Source: Ascidia mentula
Lineage: Eukaryota > Chordata > Ascidiacea > Phlebobranchia > Ascidiidae
Length of the DNA: 64,000 bases
Assembly (NCBI GenBank): GCA_947561715.1
Contig: OX387200.1
Coordinates: forward strand, 6,512,501-6,576,500
Reading direction: 5' to 3'
The position numbers and the translations under genes are program-made. The notes beneath the pieces were generated by a model, which saw only the letters and a program-made list of their open reading frames with translations, was not told where the DNA came from and did not search any database. Positions 1 to 64,000 of this stretch are shown piece by piece (the stretch's first letter is position 1; every line of letters begins with the position of its first letter).

Positions 1-64
1 TAAAACATATAGTTTATGTTTTAGTATTTTGCTTTAAAAACTAACTCGTTTTTATTGGTTGTAG

Positions 65-644
65 TTTTGGTGGGCTTTTCAATGCCTATAACTTCAGCCT
101 TGAGTGATCTCAAGTCCATTGAAAGAATAATGCGACTCAAATTCCGACAACACAACTGTTACGTTCAACAAGTAAGTGTTACAATAAATATTCACCATGA
201 ATTTGCGGCATGCCCACAGCTGTATCTTGGCGCTCATAATTGAACACGAAAAAGTGCCTATAGCCCAAAAGTGGTTTGAAATGAAACGAAAGAATGTTTT
301 TGCTTCCCATGTTATGGTCGTGGTGATTTGTTCCCACAATCCCAATTAGTTTCGCTCACCTCGTAATCATTTTACTTGAGTCCCCAGTCACTTGTATGTC
401 GCAGAGAGCCCCAAAAGACAAACTTCTGGTGATGGACATTAAGGACGGTTGGGAGCCACTTTGCAAGTTCCTGGGTGCTAAAATACCCGACACTCCATTT
501 CCGCACAAGAATATTGGGGGGAAAGCATTCGAGGAAGCAGCAGAAAACCCAGCAATACTTCAAATAACCCGAGAGCTTTATACGGTGTTTGCTTTGGCAA
601 CTGTTTTTTTATCCGCTCTCATGTTTTGGCTACTTCTGTGGTAG
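65..644 (+). CDS. Sulfotransferase-like protein, copy A (3' part only, exons 3-4)
   Basis: This is the 3' half of a four-exon gene whose first two exons lie left of the window. Exon 3 is 65-171 (107 nt, after ttgtag, before gtaagt) and exon 4 is 405-644 (240 nt, after a gtcgcag acceptor). Exon 3 codes for a helix ending in RLKFRQHNCYVQQ. Exon 4 starts RAPKDKLLVMDIKDGWEPLC, contains the family motif PDTPFPHKN and ends in a hydrophobic segment (FALATVFLSALMFWLLLW) directly before the stop, so the protein probably has a C-terminal membrane anchor. Family knowledge: eukaryotic P-loop sulfotransferases of the Sulfotransfer_4 type transfer sulfate from PAPS; the substrate is unknown. The sequence is nearly identical to the copy at 17002-18517. 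What is visible is open, so it could be functional, but the catalytic N-terminus is not in the window. Confidence 0.75.
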
Positions 645-1818
645 ATTTTGAAATAGCATATAGCCGATGTTACGTTTTAATCAATTTTTAGATTTTTATT
701 TTTGCCGCCGACTGCAAATAAAAATCTAAAAATTGATAACTTATATGATGAAACTGTGACTTAATTTCGCCTTAACATTGTTTTATTTCGAAAGCGATAG
801 AAAAGTCAAACATTATGTGGTAATGATTATTGATTTAGATCTCTGTAGTAATTTTTATTTATGTCGAAAACAATTCCTCCAACACTCGCTTACATTGCCG
901 CAATTGCCAGAGGCTTAAACCTCATGGAAGAGTTTCATATTTAATGTAGCCTAATGATGACCTGACCTTGTACTTTTGCTTACTATTGCAATAAAAATGT
1001 GTGAAAAAAGTTTCGTTGAACTTTTTTGAAGAATGTAATTATATGTTAAATATTCCGGATAATTTGTTGTGCAAGCAGACTGAAATTTGATGGAACGAAC
1101 GTTTACTTTGCTTGTATCGTCTATTGGCTATTTAAAAATTACTCCGCAAAGTACATACACGTTTCCATGTTTAGAGAGTTTCTAAATACATTGATTCTCC
1201 AACCAAAGGACTTTTCATGAAAATCTGTTTGTGTTTATTGGCAGCGATTGCTTGCTGCGAATGGCCACAAGAAAGTCCGGCCAGTATTCGAACCTTTGCA
1301 ACTTAAGTGCCACTTTTGTCAAAACGTCAGACTGAACACAATGATTTTAATTTAAAATAGACTGATCTTCTGGTATAAAATTAAACGTAGAAACTACTGT
1401 ATTCTTCCGATGTTTCGTCTGCCAAGCCGGGCAGTATGGCTAACGAAACATTGGAAGAATACAGTACGTTAATTGTATGCCAGAAGATCAGTTTATTTTG
1501 AATTGTAACATACCTGGTAGCAATAGTAAAAGCTACAATACACTAATTTTATGTATTCCTTTTGTCAAGACTACAAAATATTGCTTCTACGACGTTATTT
1601 TGCCAAATTGTCGACGTTCAACATTGAGACACGAAAACAAAAATGATGGTTATGTGGGCAAGAACCAACATTATACGCGCTCGCTTATGATGCTAAAATT
1701 GCATAAAATTGGGATCATATCAATGCATGTCAAGACAAAACAATTTCAACAGAAATAAACACGTTTCGTAGCAATAAGTACAAATAAATCATTTAAGCAA
1801 TACAGGTAAGGTCAACTA
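645..1818. other. Noncoding flank of the sulfotransferase cluster, duplicated at 18.5-19.8 kb
   Basis: No coding exon is recognised. From the stop of copy A to about 1760 the sequence matches 18518 to about 19740 closely, so gene and flank were duplicated together. It carries a fold-back repeat at 1349-1504. At about 1289-1300 it holds the empty version of a site that has an insertion at 19178-19285. Inferred. Confidence 0.6.
1349..1504. repeat. 156-nt fold-back repeat with GAAAC at its centre
   Basis: The two ends are inverted copies: the left arm begins AATTTAAAATAGACTGATC and the right arm ends GATCAGTTTATTTTGAATT. The arms continue for about 60 nt up to GATGTTTCGT and ACGAAACATTGG, around a short centre. 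The right arm (ACGAAACATTGG, then GCCAGAAGATCAG and TTTTGAATT) resembles the sequence that follows the hammerhead-like core at 41617. A second copy is at 19339-19494. No CUGANGA box is present, so this copy is not called a ribozyme. Confidence 0.65.
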
Positions 1819-2930
1819 TTACTTTAACACATAAGAAAGAAGGAGAGCTCCAGACAACACACAAAGCAAAATCAACACGATCCTTGCTTCAAAATTTATT
1901 TTCACCATCATGGGATTTTCTTCAGCGGCATCCTGCCATATGGTACAGTTAACGTTTTTTCGTGGAAATGGAACTTCGGGCACTTTGGCTCCCAGAAACT
2001 TGCAAAGAGGATCCCACCCTTCCTTTACACTAAATACCAGCAGTTTGTCTTTTGGCGCATTCTTAATAAATACAAAACAGTGTAATCCCTGTTTCAAATA
2101 ATATTAGGAAATGTGATCTAGTAAAGCGCATCTCATATTCATTATTTTATCTGCTAAAATCTTCGCAGTTTAGGATAAACAAAGTATTTATTGACGAATA
2201 CAAATTCGTGTACCTGCAACACATCTGTGTTATGTTGTCTGTATTTCACCCTGAGAACCGTTTCATTCACTGGTTGCGCACTCCAGTTAAAAGGAAACCA
2301 TGCACCATACGCAACACTGGCTTAAACATAGATTGTAAAAAAAGCTTTTTAAAACAAAACTATGAAATTATTTCCGAAATTATCGAGGATACTCTGGAAA
2401 ATATTATGAGAACTAATAAAATGTTTTGTGCATTTGCACGTATGAGACAAAGATTCTACTTACTTTCCCGTTTAAATAATTGAGTGACTTTGTATCCGGT
2501 TGGAGAGAAAGTTTTGGCAAATCTGAACATCCAGTCTCCGTTAAGTCGGCGAAACTGTCGCATGCAACTCTTCACCCACTCTGATTCTTCACGTATTGCC
2601 AAAATAATCTGTAATTATAATATTCCTTTATCATTCTCGTTATATGTCAGCTTACAAAAAGCACGCACATTATACTACCTTTGCCTCTGGAAAAGCTTCA
2701 TGTATTTCTTTCCAGAAGCAGAATACTGGCCTGCCAACAACTGCATCCACATTCTCGTACATCTTTCTGAATAGTTCAGTACTACCACCAGTGGTTAGAA
2801 TTTCCATCCATTCCTTGTTATGATAATACTGATGATCCAAGAAGTCATACACACTGTAACCAAGTTCGTTAAGAGCAGCATGCATTGATTTGGTTCCAGT
2901 TTTGCTAAAACCTGCCACGATCACTTTCAT
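1819..2930 (-). CDS. Sulfotransferase-like protein, complete minus-strand copy
   Basis: A complete four-exon model: 2930-2679 (252 nt), 2608-2464 (145 nt), 2320-2214 (107 nt) and 2061-1819 (243 nt with stop), giving 248 aa. Introns are short, with GT donors and AG acceptors. Phases 0, 1 and 0 match the plus-strand paralogs exactly, which fixed the exon 3 acceptor (TTTAAG). The start is the ATG of MKVIVAGFSKTGTKSMHAAL, equivalent to the paralogs. SKTGTKS is the 5'-phosphosulfate-binding loop; IREESEWVKS in exon 2 is the 3'-phosphate-binding strand and helix. Exon 4 has KDKLLVFSVKEGWDPLCKFL, then PEVPFPRKN and a C-terminal hydrophobic helix (VLILLCVLSGALLLSYVL). It is clearly diverged from the plus-strand copies and no frame is broken, so it is probably an old functional member. 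Substrate unknown; sulfotransferase activity is inferred from the family. Confidence 0.82.
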
Positions 2931-4026
2931 TTTTTCGATGTTTCTGAGGAATACAATGCTAAGCAATCTGTAGGTATTAAGCGTTGTCGAATTGCATTAA
3001 ACTTGTTAAAAAAGAAATTCGTTTCATCTGCTGTAAACTTCTTCAGCTCAATCTGTGCAGCTTGTTGCAACCAGACACCTTGCTGGGTTGGCCGAAAAGC
3101 TTGCACACTTCGAAGCACATGCGATCAGTGCAGTCGCGTTTGCACTTTGTTGAGCTCAATCATTTAAATATCACTTTCATAAACAATTCTTTTCCTTAAT
3201 CTCAAGGGAGCTGAAAAAATATTTCGCATCACGAGCAGCAAAACGAAAAGCCCCTCTGCGGTTGCAGCAGTTTTACAGCCGATTGAGCTGGAAAAATTCC
3301 AGAAAACGTAAATTTAGTGCATAACACTTAAAAGTTTTTTTTTATACACTGAGTATGGGACGATGTGTGAATTATTTCTAGCTTCTTCATACAGAACTTC
3401 AACAGATTAAACGTCACAATTGCTTGGGAGTTTCGCTCGCTCAAGGTCGGGACGAAAGGTGTTCATCAAAATTACCGTTAAGTTTACACGCGGGTCATAC
3501 AAGACTTTCCTAAACTAATTATGCAGTAATCTGTATAAGTGTTATGCACCAAAATTCTCTTTTCTGGTAAATTGGCACGATTGAAAAACTTTGTTACTAT
3601 TTTCTTATCAGACACGAGCTTTCGCAAATACTCTTCGTCTTGACTGCTGTAAATTTCCAACTGCTGCAACTGCAGAAGGGATTTCCGTTTTGCTGATCGT
3701 GACAGTGAAATGCTTTTTCGAGCTCTCTTGCTTGAGGAAATCAACTGTTTATATTTGCTAGCTTTTGCGAATTCTCTTCGCTTTATCAACTGTATATTAA
3801 CAACTGCTGCAACCGCAGAAACGTTTTTCGACTTATTTGAATATTCGAACCAAGGCGTTTAATCACAAAATAAACAAACAATAGAGTCGTATAAGATAAA
3901 ATTCCTTACAGCAGCAACCGTAAGCATGTTTGAACTACAAGTAACGCCCTGATTCGTTTAGTGTGATAACAAAATGCATTCGAAAGTAACTGAGCAAGAT
4001 TTCCAAGTTTATAAAATCGGAAAATA
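2931..4026. other. No recognised gene
   Basis: This is AT-rich sequence between the minus-strand sulfotransferase copy and a decayed exon. It has an open frame of 101 codons on the minus strand (3789-3484) rich in Lys and Ser that I do not recognise and do not annotate. Short CTGC-rich repeats (for example around 3260, 3665 and 3810) recur. I see nothing else. Confidence 0.5.
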
Positions 4027-4251
4027 TTTATATGGTGTTTCGGGTTCAGGAAGGTTTGAAAACCCCTTTGTTCATTTCTAGGCCTCGAGGTTCCGGAGTT
4101 TTCGTTTCAGTGCAAAAACGTGAAGTCTGCCTTAATGGAGGAATATGCTAAGGAAAACGTTGTCATGAGGCGGATGGTGTTTGAAACAAAGATAGCGGCT
4201 TGCTTGATTGCAATTATTTTACTCACTTTCGCACACTTGATTTTCATCTAA
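4027..4251 (+). pseudogene. Decayed last exon of a sulfotransferase-like copy
   Basis: A remnant of exon 4 without its other exons. One frame reads a counterpart of the KLLVF-VKEGW region (MVFRVQEGLKTPLF). After a frameshift near 4080 the next frame gives EVPEFSFQCKN, then a helix and a hydrophobic end (ACLIAIILLTFAHLIFI) followed by a stop at 4249-4251. This matches the order seen in intact copies (IPDTPFPHKN, helix, C-terminal membrane segment). No exon 1-3 equivalents were found upstream. The frameshift and missing exons make a functional product unlikely. Confidence 0.6.
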
Positions 4252-5067
4252 CTCACTTGTTGTAAAATCGAAATGCACAAAGAACCTCAATGTCTTGACA
4301 ATGCTCGTTTAGTGATTACAATTACCACCAGCAGTAGTGCGTTGTGGTAGCTGTTTAACCCGGCTAAGAAGGAAATACACATTTTATAGTCAAAAATGTT
4401 TGCCACTAATGGTGGCTATTGCCTTGGTCCATATTTTTTACATCCATCTTTACAACAATATTCTGTAATCTATGTAATCTGTTAAAAATGTGAGAAGACA
4501 AAAAAAAATCGGTTTCCAGTGGAAAGGCCGGAGTTATTGTTTGGTCAGCTTAACTGCCCGTCTGACAGCGTTTGCTGACGGCGAAAGAAAAAGTTATTTG
4601 TGGAAAGTTACCCAAGCTTTACGGGTGGGGGACATGTGTGCACGAAGCTGCTGACTGCTGAAACCACACAAGCTTGTTTTTCAAGGCGTCCTGATAGAAT
4701 ATGTTTAGCTCTGTTGTAGATTTAGTCGGCTTTGTTTGGCAATTAAAATTAAGTGAGGATTGTTTTACTGCAGATGTGTTTTATTTGGAGCATTGTTATG
4801 GTAGAATATCAAACGTATGAATTTTTCAATTTATGAAATAACATTAATCACTGGGAAAGTAATGTTTTCCAGAACCTTAATGTGTCACTGGTAAAAAATG
4901 TTGGTATAACGGACGAATTAAATATTTTAACTGTCTAAACTACAATTGTCACTTGATCCATTTCTCGTGTCGTTATAAATGCTATATAATAATAAGGTAG
5001 GTGAAAGAACAAAATTAATTAGAATTCCTACTTTTTATAACTCGAAAAAAACTAGGTATATTTAATA
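4252..5067. other. No recognised gene
   Basis: AT-rich intergenic sequence between the decayed exon and the next sulfotransferase copy. No exon, RNA gene or repeat is recognised. Confidence 0.5.
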
Positions 5068-6287
5068 ATGAAAATAATCGTTGCTGGGGTTTCAAAAACC
5101 GGAACAAAGTCTATGAACGCAGCTTTGACGGCGCTTGGATACAGAGTATTCGATTTTTTGGAGCACAGCTACAGGCACAATAAAGAATGGAACGAGATTT
5201 TGGACACAGGGGGCAACAAAGAGGTATTTAGGCGACTGTACAGAGATGTTGATGCAGTGTGTGGAATTCCAGCGTATTTCTTTTGGGAGCAAATACAAGA
5301 GGCCTTTCCCGAGGCCAAGGTAAAGGAGAGAAAATTAAACACACTTTGTTTTTTGTTCCTTTGCATCTTTTGTTGTTCCGAAAATCTTGCGAACATTTGA
5401 AAACTGCAGGTGATTCTTCTTGTGCGTGACGAGGATTCGTGGTACAGAAGCGTTCTGGGTCAAATCCGAGAAATCAATGTGTGGTCGCTTTTCAGAATTG
5501 CCCGAGTTTTCACTCCAACGGGACGAATGTATTCTCGCCACGCGTTGAAATCACGTATAGTATTGTCGGGTCGGAAGTTAAAAAAATACAGTAATTTTCG
5601 ATATTACAGTTGCCGTTACAATGGGTGTGACTAGAACACACGCCTGGAGCACTCTGAGAGTGAACGAACAGCTCTCCGCTTGAAATATAGACAACACAAC
5701 CTCTATGTTCGTGAGGTAAGCTAACGACCTTGACAATGTGGTCGTGTGTTTTTTAACTAGCGCGTCTAATTCAATTGGACAATTTGGCAAATTATAATTT
5801 ACATTTTTTGCATTGATTTATTATCTGATATATTATCGAAGAACGTTGTTGGCATTATTTTAGGACAAATTAGTTTCATGAAGACTGAACATACATTAAA
5901 ACTACGCACGTCACAACCAAATAACCTTGATTTTGATGCTGTTTGTTTCTGGTGTAGTCATATTAGGAGACAGCTAAAAACGTGGATATATAAATTATTT
6001 TCCTTTACAATTAATTATGTTCTATATAATTTCACACAGATGGCTCCAAAAGATAAGTTGTTGGTGTTCAAAGTGCAGGAGGGCTGGGAACCACTGTGCA
6101 AATTTTTGGACGCCGAAATTCCCGATGAACCGTTTCCTCACAAAAACGTTGGAGGAAACGCATTCAAAGAAACCGCCGAAGCAAATCCGATCATGCGGAA
6201 CATTCTTAGAGAAATAAGATTTTTCTGTTTCTGTCAGCCTTTGGGGTGTTGATACTATCCATATGCTTATTTAATATGTTTTATTGA
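5068..6287 (+). pseudogene. Sulfotransferase-like copy with two frameshifts
   Basis: All four exons are present: 5068-5319 (252 nt), 5410-5554 (145 nt), 5610-5715 (106 nt) and 6040 to 6252 or 6287. Splice sites are intact. Exon 1 has SKTGTKSMNAAL and exon 2 has VRDEDSWYRSVLGQIREI. Exon 3 is one base shorter than the 107 nt of every other copy; the loss lies near 5663-5672, and the frame then meets TGA instead of reading on into KYRQHNLYVRE. In exon 4 the frame reads MAPKDKLLVFKVQEGWEPLC and PDEPFPHKN, but near 6220 it slips, so the expected membrane segment (GVLILSICLFNMFY) is only found in the neighbouring frame, ending at 6287. Two independent 1-nt losses suggest a recent pseudogene. Sequencing error is the alternative and would restore a 250-residue class protein. 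Confidence 0.7.
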
Positions 6288-7741
6288 TATTGCTTGTGAA
6301 GTACAGCACCAAAACATTTGTGGTATAGTGGGTGTATTACTTTATGTGACGACTGGTTACAAAAAATTTGTTTGAAAGTTATGTACTCATGAACTTGCAA
6401 CAGTGATATGCAAAATAAAATGTACTTGGCTAATATCAAAAGTCTCAAATCTCTCGTAAATTTAGTAATATTTTACTTTTCTTTGTAAAAATAGAAAAAT
6501 TACCAAAGCTTTTTTAAGTACATTTAATTCGGAATGACCGAGTTTTCATTTACATTGTACCCCAAAATTACATGATTATTTGTAATGATGAAACAATGGG
6601 TGTCGCAAAACAGATGTGGAAAATCTGAAAACTATTGTATTGCTGTTCCTACGACCCAAAAAGTTTTTCAGTATCACTTATATTTTGTATACGCAACCCG
6701 CGTAGATAAGGCGCTGGTTGGATTTGATAAGGAAGTTGTCTTAACGTTGAAACAAGTTTTTTTGAAGACATTGTGTTTTGAAATATTTGCGCGCTTGTTT
6801 AAAACCCCGAATTCCAATTTCAGCGCGAATTGCGGAAATTAGCAGCAAACAATGCTCGAGTATTTGTATCGTAGAGCTATTTCACTGTTTTAAATAACAT
6901 CCGCGCGATGGTGCTAGAGAACTAACTGAAACAAAATTAGGATTGTAGAACTAAAGGACTATTTTAAATAATATCCGTGGGGCTTTCATTTGACCAAAGA
7001 CCATCGTACAAGCACTTACATTCAAAAACGGTCCCAGGTCCTGAAATTATTTTGCGTATGAGAAAAAAACTGGCAAAATATTAACACAAAGAACACATAT
7101 TTGTGTGAACTTTGATCCAGTCTGCAATGTCTGGGCCAATGATATTGACACGATAGCTCGCAGTGAAGTAAGGACCTGCGCATTGGGGCGATCCTGTCAA
7201 TCAAACGATTGCATGAAGCATTACTGCGTTGTCTGATTATATATGGTAGAGATCCCCTACGTATATGTGAAGGTTGCCTGGTGAGTTGTGCGCTTTCGCA
7301 CCAGTGTACCTTATAGCCACAATATACCCCGTGAAACAGCCGACCTCCTTTAGCTCAGTTAGTAGATCGTAAGGCCTGGTTAACCGAAGGGTCGTGATTT
7401 CAAACTTCACCGGGAGGTTCAGGTTTTCTGCAGTTCTAACAAACTAGGTATAAATGATGTATTTTCCTGTCCATTGTGCACTGCTTTTGGTGCAGATTTA
7501 CTATACGACATACGGAATATGAACATATGCATATTTTCAAACAATAATGCGATGTTAAAACTAATAGGCAGATGTCGCCTTCCAAAACGTTTTATTGGCC
7601 GAAGCACATCGTTGGAAGCCAATTCCATTCTCACTTGCTTGTCAACTTTTTACTTGCGAGCAACTAGTCAATTATTAACGCGGACAACGTTCAATGCTGA
7701 CCGAATTTCTGCAAGTTAACGCTAGAGCAAGGGCAGGCAAT
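6288..7741. other. Intergenic, one tRNA-like sequence, otherwise nothing recognised
   Basis: AT-rich. Apart from the tRNA-like sequence at 7343-7419 I see no exon. The last 200 nt before the next copy resemble the upstream flanks at about 11.1 kb and 16.9 kb (GCAACTAG, AATTATTAACGC and GGGCAGGCAATATG just before the start codon), so the 5' flank was duplicated with the genes. Confidence 0.5.
7343..7419 (+). pseudogene. tRNA-derived sequence
   Basis: ACCTCCT at the 5' end pairs over 7 bp (one G-U) with GGGAGGT at the 3' end. TAGCTCAGTTAGTAGA resembles the A box and GATTTCAAACTTC the B box, with a partly paired T arm (GTGA/TCAC). The D stem and anticodon stem pair badly, so this is more likely a tRNA pseudogene or the head of a tRNA-derived SINE than a working tRNA. 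An anticodon cannot be assigned safely. Confidence 0.5.
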
Positions 7742-9327
7742 ATGAAGATTATTGTTGCTGGATGGCCTAAAACAGGCACCAAGTCTATGAACGCAGCTTT
7801 AACAAAACTTGGATATAATGTGTACGACTTATTGGAACACGCTTACTACCACAACATGGAATGGAAGGAGATATTTGAAACAGGCGGAAGCAATCAGCTG
7901 TTTCAGAATATGTACAAGGACATAGATGTAGTTGTAGATACCCCGGTGAACTACTTCTGGGAACAAATTCACGAAGCATTTCCTGATGCCAAAGTACGAA
8001 AAAATTAATTTAGTAAGATATTACAATAAGTATAGACAACTGGTATTGCAGGCACCATGCGGTAGTAGTCAAGTAGGCATGTGTTCAGGCCGATGTAAAA
8101 TTGTCTCTGTGCTTCAAAGCTAAGGTTTTCGTTATAAGTTGGTAAGATATGTTTGATTGAACTGGAATTTTCATATTAACGCATTTCACGAAACGCAGTA
8201 TTGGCGATCACAGCTACGGTATCTGCATGATTAGGTTGCAGGCTTTACAGCGCAGGCATTGCAGTCTAGCTGGATCAGTCATCTGGGCCTGATTATCCCA
8301 GGATCGTGAGTCCAAACCTCACCGGGACCTTGATGTTTCAAACCTCGCTCCGTGCTTGTCAGGAAAAATTGGCTGATCCAGCTGGGCTGCGAGGCCTGAA
8401 AACCTATTTCACGAAATATGATCGTGATTGTGCAGTGATAAACCGAGACAATATTATGTTTATATTTGTTCAGATCATTTTGATGACACGAGATGAAGAT
8501 GCGTGGTACAGGAGCGTCTTACATCAAATACGCGAAATGAACGAATGGTCTCTTTTCCGATTGGCGACCATCGTCACACCAACAGGAAGATCATATTACA
8601 GCCACATATCGAACGCCCGTAAAACATATAGTTCATGTTTTAGTATTTTGCTTTAAAAACTAACTCGTTCTTATTGGTTGTAGTTTTGGTGGGCTTTTCA
8701 ATGCCTATAACTTCAGCCTTGAGAGATCTCAAGTCCATTGAAAGAATAATGCGACTCAAATTCCGACAACACAACTGTTACGTTCAACAAGTAAGTGTTA
8801 CAATAAATATTCACCATGAATTTGCGGCTTGCGCACAGCTGTCTGTAACTTGGCACTCATATTTTGAATATATTTGAAAGTATTCCGCTTACTGTGTTAT
8901 CATATGTAGCAATTAATAACTGACATTTACCTTCAATGCTCAAAAGAGGTTAAAAGTGAAACGCAAAAATGTATTTGCTTTCCATCTTTTCCATGTTATG
9001 GTCGTGGTGATTTCTGCGCACAATCCCAATAAGTTTCGCTCACCTCGTAATCATTTTACTGAGTCCCCAGTCACTTATATGTCGCAGAGAGCCCCAAAAG
9101 ACAAACTTCTGGTGATGGACATTAAGGACGGTTGGGAACCACTTTGCAAGTTCCTGGGTGCTAAAATACCCGACACTCCATTTCCGCACAAGAATATTGG
9201 GGGAAAAGTATTAGAGGAGGCAGCAGAAAACCCAGCAATGCTTCAAATAATCCGAGAGCTTTATATTGTCTTTGCTTTGGCAACTGTTTTTTCGGCGCTT
9301 GGCATATTTTGGTCATTGATGTGGTAG
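7742..9327 (+). CDS. Sulfotransferase-like protein, complete copy
   Basis: Four exons: 7742-7993 (252 nt), 8474-8618 (145 nt), 8684-8790 (107 nt) and 9088-9327 (240 nt), giving 247 aa with no frame break. Exon 1 starts MKIIVAGWPKTGTKSMNAAL; W-P replaces L-S before the KTGTKS loop. Exon 2 begins IILMTRDEDAWYRSVLHQIR, the usual 3'-phosphate-binding region. Exon 4 has KDKLLVMDIKDGWEPLC, PDTPFPHKN and a hydrophobic C-terminus (VFALATVFSALGIFWSLMW). The start ATG follows GGGCAGGCAAT, conserved before the starts at 11239 and 17002. Intron 1 (480 nt) contains a tRNA-like cassette. Likely a membrane-anchored PAPS-dependent sulfotransferase; substrate unknown. The very similar neighbours suggest recent tandem duplication or gene conversion. 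Confidence 0.82.
8253..8398 (+). repeat. tRNA-like cassette with inverted ends, in intron 1
   Basis: The ends are inverted: it begins CAGGCATTGCAGTCTAGCTG and ends with a related complement (CTGATCCAGC, GGGCTGCGAGGCCTG). Between them is a tRNA-like stretch with a B-box-like GAGTCCAAACCTC followed by ACCGGGACC. The same cassette is at 17515-17659 in the same orientation and at 11788-11932 with its inside reversed. Confidence 0.6.
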
Positions 9328-11238
9328 ATTTTGAAATGATGAAGACTATGCTAAGTTTGTTGGAGAAAAGCATGTTTTTTTACGGCCGAAGAATCAACAT
9401 ATTAATACAAGTGGTTGTAACTCATAAAACTATGAAATTAATAGTAGGTCGTAATTTCATTACAAAAAGGTCGTATTTCAATAAGTGCAGTTTGTAAAAG
9501 TTCGCAACCTCAATATATGTTACAATCTGTACCTGCTACGCTCGCTCACACCATCGGAAATGTCAGAAGCAATAAACAACATGAAAGTATTTTGTCTGAA
9601 ATTTCTATTTCAATGTAGCCTAATGTTAAGACTGAGCTTGTATGGAAGAAAGTTAAAGAAGGTTTGCAGCAATTCAACGCCATGTCTGAGTCTGCAAATA
9701 AACGTGTATTGCGTTTGTCAATACATGTTAATCGCAACGAGCAAGTTCTAATCCATGTCGGAAGCAATACTGACAACTGTTAATCACATATACACCTGCT
9801 GTTGCGCAAAGATGAAAATTAACGAGACTTCGATGCCTAAAACCGCCTTAAAATAAAAAAATTGGGGTGTTCGACTTTTTTAAGCACACTTACTTTCACA
9901 AAAAGGAGTGAAAAAAAATGTTTCCAACGGACAGAAGCGTCAAGTAATTGTTTTGAGGAGTGTACCAAAATGTTAACGAGGTCATTGACATTCTTGAAGA
10001 GAGGTTTAGGCGTGGCTGTTTAATTTAACATTTGTTTGGTTCTGTTATCTTACTTGTCCTTTTTTAAATTACTCTCCAATATCGCAAAATACCCCAACAA
10101 TTGTCACCTCTTTTTATGAAGTTCGTTTCTAAATCTTGTGATTTGCCCTGACTAAAATCAACCACTTGTTTATGGAAGTAATTTTCGTATTTGTGGCAAT
10201 TCTTAGACACGTGTTGAGCGAGAGGACCTTAAATAGTGTAATGGTGCACATTTGGTTCCTACGACACAATTTCTTTTAGTTCTAAATGTAATCTAACTTA
10301 ACATTGCTTTGTTGTTCGACTGGCCCTTGAGGCATTAAAGTGGAGGAAGCAAAAATCATATGCGTAATAATAATTTGATGATGGCACACGTACGGTTTAC
10401 ATGCACGCAGCTACAAAAACAGTTCCACAATTAATCCATCCACCAATAATTTGTTTTTACCGCTTCCACTGATACATTTCTATGGAGTTGCACCTAACCA
10501 GTTTCTTACATTCGTTATCAAAAATATGCCGAACCCGTGAAGCCAGTGCGTAAAATTTCTACCAGCGTTAAAACCTCTCCTTACAATGAAATGAAGGTTG
10601 AGGGCAGCTGATGTAGGCAACAACATCAAAACAGATAGAAACATGCGCCCGATGTTTCGTTTCCTCATAAAGATAAGGGGGAAGCGAGTGCAGAAAACCC
10701 AATTACGCAGAAAGCGAATCGGGAGTTACACATGTAGTTTTTGAGTATATTTTGTCATCGTGCTGTCTTTCGCAGTTGCTACTTCGATATTCGACTCACG
10801 ATACTATTAATATTAGGCCTTATGATGCACTTTTGATTTTTTATACTTAATAATGTTGGCTAGATTTTCAAACTGAATGCGTTTTGCGTTGACTATATAG
10901 GTTTTAATAGATGCAAATAGCGCCGACGATAAAGAAAATATATACCGTTTACGGGAATATACATTTGTTCATGGTGTACAGAGCCATTAGCGTATACAAT
11001 GTCTCGATACAATGAAGAAACCTTAAACTACAGAGTTATTTGCTTAATTTTTCATAGTGAATCTGAGCATAAATATTACCGCACATTTATACGGTAGTGA
11101 ACGTCTCGAACATATTGCGAAATTTGCTGTAGAAATACATTGCCGTCTTACTTCGTGTGTGCAGCTAGTAAATTATTAACGCAGAGAACGTAAACTGCCA
11201 AAGAAAGCAGGGTCAATGTCAGAGCAAGGGCAGGCAAT
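9328..11238. other. Intergenic; first 500 nt duplicated at 12.8-13.3 kb
   Basis: From the stop to about 9840 the sequence matches 12785 to about 13310. Small open frames there (for example the region around 9550-9770) are the same in both copies but show no recognisable domain. From about 9850 to 11150 I see no gene or repeat. Confidence 0.5.
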
Positions 11239-12784
11239 ATGAAGATTATTGTTGCTGGATTGTCTAAAACAGGCACCAAGTCTATGGACGCAGCTTTAAC
11301 AAAACTTGGATATAATGTGTACGACTTTTTGGAACACGCTTACTGCCATAACAAGGAATGGAAGGAGATATTTGAAACAGGCGGAAACAATAAACTGTTT
11401 CAGAATATGTACAAGGACATAGATGCAGTCGTAGATATTCCGGCGAACTACTTCTGGGAACTAATCCACGAAGCATTTCTCGATGCCAAAGTACGAAAAA
11501 ATAATTTTAGTAACATATTACAATAAGTATACCCAACTGATATTGCAGGCACCATGCGGTAGTAGTCACGTCTCCAGGCCGATTTGAAATTGTCTCTGTG
11601 CTTCAAAGCGGAGGTTTCCATTTTATGTTGATAAAATGTGTAGTCGATTGAAACGGAATAATAATATCAACGCATTTCACGAAACGCAGAAATATTTCAT
11701 GCAATCGCATGATTGACAGTATCGCCCCACTGCGCAGGCGATCACAGCTTTCGTATCGAGATCATAAGGTTCACAAGCTTGACAGTCCAGGTATTGTAGT
11801 CTAGCTGAATCAGCGACTTTTTCCTGACAAGTCGAAGCGAGCTTTGAAATGTCATGCTCCCGGTGAGGTTTGAACTCTCGACCCTGGGCTAACAAAGCCC
11901 AGGTGGCTGATCCAGCTAGACTGTAATGCCTGAACTGCAAAGCCTCAAAACTTATTAACAAAATATAATTTTGCAGCATTTAACTCAGGCAATATGATAT
12001 TTGTATTTGTTCAGATCATTTTGATGACACGAGATGAAGATGCGTGGTACAGAAGCGCCTTACAACAAATACGCGAAACCAACGAATGGTCTCTTTTCCG
12101 ATTGGCGACCATCATCACACCAACAGGAAGATCATATTACAGCCACATGTCAAAAGCCCGTAAAATATATGGTTTATGCTTCAGTATTTAGCTTTGGAAG
12201 CTGGGCTTTTCAATAACTACAACTTCAGCCTTGGGAGACCTCAAGACTATTGAAAGAATAACGCGACTCAAGTTTCGACAACACAACTGTTACGTTCAAC
12301 AAGTAAGTGTTACAATAAATATTCACCACGAATAAAGTGTTAAAAGTATCTCGCTATACAGCAATTAATAACAAACATTTACCTTCAATCTATAAAAGAC
12401 GTTTAAAATGAAACGCAAGAATGTATTTGCTTTCCATGTTTTCCATGGTATGGTATGGTCGTGGTGATTTGTGCGCACAATCCCAATGAGTTTTGTTGAC
12501 ATCTTAATGGTTTAATTGAGTCCCCGGTAACTTGTATGTCGCAGAGAGCCCCAAAAGACAAGCTTCTGGTTATGGACATTAAGGACAGTTGGGAGCCGCT
12601 TTGCAAGTTCCTGGGTGATAAAATACCCGACATTCCATTTCCACACAAGAATATTGGGGGAAAAGCATTCGAGGAGGCAGCAGAAAACCCAGTAATGCTT
12701 CAAATAATCCGAGAGCTTTATATGGTCTTTGCTTTGGCAACTGTTTTTTTGGCGCTTGGCATATTTTGGTTACTGTTGTGGTAG
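11239..12784 (+). pseudogene. Sulfotransferase-like copy with a damaged exon 3 acceptor
   Basis: Exons 1 (11239-11490, SKTGTKSMDAAL), 2 (12015-12159, MTRDEDAWYRSALQQIRET) and 4 (12545-12784) are intact. The start of exon 3 is not. The roughly 60-nt intron between exons 2 and 3 of the other copies has lost about 35 nt including its TTGTAG acceptor, and the only nearby AG sites (for example TTTAG before CTTTGG) join in the wrong frame to a stop. The rest of exon 3 is still recognisable up to 12302, reading GDLKTIERITRLKFRQHN. The likely outcome is a truncated product ending after exon 2 or a dead gene. An unusual acceptor that keeps frame is not excluded, but I could not find one. Confidence 0.65.
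11788..11932 (-). repeat. tRNA-like cassette, centre inverted relative to 8253 and 17515
   Basis: The 27-nt ends (11788-11814 and 11906-11932) are inverted repeats with 23 of 27 positions matching. Read on the minus strand, the centre has a well-formed 5-bp anticodon-like stem (TGGGC/GCCCA) around TTTGTTA, and a B box (GAGTTCAAACCTC). It sits in intron 1 at the same place as its relatives in the 7742 and 17002 genes, with the same outer flanks, but the roughly 90 nt between the inverted ends are flipped. Confidence 0.65.
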
Positions 12785-13977
12785 ATTTTAAAATGACAAA
12801 GACTGTGCTAAGTTTGATGGAGAAAATCATGTTTTTCTGTGACCGAAGAAGTAACATATTAATACAAGTTGTTGTAACTAATAAAACTTTGAAATTAATA
12901 GTCGGTCGTAATTTCATTACAAAAAGGTCGTATTTCAAAAAGTGCAATTTCTAATAGATCGTAATTTCGATATAAGTTGCAATCTGTACCTGGTACGCTC
13001 GCTCACACCATCGGAAATGTCAGAAGCAATAAACAACATGAAAAGTATTTTGTCTGAAATTTCTATTTCAATGTAGCCTAGTGTTAAGACTGAGCTTGTA
13101 TGAAAGAAAGTTAAACAAGGTTTGCAGCAATTCACCGCCATGTCTGAGTCTGCAAATAAATGTGAATTGCGTTTGTCAATACACGTTAATCGCAACAAGC
13201 AAGTTCTAATCCATGTCGAAAGCGATACAGACAAATGTTTGTCTCATATACACCAGCTGTTGCGCAAAGATGAAAATCGTCGTAACCTTGATGCCAACAA
13301 CCGTCACAACAATGAATTCGGCAAGTGTTTCTTAATATATTTTGAGGTTACGACAATTTAGCACATGTGTTTTGGAATATATTTTGAAATCGCGCCGTTC
13401 ATTCGCAATAAATTTGTTGCTCGATGTTACACTCGAAAAAACATTCAATGATAACCACGTCCTAAATGATGTTCATGGTGTACACAGTTATCAGCGCATA
13501 GGCTACAATGTGTTGTGTTTCTTTGTATTCGTTCGAATCATTGCAAAACCATAGATTGAAAAACAAGGCAAACACACACGCAATTATAGGGATGTAAATT
13601 GCATTTAAAATACCACGCACAAAACAAGAATCACGCAGAATGGACTGCGGCACATTCCACGAATCACGCGGCTGTGGCATGCAAGTGCACTATAGCTGCC
13701 GTGTATATGCAGTCAGGCGTGACCACAACACCTCCCAACCGAAGATAGAAAACCCTCTCATCAGGTTAGTAATGAAACCGCTCTGGAGGTTAGATTACCG
13801 AACGCAGGAGTGCTGAAATTGTTTGATTCAGTGTGACGTCGCCAGATTGGAACTCGGGGAAACGCTTTCACATGGAACATTCGACTGCCAAAACATTTAA
13901 CAATAGTGGCAGGAACTCAGCGACTATCCTTGCTGTATCTTCGGATTTTCGTTTCGGCGTTACTTGACTACGTTGCA
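12785..13977. other. Intergenic; duplicated flank, then unique sequence
   Basis: The first part repeats 9328-9840. The part from about 13400 to the retrotransposon fragment has no recognisable exon; no LTR is apparent next to the fragment. Confidence 0.5.
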
Positions 13978-15640
13978 TTACGTGTGGTGATGAAGATAAC
14001 AGAGTATCAATTTTTGCTCAGATTTGTCTGACGTTGAGGAGTTCACTTGGTGAGAATCCACTAGCGTTTGGAGTACGTCTGTACTGCAGTAGAAACTCCT
14101 GCAATGCCTCTTTAGAGGTTTGGAATTCTTATTCATTGCCTTCTTAAACGTTGGAACCAATCTTTCCGCAGCGCCATTTGTTGCAGGAAAATATGGTGCT
14201 CCAGTCAAATGTAAAATGCCCCTTTGCTTACAAACTTCTTGAAAGTCAGCAGACATAAATGCTTGTGCATTATCCGACACAATAGTGTGTGGGTAGCCGA
14301 AATGAGCAAAATCTCTTTCTAGCGATTCCATAGTTGTTCTTAATGACATAAATTGCGTTTGATATACGCAAGGGTACTTTGAGTATGCATCGATCATCAG
14401 AAGCCAGTTACTTCCCAGAAAGTTAACTGCGTGATCGATATGTAATCGCCTCCATGGCTTTTCTGGCATCATATATGGATGAACTGCTGCCTTTGACGGA
14501 GCGTTTTGGTGTTAGGCAAAAGTTTTGCACTTATGACAAAGAACTGTAATGTCATCATCGATATTCGGCCAATAAATTGCAGTCCTCGCCAGCTGCTTCA
14601 TTCGCTGAATCCCAAAATTTCAAATATAAAAGATCTGCAGAACAGTAGAACGAAGTGATTCCGGTATGACTAACCGTGGCCCACATAAAAGACATCCATA
14701 ACTTGTACTCAACAATCCGCTACTTTGCGAAAATTGGCAACTGGGCCACTGTTTGCCAAAGAAGATGGCCAACCCTCTCTTGTAAATCACATGACCTTGG
14801 ATAAGACCGTATCTTTGCCAATTTCCTTTCGAAGTGATGCTGAATCGATGGGTTGCACTTGTAAAGTCAGACTGGTGATTGCACTAACTGTGTCGGAGTC
14901 CCGTGTACTATTCTCTTTGTCAAAGTCTTCATCTTCCCCAACCGGTAAATTACTAAGTGCGTCGGTATTCTGATGCTCCGATGTCTTCCTGTATTCAATC
15001 TCTTATTGAAAATGACGAAAAGTGCCCACAAAATGATTTTGACACGTTTGCAGTTGACCTCTTGCTTCCAGGATAGCGGTGAAACAGAACTGCTCCAATT
15101 CCAACGTTTGCTGCATCGCAGGAAATTGCAATAGGCGATGAAGGGTCGAAATGAGCCAGAACTGTGTCCGCTGACAACCATTCCTTTAATTTGCAATTTG
15201 CAAAATGCAGCATCCTTGTTCCTGGCCCAATTTATCGCAACATTTGACCTGGTAAGTCAGTACAAAGGTTCCGCATCAATTGCGAATTGCGATGGCAGGA
15301 ACTTGCTGTAGAACTGCACTGAACCAAGAAATTAACGTAGACTTGGCACACCTTCCGGTGGTGACATGTTGACAACCGCATCCAATTTTGAAACTTTGCA
15401 AATTCCCTCTTTGGACAAAATGTGCCCCAAGTATTCCACTTGTGGTAATGCAAATTTGCATTTCTCTATACGACAGCGTTAACCCTTGTCTTTGAGCCTT
15501 TGAAGAAGTTGATCCGCTGACCAATAGATCATCCAGATAGACGGTTACATATTGCAAATCTTTTGTATAATGTCGTCCATTATCGTTTGAATGTAGCCTG
15601 GAGCGGAGGTTATGCCAAGTGGAAAAACGTTTTGCGACTT
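13978..15640 (-). mobile_element. Degenerate Ty3/gypsy retrotransposon fragment (RT, RNase H, integrase)
   Basis: On the minus strand the order is reverse transcriptase, RNase H, integrase, which is the Ty3/gypsy order. At about 15640-15500 there is the end of the RT palm with the catalytic YLDD box, broken by a frameshift just before it. At about 15215-15000 an RNase H-like stretch has ISCDAANVGIGAVLFH. At 14472-14100 an integrase core keeps the three acidic residues in HIDHA, VSDNAQAF and NGAAER. Several frames and stops separate the parts, gag and protease are missing, and no LTRs were recognised, so it is a dead fragment. The left end of the RT piece is fused to cluster flank sequence (about 15640-15740 matches 965-1080). 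Confidence 0.8.
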
Positions 15641-16339
15641 ACCTTGTATTTTGCTTACTATTGCATAAATACGTTGTGGAAAAAGTTTCGTCGAAAAATG
15701 TAAAAATATGTTGGATATTCAGGATAATTTGTTCTGAAAGCAAAGCTTTTCAAAGTTTAATAATGATAGTTTATTTTATTAAAGTTTTCTGCAAATAAAA
15801 CAAACTAGGTGTATATATATATATACATATTATTCTGAAAATTAAGGCCAAAGCTAATATGCTATTGATCATATGAAGTAAACGTTTCGAACTCTTACTG
15901 GGTTCATCATCAGTACGACATTGTAGTAGGAAAAAGTGGCTGATCCAGCTAAGTTACAATGCCTGGGCTGCCAAGCCTACAAACCTAACAATAAAACATA
16001 CCTTACATCACAATACGTAAACGCTCAATGCGGCGACGAGATCTATGCTTCAATCGCGTTTCGCGTGCTCTTCACCCTCTGTCGTAGTCTTAATCTCTTG
16101 TTTGGTGTTGTTTACGGCCATCGATACATGTACGATTATAGAATTAATAAAATAGTAACATGGACAGGATTATTAAAAACGTCAATTTTATTATTTTACC
16201 AAAAGCCGATTTTCGAATATGACAGGAAGAAGCGAAGCGATTAACCCAGAGTACCATATACACATGTACGCGACGTAATTACAATTTGGGGCTAATGATA
16301 ACGAAGAATAACAATGAATAATAAATTGTGTATAAGCTG
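15641..16339. other. Mosaic of cluster flank, hammerhead-like repeat and cassette remnant
   Basis: 15641-15740 matches the flank of copy A (965-1080). There is a short (TA)n stretch near 15812. 15884-15913 carries a hammerhead-like core on the minus strand. 15936-15965 is the right end of the tRNA-like cassette (CTGATCCAGCTAAG, ATGCCTG). No exon is recognised. Confidence 0.5.
15884..15913 (-). ncRNA. Hammerhead-ribozyme-like core
   Basis: On the minus strand CTGATGA is followed by an 18-nt stretch that can form a 4-bp stem (GAAC/GUUC) and then GAAAC, which is the conserved hammerhead arrangement CUGANGA, stem II, GAAA. Stems I and III are not obvious, so this is probably a decayed copy. Confidence 0.45.
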
Positions 16340-16387
16340 CATACAGATGGTCACTGTTTCGAAATAAAAGGTCTCATCAGTGCAGCT
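16335..16387 (-). ncRNA. Type I hammerhead ribozyme, left arm
   Basis: Read on the minus strand: stem I strand AGCTGCA, CTGATGA, stem II, GAA, stem III ACAG/CTGT around a 7-nt loop (TGACCAT), then A as the cleavage nucleotide and TGCAGCT, which pairs perfectly with AGCTGCA over 7 bp. Only stem II is weak here (2 bp). Hammerhead rules (CUGANGA, GAAA, and a UH just before the cleavage site) are met. Predicted cleavage is after GUA. Confidence 0.7.
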
Positions 16388-16805
16388 GGTGTGACTATAA
16401 GACGACTTTGCTGACCAAACGGCCAAGCAAAGACTTACACATTGCGTATCATATGATTGTTGTGACACGGGGCCTGACGGCACTATTGGTTGAGCTTTGC
16501 TTGGCCATAGTGTTTCCACCTTATTTTCTCCGTTTTTTAGTTTGGTGCCCAAAGGATGACGGTGATTGTATAGTCACCACAAAGTGGACGTCTTTGCTTG
16601 GCCGTTTGGTCGGCAAAGTCGTCTTATAGTCACACCAGCTGCACTGATGAGACCTTTTAGGTCGAAACAGTGGCCATCTGTATGTCTCCACATTGCTTAT
16701 CATATGACTGTTGTGACACAGGGCCTGACGGCACTATTGGTTGAGCTTTGCTTGGCCATAGTGTTTCCACCTTGTTTTCTCCGCTCCACATTGCTTATCA
16801 TATGA
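16340..16805. repeat. Composite fold-back element with two hammerhead motifs
   Basis: The layout is exact: a 95-nt arm (16340-16434), a 95-nt direct repeat (16438-16532), a spacer, an inverted copy of the arm (16590-16684, four mismatches), a second direct repeat (16689-16783) and a short third start (16786-16805, CCACATTGCTTATCATATGA). Each arm carries one hammerhead core. No protein is encoded. It lies between the retrotransposon fragment and the next sulfotransferase gene. Confidence 0.8.
16637..16687 (+). ncRNA. Type I hammerhead ribozyme, right arm
   Basis: Same motif on the plus strand. CTGATGA (16644-16650) is followed by a perfect 5-bp stem II (GACCT/AGGTC), GAAAC at 16664-16668, and stem III ACAG/CTGT around TGGCCAT, then A. 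Stem I is shortened to about 3 bp (GCA/TGT). Together with the left arm it shows all three stems, so the ancestor was a complete ribozyme. Activity of each present copy is unknown. Confidence 0.65.
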
Positions 16806-17001
16806 ATAATAAAGTTTGATGCAAAACTAATTGTCTGATTTCGCCTTCCAGGGCATTATAGAAGCGCATCGTGTTAGCCATTTCCATTCTCACTAATTTG
16901 TGAACTTATTTGACTCGCGAGCAACTAGACAATTATTAACCCAGACAGCGTTTGTTCTGACCCAATTTCTGCAAGTTAACGCTGGAGAAAGGGCAGGCAA
17001 T

Positions 17002-18517
17002 ATGAAGATTATTGTTGCTGGATTGTCGAAAACAGGCACCAAGTCTATGAACGCAGCTTTAACAAAACTTGGATATAATGTGTACGACTTTTTGGAACAC
17101 GCTTACTGCCATAACAAGGAATGGAAGGAGATATTTGAAACAGGCGGAAACAATAAACTGTTTCAGAATATGTACAAGGACATAGATGTAGTCGTAGATA
17201 CCCCGGCGAACTTCTTCTGGGAACTAATCTACGAAGCATTTCCCGATGCCAAAGTACGAAAAAGTTAAAATTAGTAACAAATTACAATAAGTATACCCAA
17301 CTGATATTGCATGCACCATGCGGTAGAAAAGTCACGTAGGCATGTGTTCAGTCCGATGTGAAATTGTCTCTGTGCTTCAAAGCTAAGGTTTCCGTTATAA
17401 GTTGGTAAGATATGTTTGATTGAACTGGAATTATAATATTAACGCATTTCACGAAACGCAGTATTGGCGATCACAGCTATGGTATCTGTTCCTTAGGTTG
17501 TAGGCTTTACAGCGCAGGCATTGCAGTCTAGCTGGATCAGTCATCCTGGCCTGATTAGCCCAGGATCGTGAGTCCAAACCTCACCGGGACCTTGATATTT
17601 CAAACCTCGCTCCGGCTTGTCTGGAAAAATTGTCTGATCCAGCCGGGCTGCGAAGCCTGAAAACCTATTTCACGAAATATAATTATGCAGTGTTAAACCG
17701 AGACAATATGATATTCATATATGTTCAGATCATTTTGATGACACGAGATGAAGATGCGTGGCACAGCAGCGTTTTGCACCAAATACGCGAAATGAACGAA
17801 TGGTCTCTTTTCCGATTGGCGAGCATGATCACCCCAACAGGAAGATCATATTACAGTCACATGTCGAACGCCCGTAAAACATATAACTTATGTTTTAGTA
17901 TTTTGCTTTAAAAACTAACTGGTACTTATTGATTGTAGTTTTGGTGGGGTTTTCAATGCCTATAACTTCAGTCTTGAGAGACCTCAAATCCATTGAAAGA
18001 ATAATGCGACTCAAATTTCGACAACATAACTGTTACGTTCAACAAGTAAGTGTTACAATAAATATTCACCATGAATTTGCGGCATGCCCACAGCTGTATC
18101 TTGGCGCTAATAATTAAACACGAAAAAGTGCCTATAGCCCAAAAGTGGTTTAAAATGAAACGCAAGAATGTTTTTGCTTTCCATGTTATGGTCGTGGTGA
18201 TTTGTTCCCACAATCCCAATTAGTTTCGCTCACCTCGTAATCATTTTACTGAGTTCCCAGTCACTTGTATGTCGCAGAGAGCCCCAAAAGACAAACTTCT
18301 GGTGATGGACGTTAAGGACGGTTGGGAGCCGCTTTGCAAGTTCCTGGGTGCTAAAATACCCGACACTCCATTTCCGCACAAGAATATTGGGGGGAAAGCA
18401 TTCGAGGAAGCAGCAGAAAACCCAGCAATACTTCAAATAAGCCGAGAGCTTTATACGGTGTTTGCTTTGGCAACTGTTTTTTTATCCGCTGTCATGTTTT
18501 GGCTACTTCTGTGGTAG
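17002..18517 (+). CDS. Sulfotransferase-like protein, complete copy
   Basis: Four exons: 17002-17253, 17729-17873, 17939-18045 and 18278-18517, giving 247 aa without frame breaks. It has MKIIVAGLSKTGTKSMNAAL at the start, MTRDEDAWHSSVLHQIREM in exon 2 (Y-R of the relatives is H-S here, next to the conserved Ser of the 3'-phosphate site) and a C-terminal hydrophobic segment (FALATVFLSAVMFWLLLW). Exons 3-4 and the 3' flank are almost identical to copy A at 65-644, while exon 1 is closest to the 11239 copy, so the gene looks like a product of duplication or gene conversion within the cluster. Predicted membrane-anchored sulfotransferase of unknown substrate. Confidence 0.82.
17515..17659 (+). 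repeat. tRNA-like cassette with inverted ends, in intron 1
   Basis: It is a close relative of 8253-8398 at the same intron position and in the same orientation, with CAGGCATTGCAGTCTAGCTG at the left and CTGATCCAGCCGGGCTG near the right end, and the B-box-like GAGTCCAAACCTC inside. Confidence 0.6.
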
Positions 18518-19167
18518 GCTAGACTTTGAAATAGCATATAGGCGATGTTACGTTTAAATCAATTGAGCATGTGTTTTTGCCGCCGACTGCAAATAAAAAT
18601 CTAAAAATTGATAACTTATATGATGAAACTGTGACTTATTAATTTCGCCTTAACATTGTTTTATTTCGAAAGCGATAGAAAAGTCAAACATTATGTGGTA
18701 ATGGTTATTAATTTAGATCTCTGTAGTAATTTTAATTTATGTCGAAAACAATTCCTCCAACACTCACTTACATTGTCGCAATTGCCGGAAGCGTAAACCT
18801 CATGGAAGAGTTTCATATTTAATGTAGCCTAATGATGACCTGATCTTGTACTTTTGCTTACTATTGCAATAAAAAGATGTGGAAAAAGTTTCGTTGAACT
18901 TTTTCGAAGAATGTAATAATATGTTGAATATTCCGGATAATTTATTGTGCAAGCAGACTGAAATTTGATGGAATAACGTTTACTTTGCTTGTATCGTATA
19001 TTTGCTATTTAAAAATTACTCCGCAAAGTAGCCTACATACACGTTTCCTGGTTTAGAGAGTTTCTAAATACATTAATTCTCCAACCAAAGGACTTTTCAT
19101 GAAAATCTGTTTGTGTTTTTTGGCACCGATTGCTTGCTGCGAATGGCCACAAGAAAGTCCGGGCAGT

Positions 19168-19285
19168 ATTCGAACCTTTACAAAATTACAATATCAAATA
19201 GCCTGATGTCAACGCATTTATTTTCAAGAATACATGTTTCGCTAAATAAGCATCTTCAGTTCTAAAATGACAAGGATTCGAACCT
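19168..19285 (-). mobile_element. About 100-nt hammerhead-bearing insertion with target-site duplication
   Basis: ATTCGAACCT occurs at 19168-19177 and again at 19276-19285. In the duplicated flank it occurs once (about 1286-1295) with nothing inserted. The inserted 98 nt carry, on the minus strand, CTGAAGA, a short stem II and GAAAC. A related unit with its own different target duplication is at 28723-28823. Confidence 0.75.
19236..19259 (-). ncRNA. Hammerhead-ribozyme core inside the insertion
   Basis: The minus strand has CTGAAGA (19259-19253), a stem II of 3 bp (GCT/AGC) and GAAAC (19240-19236). The following sequence can form an imperfect stem III (AACATGTATT against AATAAATGCGTT) ending in GUU, an allowed cleavage triplet. 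Stem I is not clear. Confidence 0.55.
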
Positions 19286-19338
19286 GTACAACTTAAGTGC
19301 CACTTTTGTGAAAACGTCAGACTAAACACAATGATTTT

Positions 19339-19494
19339 AATTTAAAATAGACTGATCTTCTGGTATAAAATTAAACGTATAAACTACTGTCTTCTTCGGA
19401 TGTTTCGTCTGTCAAGCCGGGCAGTATGGCTAACGAAACATTGGAAGAATACAGTACGTTAATTGTATGCCACAAGATCAGTTTATTTTGAATT
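19339..19494. repeat. Second copy of the 156-nt fold-back repeat
   Basis: It is the counterpart of 1349-1504 in the duplicated flank, with the same length and arms and a few substitutions (for example CCACAAGATC for CCAGAAGATC). Confidence 0.65.
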
Positions 19495-19917
19495 GAAATA
19501 TAACTGGTAGCAATAGTAAAAGCTACAATACAATAATTTTATGTATTCTCTTTGTTTGTATATTTTTCGGGCTCCAGTTATCATAATATTCTTAGCATAA
19601 TACTCTTGAAAACAAGTGTTTGTAATTAATCATGTGTTGCCTTTTGTCAAGACTACAAAATATTGCTTCTACAACGTTAATTTGCCAAATTGTCGACGTT
19701 TAACATTGAGACACGAAAACAAAAATGATGGTTTTAGAAACACGTACCAAAGCGAGGATTCCTTTGCTAATTATAACGCAGTGTTTGAACTTAAAGCGCA
19801 CAGGATAAACTATATCTACCCAAGGAATAGAAAAATTATAGTACTGTTTTATGTTAAAATAATTTTTTTTGATGAATTCATCACAGGAAATTTTAATAGT
19901 AACACGAAAGGATTAAA

Positions 19918-20739
19918 ATGAATTCTGATGACAGAGAACCAATGCTGGCAAATCGCCCTGCCATTACCAATTCAATAAACAAAAGTTTTGCTCACAAGAA
20001 AGTTCTGGGCCTTTCCATAGCAGCATTAGTATTAGCTAAGCTATCGTTCATCACTGGAGTTGGCCTTCTTGTGCTTGCTATTATCAATCAGCATTATTCT
20101 TATGGTTGTGGTCCCATTAATCCAGCCTATATGGCCACTGGTGCATGGTGTGGCATTCTCTATGGAGCTTCTTCTATAGTTGGAATTAAAGCTGTTAAAC
20201 CCAGAAGCCCACCTTATATTGTGGCCCTTATGGTCTTGTCAACCCTCTCAGCCACATTTGCTTGCCTTCAATTAGTTGTGGGCATCTTGGGTGCCGTGCA
20301 TTGCTCCTACTCAGGAATATATCGTTATTATCTGCTGGGATGCAATGCCTTTTTGGCAGTCCTTGGTTTGGTTGAGATGATTTTGTTTGCATTTCTTGGT
20401 GCATTGTCATGTCGCAGTGCTTGCTGTGACCCATCACCTGACTATATGGCGGATGTTCTGGAAACTAAGCAACCCAAACCTGAGCCCAGTCCTTTAACTC
20501 AACCCACACCACTTGTACCTGGCAGTCAGATTGTGTATGCACCAAGTGGAGCTGGCGGTGACATGAAGCCATTCCTTATGGTCCCAATTAAACATCCTGA
20601 AATGGTTCCCAACATGCAGTCACAACTTCCAGTGCTTGGTCAAAATGTGATGATGCAAGCTCCGGTTGTTGTGAACAACCCTCCATCTGTTAGTGCCCCT
20701 CCAACTGAACAAGATGACCAGCCTCTGATCGAAGCCTAA
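19918..20739 (+). CDS. Four-transmembrane (tetraspan, MS4A/CD20-like) protein
   Basis: A single-exon ORF of 273 aa. Hydrophobic segments lie at about residues 29-56, 71-91, 100-126 and 137-165, with short loops; the first outer loop has YSYGCG and the third loop HCSYSGIYRYY. A Cys-rich stretch (CRSACC) follows the last segment, then a Pro-rich cytoplasmic tail of about 100 residues with PLTQPTPL repeats and DDQPLIEA at the end. The layout (short N-terminus, four segments, Pro-rich tail) fits the MS4A/CD20-like or a related tetraspan family of membrane scaffold or channel-associated proteins, but I see no diagnostic motif, so the family is tentative. The start is the first ATG after in-frame stops. 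A polyadenylation signal AATAAA is at 21134. Confidence 0.8.
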   Translation: MNSDDREPMLANRPAITNSINKSFAHKKVLGLSIAALVLAKLSFITGVGLLVLAIINQHYSYGCGPINPAYMATGAWCGILYGASSIVGIKAVKPRSPPYIVALMVLSTLSATFACLQLVVGILGAVHCSYSGIYRYYLLGCNAFLAVLGLVEMILFAFLGALSCRSACCDPSPDYMADVLETKQPKPEPSPLTQPTPLVPGSQIVYAPSGAGGDMKPFLMVPIKHPEMVPNMQSQLPVLGQNVMMQAPVVVNNPPSVSAPPTEQDDQPLIEA

Positions 20740-21497
20740 TATTGTGACTCTCCTAAACCCTTTGTACAAAAACTATGCTGGCCTGTTGACTAAGTGCACT
20801 GCCTTGATATTGTAATACACACATTTTTATAACAAGTAAGAATTTTGGAGTTGGGAACCAAGTTATGATTTTGTAAATATTGCTCTCTGCAAAGTTCATC
20901 CGCTTTCAAAAGTGTGCAAATTTCTCTTGATGTGTTCTGTTTTTTGGTAGTTGGTGTTTTATGTTGTATTCCATTTCTTTCTGTTAAGTGAACCTCCTAA
21001 GTAAATGCCTGATAATGTCTTCAATATGTTTTGTAGTTTAAGTCAGTGGAAATTTAATGTTTGAATTGGTCCATGCTTTTTGTTGTAATCAATAATGGAA
21101 AATTTACTTTGACAGGTCATTTAAACAATTAGAAATAAATGTTTGGTTGCAATGTAAATATATGGTGCTATAGTTTTTTTTTATTTTGGTTCTGATCAAT
21201 TTTGAAGCTATAATATATTTGAACTTGTTTCATCACTAAATAACTACAAATTTGTGCATTATTTTCCTTATAAGCCTGCAGTATTTGCAACATATAAAAT
21301 TAACCATGCCTTCAATTGAATTTGGAATTGAAATAAGTAGCAATTGAATGTTTAAATGTGTTCCATTGTTAATAATTTTATAATTCATGTATATTATTGT
21401 TCCCACTACTTTTGCATTTCTGCTAATACTTCGCTTCTCCTCTGTTTAGGAAGTAGATAAATTACTTTAAAGATCCACTTGATGTGTATTTTATAAA
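20740..21497 (+). other. 3' UTR of the tetraspan gene and gap to glycerol kinase
   Basis: AT-rich untranslated sequence runs to the AATAAA at 21134-21139. About 310 nt further on, a pyrimidine-rich AG (CTTCTCCTCTGTTTAG, ending about 21450) precedes the next start codon by under 50 nt. It is a candidate cis or spliced-leader acceptor for the glycerol kinase message. No other exon is seen. Confidence 0.45.
21134..21139 (+). terminator. Polyadenylation signal
   Basis: AATAAA about 395 nt after the tetraspan stop codon, followed by T/G-rich sequence; the most likely 3' end signal for that gene. Confidence 0.5.
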
Positions 21498-26612
<5,115 letters not shown>

Positions 26613-28709
26613 CGTCATTTTGGCAATGCTTTGCGCCACCAAGTGGCTGCAGGTTGAATAATTCAACTGCGTATGCGCTCAAAGCAAAAGTGTGTTGGTG
26701 TTCTGTCGTATTGTTTACGCGTGTGTATCAAGTGTTAAACGACCTATACAGTGTTTTTAAACGTTGGGAGAATGTCGACACGTGGTTTAATGTAGCACTA
26801 TCAAACTTTCAGACATGTATTGTACATCGACGTTCGTTCAGTTCATCACAAACCAACGTAGGCTTACATTAAATGCAACTATCTTATCTTTTGGGTTAGA
26901 AATTAAGAAGTTGCTCAACTGTTATTGCAATTTTAACGAATTCGTTATACACACTTTGTTTTGCTTTTATATGTGTTGACAGACTGACGCCCGTGGGCGC
27001 TACAGAGCACTGGGTGACAATCTCATGGGTGAAAATATTGCCTTACAGCTTACTCAAAATAGCTAGTTAATCAATCGCACACCAACTAATCGCAAAAATT
27101 GCATGAATAATTTTAATTCTCCACATGGCTGGCCAATCTAATCAGTCCTTTAGTGTCGTAGAGTTGGTTGAAAAATGGGATAAATTTGTTCCCCTGTGTA
27201 ATGCATAGTAAATCTCAATTGTAAAATTATGTTCTTTGAACTTGCGGTTAACAGCCCATACAAGGTTGAATTCACTTGTTGCACCCAAATGCTCAATCCA
27301 ATTTGCATGACGCAAAAACAACGAGTGTTTTTCTGTATTTCGGCAATTGCAAACGCTTTAGTGTACATTTACCGCGAGACCAAAGCACCATATGTGCCAC
27401 ACTCATATTAACAACAAGTGTCGAAAAGTATTGCAACTTTTGCTGAGAGCAATTGATAATCAATACCATTTTATTTTCATCCAAATCCTCATCTTCATAC
27501 GCATGATTTATCTACGTTTTTTGTCGATTGTGATGTTTCGTCAAGTTGTCGGTAAGCATGCAGATCACACAACTAATTTGCCGACATTTTAACCTTTCAA
27601 ACCAGCTACTTGTGCTTCCTTTGCCGCCGAAACCACATCCAAGTCATTTCCAACAAAGTAGAGCAAACCTACCTCTTGTGACGTCATACTGCTAAAGGTG
27701 TTTACCGTGTTTTTTTATTTTTTCGCTTTAATAAACCAACATGCTAATTTGCATCCAAGTGTCACTGGCTGCTGTTTTGGTGTTTACGGGATCTTTTCGT
27801 TCCATTCCTATTTTGCACTCTTGCAAGTTTGGTTTTTATGCAAGTCAGGGTTCTTCAGTCGTCATTCAGTCAAAAAGGCTCGGGAGACCACACGCAATTT
27901 CAATCCGAAAGATTGGCGTCAAAATGCACAACTTCGAAATTATATAAATTCTTTTTGTTTGTTTTATTGCTGGAAATTCCATACCACGTGGAGCCATTGC
28001 ATTTTTTTTTACAAAAACGCAATCTTGGCAACTTTCTGGATGTTCATATTTAGTTTTTTCCCACAATACTGGGGTACGAAATATTTTGACCCGTTTACAG
28101 CCAGGTGGTTTTCGCCCTGTTGCGAGATTTTTATATTCCGGTTCACGGCATAAAAACAAACAATTGAACGGACACAGTGAAGACAACAAAGACAGTTACA
28201 ATGAAGAAATTACACAGATTGTTTATCAGAGCTTGTCGTTGTCATCTTTTAATAGGTCGGTGTGTTTGCTTATGGGGGTATTCCCTCCTCCGTAGTTTGC
28301 AGGTCGGTGAATCCCCCTTTCCAACTAAAAAAAATGAAACAAAACGTTTTGAAGGAAAGAATGTACAAATAAAAAGAAAAACTGAGTCCAGTGCATGGGA
28401 GAGTGGAATCACATCGGTAGAAATAACGTAATATGATTCGATTAGAGCAGTTGTAATCAAACGTTTTTGGATCACGGCACACCTGTTTATGATTTTTTTT
28501 ACACAACACATGTCGAAGTTTTTTTGCCAACTATTGTCAATTAGTAAAACTTTCGACAGCAGATTCCGGAACACAGTTTGAAAAATCATGAATTATAGAA
28601 TGAGAAAGTGGGGGAAAAACACATTTCTTAAAAAAATGCTGAATATGCTTTACATCAAGCATCTGATTTCACCGAAAAAGGAGTAAGCGAAATATACATG
28701 TTGCACAAT

Positions 28710-28836
28710 ACAATTGTGGTATATATCATGAAGCAACAGGGCTCAGATTGAAGTCAGCAGATTTATTTGTAAAAAAATCGATTTCGCTTATGTAAGCATC
28801 GTCAGTTTCTTTTTCAAATAGAAACAATTGTGGTAT
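28710..28836 (-). mobile_element. About 100-nt hammerhead-bearing insertion with 13-nt target duplication
   Basis: ACAATTGTGGTAT is present at 28710-28722 and at 28824-28836. The 101 nt between are related to the insert at 19178-19275: both have an ATTTATTT stretch, then TTTCGCTTA or TTTCGCTAA, then AAGCATC, followed by the complement of CTGANGA. Confidence 0.7.
28782..28805 (-). ncRNA. Hammerhead-ribozyme core, perfect stem II
   Basis: The minus strand has CTGACGA (28805-28799), a perfect 5-bp stem II (GCTTA/TAAGC, loop CA) and GAAA (28785-28782). A possible stem III (GATTT/AAATC) follows; stem I is unclear. Confidence 0.6.
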
Positions 28837-29000
28837 TGATTATATATAAGTGCTGTGACGAGGGGGGATGGTGCTATCAGTAACTGGGTGTCTTTGGCGA
28901 TAGAATAGGTTGTTCTCTATTATTTTAAGCTGTAACATCTCTGCATTTCGTGAATTAACATAGAAGTGCTGCTGTTGGCGTTATAAGCAATTTATCCCTA

Positions 29001-32000
29001 TTAAAGTAAACACAAATCTACCGCTTGGTCGAGAACTTTATCGCTGCGAAGTTTGATTTCTAGAGGATCTGTGAGGGATTCTTGAAGTTTTTGGATTTCG
29101 CGAACTGCCTGTTTCTTCGCTTTGCGTAATTTGACAACATCTGCTTCCAAGTTCTCCATTGACCTTAAACGACAGAGACGTTGAAAATGGTCAAAATTTC
29201 GAATGGGCAGTATTAATAAATCTATTGACTGTGAATTTAAAAACAATCGAGTTACGTCATTCAAACTTACTAAACTCTCAATGTTCTAAACGATCCAAAG
29301 GATATATTCCTACCATTAGGCTCAAACAAAACTACCATAAGACATTGATGCACTCGCATGATGATAGTGCAAAACATGCGATTCAATCGAAAAAAGAAGT
29401 CCTTCGAACCGGATTTGAACCAGTGACCTATGGATTTCTGAGGTTCGCAACCACTACAGTCCACCGCTCTACCAACTGAGCTATCGAAGGGACAAGGATT
29501 ATCAGCTACAAAGCAGTAGGAGTTTTCCAACACCACCCGTACGCCATATGCTTAAGCTAGTTTGCTCTGCAATTATTTCGAGTGCACTTCACAGGATCAC
29601 GGCATATGTTAAGAGGAATAACTTCGAAGCGCGGCATTACTTCCTGTTCCTGCTGTTGGATGGATGCTGGTCACTCACATTACCCACTTTGTTGCCGAGA
29701 AATAACAAAAAACGTGAATAAAAAACCAATCCTATACTCGTTTGATGCATAATGTGTTTTTGCATTTTTATTTGTTGACTCATGGAACCAAGCAGAGGGT
29801 CGGGGGTCGAGGCAAGTCGGCCAGGAGCCTAACGATCTATAACCGTATTGTCTCCCGCCAGCGCTGTTCAAACTCGATCAGGTGTGTCTTCGCTTGCCTA
29901 ATGCGTTGAGAATATTTTACCATTGTTAAATATTAACATATTGACGGCGATAATCCGCTACGATATGTGCTACACTCCACTTGTTTAACTACCTACCGAT
30001 CGTCGCTCGACTTTTAAATGTAAACATGAGAAGTTTACACAAGAAACATGTACACGTGGTGACTGAAGTGCACAGCATACAGTGGGAACGAAAGAAAAAA
30101 AATCCTTCGAACCGGATTTGAACCAGTGACCTATGGATTTCTGAGGCATTGCAACCACTACAGTCCACCGCTCTACCAACTGAGCTATCGAAGGGACAAG
30201 GATTAGTAGCTGCAATGCAGTAGGAGTTTTCCAACACCACCCGTACGCCATATGCTTAAGTTAGTTTACTCTCCAACTATACCGAGTGCACTTCACAGAA
30301 TCATGGCGTATGTTAAGAGGGATAACTTCGATGCGCTATATTGCATCCTGTTCTTGTCGCGCCACATGCGTATATATTGGATGTGGCATCAGTAAATCGA
30401 CAAACAAAATATCAATATTAACTTATCGTGAGTAAGGGATTACTTAAGTAATAAACGTGTCTGATCATGAACCAACCGCCAATGCTTCAGGACTTTTCTG
30501 TTCGTTGGTAAAAACCTATTTTCGCCCATATGGGGGTTCACATCACACCAAACAGCAAAATACCAGAAAACAGCAATGAATTATTTGTAAACCCGCCCCA
30601 AAAGTCAACAATCCCGGTGCACAAAATAGACCAATGCTATAATTACCTCACACCGCACCCCAATACAAATCATCGCCACGAAAGCATCCCCATTTCGGGG
30701 ATCAGAATTTTTCCCGCAAAAGACCAGAGCACATATGGGCCTCTAATTACCGCACGGCGCGCGCACTCAATAGCATTTAACTTATATACCTTTCTCGCTG
30801 GGAGTGGAGGGCACGGACCGTCTTCTTTGATTTAGCGATCACGTCTTGGAAGGTCATGCCAGGAGCTGTGCTCGCACGCGATGCAGACGAAGCAAGTCAA
30901 GGAAACTGGATTTGAAGCACGTGACCCGACGTCGAGTCTTGGATTATTTACGTGCCCGAGACCGAAACCACGTGACCGACCACGAGATGTCATTATATCG
31001 CACATGGAGAAAAGGCCTACATGGTGGTGGAAAGGGCATCGCCAGTAATTTTAACGGATTTCAGGAGAAAGTGGGTGGCGTGAGTTATTGTCCGCATCGG
31101 GTCGGCGCCCAGTGGTCGGTATTTTACATCTCTGAGCGCATTGATCTCATTGTGTGAAGTCACTCGCCGATCCGCCCACATCATCTGCAGGTGTCTATTT
31201 TTACGGCCAAGAATAGCTTTGACCCCGTATTTGGAATTTTAAAGTAATATATTGACATCCGCTACACCTGAGAGATATTTTTCGATGACATCATTATGTC
31301 ACAACATACAACGGACATCAAAATAACAAAATATATATTTGGTAAATTAAAATTTATATTCCAGTATATATGTCTATGAGAATTATGTTGTTTTTGTGTA
31401 AAACAAACTTTGCTGTCGGTTATTTATGTTTTTGGACGCATTTTGTGGCAATTAGACAACATATCGAAAATAAGTTTTAGTTTGATGTATAATCCCACAG
31501 GAAAGCAGCAGATCACAATAGTAAATGGTTGGGAATACTTCCATTCAAATAAAATGTTCATACTTGAATTTGCAATACAGCCTGTGTGTCATGTTACGGT
31601 GTTCGTATAGAAAACAAGCAATAAAAAATACGTCCGGTAGGTATTAAAATATTTCCAACACGCTATTCATCAAATGACAAATGTTACCGTGGACTAGTTG
31701 AAAGACCAACAATGCCGAAAGGTCATTTCCAGCCTAAAACTGGGTGTTCAATCACACAAGTGTCCCACTTTCGGTCGCCCGCCCGGCTCGCGAAACCTCG
31801 GGCTTATCTGCTAAGCCTGCAAATCGCGTGCACTTGACTACTGGGGCAGGGCGCGGCCAGGATCGATCGGCTCGGCAAAATCCGACTCCGCCCTGTAGCC
31901 CTAATCTGCTAGGTACCGCGGATCAGCAGAGGTGTTGGTCGTAACATGAACTACGTGAATTTGGCACCATTCGCTGCAACCAAATTACGGAAACGCGAGG

Positions 32001-33674
32001 CTGTTTGGGGGCGATACCGCGCTCCAAATGACCGCCAATAGACCAGCGGGGTGTTTGGGCGAGTTATTAACGGCTAAAAAGGTGGAGCAGCCGGCAAAAT
32101 GCTTGCGAAGTTTTCCGGTGGTGAACTGCCGCGTCTAAGATGAGCAATATGTCGGGTTCGGAAATGGATCGACGGTAATCACTAGAAGGGTATCAATTGG
32201 GCGAGCCTATCCATAAAGTTAAGATTGATGGCATGAGGTTTACGACGATGGAGTGTCTGTGTATATGTGAAGGATTACGGAGTGTTGTGTGTTGTGCCCG
32301 AGTCATAAGTCCGGGCCGCATTGGCGCCAAACTCGATATCAAACAGACTAAGTAGCAATGGATGGGCGGATGGCAACATTTTGGCATTTGATGTGGCTTG
32401 CTTTATATGCAATAACGTTGCACTGTATAAATGCAAGCAAAAATGGTTTTGATTTAATTGGTCTTAAAATAAAACAATTGGCGTCGGAGGACTGAAATTA
32501 TGATAAAAATCATCATAATAAAAAAAAAACTGTTGTCTTACTTCGGCATGCACGTATTTTTAAGCTGTTTGATGACATTCTTAGAGAACAAGCAACCGAT
32601 TCAATTAGCTTATTGCTGGCTTTTATCCTTAAAGCAGCCATTGCCTCCTTTTAACAAAAATCCATTACGAACAAATTAAAGGATATGGTTGCTGGAGGAC
32701 TTCTGTTCGCCTCATGCTCTTTCCGGGAACTTCTTTGTCTCTGAGTTGGCGGATGTAAAGGTGGTGAGCCACCAAAGGACTCCGGCCTCCAAGATTGAAA
32801 AGAACGCGCTCGTAATCAGGACCCGGCCCAGCCTGAGCAGAGTCTAAAAGTAAAAGGAAACTTTTTACCTCACAACAGATACAACAGGTCCTATATGGGT
32901 TGCTTTATTCTCAGTAATTAAACAGCATTTGTTTGTAATTGGCTTCTTGTAATAGAGTACAGCAAATTGTTGCAAAAATTACGAAACAGATTCACAAGAA
33001 TGATTTACAGTATGGCCTGTGTTACAATTCTAAACTCGTCTGAATCTGTGTTACATCAAAAAAGCCAAGTGGTTACTACGCCTTAGCCAGCGTAAAGAAA
33101 TACCTTTCATCGAACTCGAACGGCGCTGACGATTGGACAACCTTGCTGTGGATCGGTATTGGCTGTCTTGTCGTGACTCCGGTTCTCCGCTCGATTTGAT
33201 CGGCCTAAAATTTGTTGTTATTTTTTTGTAAACTTGCAGAAATTGATTTTTTATTCACGTATTTGTTATTCTGCGACAACAAATAATGTTGGCGAAATAC
33301 AAATAATCAGAGAACTGCCGACAGATGTGTACACTATCTCGACCTGTAAGGACTTATCATCAGTGAAGCTAGTGATTGTGGCACTATCGTTTAAACTAGC
33401 AGGTACCCAGATTTTGTGTACCTTTCGGTCAACGTCGATCCGTTATGGCTTTCCGCAAATATACAAATAACCTGTATCTATTAACCAATACAGTACAAAT
33501 ACAGTAAAAAGTGCGTGATATCCTTGAATTAACACTACTTTAAACACTTTAAGCAAGCTTACTGTGTTGCACCCTCGTCGTCGATGACCGCGATCTTAAT
33601 TTCGGGTAAATCGTCACCGCCACCAGTGGGCGCTACACTCGCATCTGGAAGAATTTCTTCGAGGTCAAAGGTCA
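29001..33674 (-). CDS. FAM227-type (FWWh) protein, 3' exons
   Basis: Four exons on the minus strand: 33674-33563 (112 nt), 33204-33104 (101 nt), 32843-32669 (175 nt) and 29163-29001 (163 nt with TAA stop). All junctions are GT-AG and the phases (1, 2, 1, 2) join without a break. The 33674 exon reads FDLEEILPDASV and ends DDEGATQ; the next is Arg/Ser-rich (RQRRSSSMK). The third has FNLGGRSPLVAHHLYIRQL and PGKSMRRTEVLQQP, which matches the conserved part of FAM227A/B proteins (a Phe-Asn-x-x-Gly-x-Ser-Pro-Leu motif, then an RTEV motif). The last exon is a coiled coil (KLRKAKKQAVREIQKLQESL). FAM227 proteins are poorly understood and are mostly linked to ciliated cells and testis, so no function is claimed. 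The last intron (3.5 kb) contains two tRNA-Tyr genes. Its probable 5' exons are at 63.1-63.8 kb. Confidence 0.72.
29400..29490 (-). tRNA. tRNA-Tyr (GTA) with an 18-nt intron
   Basis: The minus strand folds as a complete tRNA of 73 nt plus intron. The acceptor stem is CCTTCGA/TCGAAGG with discriminator A (29400), the A box is TAGCTCAGTTGGTAGAGC and the B box GGTTCAAATCC. The anticodon stem is GTGGA/TCCAT with loop CTGTAG-A, giving anticodon GTA. The intron sits one base after the anticodon, the usual place for tRNA-Tyr. Confidence 0.93.
30103..30194 (-). tRNA. tRNA-Tyr (GTA) with a 19-nt intron
   Basis: The mature part is the same 73 nt as at 29400-29490, including acceptor, anticodon and T arms. 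The intron is one base longer and differs in the middle. About 700 nt from the other copy, same strand. Confidence 0.93.
33337..33363 (-). ncRNA. Decayed hammerhead-like core
   Basis: The minus strand has CTGATGA (33363-33357), a weak stem II (CCT/AGG) and GAGA where GAAA is required (33340-33337). It lies in the FAM227 intron between exons 33563 and 33204. A relic rather than an active ribozyme. Confidence 0.3.
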
Positions 33675-36600
33675 CTGCAAAGCAAGTAAAAAGCAAGGGT
33701 AATGTTAGCGTTCATGATGTAATATTTTTAAGAGTAAATACACAGCCAGAGAATTTTTCATAAAAAAAACAACTATACGTGGCAAGCAAAATTTGTACGA
33801 TCAATATTTTACTACATTGACAGAATGATAATAAAATTTGCAAACACGTCGCTTTGTTTGATGAACTAGGTTGTAGTTTTCAACAAAGAACTAATGTATG
33901 ATAAATAGAATCAAGGAATTTAAAGTTCTACCATGCGCCGGACTAATTACGGATAAAATTTTCACCATTTAAATATATTTTTCCAAACAGGTTTAATTGA
34001 ATGAAGTAAAGCAATCGAGGCTGTCGATGGCATTACCACAGTTTTAGCTTTAATTCAGTGTTGAACGCTGCGATTGGCAGAAATCTGGGACAATCCCGGC
34101 TTAGGGATTTTCGGATTGCGCAACAAGAGGGTCACATTTGATTTGAGCTAAAGATAGCACCGAGCCATGACACGTTACATGAAGTTTCAGAACTGGTGCT
34201 GGGGATATCGGTAGTTGCATAAGAGTGGCAGCGAAGCGTGACCAGCAGGACACGGGACCATTACGTAACGCCCCACTATGATGGCCTTTGCACGCGTATG
34301 GTGAAACAATACACGCAGGGCATAACACAAAAGAGGATTCGATACGTTTGCAATTAACTATATGCAAGGACCAGAAGCACATAACTTAAATGGATTAAAA
34401 CTTAAAACTAAAGTTAATTTTTTCTTCATTTTTTTTAAGTATTAGCTGGACTGAACCAAATGATTGCACTAAAAACAACATTGATGCAGGTGCTTATACC
34501 CATATTTACATTACATTATAAAGTTGTATGTAGCCTATACTGTTATACACTCAGCAGACACGTTTTGATATTTCGTCCACAAGAAAATACCCCCGATAGA
34601 TGGATCTTGCTATGCAGAAAGTAGCATAAGGTTTTGTAAATCCCTTTTAATGCATGGATCCTGTTCCGCGGGCACTTTTCCGTGGCATTGTGCATTTTCG
34701 GCGAATAACAAGCGATTCACGACCACTTTTGTTTTGGCGATAGAACGTAATGCTGAATCGAAGCTATTACGGGATTAGGTTCGGTGCAGTACAAAGCGAT
34801 GGCGGGACCCACAGTGGGTCGCCAAAAGCCAAACGGGAAGAGAACACCACTGACACAACGACGATGACGTGCCCCACCGATTTGGAAGATGATGAAGTCG
34901 ATTGCAATGTTCGGCGAGGCGAAAAATGTTGTTTACAGCAAAGGATGGGCGACAATGCTGCTATTGTGGACGACTTGTGGCAAGTAGCAACAACTCTACT
35001 CTTAGAACAAACATCGGGATTCGGACGGGTGGTAAATGTCAATGGGGCAAGAACGGGTTAGCTAGAAATCCCGACCGGCTTCGTTGTTTAGTCCCGGCCT
35101 CAGGTTGCTTAAATTAGTTTCGACAGCACACAAACAGGCGTAGATATTGTCTGGGGCGGGTTGGGCGCCCGGCCAAGTAAAGGATCGGTAGACGGATGGA
35201 CGGCAAATCCAGGGATCAGTGTAGATTTGATTGATTGGTTGACATTTCACTTCATTCAAGCACTTTTCCGTAAAGCCCCCTATTACCGTGTGGAAAATTG
35301 CCTGGGCGACACTTGGATCCATAAGCATGCCGCGAACTTGAAGGGGACAATGGGAAGCCCGCAGAAGTTGCCAAAGGCACCGGACATCACGAAGGGACAA
35401 CAAATCAAAGCGACAAAGCCCGGCAGCTGCGTTCACACGCACTGTCACTTTTGATTGACAGCGGATCGCGCTAAGGCAAAGGTGTCGCGGGCCACGACCG
35501 CTGTTACAAGATAAGCCGCCGGCATCCGCAAATTGGCGCGTTACACCACCAAAGCACGCCCAGCAGTTGCAGTCAGAGGACAAAGCGACCGATCACCAGG
35601 ATCAGGGCTTAAAGATGCCCCACCTCAGTGGGACAATTCCCAATGACCCCAGTGGGTGCCAATTCGGATACATCCCAATGGCGAGTATGAATCTTTTCCG
35701 CGTGTCGGAATTTGACTGATGGTCGGTAAGTGGCGATTTTCCCACAGACAAGCAGCCGCCGCACCTTGCCTTCCTAATTGCCCCAAATTTAGGAACATTA
35801 CGCTATATTGTCCTGCCCGTAGGAGATTGCCGGTGATGCACATGACACGGGATTTCGCCGCTGCTCGAGCTGAAACGAGCCTGAATCATTTTGACACGAC
35901 CTACTTTAACGCGACGGTGTTCTGAATGCAAATTTGCTGCAAAGAAATTTGCGTCCGAGCGACTCCTTTAAATTACGTTACATTTTCCTGCCATATAGTG
36001 GCTACATCTTCGTTGACAATCTCTCCCCACAGATTTGCCTAATTTGCGAGTTCGGTGGCCGCAGGGTCAAATTTGCGAGGGTCGTGCGGGTAGTCTGGGT
36101 TTCCCTTGTGACTGTCTAAGTATACCGTTGGCGGAAAGACAATTTCCTCGAAAACATTTTGCATTTGAGTTTTATTTGTATTTTACCAGTGTACAGGACG
36201 GGGAGTGGCCGGAGTTACTCGAGGTTAAACGGTGTGCCATCCTAGATCGGACTTACACGAAATCTGAAATATACATTTATTATTGATTTGCGAAAAAAGT
36301 GGTCATTAAGCATTCTTGACGGTCAACCCAGCCATAGGTGTTGCACAGGAGTTAAATAGGGAATTTTCCGTAAACTTGAAAACATATTCTGATGTTATGG
36401 ACACAACTAACGGATTTGCTCATAATTCTGAGAATATTCTGCTGCGACGCAGAAGTATTTCATGCTTTCGCATGATAAAGCAGAACCGAAAATCTATTCT
36501 GATTCAATGAAAATATTTGGTGGGAACTTTCACATAAGCTCATAACAATTAACCTTTTACTATATTTTCGTTAGATTCTTGTTAGAGAGGCGGATTTGGA

Positions 36601-39600
36601 TTCTGTGCATGCAGCAATCATTGACACCGACGTTCGACTGATGGTGACAAAATTCAGAGAAAAATTTGCAACCTTAATGTTGGCTGTATCAATGGTAATC
36701 AATCAACATTCAATCCGACGCTTGCTTTCAACCGCAAACCGTACCGAGACATTAACTCCCATCAATGCGAGAGAGGTGCGGGTGTGCGTTCTACGACACC
36801 CAGGCCTCCGGGACTGCTCTTGTCGGTGGTCCAAATGACGCACTTTAACTGATTGGGTTACAACCGCCTGGGAAACTGGCTTCGCGTCGGCGTTTATGTC
36901 ACAAACGACCACAGATCCCTTTGCTTGTTGGCGAAACTTTTGCGGGAGTATATGAGAAAAGTGGCTGCAAATGGGATGATTAGGTACAAGGTGGGTTCCC
37001 AGGACGATAATGCTCAAACATTGTTTGTAATTGCTGCAAACAGCGTTGGTTGACGGTGGTTAGGTTCTTTATTCACTTTGTGCAAAACGTTGGTTTTCTG
37101 TAAACGCTTAGTGGGGACACGTCGTAATATAATACAAGATTCTCCCCTTTATAAGCTCTACCAAGGAAAAGTTTAGGACAGAAAGTTACCGCGACAAAGA
37201 ACAGCGGAGTCAAAAACTGTGGGGTTTTTCGTCTTGCTTCACAAACACCGCAACCAACCCACCAATTTATTGCACAACTTTGACAATAATCAAACAATTT
37301 CAACAACATCACTTTAATACAGCAAGTCATTATTCAGTATGGCAATATGGGGCTCGCTTGCCTAATATTAATAGGAGCAAAAACCTCAACTACTGTTTGC
37401 TATCGCCATGTCTTCCATCTTCGTTCATCGGGTGCACAGCAAGCCGCCGACAAGCCAGTGCACTGATTACCTTCGTTAACTCGAGCACGATGCAATCAAG
37501 GGTCAAAGAGCTGGAACGGGGTTATCCATATCAGTTGCCCGCCTGCAATCCATGCAGTAAAGCACACTCGAGTATATTTGCGAATTTTGTGAAGGTGGTT
37601 CGTATGCACCAGGCTGCGCAATGCAGAATCCCCCGCACATTCAAGGCCTTTCGATCAGTGCAGGCGATTCGTCTTGCCTCGTGTCATCTGCGCCCCACAT
37701 GGCAATGCGCGGAGTAAGGGGGCAGGTCGTGACGTAAGCAGCCGGACGCTGTTGAGTGATGGTGTTTTAGCGTTGACGCAAAAACAGGCCGCGTTGCCCC
37801 CTGGGTCGCCCACGCTATAACAACAGCGGACAGCGATTGGGACCGAGAAAGTGTCGATGAGGCCACGGGTTCCACCGCCCATCAATCGGCGCTCATTACC
37901 GGTAAGCGCTCAAGATGGGTGCGGCAGGAACGCTGGAATCCCGTCTCTTCGATATTGGACCAATCTGTTATGGCCCGACCCGTGACACCGGTCATCAGGG
38001 CCCCATTGGGTTTGTTGCTTTAGTCTGGCCCCACCTATGTGCCCCAGTTGCCCCATCGGGCACCAAAGCCAACACAATAAGGTCGCCATAATGGACGGAC
38101 GTCGGGGAAGTCCCCGCTTCGTGGTGGCGTGGTCTTGGAAAAGGAGGGGGTTCGGTGTTTTATGATCAGTTCCGGTTGTCAGGATGATTTGTAACTGTCA
38201 TGACTGGAAACCGTGTGGCATTAGCTCAGTCTGCCATTTTGCCAAATCGGAAAGTCACGTGTTCATACTAATTTTGAAACTCGTAAACTTTTTTTCAATG
38301 TGGAACTTATTTTAGTAATTAGATAATTACAAATGCTAGGAGCTGTACTTGACGAATGAAACCCAGCATTTGTTTTTACTTTGAACCAAGCATGCAATTT
38401 TATTACCATAAAACTGCGTGCGTTCAAAATTTTGTTCACTGCAAATATATGAAAACGCGCAGAAAACGAATTAGAATGAAATGAGAAAGACGTCGTCAAA
38501 CCCAATTCACAGTTTTACTGGCAGGATGCTTTGAACACCCGCGGCATTCAAAAAGTAGGCACCACCGCCACCACGATTTTCCAGAAACTTGGCGTTGCCT
38601 GTAGCCAATCCTATCGTACGATTGACGCGCGTACCAGTACATCCAGGCAATTAAATCCATCAGTTCCAACCACAAAGACTTTGGCAACGTTCCTCATTCA
38701 CAGATTGTGGTTATTCGACAGTGACAAGGCAAAATTTTGAATGCCTACCTTTGTGTGTAATTACGCCGGCGACCACTGGACGGGCGTAATGATTCTTTTA
38801 CCGCACTTTGCCAAGGGGTAATAGTAAAATTACTATGGGAAGGAGGAATTAGTCGCCTTGCTCGCGTGTGTAGGGGCTTGGCTGGCAATTTGCACTCCAC
38901 CAATCGCCTTTCCGCAAATTATCGGGCCCTAAATCACTTGAGTTTATGTTTCGCTTTTTGTGCCGGCAACGAAACCGTTCAGGAAAGAGTTGGAAGAAAC
39001 GGTTAAATACATGTATACTCAAATATGTTATAATTTGAAACGATTATCAACCTACAACCTTTAATTGGTGCGCTGTTGTGATATAGATAAAAATTCAGCA
39101 CTTTTATTAATTATGACACAATTCTCCCAAGCAAGAATGGGATAACATTTTTAGAAAAAAAATATAGAGAAATAAAAAAGATTTGCATTAAAAGCTCTGA
39201 GGAAGTCATAAAAGCAAAGAAACGTATATTGTACACAAAAATTAAAAATCAATAAAACATTGTGTTTTATGAATTAAGACTAAATAAAACGCAGAAGAGC
39301 GCCGTTTTTATGTTCAGTTATTTTGCTTAGCGTACTGTTAGACAAAACTTTTTGCTATTTTTGTTGGAGTTGTATATATATTTGAAACAAAATATGGTTT
39401 GTATATGTTTTAAAACAAATGGAAAGATATTTTCAGTCGTATTTCAAGACTCTCAAAGCCTTCATAGAAGTTTTCGTGTGAAACGGAAAAGTTTGGAAAT
39501 GTGTGGTAAAATTAAGCGGTAAAGTCAAACTTCTCATATTAACATTAACTCATGCCATAGAATTTTGTTCGGCTCCATGGAATGCTGCATTCAAGAAACA

Positions 39601-41539
39601 ATAAACGCATTTCCGCGCTATGCAAAGTTTGCAGAGATTGCAGACGACGATGGGCCAAAAATGGGTTACTTGCGGTAATAATACACAGCCGGTTGACGAC
39701 TTTCCAGCATGCGTATATGTCTCACCCCGGGAACAATTTCTGCGCTCGTTGTACTTTCGGAGACGTGCTGCATGTTTTCACTTTAAAGTTTAAACTTTAT
39801 TTCCAATGTATGTCGCCATGTTGTCACTGCCAACAATCGCATTTCGCAGATTAGGTTAGGCAAAAACCGCAGCGGCCTCCTCAGGTACGTTTCCGCAGCC
39901 TCGAGACCCGCGCGGAACAGGTGTCTCGTGTTGCTGTTTCATACACTCGCCCCCGAAATTGCCTTTCCCACAAACCAAATGCACTGTTTTGGAGACAGAT
40001 TTGATTAGTGCAGCCACTCCTAAAATTGGGACTCCTACGTAAAAACTACGTGGAAGACATCGCATTGGAAAGGAGAGCAAAGTCGTTATCGTCTCCCTTG
40101 GTTCTGCCCCACTGTTTACAGTGTGCACATTTAGCTGAGCGACACTTCACTGCAAGCGGCTGCTAGCCAATGATACCACAGGTGTCCCAGATAGGCACCA
40201 GGCATGTCCGTGAGGCACATTAGCTCAAATCACAACACAGTTTGTCGGCTTTTCCGGCCAACTACGCGTAAGGGATCACTGCAAAAGAGGACCAAATCAA
40301 AGTGCAAATAGCAGCGTCTCCGGTTTCGCCAGCACAATAAAGCCGCGTCTGTGGAGTGGGAAAAGTAAAAGCTTTTGCTTACGTTATGCCGAGTTAACAC
40401 ACAAACAAGCAAACAATCCTCAAGACCGCTGCAGACACTATCCGGTTTCGCTTGGAATGGAGAAACTCCCTGTGACGTAGGCTAAGCCTTAATGCTGGGA
40501 AAGGGCGTCTATTGTGTCCGAGCGGGCATGTTAAACTCACCTGTAATTTGAGAGCACAACTAATCGCTGTGGTGCGTTCTGGACGCGCTTACGTCATACT
40601 GTTGTCAGTTTCGCACCGTGATCGAACACACAAGAAGATGAGCAGGCGGGTGATAACGGATTAAAGCGTTTCACCACCTGACAGGGAAACAATCGGAACC
40701 TTTGCGAAGTAACCTGGACCCGATGGCGTTAATTAATTCCGGTAAGTGGTTACATAAACAACACGGGTTAAGCGTAATGGGCGCTCTTGTTTATCCCCAG
40801 CACAAGGCGTTAATACGAAATGACATTGCAAGTGTCGCCACTTTTGGCTTCTTGCGTCAGGCTGATGGACTGGCCTGAGTCACGTGTTCAGAACAATACC
40901 GAACGATATATTGATGAAACAAACGACAGCCAACAAACCGCAGCAATTTAATCCACACAACAGTTGCAAAGTGAAGTCGCGCGTCATCACGAACGCATTA
41001 ATAAATATCATTAGCCGGCAAACGCCCTTTGTGATGTCATAGGTCACGTGAGGGTCGCGATCGGCGGTTTTGAAAACACGCAACTTACGCGGATAATGAG
41101 CTTCCATGCGACACATCGAAAAACGTCAGCCGATGCTGGTCTGTGCTTACATTATACACGATGAGTCCATTAACAGGGTTAATGGCAAGTGCTGGAGCGG
41201 TATTTTCTATTCAATTTCTATTTTTTGAAAATTTATTAGGTGCTTTCATTTTTAACTGTTTGTAAACAAATATCCACGAAGACTATTTCGACGTTGACAG
41301 TCATTTTTTTTTCAGAAATATTGCATTATTTTTTTGGAATGTAATATTCCTGAAATCATGAAATAACATATGTGGCCGCCGAGTAAAGCCTTCCCATCGA
41401 CCCTGCGTGAGCATGCAATAGTATTTTCGTTGTTTCGGATTTATTTCTTTATATTGCACAATAATTTGTTTGGTTTTGCTTACATATTTACAGCAATGTG
41501 ATGAACTTCAAACTTCATTTCTATTCCCTTTTTCCTAGT

Positions 41540-41572
41540 GTTTTTCTTACGTTTTTCTTGCGTTTTTCTTGC
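41540..41572 (+). repeat. Three tandem 11-nt units
   Basis: GTTTTTCTTRC is repeated three times in a row, then starts a fourth time (GTTTTTAG). It lies 45 nt before a hammerhead-like core. Confidence 0.7.
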
Positions 41573-41616
41573 GTTTTTAGTGTTTATGCGCGTGATGCTT
41601 CACTGTTGACATAACC

Positions 41617-41656
41617 CTGAGGAAGTCTCGCCGGATGGCAGACGAAACGTTGGTTT
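41617..41656 (+). ncRNA. Hammerhead-like core
   Basis: CTGAGGA (41617-41623) is followed by a good stem II (GTCT/AGAC plus GCC/GGC around GGAT) and GAAAC (41644-41648). Stem III could be AAAC/GTTT. Downstream sequence (GCCAGAAGA, then GATTAATTCAAAC) resembles the arms of the fold-back repeats at 1349 and 19339, so all three belong to one repeat family. Confidence 0.5.
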
Positions 41657-44600
41657 CAAATAAAACTTTAGAAACTTAAGTGCCAGAAGAACAATTCTGA
41701 TTAATTCAAACTTCAAGTTTACAAACTCGATCTCGTGGCGAAAATGACTCCATGAAAAGTTGACGTGGTTTGAGAAAACGAATATCTTTTGGGAAAATAC
41801 CGTGTAACAAAATGTTTCGGTAAAATAAATTCTATAAGTCACAAGTTGCACAACCAAAGTTTTCCACCTTTTTCTCACCTAACGACCCGTCTTTGAAATG
41901 AGACGGAAGTAGACATAGAACTTGATGGATCGTGTTTGTACAAACGGAGGAGTTTTTTTTCTCACCAGCGAAACCCTTGCTGAAAGCACAGAACATCATA
42001 AATCGAAATCTCGCAAACCGGACACTTTGGGAACTGCGTTGTTTGCCTTTCAGCCTTTGTAAAAACGGGACCACCGGCGTGCAATGGCAGTGAAGCAAGA
42101 CCGTGGGTAAGAGCGTCCCCACGTGTTTGCCAGACTGCAAAAATGAAGCCCCCTAATCCCCCTTCTCGCTATAGCCCCACAGCGGGCCGTTGACGAGGCT
42201 GTTTGTTTTCGTTTGCGTAAACAATGGTCGCGTCGGAAGACAGCTTGAGCTGCGGTGAACCACGGGGATCCGCATGGATGCCACTGCTGACGGCTTGAAA
42301 GCGTTCGCCGCGCGACGTCCAGCATAAAGGTGGAGAATCTGTTGCGCGCGGTCGCGACTGAAGATGCTATAACGGCTCTATGGTGAGTAAAGCCAGCATG
42401 ACACATAAGGGGTTTAGGGATTGCCGTGATTGGATGATGAGCTTGTTTATCAACAGTTTTCCAGGTAAATGTGTTGTCCCTGTGCGAAAGGAAAAACATG
42501 TTTTGGCGGTGACGCAAAAGCTATACATTCGTTTGATCTTTAACGCTAACCGTAACAAGCCGGCTGGAATCGAAAACAAGAATTTAAGTTCAAATCTTTG
42601 ACTGAGTCACAAAAAAAGGAAAAAAGGAAATTCCAGAAAATTTGTAGATATCACAAAAAGTAAAACCTTTGCATGTTGCAGCAAAAACTCTGTCGACATT
42701 GCTTAAACTTAGGGGTTAACGTTTCAACATCCCTTAGGGTTCATGGTGGGGATTTCATCACATGTACTGCGGGTGATGGAATCTTGCCCTAACAACACCG
42801 CAATACAACCTCTGCCAACTCGGGTTACGCCATCAGTTTCTCCGAGTTGATGCCTCTCACTGTCTGCGCGTAATGCACCACGGAACAGCTAGTCTTGCAC
42901 AGGTCGCCACGCGTGGGCGGGCACGCGGTGATGATGAGCGTCTGCAAGGATTCTTCTCTCTAAAGTTTCCGATTAAGACCCAGTCGGCGGCCAGTCATGG
43001 GCTTGTCGACCACGTCGCAGGTTGCACAACCTTTGGACGGTTCCTGACACCCGGGGACACACGCAGCCTTTGTTTGAGCGCGATCAGGCGCGACGGACCC
43101 CGTAGAATTGAAGGAAGGAACTCTTTCCGACGCTGAAGGCTTTCGGCGCCCAATTTTGCAGAGTTTTTTGCACGTCACATCACTATTTATAGTACTGATT
43201 TCTCTACATTTTGAGCAACAACAGAAAATGCGACGGCTTGTGTCAACTTGCGGCTTCATCGCCGCCTCTTAAGAGCAGGATCGGTTTACGCAAAGTATCA
43301 AATCCCTTTTCGGAGCGGCTGTTAACGGCCCGAGCTGTCAGTTCCCTCACAATGGGGAAGTTTACTTAACGCCGCCTATGTTGTTGTCGCTGGGCAAGCC
43401 AGACGCCCACGGGTTGGAGGCGGGTTCAAGTTTTTGGGAGATAAAAATAAACAGATGGCGATTTGGGTGGAGGATTTCTTCCTGATCCTTAGCGGAAGCG
43501 TATGGCCCATGTCCGCGGAAGGATGTTAGCTACGATTACTGTCACCGTTTAAACACCGCTCCAGTGGTATTCTTTAATGGTTCCGCATATAGTTCGTCGT
43601 GTGAAAGAGCTGCAACGATGGGGTCTTTGTACTACGTGTAATCATACATAGCGTTTGCGTCAAACGCAGTTAAAGACACTCCTAGAATTCCGATAGGCCT
43701 CACAGCTCAAATATTCGGTATGTATGTGGTTCAAACCACAAAAAAACTTTGTTTTGGAATCCCTTTAAATTGCAACTTGAATTCATAGCGTTCTTACGTC
43801 AACGAGGCGAAACAAGGTTGGGGTAATACAGTTACCACCCGTTAAATTGCCATGCTACAGCAGCAGCAACAAGCGAAGTAAACGTAGCATAAGCAGACCA
43901 CAAACTGCGTGATTGCTGACTCGAACCCGCAGAAATTACGAACCGATGGGAACTGTGAAACCGATGCAACGGAATGCGTATTTCTTGACGCTTTATGTTT
44001 ATACGACCTTTCAGACAATCCAGGGTAATTTCACGAAGCCTGTAGTTTGCTGCGCGGTTTGGGGCAATAAGCAATCTGCGTGGCTTAGCAGTTAGTTTGC
44101 GGCCGGCGCGGGTTCGTCGGTAACAACAAGTTCACCTGCACAGTGTTGCGACTCGGAAGAAATATAAGCCAGGGTATTGAGTTCAGGTCTGGATGTTTAC
44201 GGCAAAAGCACATTTGATTTCCCTCTTTGGCAACAGGCGTGTTACAACCCTGTATTCAACACTTACGGTGACGGGTGTGACATTTCAGACGAAGATGCTC
44301 GCATTCTCAGTTACTAAAACCATGCGGAAGGTCACAGAGAGCCGAGGAATCGGGGTTAAGTCCTCGGGGTCTATACGATAATCAAGGTACCCGTGGTGCG
44401 AACGCGATATCACGTATTCACACTGGATTTAGCACAAGGTGCCAACTGCAATATTCCCCGTGACGCAAGTTGCAAATCTTCTGACATTTGCTCAAACATT
44501 GCTTACAACGCGCGTGTGTGGGAAGGTGCATTAATCTAAACTGTAGGATGACGAGTAAAACTATTCAAAAAACACACAACTTAGGCCTGTACATATGTAT

Positions 44601-47600
44601 ATATTTAGATTGTCTTCATTGTTATTGGCCGAAAAAGAGGTCAGAGCACGCATAAAATTTCAGTAGCCGGTTACGACGGTTCATAGGTAGTATGATGTCA
44701 CGTTGTTTAAGGGATTAGGAGTCATTACGCATATCACTTACACCGACGTAGCAAACAAGGCCGCTCTGGCCTGCAGGCGCACCCCCACGCTTGCGCTCAA
44801 AAGGGAAGGCGCGTTGGTAATGGTGTTATGTTAGGACATTATAGTTGAAACCGCGATAGGCCGCTGTTCGGGCGATTAACTAAACCAACTGCCCACGCCC
44901 TGGAATTCGTTCGTTTGACGCAAGAGCCGCACGTTGCACCGTCCCCGGGCAAGAAAATTGGGGACAATTGTTCCCGGCGCCGTCATCGGTGCGGGGTAAG
45001 GCCGCCGTACGATACGAAGTTTAACTCAACGAAATTGGCAATGCCAGGCTCCATCTATAGAAATTTGTTACAATATGCATTTTTTGCAAAAAGTGGTCAT
45101 GTTGAACAGCGTTGCTATTGTGTTATTTTTTGTATTACTATCCTTGGGATAAAAATAGAAGAGTTTTGTGACAAATTTATCCTCAGAATAGGTTGGTGTG
45201 GATGTCGGTTCCAGGAATAAATTTCTAATTCAGATGCAACATGGGAAGAAAACAACGCCTGCGTGCCGTGCGTGCCGTGATAAGCAAATGTGAGTATGTA
45301 TATATATCCACCAAACCAGCGCGATACCATCCAGTTGATTTCGCTGGGCAAATTTACGTGGAAATGTGCACCGCAGATGGAAGTCACTAACTTATATAGG
45401 CGAATCCACACCCATAAGCATAATAATTACCAAATTACAATCCTTATCTCAGGGCCACATGTTAGACTCCAGGAGGAATATCTTAGACTTATAGTATACA
45501 CGGTGGCACGATTACCCGTGACAGGCCTCAATTATCAACTATATCAGGAGTCCTCTCAGAGCGCGCACATTGCTGTCCCGACCGCGTTGTGAGTTCGTTT
45601 CGCCATCAGAGGATGCGGACTTTGGCCCGGTTGAAACACAAGTAGCGAGAGGTGGAGTTGGGATACCGGCGAATTAAACCTGGCGAGACTTGATCTTTAC
45701 GCGGGCAACGTTATGTGATTTAAACTATTGTTATTTTGTGGGTTACTCACCGATGGAGTATGATAAAGGGTTTACAGTGGCTGGTTTACACGAATGTATG
45801 ACTGATATTACACTGGAGTAAATTTGGGGTGCCGGTGGTCCATATGGCGGGGATCGCAAAATCTCGATGACTCAAACCAAATTTAAACACATTTCTATTA
45901 TTTGGAAGATATAAGATCCTAAATACAAATACACGACTGGAATACCAGAAGCCAAATCATGAGCAACTCATGTTTTCTTTATTCCTTGGACGATAGGACA
46001 AGTATATGCTTTACAATCTCAAATATTACATTTTTTCCAAATGATTAACCCTAACCATGTAACACTATCGACAAACGGACTTATTTTTAGAAACAGCACC
46101 AGCCTAATGGTGTCAATTCCAAACCACGAACCTAAGAAAATGGTGGTAAACAAGAGGTGGCGGTGTCACTTAGGAACCCAGCGATTCGGACATTTTCTCA
46201 CACGCCCCAGTCCAGTAGGTCGGCAGGCATTGGCGTGTGTAATGTTTAATGCGTGCTCCCGTGACTAGCCAGGGCTTTGATTACTCGAGATAGCAGGTAG
46301 CGTGCAGTGAAGGCGTGGATATGTGCGACTTGCCGGCTCCGGTACAAACAGAATGGCATGTGTGCAACGCATATTTCTCCTTGTCATTGGCTTAGCACGC
46401 AATCCCCGACCCCGCACGACAGGTACTTGGACCGCAATGCCCTTCGACTGGTGGCAAGGCGGTCACGAGTTCAAATCCCACCGACGGTATATGGTCACGG
46501 TCACATCGTTTGACAAGGTATCGTTTTATCATGGTTTGTTTAAGCGACTCTTTAACCTGGTTTTGGTTTTGCGTTGCAGCACTAAATATCCCTAATACTG
46601 AAATCATTGATATAACCAGAACAGTGCGCTGTTTGTATTGACAGTGTACAAAGACGCCCAATTGGCGATGCTGATTCAAGCCGAGTCCTACTAATTTTCC
46701 ACAAAGCAGAATTTTTCAATCAACAACAATTGCGGTTCCAAGTTTTGCAATGCAAACGCTTTTGTTTTACTCTACAGGATATTAATCACTACAACACTTT
46801 GCGGACTTTACATAACATGTTCTCCATTTTAAGTAAATTTTCCATTTTGTTTTAAATAAAAACAAAACGCATGGTGTTGGTACTAACGTTGATACCAAAC
46901 AGAATCCCAGGCCAAAAGGCGTTGCCTAAAGACAGACGCTGGTGCGCTTTACCAGTATGCTGTGACATTAGTTTTACCGTGGATTCCCCCAAGATACGAT
47001 CTATCCCAGAACAAGTGCGACTTATATCTGAAACTCTGGCTGAACTGAACATCGATCTGCACAGACGGATAACGTCCATTTGCAGCAATGCAGGCATTGC
47101 GTTACCAGTACCGCGCACGAACTTCCAAATTCAGTGGTTTGACAATTGTGCGGTGACTACGTCGCGTGCGACTGATCGTTCTGTCCAAGACGTATTAGAG
47201 CAACTTAACACTTATTTGGGGGCAGTGGTTCTGTGGTACACAGCTCTCCTGTTTTCGGCGACGATTTTTGCACAGCCTTTTTTGTATTGTTTGTTCGCTG
47301 TAGTCGTTTCCTAAAACCTTTTTTGGCAAAAGTGAAACGGATTTTTTTTTAGGTTTCAAACTTTTTAATTTTTTCGAGAACTTTACATTTGAGTTAACCC
47401 ATACTTATTTTTTATTGATAACTGACGTTTAGCAAAAAAATCCTTTTTAAATTTTGCAAATATTGACCAAACAACAGACAGAAACTCAAAACAGACAGCA
47501 ACCGATACAGTTGGTGTTTTTACCGGAATTTCAAAAAAACTCGTTATTGATCGGCTGCACCTGGTGTTAAATAAACCAGTCCGGACATGCGACCAGACAA

Positions 47601-50600
47601 TTTCCACGAAACCAGAAAAGCCACTCAGACGGCGCGATACCAGGTATCCCAAACCTGCGCCAACATTTCTTACATCTTTGTGGTCGCTTCGGTTGTAGAC
47701 TTACTGCGGCTTACTTACCATAAACCGAGGCGACCACTTCCGGCAGTAATTGACTGCGGTCTAACGGAAATAGGCATTGGGTTCAAAACTGAAGATGGAT
47801 GCTTCTTAATTTCCCACACATCAATAATGCCAAGACAAAACATGATACGGTCTCTATATAAGGAGTAACAGCCCAGCGCCAAATCTCGTATTTTCGGAGA
47901 TTGACCGCGAGAGTTTTATTTGAGCTCTGTATTTTGCAGGAACGCGTTGCAACGCGCGGCGATTATCAGCTAACGACAATACCGCAACCTTGGTGGCTCA
48001 CTTAGCTCTTAAACGCCACAAAAGAGTCTCGAGGACTTTCGATTGCTCCAACACAGCTTTGTCTTCCGCGCAGAAAGTGACGGTGGAACATTCTGGAAGG
48101 TTGGACTACATATTTGGTCGGCACATAAAAGGTCACCCGCGAACTACAACTATAGCCGCCCTAATTAAACCAACCTCTCCGAACACTGCCAAGTGAATAA
48201 TTAGCCCCTTAATGCCTTAGTTTTAAAGTTATTATCGGCGCAGGGGTGGGCGAAAACGCTAATATAGGCATTATTTTTATAGCAAAGGCGATTGGCGTAC
48301 TTAACACGCATATAGAAACGAAAACAAGCCGATTTAGGTGGGCAATTACAACCGCTGATTCTTCAGAACCGCCGTTGATCACAGAGCTCAGGACGAAACT
48401 TGAACAAATATAGAAAATTTTATTAGGGGGCTGGGGGACTTTGATGGGACGGGGTCATTATATTAGGCGATAAGTTTTTTTTTACTTTTAGAATATTAAA
48501 TATTTCCATAGGTAATTTCCAATTATCATCCACGGGCATGCTTTCTCTGAGGCGTTTCGTGTATATGTCATCGATTGAAACCAATGAGTAATTGTGTATC
48601 TTGATAAAATAACAGGTTTCCATTCCCTTAGCCTGGTGCCTATTGTCGTGGTGCAAACATTTCATTAAAAGTTTTTATCGAAAAGTATTTGATGGTCGCA
48701 AAAAATTACAGGGGCACGTAAATACATGGTATTTTGCGGTGGGCGAATAAAAACAAGAGACCTTGTCGCGGTCGCAGCGGGCAATAGACAAAACGCCGCC
48801 AGCTGTTCGCGTGTTTCTGCGAATGCAGAAAAATAAACCGCCCGTCGCACAGCGCAAGCGGGCAACCGCGTCGCCAAATTTCGCTTTGTCCAACTACGCA
48901 CACACATCAATGCTTATTTACATTTTCACGGTTCGGGCAAATTGCTGCTACAGGTGCAAATCACAGGACCCGAGCGGGGATAATCGTCCTCGCGGCCTGT
49001 TGAAGCCCAGACGGTGGCCGTTTCTACTTCTCCGCGTCGAATATACACAATACCGTTCAGTGGTGCGGCCCTACTACGAAGCACTGGCCAGTGACCGCAA
49101 ATTGGACGTGTTTTGGCGCGATTGGCGGCCCACCACAAGCTTGTAAGACAGCGAGCTTGTCTGAAGTGGCCTTGTGGGCGTTTTGCTGCCACAGGCAGAA
49201 CAAAAAAATAGCAAGCAGAGCCACACCTCTGCCTAAATGCAGTGAAACTTCATGCAGCTTTTATTAAGTAGTGCACGAAAGCGAGGGCTTAGTTCAAATA
49301 GCGTGTGTGTGTGTGGCACCGAAACCGCTGTATTTGTATCGTTGTTTTACAACCGAACTGAGGAAAATAACTAAGAGCAGCAACAGGATATGTATACGTT
49401 GTTTAAAATCGTTACGAACAGTTTCATTAAACGCAAGCGAGGCGTAGTTTAGACTTGTGTTGGGTTTTTGTCACAGAGAATACTTCATAAAACATGAGCA
49501 TATTCATATAAACTTAAAACCTATAACGACATTAATTCTTTGGAGTTTCTTGAGTCTTGCTTAAATGCAATAAAAAACAAACAATTTTTAGTCGGGAAGC
49601 AGGTTTCCGACAAACACAGGTAGAGGTGAATTTGTATTCTACTAAAAAAACAAGTGTTCGAGAAACAACATCGGTTGCACGAATTAACCTGCGTTGCCAT
49701 CAGGAAATAACCGCTACATGCCACTGCCACATTGCCAATTAGTCATGGACGACATGCCGAAATCGTGATACAGAAACAAGAAGCGGCAAACTCGAATTTA
49801 ATTTGTATTTTCGCAAACAGTGCCAAAGCTGGTCGGGTCTCGCCGAAGGTGCCGAAACCACCTGTACAAGGACATGTAATACCCTGTAAGGTCGCTAGGG
49901 CCGCGCATTGGGATGGCACCGCTTTTGGCCCCATGCGCGACAAGCGTCAATTACGAGGGATAATCACACTGCGCCCGACACTGTCGGTGTAAGCGACAAT
50001 TACAACCACGGTTTAGGGATGGTTTGCCCTCCCTGGTCGCAAAGTCTTAATTGGCCGCGACGAACAATGTACAGGGCGCGGCGATAACGGATAAGGAGCG
50101 ACTTGAAACTGGAAAAGATATTTTCTTTGGACGTTGTATCTCGTGGGACTCCTGGGCGTTGAAACCCCGCGGGGGAGAGTGGGGTCGGGATTAGTTTAAT
50201 GAACCCAGTCAGCTGTCCGTCCAACGCCTCTTTTCAAGGAAAAGCGAATGTACCAGCGACAGGTATCATGTTACCAACACGCAGTAAGCCCCTAAATGAA
50301 CAGAGTAAACGATCCACGTAGGGCACTCTGGAAACCCGGTCGCCACCCTCTTTGGGCATGTTGGGCGCGGCTTATTGGGAAGTGTAACAAGTAAATTAGC
50401 GTATGTACGCCCGATATAGAATCTCTTGATTTTGTGTGAAACCTCGATGACGCATTTTAAACCCACTCAAGAAGTTCGAGCCGCACTGACCGAGTGCTTA
50501 TTTTCGTCTATAACGGCTAGCCGTTGTTTTTGCATTTGCAAACTAAAGAGGCCAGACAAAAAGTTTCGCGCCAAATAAAACTGCGAAGCAACACTATTTT

Positions 50601-52574
50601 AAAACATAAAAACCTGTGTAAGATTTCTGCATTGATCAACTGTTCAGCGGAGACCGATAACGTTGTGTGCAAGGGTTTACAACTGATCGACGTGGTGTAC
50701 TCTTGGGGGCCATTTTTGTGTTGGGTATTTAAATTCGGTGAACTGAATGCAATTAAAGATGTAAAGGAAGAGGGTTTAAACACAGAGGATACAAAACATA
50801 GAGTTCGTTTTTAATCATTTTACCTGAATTTGGAATAGGGTTGTAAGATTACACAAGGAGTTTCCTAAAATTTGAAAATAAAATGGTGAACATTTCGGTG
50901 CCTCGGACGTGCGTTCAGTGTATTAAAAGTTACCTTGCTGTCAATTGCGACGACGGAGACAACCCGACAACAAACGGGCGGTGTCGAACCGACGGCGCAA
51001 AAAGGCCGTAATCACGCTATTACGCGAACATTAACGCAGGCCGATTATACGCGTGGCAGATTGCTTCTTTTTCTCCGTCGCCGCCACTTCGGACAGGTAA
51101 GCCGCTGCCTCACGGAAGAACAGTACATTGTAGCAGGCAGACGAGGCAGCTCGACCTCAATATGTAGAAGTGGTACAAAAAGCGCAACATTGCTGTTATA
51201 TGATGACAGAGGAAAGACATTGCTTTAAGGGCGGAAAGGTAGGGGCGAAGGTAAAATTATCATAAATTGTTTCAAAATCTTTTGTTGCAAAAGGAACCAG
51301 AGTTTCGAAGCCGAGGTATTGGTTTACAACAAAAGTTGTACAACGGGAAACCGCTAAAAATATATACCCAGATAACTTGTGGCAAATGATGGGTGAATCG
51401 CCACAGCACAGAACGCGTGATGACGTAGAAATAAAACACCCAGGCTGTCCACAAAATCCTAAAAAGACTCGTTCAGAGGAAAGAAGGGATAGAGATAGAG
51501 AACATAGACAGCGAGCGTCGTCACACAGACATTGACTATCGGTTTTAATGGTTTACGCCGCGTTCAACGAGAAAAAGAACACTTTTTTGGCAGGGCTTTT
51601 CACAATATAAAAGGCTTACAACAGGCGCTTGTTAACGCACAAGGGGTCGGCCGGCGACTCGGGGTTTGTAAGAGGGGCGCCGATGTCAAAGCAATGACAA
51701 GTACATAAACTACTAAGCAAACTGTTTGCTTAGGTGCCCCCGTACTGCGAGAAATACAAAAGTTTGTAAGCTTCACCTGGGCAGCACAAAGGGCATTCGG
51801 AGTTTCGTGTATTTAAAAATAATTCAATTTGCTGATAAGAGAGGCCTCGACCTGCGGTGAGAGATTGGTGATTTACGCGTTCTGCACACGACATCGTAAG
51901 TTCGGCAATGCTGCGCGGGGAAAAATGTTTTTTCAGGCATAGCGCGCGTCTTTTTCTCGGAACAACAGTTAATTGGCGACGACGAAGGCGCAGGAATACG
52001 AAAGCCACAGGCAAGGCGTTAACCTGTATGTATTGGTCGCGCGCTTCGCGGTCCTCGACACGGCTTGTGACGCGAACCGATGATCAGAGTTCACGTGCAT
52101 GTGAGTTTTCCAAAAGCGCCGGCCTGCAGCGGTTACCAGGGCGTTGGCCTGGATCCAAGCAAAATTGGTACCATGAGCGCCAAAGAAAAATTCAGATTGG
52201 CAGTTAGTTTCGCAGAATATTACCCTACATCAGTTCAACGCGTTTTAATTGCATCGACAAGCTCTGAACCGACGCCAGACGCTGGCGAACAAACAGAACC
52301 AGTCGGGCGGCGGGACAAAATTCCACTGATTTTAGCAGAAATCTCCAGATTAAAGGCGACGATGAGATTGAGTGGAAACTTCCACGAAATCACAGTACCG
52401 TTTATCTATATATGAGCAGCATATCTGTGCACAAACGCTCATTTAGCAGACAGCGGTCTACGAGAGCATTGGTTGTGCTACACGTGTACTATAAATTACA
52501 TGGGCTGGTTTTATTGCAGGTTTCGTAGCATTACTACGTTCTTGCAGCTTGTTTTGTTTTGTCGAAACTCCAAC

Positions 52575-55500
52575 ATGGAGATGTCAACGAGAGTCTGTCA
52601 GCTCTGCGGAGTCTGGAAACGAGCTTCCTCGCCGAGCAAGCACAGAGAAAATAAGCGGCGTCGCCTAATGCGGAGGTCGTCGAGAACGGGGCCACGACCA
52701 TTGTCCGCAATTCCAAACCAAGCCAGGGACTTTGATCGCTCGTGCGGCGAATTACTCACCCAGAGAGTCACTGAAGACGCCGGGTCGTCATCAAGCAATC
52801 ACGCCGGCCTCCAGCGCCGTTTAGCGGACCCAGATAGCCCATATTGCCGGAAAACGTCACGTTTTGCCGAAAACGACACTGACAACCGTTTCAACTGTCC
52901 GACCAGCCAAGAAAGTCAAAAATACACTACCAAGTCGTTTGGGTTTAATTCAGCATCATCGACCAAACCAAGATGTTGCCTCCGCATCACCCCACGGACA
53001 ATCAAGCTTTACCACATTCCTTATCTATTGCTACTGGCCTTCGGCAGCATCTTTCACCTTTCCGTGGCGAATCCAACTACGGCATCCGAGGTTCTGCCGC
53101 TCCCGACGCCGAACGGCGCTTTGGTCTTACCCCTGTCAACTCCCAAAAGCTTCAATTACGAACTTCCGGCTCCGGCTCTGCCGGGCGTCAGGGATCCACT
53201 GACCCCTCCCACACGGGTCCGCAGGACATCTCCCCAGAACAGAGTCCCGGAACATTTTGCATTGCACAACCAGCCACTACGCCTCTACAGCAAACACGGG
53301 TACAATATTGATATCAATTCGTCCGGCAAAGTGAAGGGAATGCGCAGGAATACACCAAACAGTGAGTGACGTTTATACTTGAAAGCTTGTCAAGAGTATG
53401 CAGGCGTGATCAAATGTGGTTGTTCTTCCCAGTAGAGGAATAGGGATAGTCTGTTCCGGTATTTCAATACTGCGCAATACATCGTCTAATTTCCGGCGAT
53501 TTTTGTTAATTTGCGGATTAGCCTGGGCGTAAATCGGACCCGTAATTACAGCCCAATGCATCCTAGCAACGATTACACTATCGCAGTGCTCCGTTCCAAC
53601 CAGGAATGATCGGCACTCGACGAAAATAGTGAAATATTGCTAAAATATTTCGCCGTCAAGTGCAAATGGAAATCGGATGGGCATAAATTCGAGCGGGCAC
53701 GGGGGGGCGGGACGGGAAAACCGGCGAACGAGTCACAGATAATTAGCGTTTCGAAGGGCGCGACGAGCTAGGACGACTCTCGCTGGGCCTGAAGCGCGAA
53801 ACCACTTTGAAATACAGCCTGTGGCGGGAGGCGGCGTTGTGTTTCCCGAGGGATGTATGCGGATACACACACGACTGAATGGGGGGTTTGGAAGGTGCTG
53901 TTTCCATCTGTATGTTGTACACATGACAGCAGTGGTGGGATTCAGCCGGTTCGCACCGATTCTATAGAACCGTCTCACGAAATTTTATGAGATCAGCGAA
54001 CCGGTTAGCATTACTGGTTACTGTCAATGCAACAGAATCGGCTGAAAAATATGACTTTTGTGATAGAACCGACTGAGAACCGAAAATTTGAATCCCACCA
54101 CTGCATGACAGCAACTAATAACTAAATAATAAACCAAGCGGGAACCAACAAATGCCGCAGGCTGAGCGCCACAAAACTGGGTGTTCATTTCCGACGAGCT
54201 GTTTTCCAGGCACCGAACGGCGGAAAGTGTGTCGGCACATGATTAAAACACCATACCCGCGCCGCGCACAGGTTTCCTTTGCATCTGATGCGTAGACAAG
54301 CCGAGAGCTGTTATTAGCGTGTCCTAGGCCGGCAGATGTTCGTCAATGTGGTTGACATCGCGAGCCTGGCGTGATTATATACCCAATCCATAACCTGCGA
54401 CGTACCGTTACAAGTGGCTGCTGCCCATCATAAGCACAATGACGTTTCGGCCACAAGTTAAGCGCTTGCACTTTTCTGTGCCGCGGTTTGCGATGAAACC
54501 GCTGAAATCTCTGACTCTGACATGTGATCTTGTGTGCCTACAGACGAATGTTACGAATTAAAGTAACTTTAGCCGGCGGTGGACGCGCGTCCCAGGTACT
54601 GCAATCTCGTTGCTTGCGGAAAAGGTTACGCTGCGATGACACACGTTTTTAAAATAGCAAGTAGGGTGCCGGGATCACAAAAACTGCCACTGCCACTTTC
54701 TTGCAAAGCGAATCAAGCGCAATAGCAACATACACTTTTACCACGTTATTTCGTCAAGTTAAATTTAAATGAAAACACGCATGAATTCAGCTACAACTTT
54801 GAGGCAAACATGTAAAAAACGATCAACTTTGCGGCGCAGATCTTGAAAGTAAAAACATAGTATCAACACAAGTGTCCAAATCATGGGAGATTCGACATAA
54901 CAGAGATCAGTTAGGACAGAAATCTGATTGGTAAGAGCGTAGTAGTGTCGGTCTTAACGTGCTTGTACAAACCCAACTCAAAATACGAACAGTTATGCGT
55001 CAAATCGACAATTATCCTATCAAGATGTCCCTGGTGACGTCACATAAATATGTTGTACATCCTCTCCCCGAACGCGCGTTTCGAAAAAGCTACCAAAACG
55101 AGTATAGTTAAAAACGCCCAAGTTGGATAATTGTCGATTAAACCGCCCCACGACGAGTATAGTTAAAAACGACGAAGTTGGCCTCCTCCCGAAGGAACAA
55201 TAACAAAAACAATAAAGAGGCGCTTTATGCAACTCCTGTTGCTCCTATTGGCCCGCAACTTGTTGTTTTTTAAATGCTATACTGCTTTTTCTCGATTTGA
55301 ATCCTGTCTCAGAACTGACCTTCAAATGACCGCGCAGGGCGCGGTGGTTAATGAACACGTACAGTTTGGGGTGGGAAGAGCCCGGGTAAGCCTCAAGGCG
55401 CAGACGGTCTTTCAGTAGAAACAAAGGGCCCAATTAGGCCGGGCTTTGTGATCAAACCGGATTAGAAGGCACTAAGGCTCTTGAGTCGAGGAAGTGTCGC

Positions 55501-58500
55501 GCAAGTGCAACACCGACGCACCAGGCAATTTGAACACCGATTTTCACACCAACGGCGTTGCATCGCATCGTTTTCCAGCTAAGACCGCGTTTGGGTCCAG
55601 TCGTCGCCGGATACCACTGTCGGGGATCCGGCCTTTGTGGCACAAAGGCCATTAACGTTATTGACGTCGTTCTGTTCGTCACAATATGTTAGAAATTTTG
55701 TGATTCCTTCAACTCACGTGGGGTGAGGGACGCAACGTAACGCTATTGTATCCCATGACGTCACGCGTTCCACCGCAACGCTAAACTGACCTTTAGGTCT
55801 TTGGTCCGAGGAAAGCAGGTCGTATTATACCCGTACCGACGGATTAGAACGTATGGGCTATATTTGGTCTAAATAACAACAAAGGGTTCGTAAATGCCAG
55901 ACATGTGCGGCTTCAGGTAAACGACCAAGCTTCCCATAAATACGTAATACGTTTAAATTGGTATTTCCTGGCGATTTTTCAAATTTTCGAGATACAGCTT
56001 TGTGGCGCTCCCTTTTAAAAATCTTGGAGGGCATCGGCGGGGTCTAAATTGAAAACGTAAAACTACTGTACTGGCATGGCGGTTTTTACTAAGCTGGTCG
56101 AAAGTAAGGTTCGCTTTGGAATTTGAATTGAGAGACACAAATTACCCACTTGTATGACGTAATCGTAGCGCTAATGACTGGTCAGTGAAGAAGCGAGCAC
56201 TGAAGCGCGATCCCGGCAAAGTCAGCTCAACTTCCACACTTCTTAACCTCAACCCACTTCCCGATCTCTAAATAAACTCGCATCCCGATTTAGACAAGGC
56301 AGTCAAGCGCGGCTAACTACTTTTTAATCGAGATATGGCCGCACCCTGGTTCTAATTAACCTTTGCGGCTCGTCATCGCCTGCAATATGGGTACGAAGGA
56401 ACGAATGCCAGGTGAGGGACGTGTCCGAACGGTCAGCGGGCAAACTTAGACGTGCGAAACGCCACAGTGCGAAGATGAAGCATGTTTGAGCTGCGGGCGT
56501 GAACCGGCGGGGCGTTCTGACCGATGTTGGCCGAAGCGTTGGTGGCCACAAACAGCCTACGAACGTTCACTTCGGGTCGTGGGAATTTCTTTCGTTTTAT
56601 CTCCGATCTCCTGTGCTAAAAATAGCACCGAAGCACATTGGTGCTTCCATTGCCGAAAGCGCGACTGCAGAGGATAAAACGACGGGATCAGCGTCAATTT
56701 TAGCCAGTTTACTCCGCATGAAAGAAACAATTTTTCGCTAATTTTGCGCCGAAAACATACGAAAAACTACAAGCCCTGCACCGTAAGTGTTTGTTTTCAC
56801 AACCATGCCTCACCACAAGGGAAAAATTGCGCGACGATGACGATCAAGCGACTTCCCATCGTTTTAAGCGCGCGCCTAGCCCTGGTGATCGCCGATAAGC
56901 CTTAACGGTCACTTGAGTTATCGCAGGCGTGCATTGGAGACGCTCGCGGATCCCCAGCACCCACCCCTGTTTAGATGAACAACGAGAAATCGGGTCGCGC
57001 AGAGTGGTAAAAGTAGTAAGGTTTGCTGCATTGTGTGATACGTTTTTAGGAACCCAGATGTTTTTTGCGCCATTACAGCGCGGGGTGGCATGTTTTGCTC
57101 AGATGATAATCAGCGTATAGAAGGGGTGCGCCCGGTGTTTTTTACACTTACTTTTGCGCTAATGGCGAATGCCACCCACTGGTAAAGCGAGGGTTATACG
57201 TCATTGCTCCATCAGAGCCAGTTAATATGACAGCTCGAATAAAAACATCGTCCATATCGTGACAATAATAAGCGTTAAAACGTGACAGAACATCAATCAA
57301 TCAACAATCGACAGACATCATTCCACTTATCGCCAATCGGTATTTTGCCCCACACCCTGTGTTAGAGATCATCGATACTTTTTTGGGACCCTGGTAAAGC
57401 CGTTAATAAAAGCATGGTATGTGGGACGCATCGAAAAATACTGCGGTAACGATTTGGCAATTACGTGCACAATCCCCAACACACCCTCGGGCGAGATGGG
57501 GTTAAACGGCTACCTCAGGTTTTTCAAATAACAACGCAAGAGAATTTCCACCTTTGCGCAACAACATAAAAACAACCTTTTGGTGTTTCAGATTAAAATC
57601 AAAAGCAATGCATTTTACGTCAAGGCATTACGTGTGTTTTCGGTAGAACCGATTTACTTACATGACAGTATATGTTTATATATATGTATGATCTGAATTA
57701 CGAGTAAACCAATAAGCTTTGATACTTTGTCGAAGTCGTTGATGACACTTTGCGAACCGCTTCTCGGTCACTGATGGTCAGTGAATTAATACAATATTTT
57801 TATTGTGACGTGATTAAAAAAAGAATTGATGAAGTAAACGTTGGCGATTTTGGTGAGATTCAAAAAAGCGAAGATACAAAAATCGTCATAGATTTTAAAA
57901 TAAACAAAAATCAATTTAACGGTCACCAAACTTGCCAGAGGAATTTATTGAGAAATTTTCATTCATCGCAGAAAAAAGCGTGAAGGTGCGGCTGCGGGTC
58001 ACACATAAACATCAAGAACAAACTTTTTTTCAGCACAACAATTTTGTATAGCTCCTGCATAAATTTTTGTGACGTCGCCGCAGGCACGTCATGCATGGTC
58101 GATCAAACTCATCTGTTGACGGTGCAAACATTTGGGCAGGGCGGGGCGTAGAACCGGTAGCGTCTTGGGGACCTCGAGGGCGCTCGATCGTGTCCGCGGG
58201 GCCCGGCGCTCGCTCAATGCGGCCTAAATGTTTGGTAAAGAGATTTTGCGGGTTACGCCGTGACCTAGCATTCCTGAAGAGCCCTCGCACTCGGCTTTAG
58301 AACTGAACCAAATGATTTCAGAGGCTTGGAGGTCCGAGTTGCCTTTGGAGAAATGCCCCAATTATGTCTCTCGCGCGCATAACTCCCCGGCTAAACCATT
58401 TTCTTTTTGTCCGACCCATGTTAGAACCCGAACTCGTGCTTTGACGTTAAAATAGTATTGTAAAGCATGGTGACAAAAAATCATTAAGTGAATTGCTACA

Positions 58501-60441
58501 ACCGCAGCTTCCCTAATGCAACAACTGTGTCTGGGTGTACGACATACATGCAACAAATATCAGGATTCAAAAGTAACACTAAATGTAACCACATAACTGA
58601 TAAAACAAAGGTTCAAAAAAAGTGAAGGCCGTTTTGTTCATAACAGGTCTATAAGCGATCCAGTTGTTGTAACAGCTAGAACTATACCTAAAAATACGCC
58701 CCTTGTTCCTTAAACCGACCTCGCCGCAAAGCTCGGTGATGGATAAGGATGCAGACACACCTGATTACCGCTGGCGACTCCCACACATCGTTGGTTCTGC
58801 CGCCCACCGCGCATGTAATACATTACAAGTCAAGGTGGCGTCATTGAAACGATACTACAGGGAGATTTCCTGTTTTTTCTCCTGGGTTTCTTGTAACCCC
58901 GGAAGAGGCAACCCTTTTGATGCGGGTACTAATTTGACGGGAAAATTAGTGTAATTACGGGGCCTTTCGAGTTTGACAAGGGTACCAGCGTTGCACACTA
59001 GTTTCAAACCATGTTTTTTTTGTATTGCAGGCGTTTTGGTGTTCAAGTCGGCGGGAGAAGGAGGCCTGGTTGCCATCTTTGGAGTGAAGTCAGGACGCTA
59101 TTTGGCCATGGACAACAAAGGAAGAGTTTCAGGATTGGTAAGTGCTGAAACTGTGTTATTGAAAATACAAGCGACAAAACAGTTGCAAACAGGCAGTACT
59201 TTAGCAATAAGTTAGACTTGCTATTTGTAAAATCAAACCTATTTCGGTTGCGATGGACGAGCTTAACAATACAGCGCGCAACTATCGAGTACTTTCAATT
59301 TTCACATCCAAAAAGGAGGTTTAAATATGCCCCCACATCAACTTTTCCCATAACTGCCATATTAAATGGGAGTTTGCATTGCGCAACGACTAATTTTTAT
59401 AGGGTCCCCGTGGTGATAAAGACTACCCCACAGTTGAGCCGCGATTTGAAATAGGAAGACATATCCCCGTCCCGGCAAAGCCCAAAATTGAGCCTACACT
59501 GTGCCCTAAGGAGGCAGCAAGCTCTAGTGCCTTGCGTGCAAAGCTGTAACCGCGATTGATTGAAATTCGACAAAAAATGTATGATAATTCGTGCCGCCCT
59601 CTTTGAAGTCGCTCGACTGTGGCCAAAAGGACGGGTTGTCCCGGTGAGAAATGGGCTGGGGTTGGATGAGATGCGGGTTTCCTTGCGACGGGAATTTACG
59701 TTACTTAATGTCGACTTTAATTAGAACTGGAAAAAGTTCGTTTGAGTATTTTGAGAAAAAGGGGGCCCCGCGCAGTTTCGCCATATAGGCGCAGAACGAA
59801 AAGCGAAATTTTTGTGGTGGCTTTGCGGGCCTAAACGCGTATTGAGTTCGAAATTAGTTCAGCTCTTTTTTTTTAAGTTCTGAGTCATACGCTTGTGCGG
59901 AACACTCCACCATTTTGTACGGCACATTCAACTATAGTCTGTATACTTGTCAATTGAAATAGAAAAACCGTTAGAAACAGAAGTTTGTGATACAATTTTA
60001 GCATTGCAGATGTAACTTCTTCGGATAAAACCTACTTAAATGCATGGTGAAGTCCTATATATTCACGAATCGTATTTGTTTGCACAGGAAACCTACGACA
60101 ACGTGTCTTGCGTCTTTCAAGAGGAATGGTTGGAGAACAAACAATTCGTCTACTTCCAGGTTCGAAACATTCAGCGCAGACACAGGACGATTATTCGCTA
60201 CCTTTACTTGGGCATCGACAGCAGGGGTAGACCCAAGCGAGGCAAAAGGGTGCACCGCAACAGCAGCAAAGCCCATTTTCTAAAGGTCGCAGCAAAAGGG
60301 GATGACAAAGGTGGCAAAGGTGGCAAAGGTGGCAAAGGAGGCAAAGGTGGCAAAGGTGGCAAAAAAGGCAAAAGAGGCAAAGGTGTCAGAGGTGGCAAAC
60401 GCAAGCGACGTAAAATATCACAAAAAACACCGCGAACGTGA
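52575..60441 (+). CDS. Fibroblast growth factor family protein, unusual N-terminus and Gly-Gly-Lys tail
   Basis: A secreted ligand of FGF receptors by family. Exons: up to 53361 (donor GTGAGT, phase 1), 59031-59137 (107 nt, phase 0 at its end) and 60088-60441 with stop. The core has the FGF beta-trefoil pattern: LYSKHGYNIDINSSGKVKGM, then SGRYLAMDNKGRVSGL, then SCVFQEEWLENKQF, and DSRGRPKRGKRVHRNSSKAHFL near the end. The split into three exons is the usual FGF layout. The frame is open from 52473; ATG 52575 is preferred because a TTTATTGCAG acceptor ends at 52519, giving 415 aa. About 147 residues rich in Ser and Arg precede a hydrophobic segment (IPYLLLLAFGSIFHLSVA), then a Pro-rich linker with a furin-like RVRR, then the core. 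The C-terminus is a run of Gly-Gly-Lys and Lys-rich repeats ending KISQKTPRT. Subfamily not resolved. It lies inside the putative large intron of the minus-strand FAM227 gene. Confidence 0.88.
53930..54103. mobile_element. hAT-type MITE
   Basis: 174 nt with perfect 15-bp terminal inverted repeats (CAGTGGTGGGATTCA and TGAATCCCACCACTG), flanked by an 8-bp target duplication CATGACAG at 53922-53929 and 54104-54111. An 8-bp duplication with CAG...CTG ends is typical of hAT transposons. The inside repeats the motif GAACCG in both orientations and has no coding frame. It sits in FGF intron 1. Confidence 0.88.
55099..55171 (+). repeat. Spaced direct repeat in FGF intron 1
   Basis: CGAGTATAGTTAAAAACG occurs at 55099-55116 and 55154-55171, each followed by AAGTTGG. 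The 55-nt period suggests a small local duplication. Confidence 0.6.
60307..60385 (+). repeat. GGTGGCAAA minisatellite inside the FGF coding region
   Basis: About eight 9-nt units with small changes code for Gly-Gly-Lys repeats that become Lys-rich (KKGKRGKG) at the end. The frame is kept because the unit is a multiple of three. Copy number should vary between individuals. Confidence 0.85.
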
Positions 60442-63113
60442 CCGACCGCTGGGCGGATAAAACGAGGCCCCCACCCCGTGTAGAACAACGTTTTTTGACG
60501 ACACGCCACCTTTGCGTTGCACTGACGTAGATGCTTTTGTGAACGGAGAAACGGGGGCAATTCGTTCAGTTCAATCCTCCGACATTCCTACATTCGCTTT
60601 TCCTTCGCTTATTTCGCCTTTATTTTTGTAGCGCTTCTATTTATCAGCTTTATTACTTTGTTTGTAACGGGCGTGTGATCGCCTCGCTTTGGCCGGTACA
60701 TAATTTATGCAAGACGCCTTTAATTTATTCGAGGTCATGGTTCAGCCACTCTTGGTCCAATAATAATGCTTTCAAAATTAAAGAAACACAGAAGCCCAGG
60801 GAAAACATGACGAGTAATATTTTTCCATTGGGATTCTATTTCCCGTCAAAAAGCAACGACTTTTCAACAACGAAAAAAGTTTTCCAAGAGGTCCCAACAC
60901 GCCGTTTTTGCTCCCACAACCCCCTTGCTGGCCTTCGGGGGGGTTCTCTCCTCTTTTATTTGATGCTGTCCTGAAGTCCTTGTTGTCACAAGTGGACTGT
61001 GTTCGCAACATTGTTTTTACTATTTCCTGCCGCGTCTTCTTCAATCTTATTCGGCAGCAACAGCAACGTGTTGCCCGGCATAGCGCTTGTATTAGCCCAT
61101 ATGACTTCAACGCCTCGAAACGCGACGGCATCCTTGGTCCAACAGGCGCATACAACGCGGAAAATCAAATGCTACACAACAGGCTGGAGCGCAATGCCCG
61201 ACCACGTATTCCAACATTAAGTTTCACTATGCTTACCGCGAGTATTTTCGAATCTGCTCTAGCACTTAACGCATATTTTTGTACGTTTCAAACCAGATAG
61301 TTTCGCATCGAATGTTTAGTTTTTAGCGGGCGTTCATGTTTTTGCACCACTCCCCCAGCCTCGCGCGTTGTGTCGCTGTCGTTTCACGTTTTGTCCGATT
61401 CTTTTCATTTTTACTATTGTGGCCTTTCTTTTTGCGTAACCGTTTTTTTTCGCTTCGCATTTGCGGCACGCGTGCGTGTACATACTCTCCCCACCAAGTC
61501 CAGGATCGTTCAACGATTTCACTGCGTGAAAGCAAGAATAAACTCGCTTTGATTATCTCTCTACTGACGTTTTGAAAGGTTTTCTAAATGCAACGAGAAA
61601 AGACAACAAGACGTAAAACGACCATTGACAGCACTATGGGCAGGGTTACCAACGGCCACGATCAAAAAAGCAAGCACGCTGCATTTTCGATGCCGAAATT
61701 GGATTTATTTCAAAAACCTTGCTTGATTTTGGAGAACACTGTGTGATGTGAGTTAAGACGATAACGTTGTTTGAAGGACTTCGTACGAACAGAGATAATT
61801 TCTGTAAATTTGTTTTTAAGTCCAGTATTTAATTCGCAAGTAATAAAATACTAAAAATCCGTACTAAATATTTGACAAAAATTGAACACAAAACTAAGTA
61901 AAAAGCACGGTATGAAAACTTTGACTACATATGGGTATTTCACAGACAGCAAATATTGCTGGGTCGGTGTTACCTTCAACAAAAGCCTATTTTATTTTTC
62001 AAATTTAAAAATCTGTGTCCTTCACACTAATGTACCAAACACAAAACAACCGTAGTTGTACGTTTCAGTACCAACAGCGCAGCCATTCTTTTAACACGTC
62101 CAGCTACGACCAAGCGCACCGGAGGTTAGAAATTTCAAAAATTTTTTCACACTATTGTTTTACTCAATGAGCTTGGACGGTCCATGAAGAGTAAAGGGGT
62201 GGAAAAGTCGACCACTTGTTGAATTTTGCGTCCTACTCGAATCGCTTCAAAAACCACAAATGGTTATTTCCTGAACAACAGTTTTTTTTTCTAAAATATG
62301 CAAAGACGACTGTCGTTTCAGTCGTGTAGTAACCTATGCAAGATCGATAAGAATGCGATCCAAACTTTCAAATGTTAAAAAAATCTCTGCGTAATGATTT
62401 AGAACTTCCGAGTCGCATTCTGCCGTAAATATCATTCAATTACGTTCGGCTGTCATTCGCTGTGGTGTCTGTCAAAGACCACCTAGAGCGCTTTGCCACC
62501 TTACGATAGGGGTGAAGTACTCCAGTCAAGAACAACTTTCGGGTCAGGAGAGCACCGCCCATGTTGTTTTCTCACATAAATAAGTGTACCCTTTCAATAG
62601 CAGAGTTTAGTTGTTTACTTACTTTAAATATCCCACTTACGGATATTATAGGATTTAATAATAACACTATTATACAATCAACATGTTGTCCAGTTTTTGA
62701 AATAAACCTATTTTCAGAAACACTGACACGCCGCTCGGAAGTATACATTGCACAGTGCACCTCATATAAAACTTTGACGCGGTGATATTCTCGGTATCTT
62801 GGCAGTATAGAGTTATTCATAATTTAACTCCTGTACAATTCCTTAGAAATGAAAATGGTCACACACATGTTTAGGTTACGGATTGCCGATTTGCTTACAG
62901 ACTTGATTTAAAACATGCATAAACAACACGCAAATCGAAGGAAATCATTTTGATAATGCGAGCCTTTTAAATTTCGCCATTTTTCAACTTGCGACCAAAC
63001 GCCACATCAACAAAATGGTGTCCATTGTTGTCCCAAAACCCCACTCTCAAACCAAGTCTTTTTTGAAGCCGAACTATTTTTTACGTAGTCGTAACAAACG
63101 GCAAACAACTCAC
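60442..63113. other. FGF 3' region; no further exon recognised
   Basis: This runs from the FGF stop to the FAM227 exon at 63114, and is intronic to FAM227 by the model here. ORFs on both strands (for example 60908-61300) overlap each other and look like chance frames. AATAAA signals occur, for example near 61845. No repeats of note. Confidence 0.45.
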
Positions 63114-63772
63114 TGTCCCGAGACGCTCCAGAACTTCCGTGCATCCCTAGCGCCGCCTCGTGGTCAATTGCCGTCATTCTGTCGCCAACGTTGCCAGGAT
63201 TGACGCTTAGTTTATCCCACGGCCATTTCTTCCATTCATCGACGGGCGATTTCACGCCTACACGATTCTGACATGTGTGATCATTGTAGGCAGAAATATG
63301 AGGGTATTTTTCGTGGACCATACGCAATCATGGCAAAATTTTGTCCCATAATACAGACAACACGACGTTATTTGCCCCTGACGACCATGTAATCTTCTGT
63401 ACAAACCATTCCAAATGCTAACTAAGTAATGTCTCTGATCGTTTTGTATCATGACATTATATATCTATTGAGGGTTTGAACAGAAATTGATAATATCGTA
63501 TAAATCTAGCATTGAAAATAAATCAAAACTAAAGCAGGCAAAATGTGATATTGCTTGGTAGTGATTTTAATCAAACGGATGAAAAATTGCAGGACAATTT
63601 TTTGCCCAAAAATGTTTAGGGCACATCCAACACAACGAGACTTACCTGTTGCCCATTCCGAGACAAGAAAGGCAAGTTCGCTCACAAACTCCTCCGTGAA
63701 TCGGTCATGTGACTCGGGAAAGGCCTCGCAGAAAGTAAGATAGACGGCCTGTGCCAGACAGCGCGGGTATTC
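63114..63772 (-). CDS. FAM227-type (FWWh) protein, 5' exons in this window
   Basis: Two exons on the minus strand: 63772-63646 (127 nt, acceptor TTTGTGATAG, donor GTAAGT) and 63257-63114 (144 nt, acceptor GTGTAG, donor GTGAGT). The first reads CLAQAVYLTFCEAFPESHDR and ends LVSEWATG; the second starts VKSPVDEWKKWPWDKLSVNP. An FPES helix, then EW-x-TG followed by a Trp-rich stretch, is the FWWh core of FAM227 proteins. The phase-1 ends fit the phase-1 start of the exon at 33674 (the junction makes an ATG codon, MTFDLEE). Earlier exons must lie right of the window. Confidence 0.65.
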
Positions 63773-64000
63773 CTATCACAAACAAACATACTAAGAAACA
63801 TGCTGTATATGGATTTATATACGTACAAATTGTACAGCTCGTACAACTATGGCTAAGTTCAGGGGACGATGCTATTGTGTTTCACTTGAAATGATTGCGG
63901 TTTTCTGAATAATGAATTTGACTATAGTCTTCAAGCTGTTTTGTAAGAAAAAAAACATTCAGACTTGGCAGGCATTGACAAGAATCAGTTTCAAAACAGT

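Follow-up and report, generated by a model that had tools for sequence, protein, structure and literature searches.

What is the short hammerhead-bearing sequence that distinguishes two otherwise closely similar segments of the Ascidia mentula genome, and how did it get there? Within the 64,000-nucleotide stretch of DNA analysed here (the window), pairwise local alignment of positions 301–1651 with 18175–19733, both on the plus strand, gave 96.1% identity over 1,345 columns with a single 108-nt gap at 1297/19179. The aligned cut started at 301, and the similarity could extend further upstream. A preliminary description of this DNA had placed the duplicated flank at 645–1760 and 18518–19740; the duplication itself stands, but the local alignment stops at 1651/19733, before 1760. 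The gap consists of 98 nt (19178–19275) plus one additional ATTCGAACCT, in agreement with the same description: ATTCGAACCT flanks the extra sequence on both sides (19168–19177 and 19276–19285) and occurs once, at 1286–1295, in the other segment, where it marks the empty target site. On its sense (minus) strand the insertion reads CCTTGTCATTTTAG|AACTGAAGATG...GTAATTTTGTAA, and from the alignment, the family matches and the ends of related copies we assign it as a 5′-truncated solo pLTR of a Penelope-like element (PLE).

Two more paralogs of the segment, on the same contig (C67:6475k and 6483k), also lack the insertion, so that three of the four sites found are empty. These three are 98.1–99.9% identical to one another, while the occupied paralog is 95.0–95.4% identical to them. 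The target duplication in the window scored 13; none of its 13 cross-paired controls scored higher than 9. ATTCGAACCT resembles a B box, and a tRNA-like origin was considered for the duplicated sequence; this was rejected, as ATTCGAACCT is target sequence found in all four paralogs. The preliminary description had suggested a genome search for the 98-nt unit. From the 40 of 157 candidates that were scored, a 118-nt query has at least 50 matches in the 196-Mb genome, with some loci split into two pieces; the insertion belongs to a dispersed repeat. Together with the target duplication and the three empty paralogs, this supports the proposal that the insertion is later than the segmental duplication. 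A second sequence, of 92 nt (19548–19639), is present in the occupied paralog only and missing in the other three.

The extra sequence had been described as containing CTGAAGA...GAAAC, and this motif does lie within it, on the minus strand at 19236–19259. Based on the core and on comparison between copies, we predict a minimal type I hammerhead at 19220–19268 (minus strand), comprising CUGAAGA, a bulged U, stem II GCU/AGC, GAAA and, by eye, stem I AUUUU..AGAA / UUCU..AAAAU and stem III ACAUGU; cleavage, again read by eye, is predicted on the minus strand between 19231 and 19230. A 28–30-nt core pattern gave 29 exact matches in the genome and none when reversed. Over 61 family rows, which include segmental duplicates, the columns of the core CUGANGA...GAAA are at least 90% conserved, with the free position N7 at 70–80% and a variable loop II; a few rows, such as L014 and L074, have broken cores. 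Nine sequences chosen from several families show paired changes in stem II (GCU/AGC, GCC/GGC, GCCC/GGGC, GCUUU/AAAGC, GCUUA/UAAGC and GAAC/GUUC) and a palindromic stem III region (ACAUGU, AUAUAU, AUCGAU and ACGU). Rfam returned no hammerhead at the gathering threshold or up to E=10, and the hammerhead is absent from the lowest-energy fold of the 118-nt strand (z −0.76). The predicted ribozyme is thus supported by its core and by covariation among copies and families, not by formal Rfam membership. Because it is located in the terminal repeat, the ribozyme accompanies the copies.

Other hammerhead-like sequences are present in the window. An inverted pair at 16356–16380 (minus) and 16644–16668 (plus) has the appearance of canonical type I hammerheads, CTGATGAGACC...GAAAC, the minus-strand copy showing a stem I AGCTGCA/TGCAGCT by eye; two direct repeats of about 100 bp, also identified by eye, adjoin the pair. 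Similar motifs occur in L131 and L136, and this hammerhead family is distinct from that of the window insertion. An additional hammerhead-like core of the PLE type, CTGATGATGAAC...GTTCGAAAC, lies at 15884–15913 (minus).

To which kind of element does the repeat belong? One copy of the family, L099, contains an intact frame of 854 amino acids that matches the Pfam family RVT_1 (31.2 bits, cut-off 29.6, 2.3e-7) and scores just under the cut-off of 22.6 for GIY-YIG (20.3 bits, 7e-4), with GIY...YVGQT visible toward the C-terminal side, after the reverse transcriptase (RT). GIY-YIG scores below that cut-off were also obtained for L010 (21.6) and L011 (18.7), where inverted pLTRs surround pieces with weak GIY-YIG and RT matches. 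The pLTR match of L099 lies downstream of the frame only, with none upstream, and no internal repeats were found in this locus. Four further fragments had no RT or GIY-YIG match in Pfam. Direct-order pLTRs were seen in a related family only, at L131 (C52:9253000-9261500), a tandem array in which three hammerhead copies surround two frames of 953 amino acids and three acceptor-hammerhead stretches stand 3,493 bp apart; L131, L133, L134 and L135 were retrieved through 39–44% identity to the RT piece of L010. We conclude that the family of the window insertion is a Penelope-like element and that the hammerhead strand, minus in the window, is its sense strand. Many family matches are arranged as inverted pairs, which prompted us to consider a DNA transposon with long terminal inverted repeats; this was rejected on the evidence of the RT and GIY-YIG-like sequence, the unequal ends and the copies that carry a spliced leader (SL; see below).

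The ends of the copies were compared across a table of 62 loci, made up of 28 inverted pairs and 34 others. The family has two alternative 3′ ends, one tailed and one untailed (‘tailless’, ...TTTTGCA), and all 28 inverted pairs were called as one of each. Setting aside L073, whose left arm is not a 3′ end, and counting the duplicates L043 and L050 once, this holds for 26 of 26 independent pairs; the probability by chance is about 1e-8 if ends are independent, on the basis of the 34 other loci (20 tailed, 14 untailed, duplicates included). In an Adineta vaga PLE, one inverted pLTR of the two is described as carrying a tail (PMC3846280), and a PLE protein extended both strands in vitro, starting at two adjacent internal sites, with the two strands alike (PMC11167929). 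Target duplications, which in PLEs measure about 8–15 bp, were surveyed across copies, as the preliminary description had also suggested. Scores of at least 8 were obtained for 21 of the 28 inverted pairs (300 permuted pairs: median 5, 95% at 7, maximum 10), but seven (L011, L014, L015, L071, L073, L079 and L090) had no convincing duplication. Among 14 single copies tested with controls, eight scored above all controls, counting L045, which did so by one only, and L075, by eye an inverted copy; the remaining six (L042, L054, L058, L066, L069 and L085) were unconvincing. The 5′ ends of target-duplicated singles differ and lie inside the ribozyme in L091 and L053, while those of L061 and L067 are at or near the SL. 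The window copy begins 14 nt upstream of a TTTTAG|AA acceptor and ends at the untailed 3′ end of the family. Movement of the ribozyme by itself, as a unit about 100 nt long, is not supported: the piece is the 3′-terminal part of a longer, RT-encoding family whose 5′ ends vary. At L053 and L070 (C69:19049k and 19095k), a part of the ribozyme, GATGCTTATTTAGCGAAACATGTATTCTT, is repeated in units of about 30 nt where a PLE copy with a target duplication has its 5′ end; RT slippage on the ribozyme may be the cause.

One class of copies starts with TATTTGAATAAG ahead of AACTGAAGATG, which leads to the spliced leader. The SL, ATTCTATTTGAATAAG, has 2,157 exact matches in the genome, compared with none for the reversed sequence, and is the same as the single 16-base SL reported for Ciona intestinalis (PMC7986045). 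In an SL gene array, four 720-bp units read SL|GTAAGC, with a GT donor. We searched for the SL followed by 0–30 bases and CTGANGATG, which is the 5′ half of the hammerhead core only. This gave 86 exact matches, with the SL 2–23 nt upstream of CTGANGATG, and none for the reversed control; the 86 include local duplicates and at least one match (L137) without a whole hammerhead following at that place. Unspliced acceptors precede hammerheads in L131 (ggcag|TTTTGG), L133 and L134 (tgcag|AAA), L135 (atag|ACA) and the window family (ttttag|AA), and their letter-identical spliced products number 19, 1, 6 and 5, respectively, or 31 of the 86. A further 25 junctions have the same spacer and differ at N7 or one base, which brings the total to 56 of 86 by spacer; these 25 may belong to other families. 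By the stricter measure, 55 of the 86 lacked a letter-identical unspliced partner among the loci examined. In L132 an acceptor-like tttttcag lies 38 nt above the hammerhead, beyond the reach of the pattern, and one match, SL|GGCAGTTTTGG, is off the AG seen in L131. The copies with SL|AACTGAAGATG locate a trans-splice acceptor in the window, ...TTTTAG|AA at 19261–19268 (minus strand), with its junction between 19262 and 19261, which would have been unused in the RNA that gave the window copy. Trans-splicing is read here from genomic copies, and the RNA junctions it predicts are SL|AACTGAAGATG, SL|AAACTGATGATG, SL|ACACTGATGATG and SL|TTTTGGTAAATGG.

Target duplications were sought at 17 copies that start with the SL, an 18th, L085, being without SL at that threshold. 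Three exceeded all control draws (L112 with 14 bp, L061 with 15 and L124 with 11), L116 (10) equalled its highest control, and the other 13 were not outstanding. In L112, L116 and L124, two to five extra bases ending in G separate the presumed target duplication from the SL start; they may come from cap copying or be untemplated. Some of the scattered SL copies among L100–L129 (C1) run into GT (GTGGAG, GTGCGG, GTTATA), in contexts that recur, and may be SL-related repeats outside the main array.

To ask whether the SL copies of the window family share a single origin, we used trees of 51–53 short rows, with the segmental duplicates L049, L050, L051, L065, L070, L077 and L088 removed beforehand; inner branches are mostly weak and bootstraps unsettled. 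The six rows that depart from the SL at no more than one position called for six changes, three of them forced by starred branches, and a single clade was rejected (p 2e-29). Adding L068 and L069, labelled as SL rows by a two-mismatch rule and omitted from the stricter tree, again gave six changes, four of them forced, and a single clade was rejected at p 6e-11. As far as such short sequences can tell, these trees show that the SL copies are not one clade and would have had more than one origin.

The window itself holds a second retrocopy, of the SL type and another hammerhead family. At 28723–28824 (minus strand, 102 nt) a decayed SL, TTTCTATTTGAAAAAG, with two mismatches is joined to AAACTGACGATG... 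and a hammerhead. It is flanked by a 13-bp target duplication, ATACCACAATTGT, with one copy at the SL end (28824–28836), sharing one base with the element, and the other at 28710–28722. A double version is found at L140 (C52:4337480-4338060), where a pair of SL-hammerhead cDNAs face each other head to head, separated by a single base. The arms are identical for 71 bases, the left longer and the right shorter, and their 3′ ends differ; the outer ends carry a 13-bp repeat of TTGTTATAATTGT, scored without a shuffled control. L140 is the sole exact SL-SL head-to-head site at a gap of 0–6 bases, and by eye the joint of L015 also falls within SL sequence. Because 31 of the 86 SL junctions match products predicted from sense acceptors, SL copies of the window family do not form one clade and L140 is a double SL copy, a sense, trans-spliced PLE RNA appears to be the template for the SL copies.

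We consider it highly probable (roughly 0.9) that the 98 nt in the window are a dead-on-arrival copy of a Penelope-like element with a hammerhead, representing its 3′ end. This reading builds on what has been established: the insertion and its family, the RT and GIY-YIG-like protein, the empty sites, the target duplications, the two 3′ ends and the repeated SL junctions. In the mechanism that we propose, the element protein would nick the target and reverse transcription would begin at an internal position of the RNA, the ‘tailless’ site ...TTTTGCA. On an RNA without trans-splicing, synthesis of the window cDNA would have ended 14 nt upstream of the SL acceptor, and repair would have left the 10-bp duplication. 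Other copies would derive from RNA to which the SL had been trans-spliced at TTTTAG|AA, two bases ahead of the ribozyme core. Where both nicked strands prime, two cDNAs, one from the tailed and one from the tailless site, would be joined head to head to give the inverted copies. In itself, the insertion in the window is a truncated PLE copy of an ordinary kind.

Several other explanations were weighed against this one. That the paralogs without the insertion arose by precise deletion of the unit and one repeat has in its favour solely the two-repeat arrangement; we give it almost no credence, as three of four paralogs lack the unit exactly and the 98 nt are a dispersed repeat that is elsewhere inserted with different duplications. 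A ribozyme unit of about 100 nt, autonomous or retrozyme-like, that circularises and moves at fixed size would account for the hammerhead and for other short inserts of about this size, 102 nt long in the window and 103 nt in L061, and animal retrozymes are published (PMC7229834). The 5′ ends of target-duplicated copies nevertheless vary, some falling inside the ribozyme; complete head-to-tail dimers are absent from the 62-locus table, and what L053 and L070 repeat, about 30 nt, is partial; inverted pLTRs in L010 and L011 flank RT/GIY-YIG remains; and the short copies have as their constant 5′ end the SL, with which an mRNA starts. Such a unit is very improbable.

Two further alternatives concern the mechanism. 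Template jumping is known for retroelements, and the SL-hammerhead copies could have come from jumps of the RT onto SL RNA, or from SL-bearing DNA masters, instead of trans-spliced PLE mRNA. The 55 junctions without a letter-identical unspliced partner in the loci examined and the junction SL|GGCAGTTTTGG, off the AG of L131, point in this direction, but random jumps would not be expected to place 31 of 86 junctions exactly at AG acceptors of four families, and the SL copies of the window family are not one clade; we regard this origin as improbable. A somewhat stronger case can be made for the model put forward for Adineta vaga PLEs (PMC3846280), in which an antisense template is copied by self-priming to give the inverted copies. 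Palindromic junctions do occur here, for example the CGAAACATGTTTCG-like joint in L017. Against this, SL copies have the leader in sense orientation at an acceptor that is itself sense, L140 brings two complete SL ends together across a single base and has arms with different 3′ ends, and a tailed and an untailed arm are combined in 26 of 26 independent pairs of the window family. Self-priming is accordingly an unlikely source, and joining of two sense-templated cDNAs is preferred.

The acceptor lies 2–3 nt upstream of the ribozyme core in three families (the window family, L133/L134 and L135). It is conceivable, though doubtful, that the hammerhead and trans-splicing share the same few bases as a single processing switch. 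Read from the sequence, splicing would put the SL in place of stem I's outer strand, and the inner pairs would survive because the acceptor and the SL both end in AG. If such a switch existed, tandem PLE arrays such as L131 would read like operons; trans-splicing would provide capped mRNA and templates, while unspliced RNA would retain the original ribozyme.

How does this family compare with known systems? PLEs with GIY-YIG, such as Penelope of Adineta vaga (PMC3846280) and Poseidon PAc of Anolis (PMC11167929), share an ORF with RT, followed here by the GIY-YIG-like match under the cut-off, as well as pLTRs, head-to-head inverted pLTRs with an optional tail on one, palindromic junctions and target duplications of 8–10 bp; PAc also has a hammerhead close to its ORF start. 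Unlike these, the present family has SL-tagged copies, which indicate RNA trans-spliced just ahead of the hammerhead; a word search of PMC3846280 found neither ‘spliced leader’ nor ‘trans-splic’. Hammerheads in PLEs are already published (PMC11167929 and PMC7229834, citing Cervera and De la Pena 2014), and these minimal type I ribozymes, as described in the citing papers, have the same form and the same position in the terminal repeat, whereas here the ribozyme is directly behind an SL acceptor. The hammerhead was not required for PLE insertion in vitro (PMC11167929). In Anolis PAc, it is described as including the start codon of the ORF; an ATG within the hammerhead was considered as a start codon here too and rejected, as in L131 it is followed by an immediate stop (ATGCCGTTTTAG). 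Animal non-LTR retrozymes (PMC7229834) similarly are short, mobile and non-coding DNA with a type I hammerhead, but as described there they differ from the present copies, which are tied to an RT-encoding PLE family and include no whole head-to-tail dimers in 62 loci. In place of the tandem fixed unit of about 150–450 bp with a canonical type I hammerhead that defines a retrozyme, we found copies that are single or inverted and whose 5′ ends vary, in the loci compared.

Genomic SL copies that record trans-spliced RNA are likewise known from dinoflagellate retrogenes (PMC12014239) and from SL-containing retrotransposons of Schistosoma mansoni (PMC5832876). The latter report covers six transposable elements with a tentative reading; here, there are 86 exact junctions, 31 of them at the acceptors of four PLE families with hammerheads. 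A literature search, with subscription papers mostly outside its reach, found no published SL-hammerhead, SL-Penelope or SL-tagged PLE copies, and within that literature both the connection of the hammerhead with SL trans-splicing and the reading of SL-tagged copies as template records appear to be new. The copying of PLEs is poorly known, and for Adineta vaga an antisense template was proposed and favoured, with a sense transcript left possible (PMC3846280). If the SL copies are read as above, they indicate that a sense, capped, trans-spliced RNA could serve as a PLE template, and L140 and the 26 tailed/untailed pairs suggest that inverted PLEs are two joined cDNAs. The same signature can be searched for in any species that has both an SL and PLEs. 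The window contains one more retroelement-like sequence, an ORF at 13978–14472 (minus strand) that by eye resembles a retroelement integrase core.
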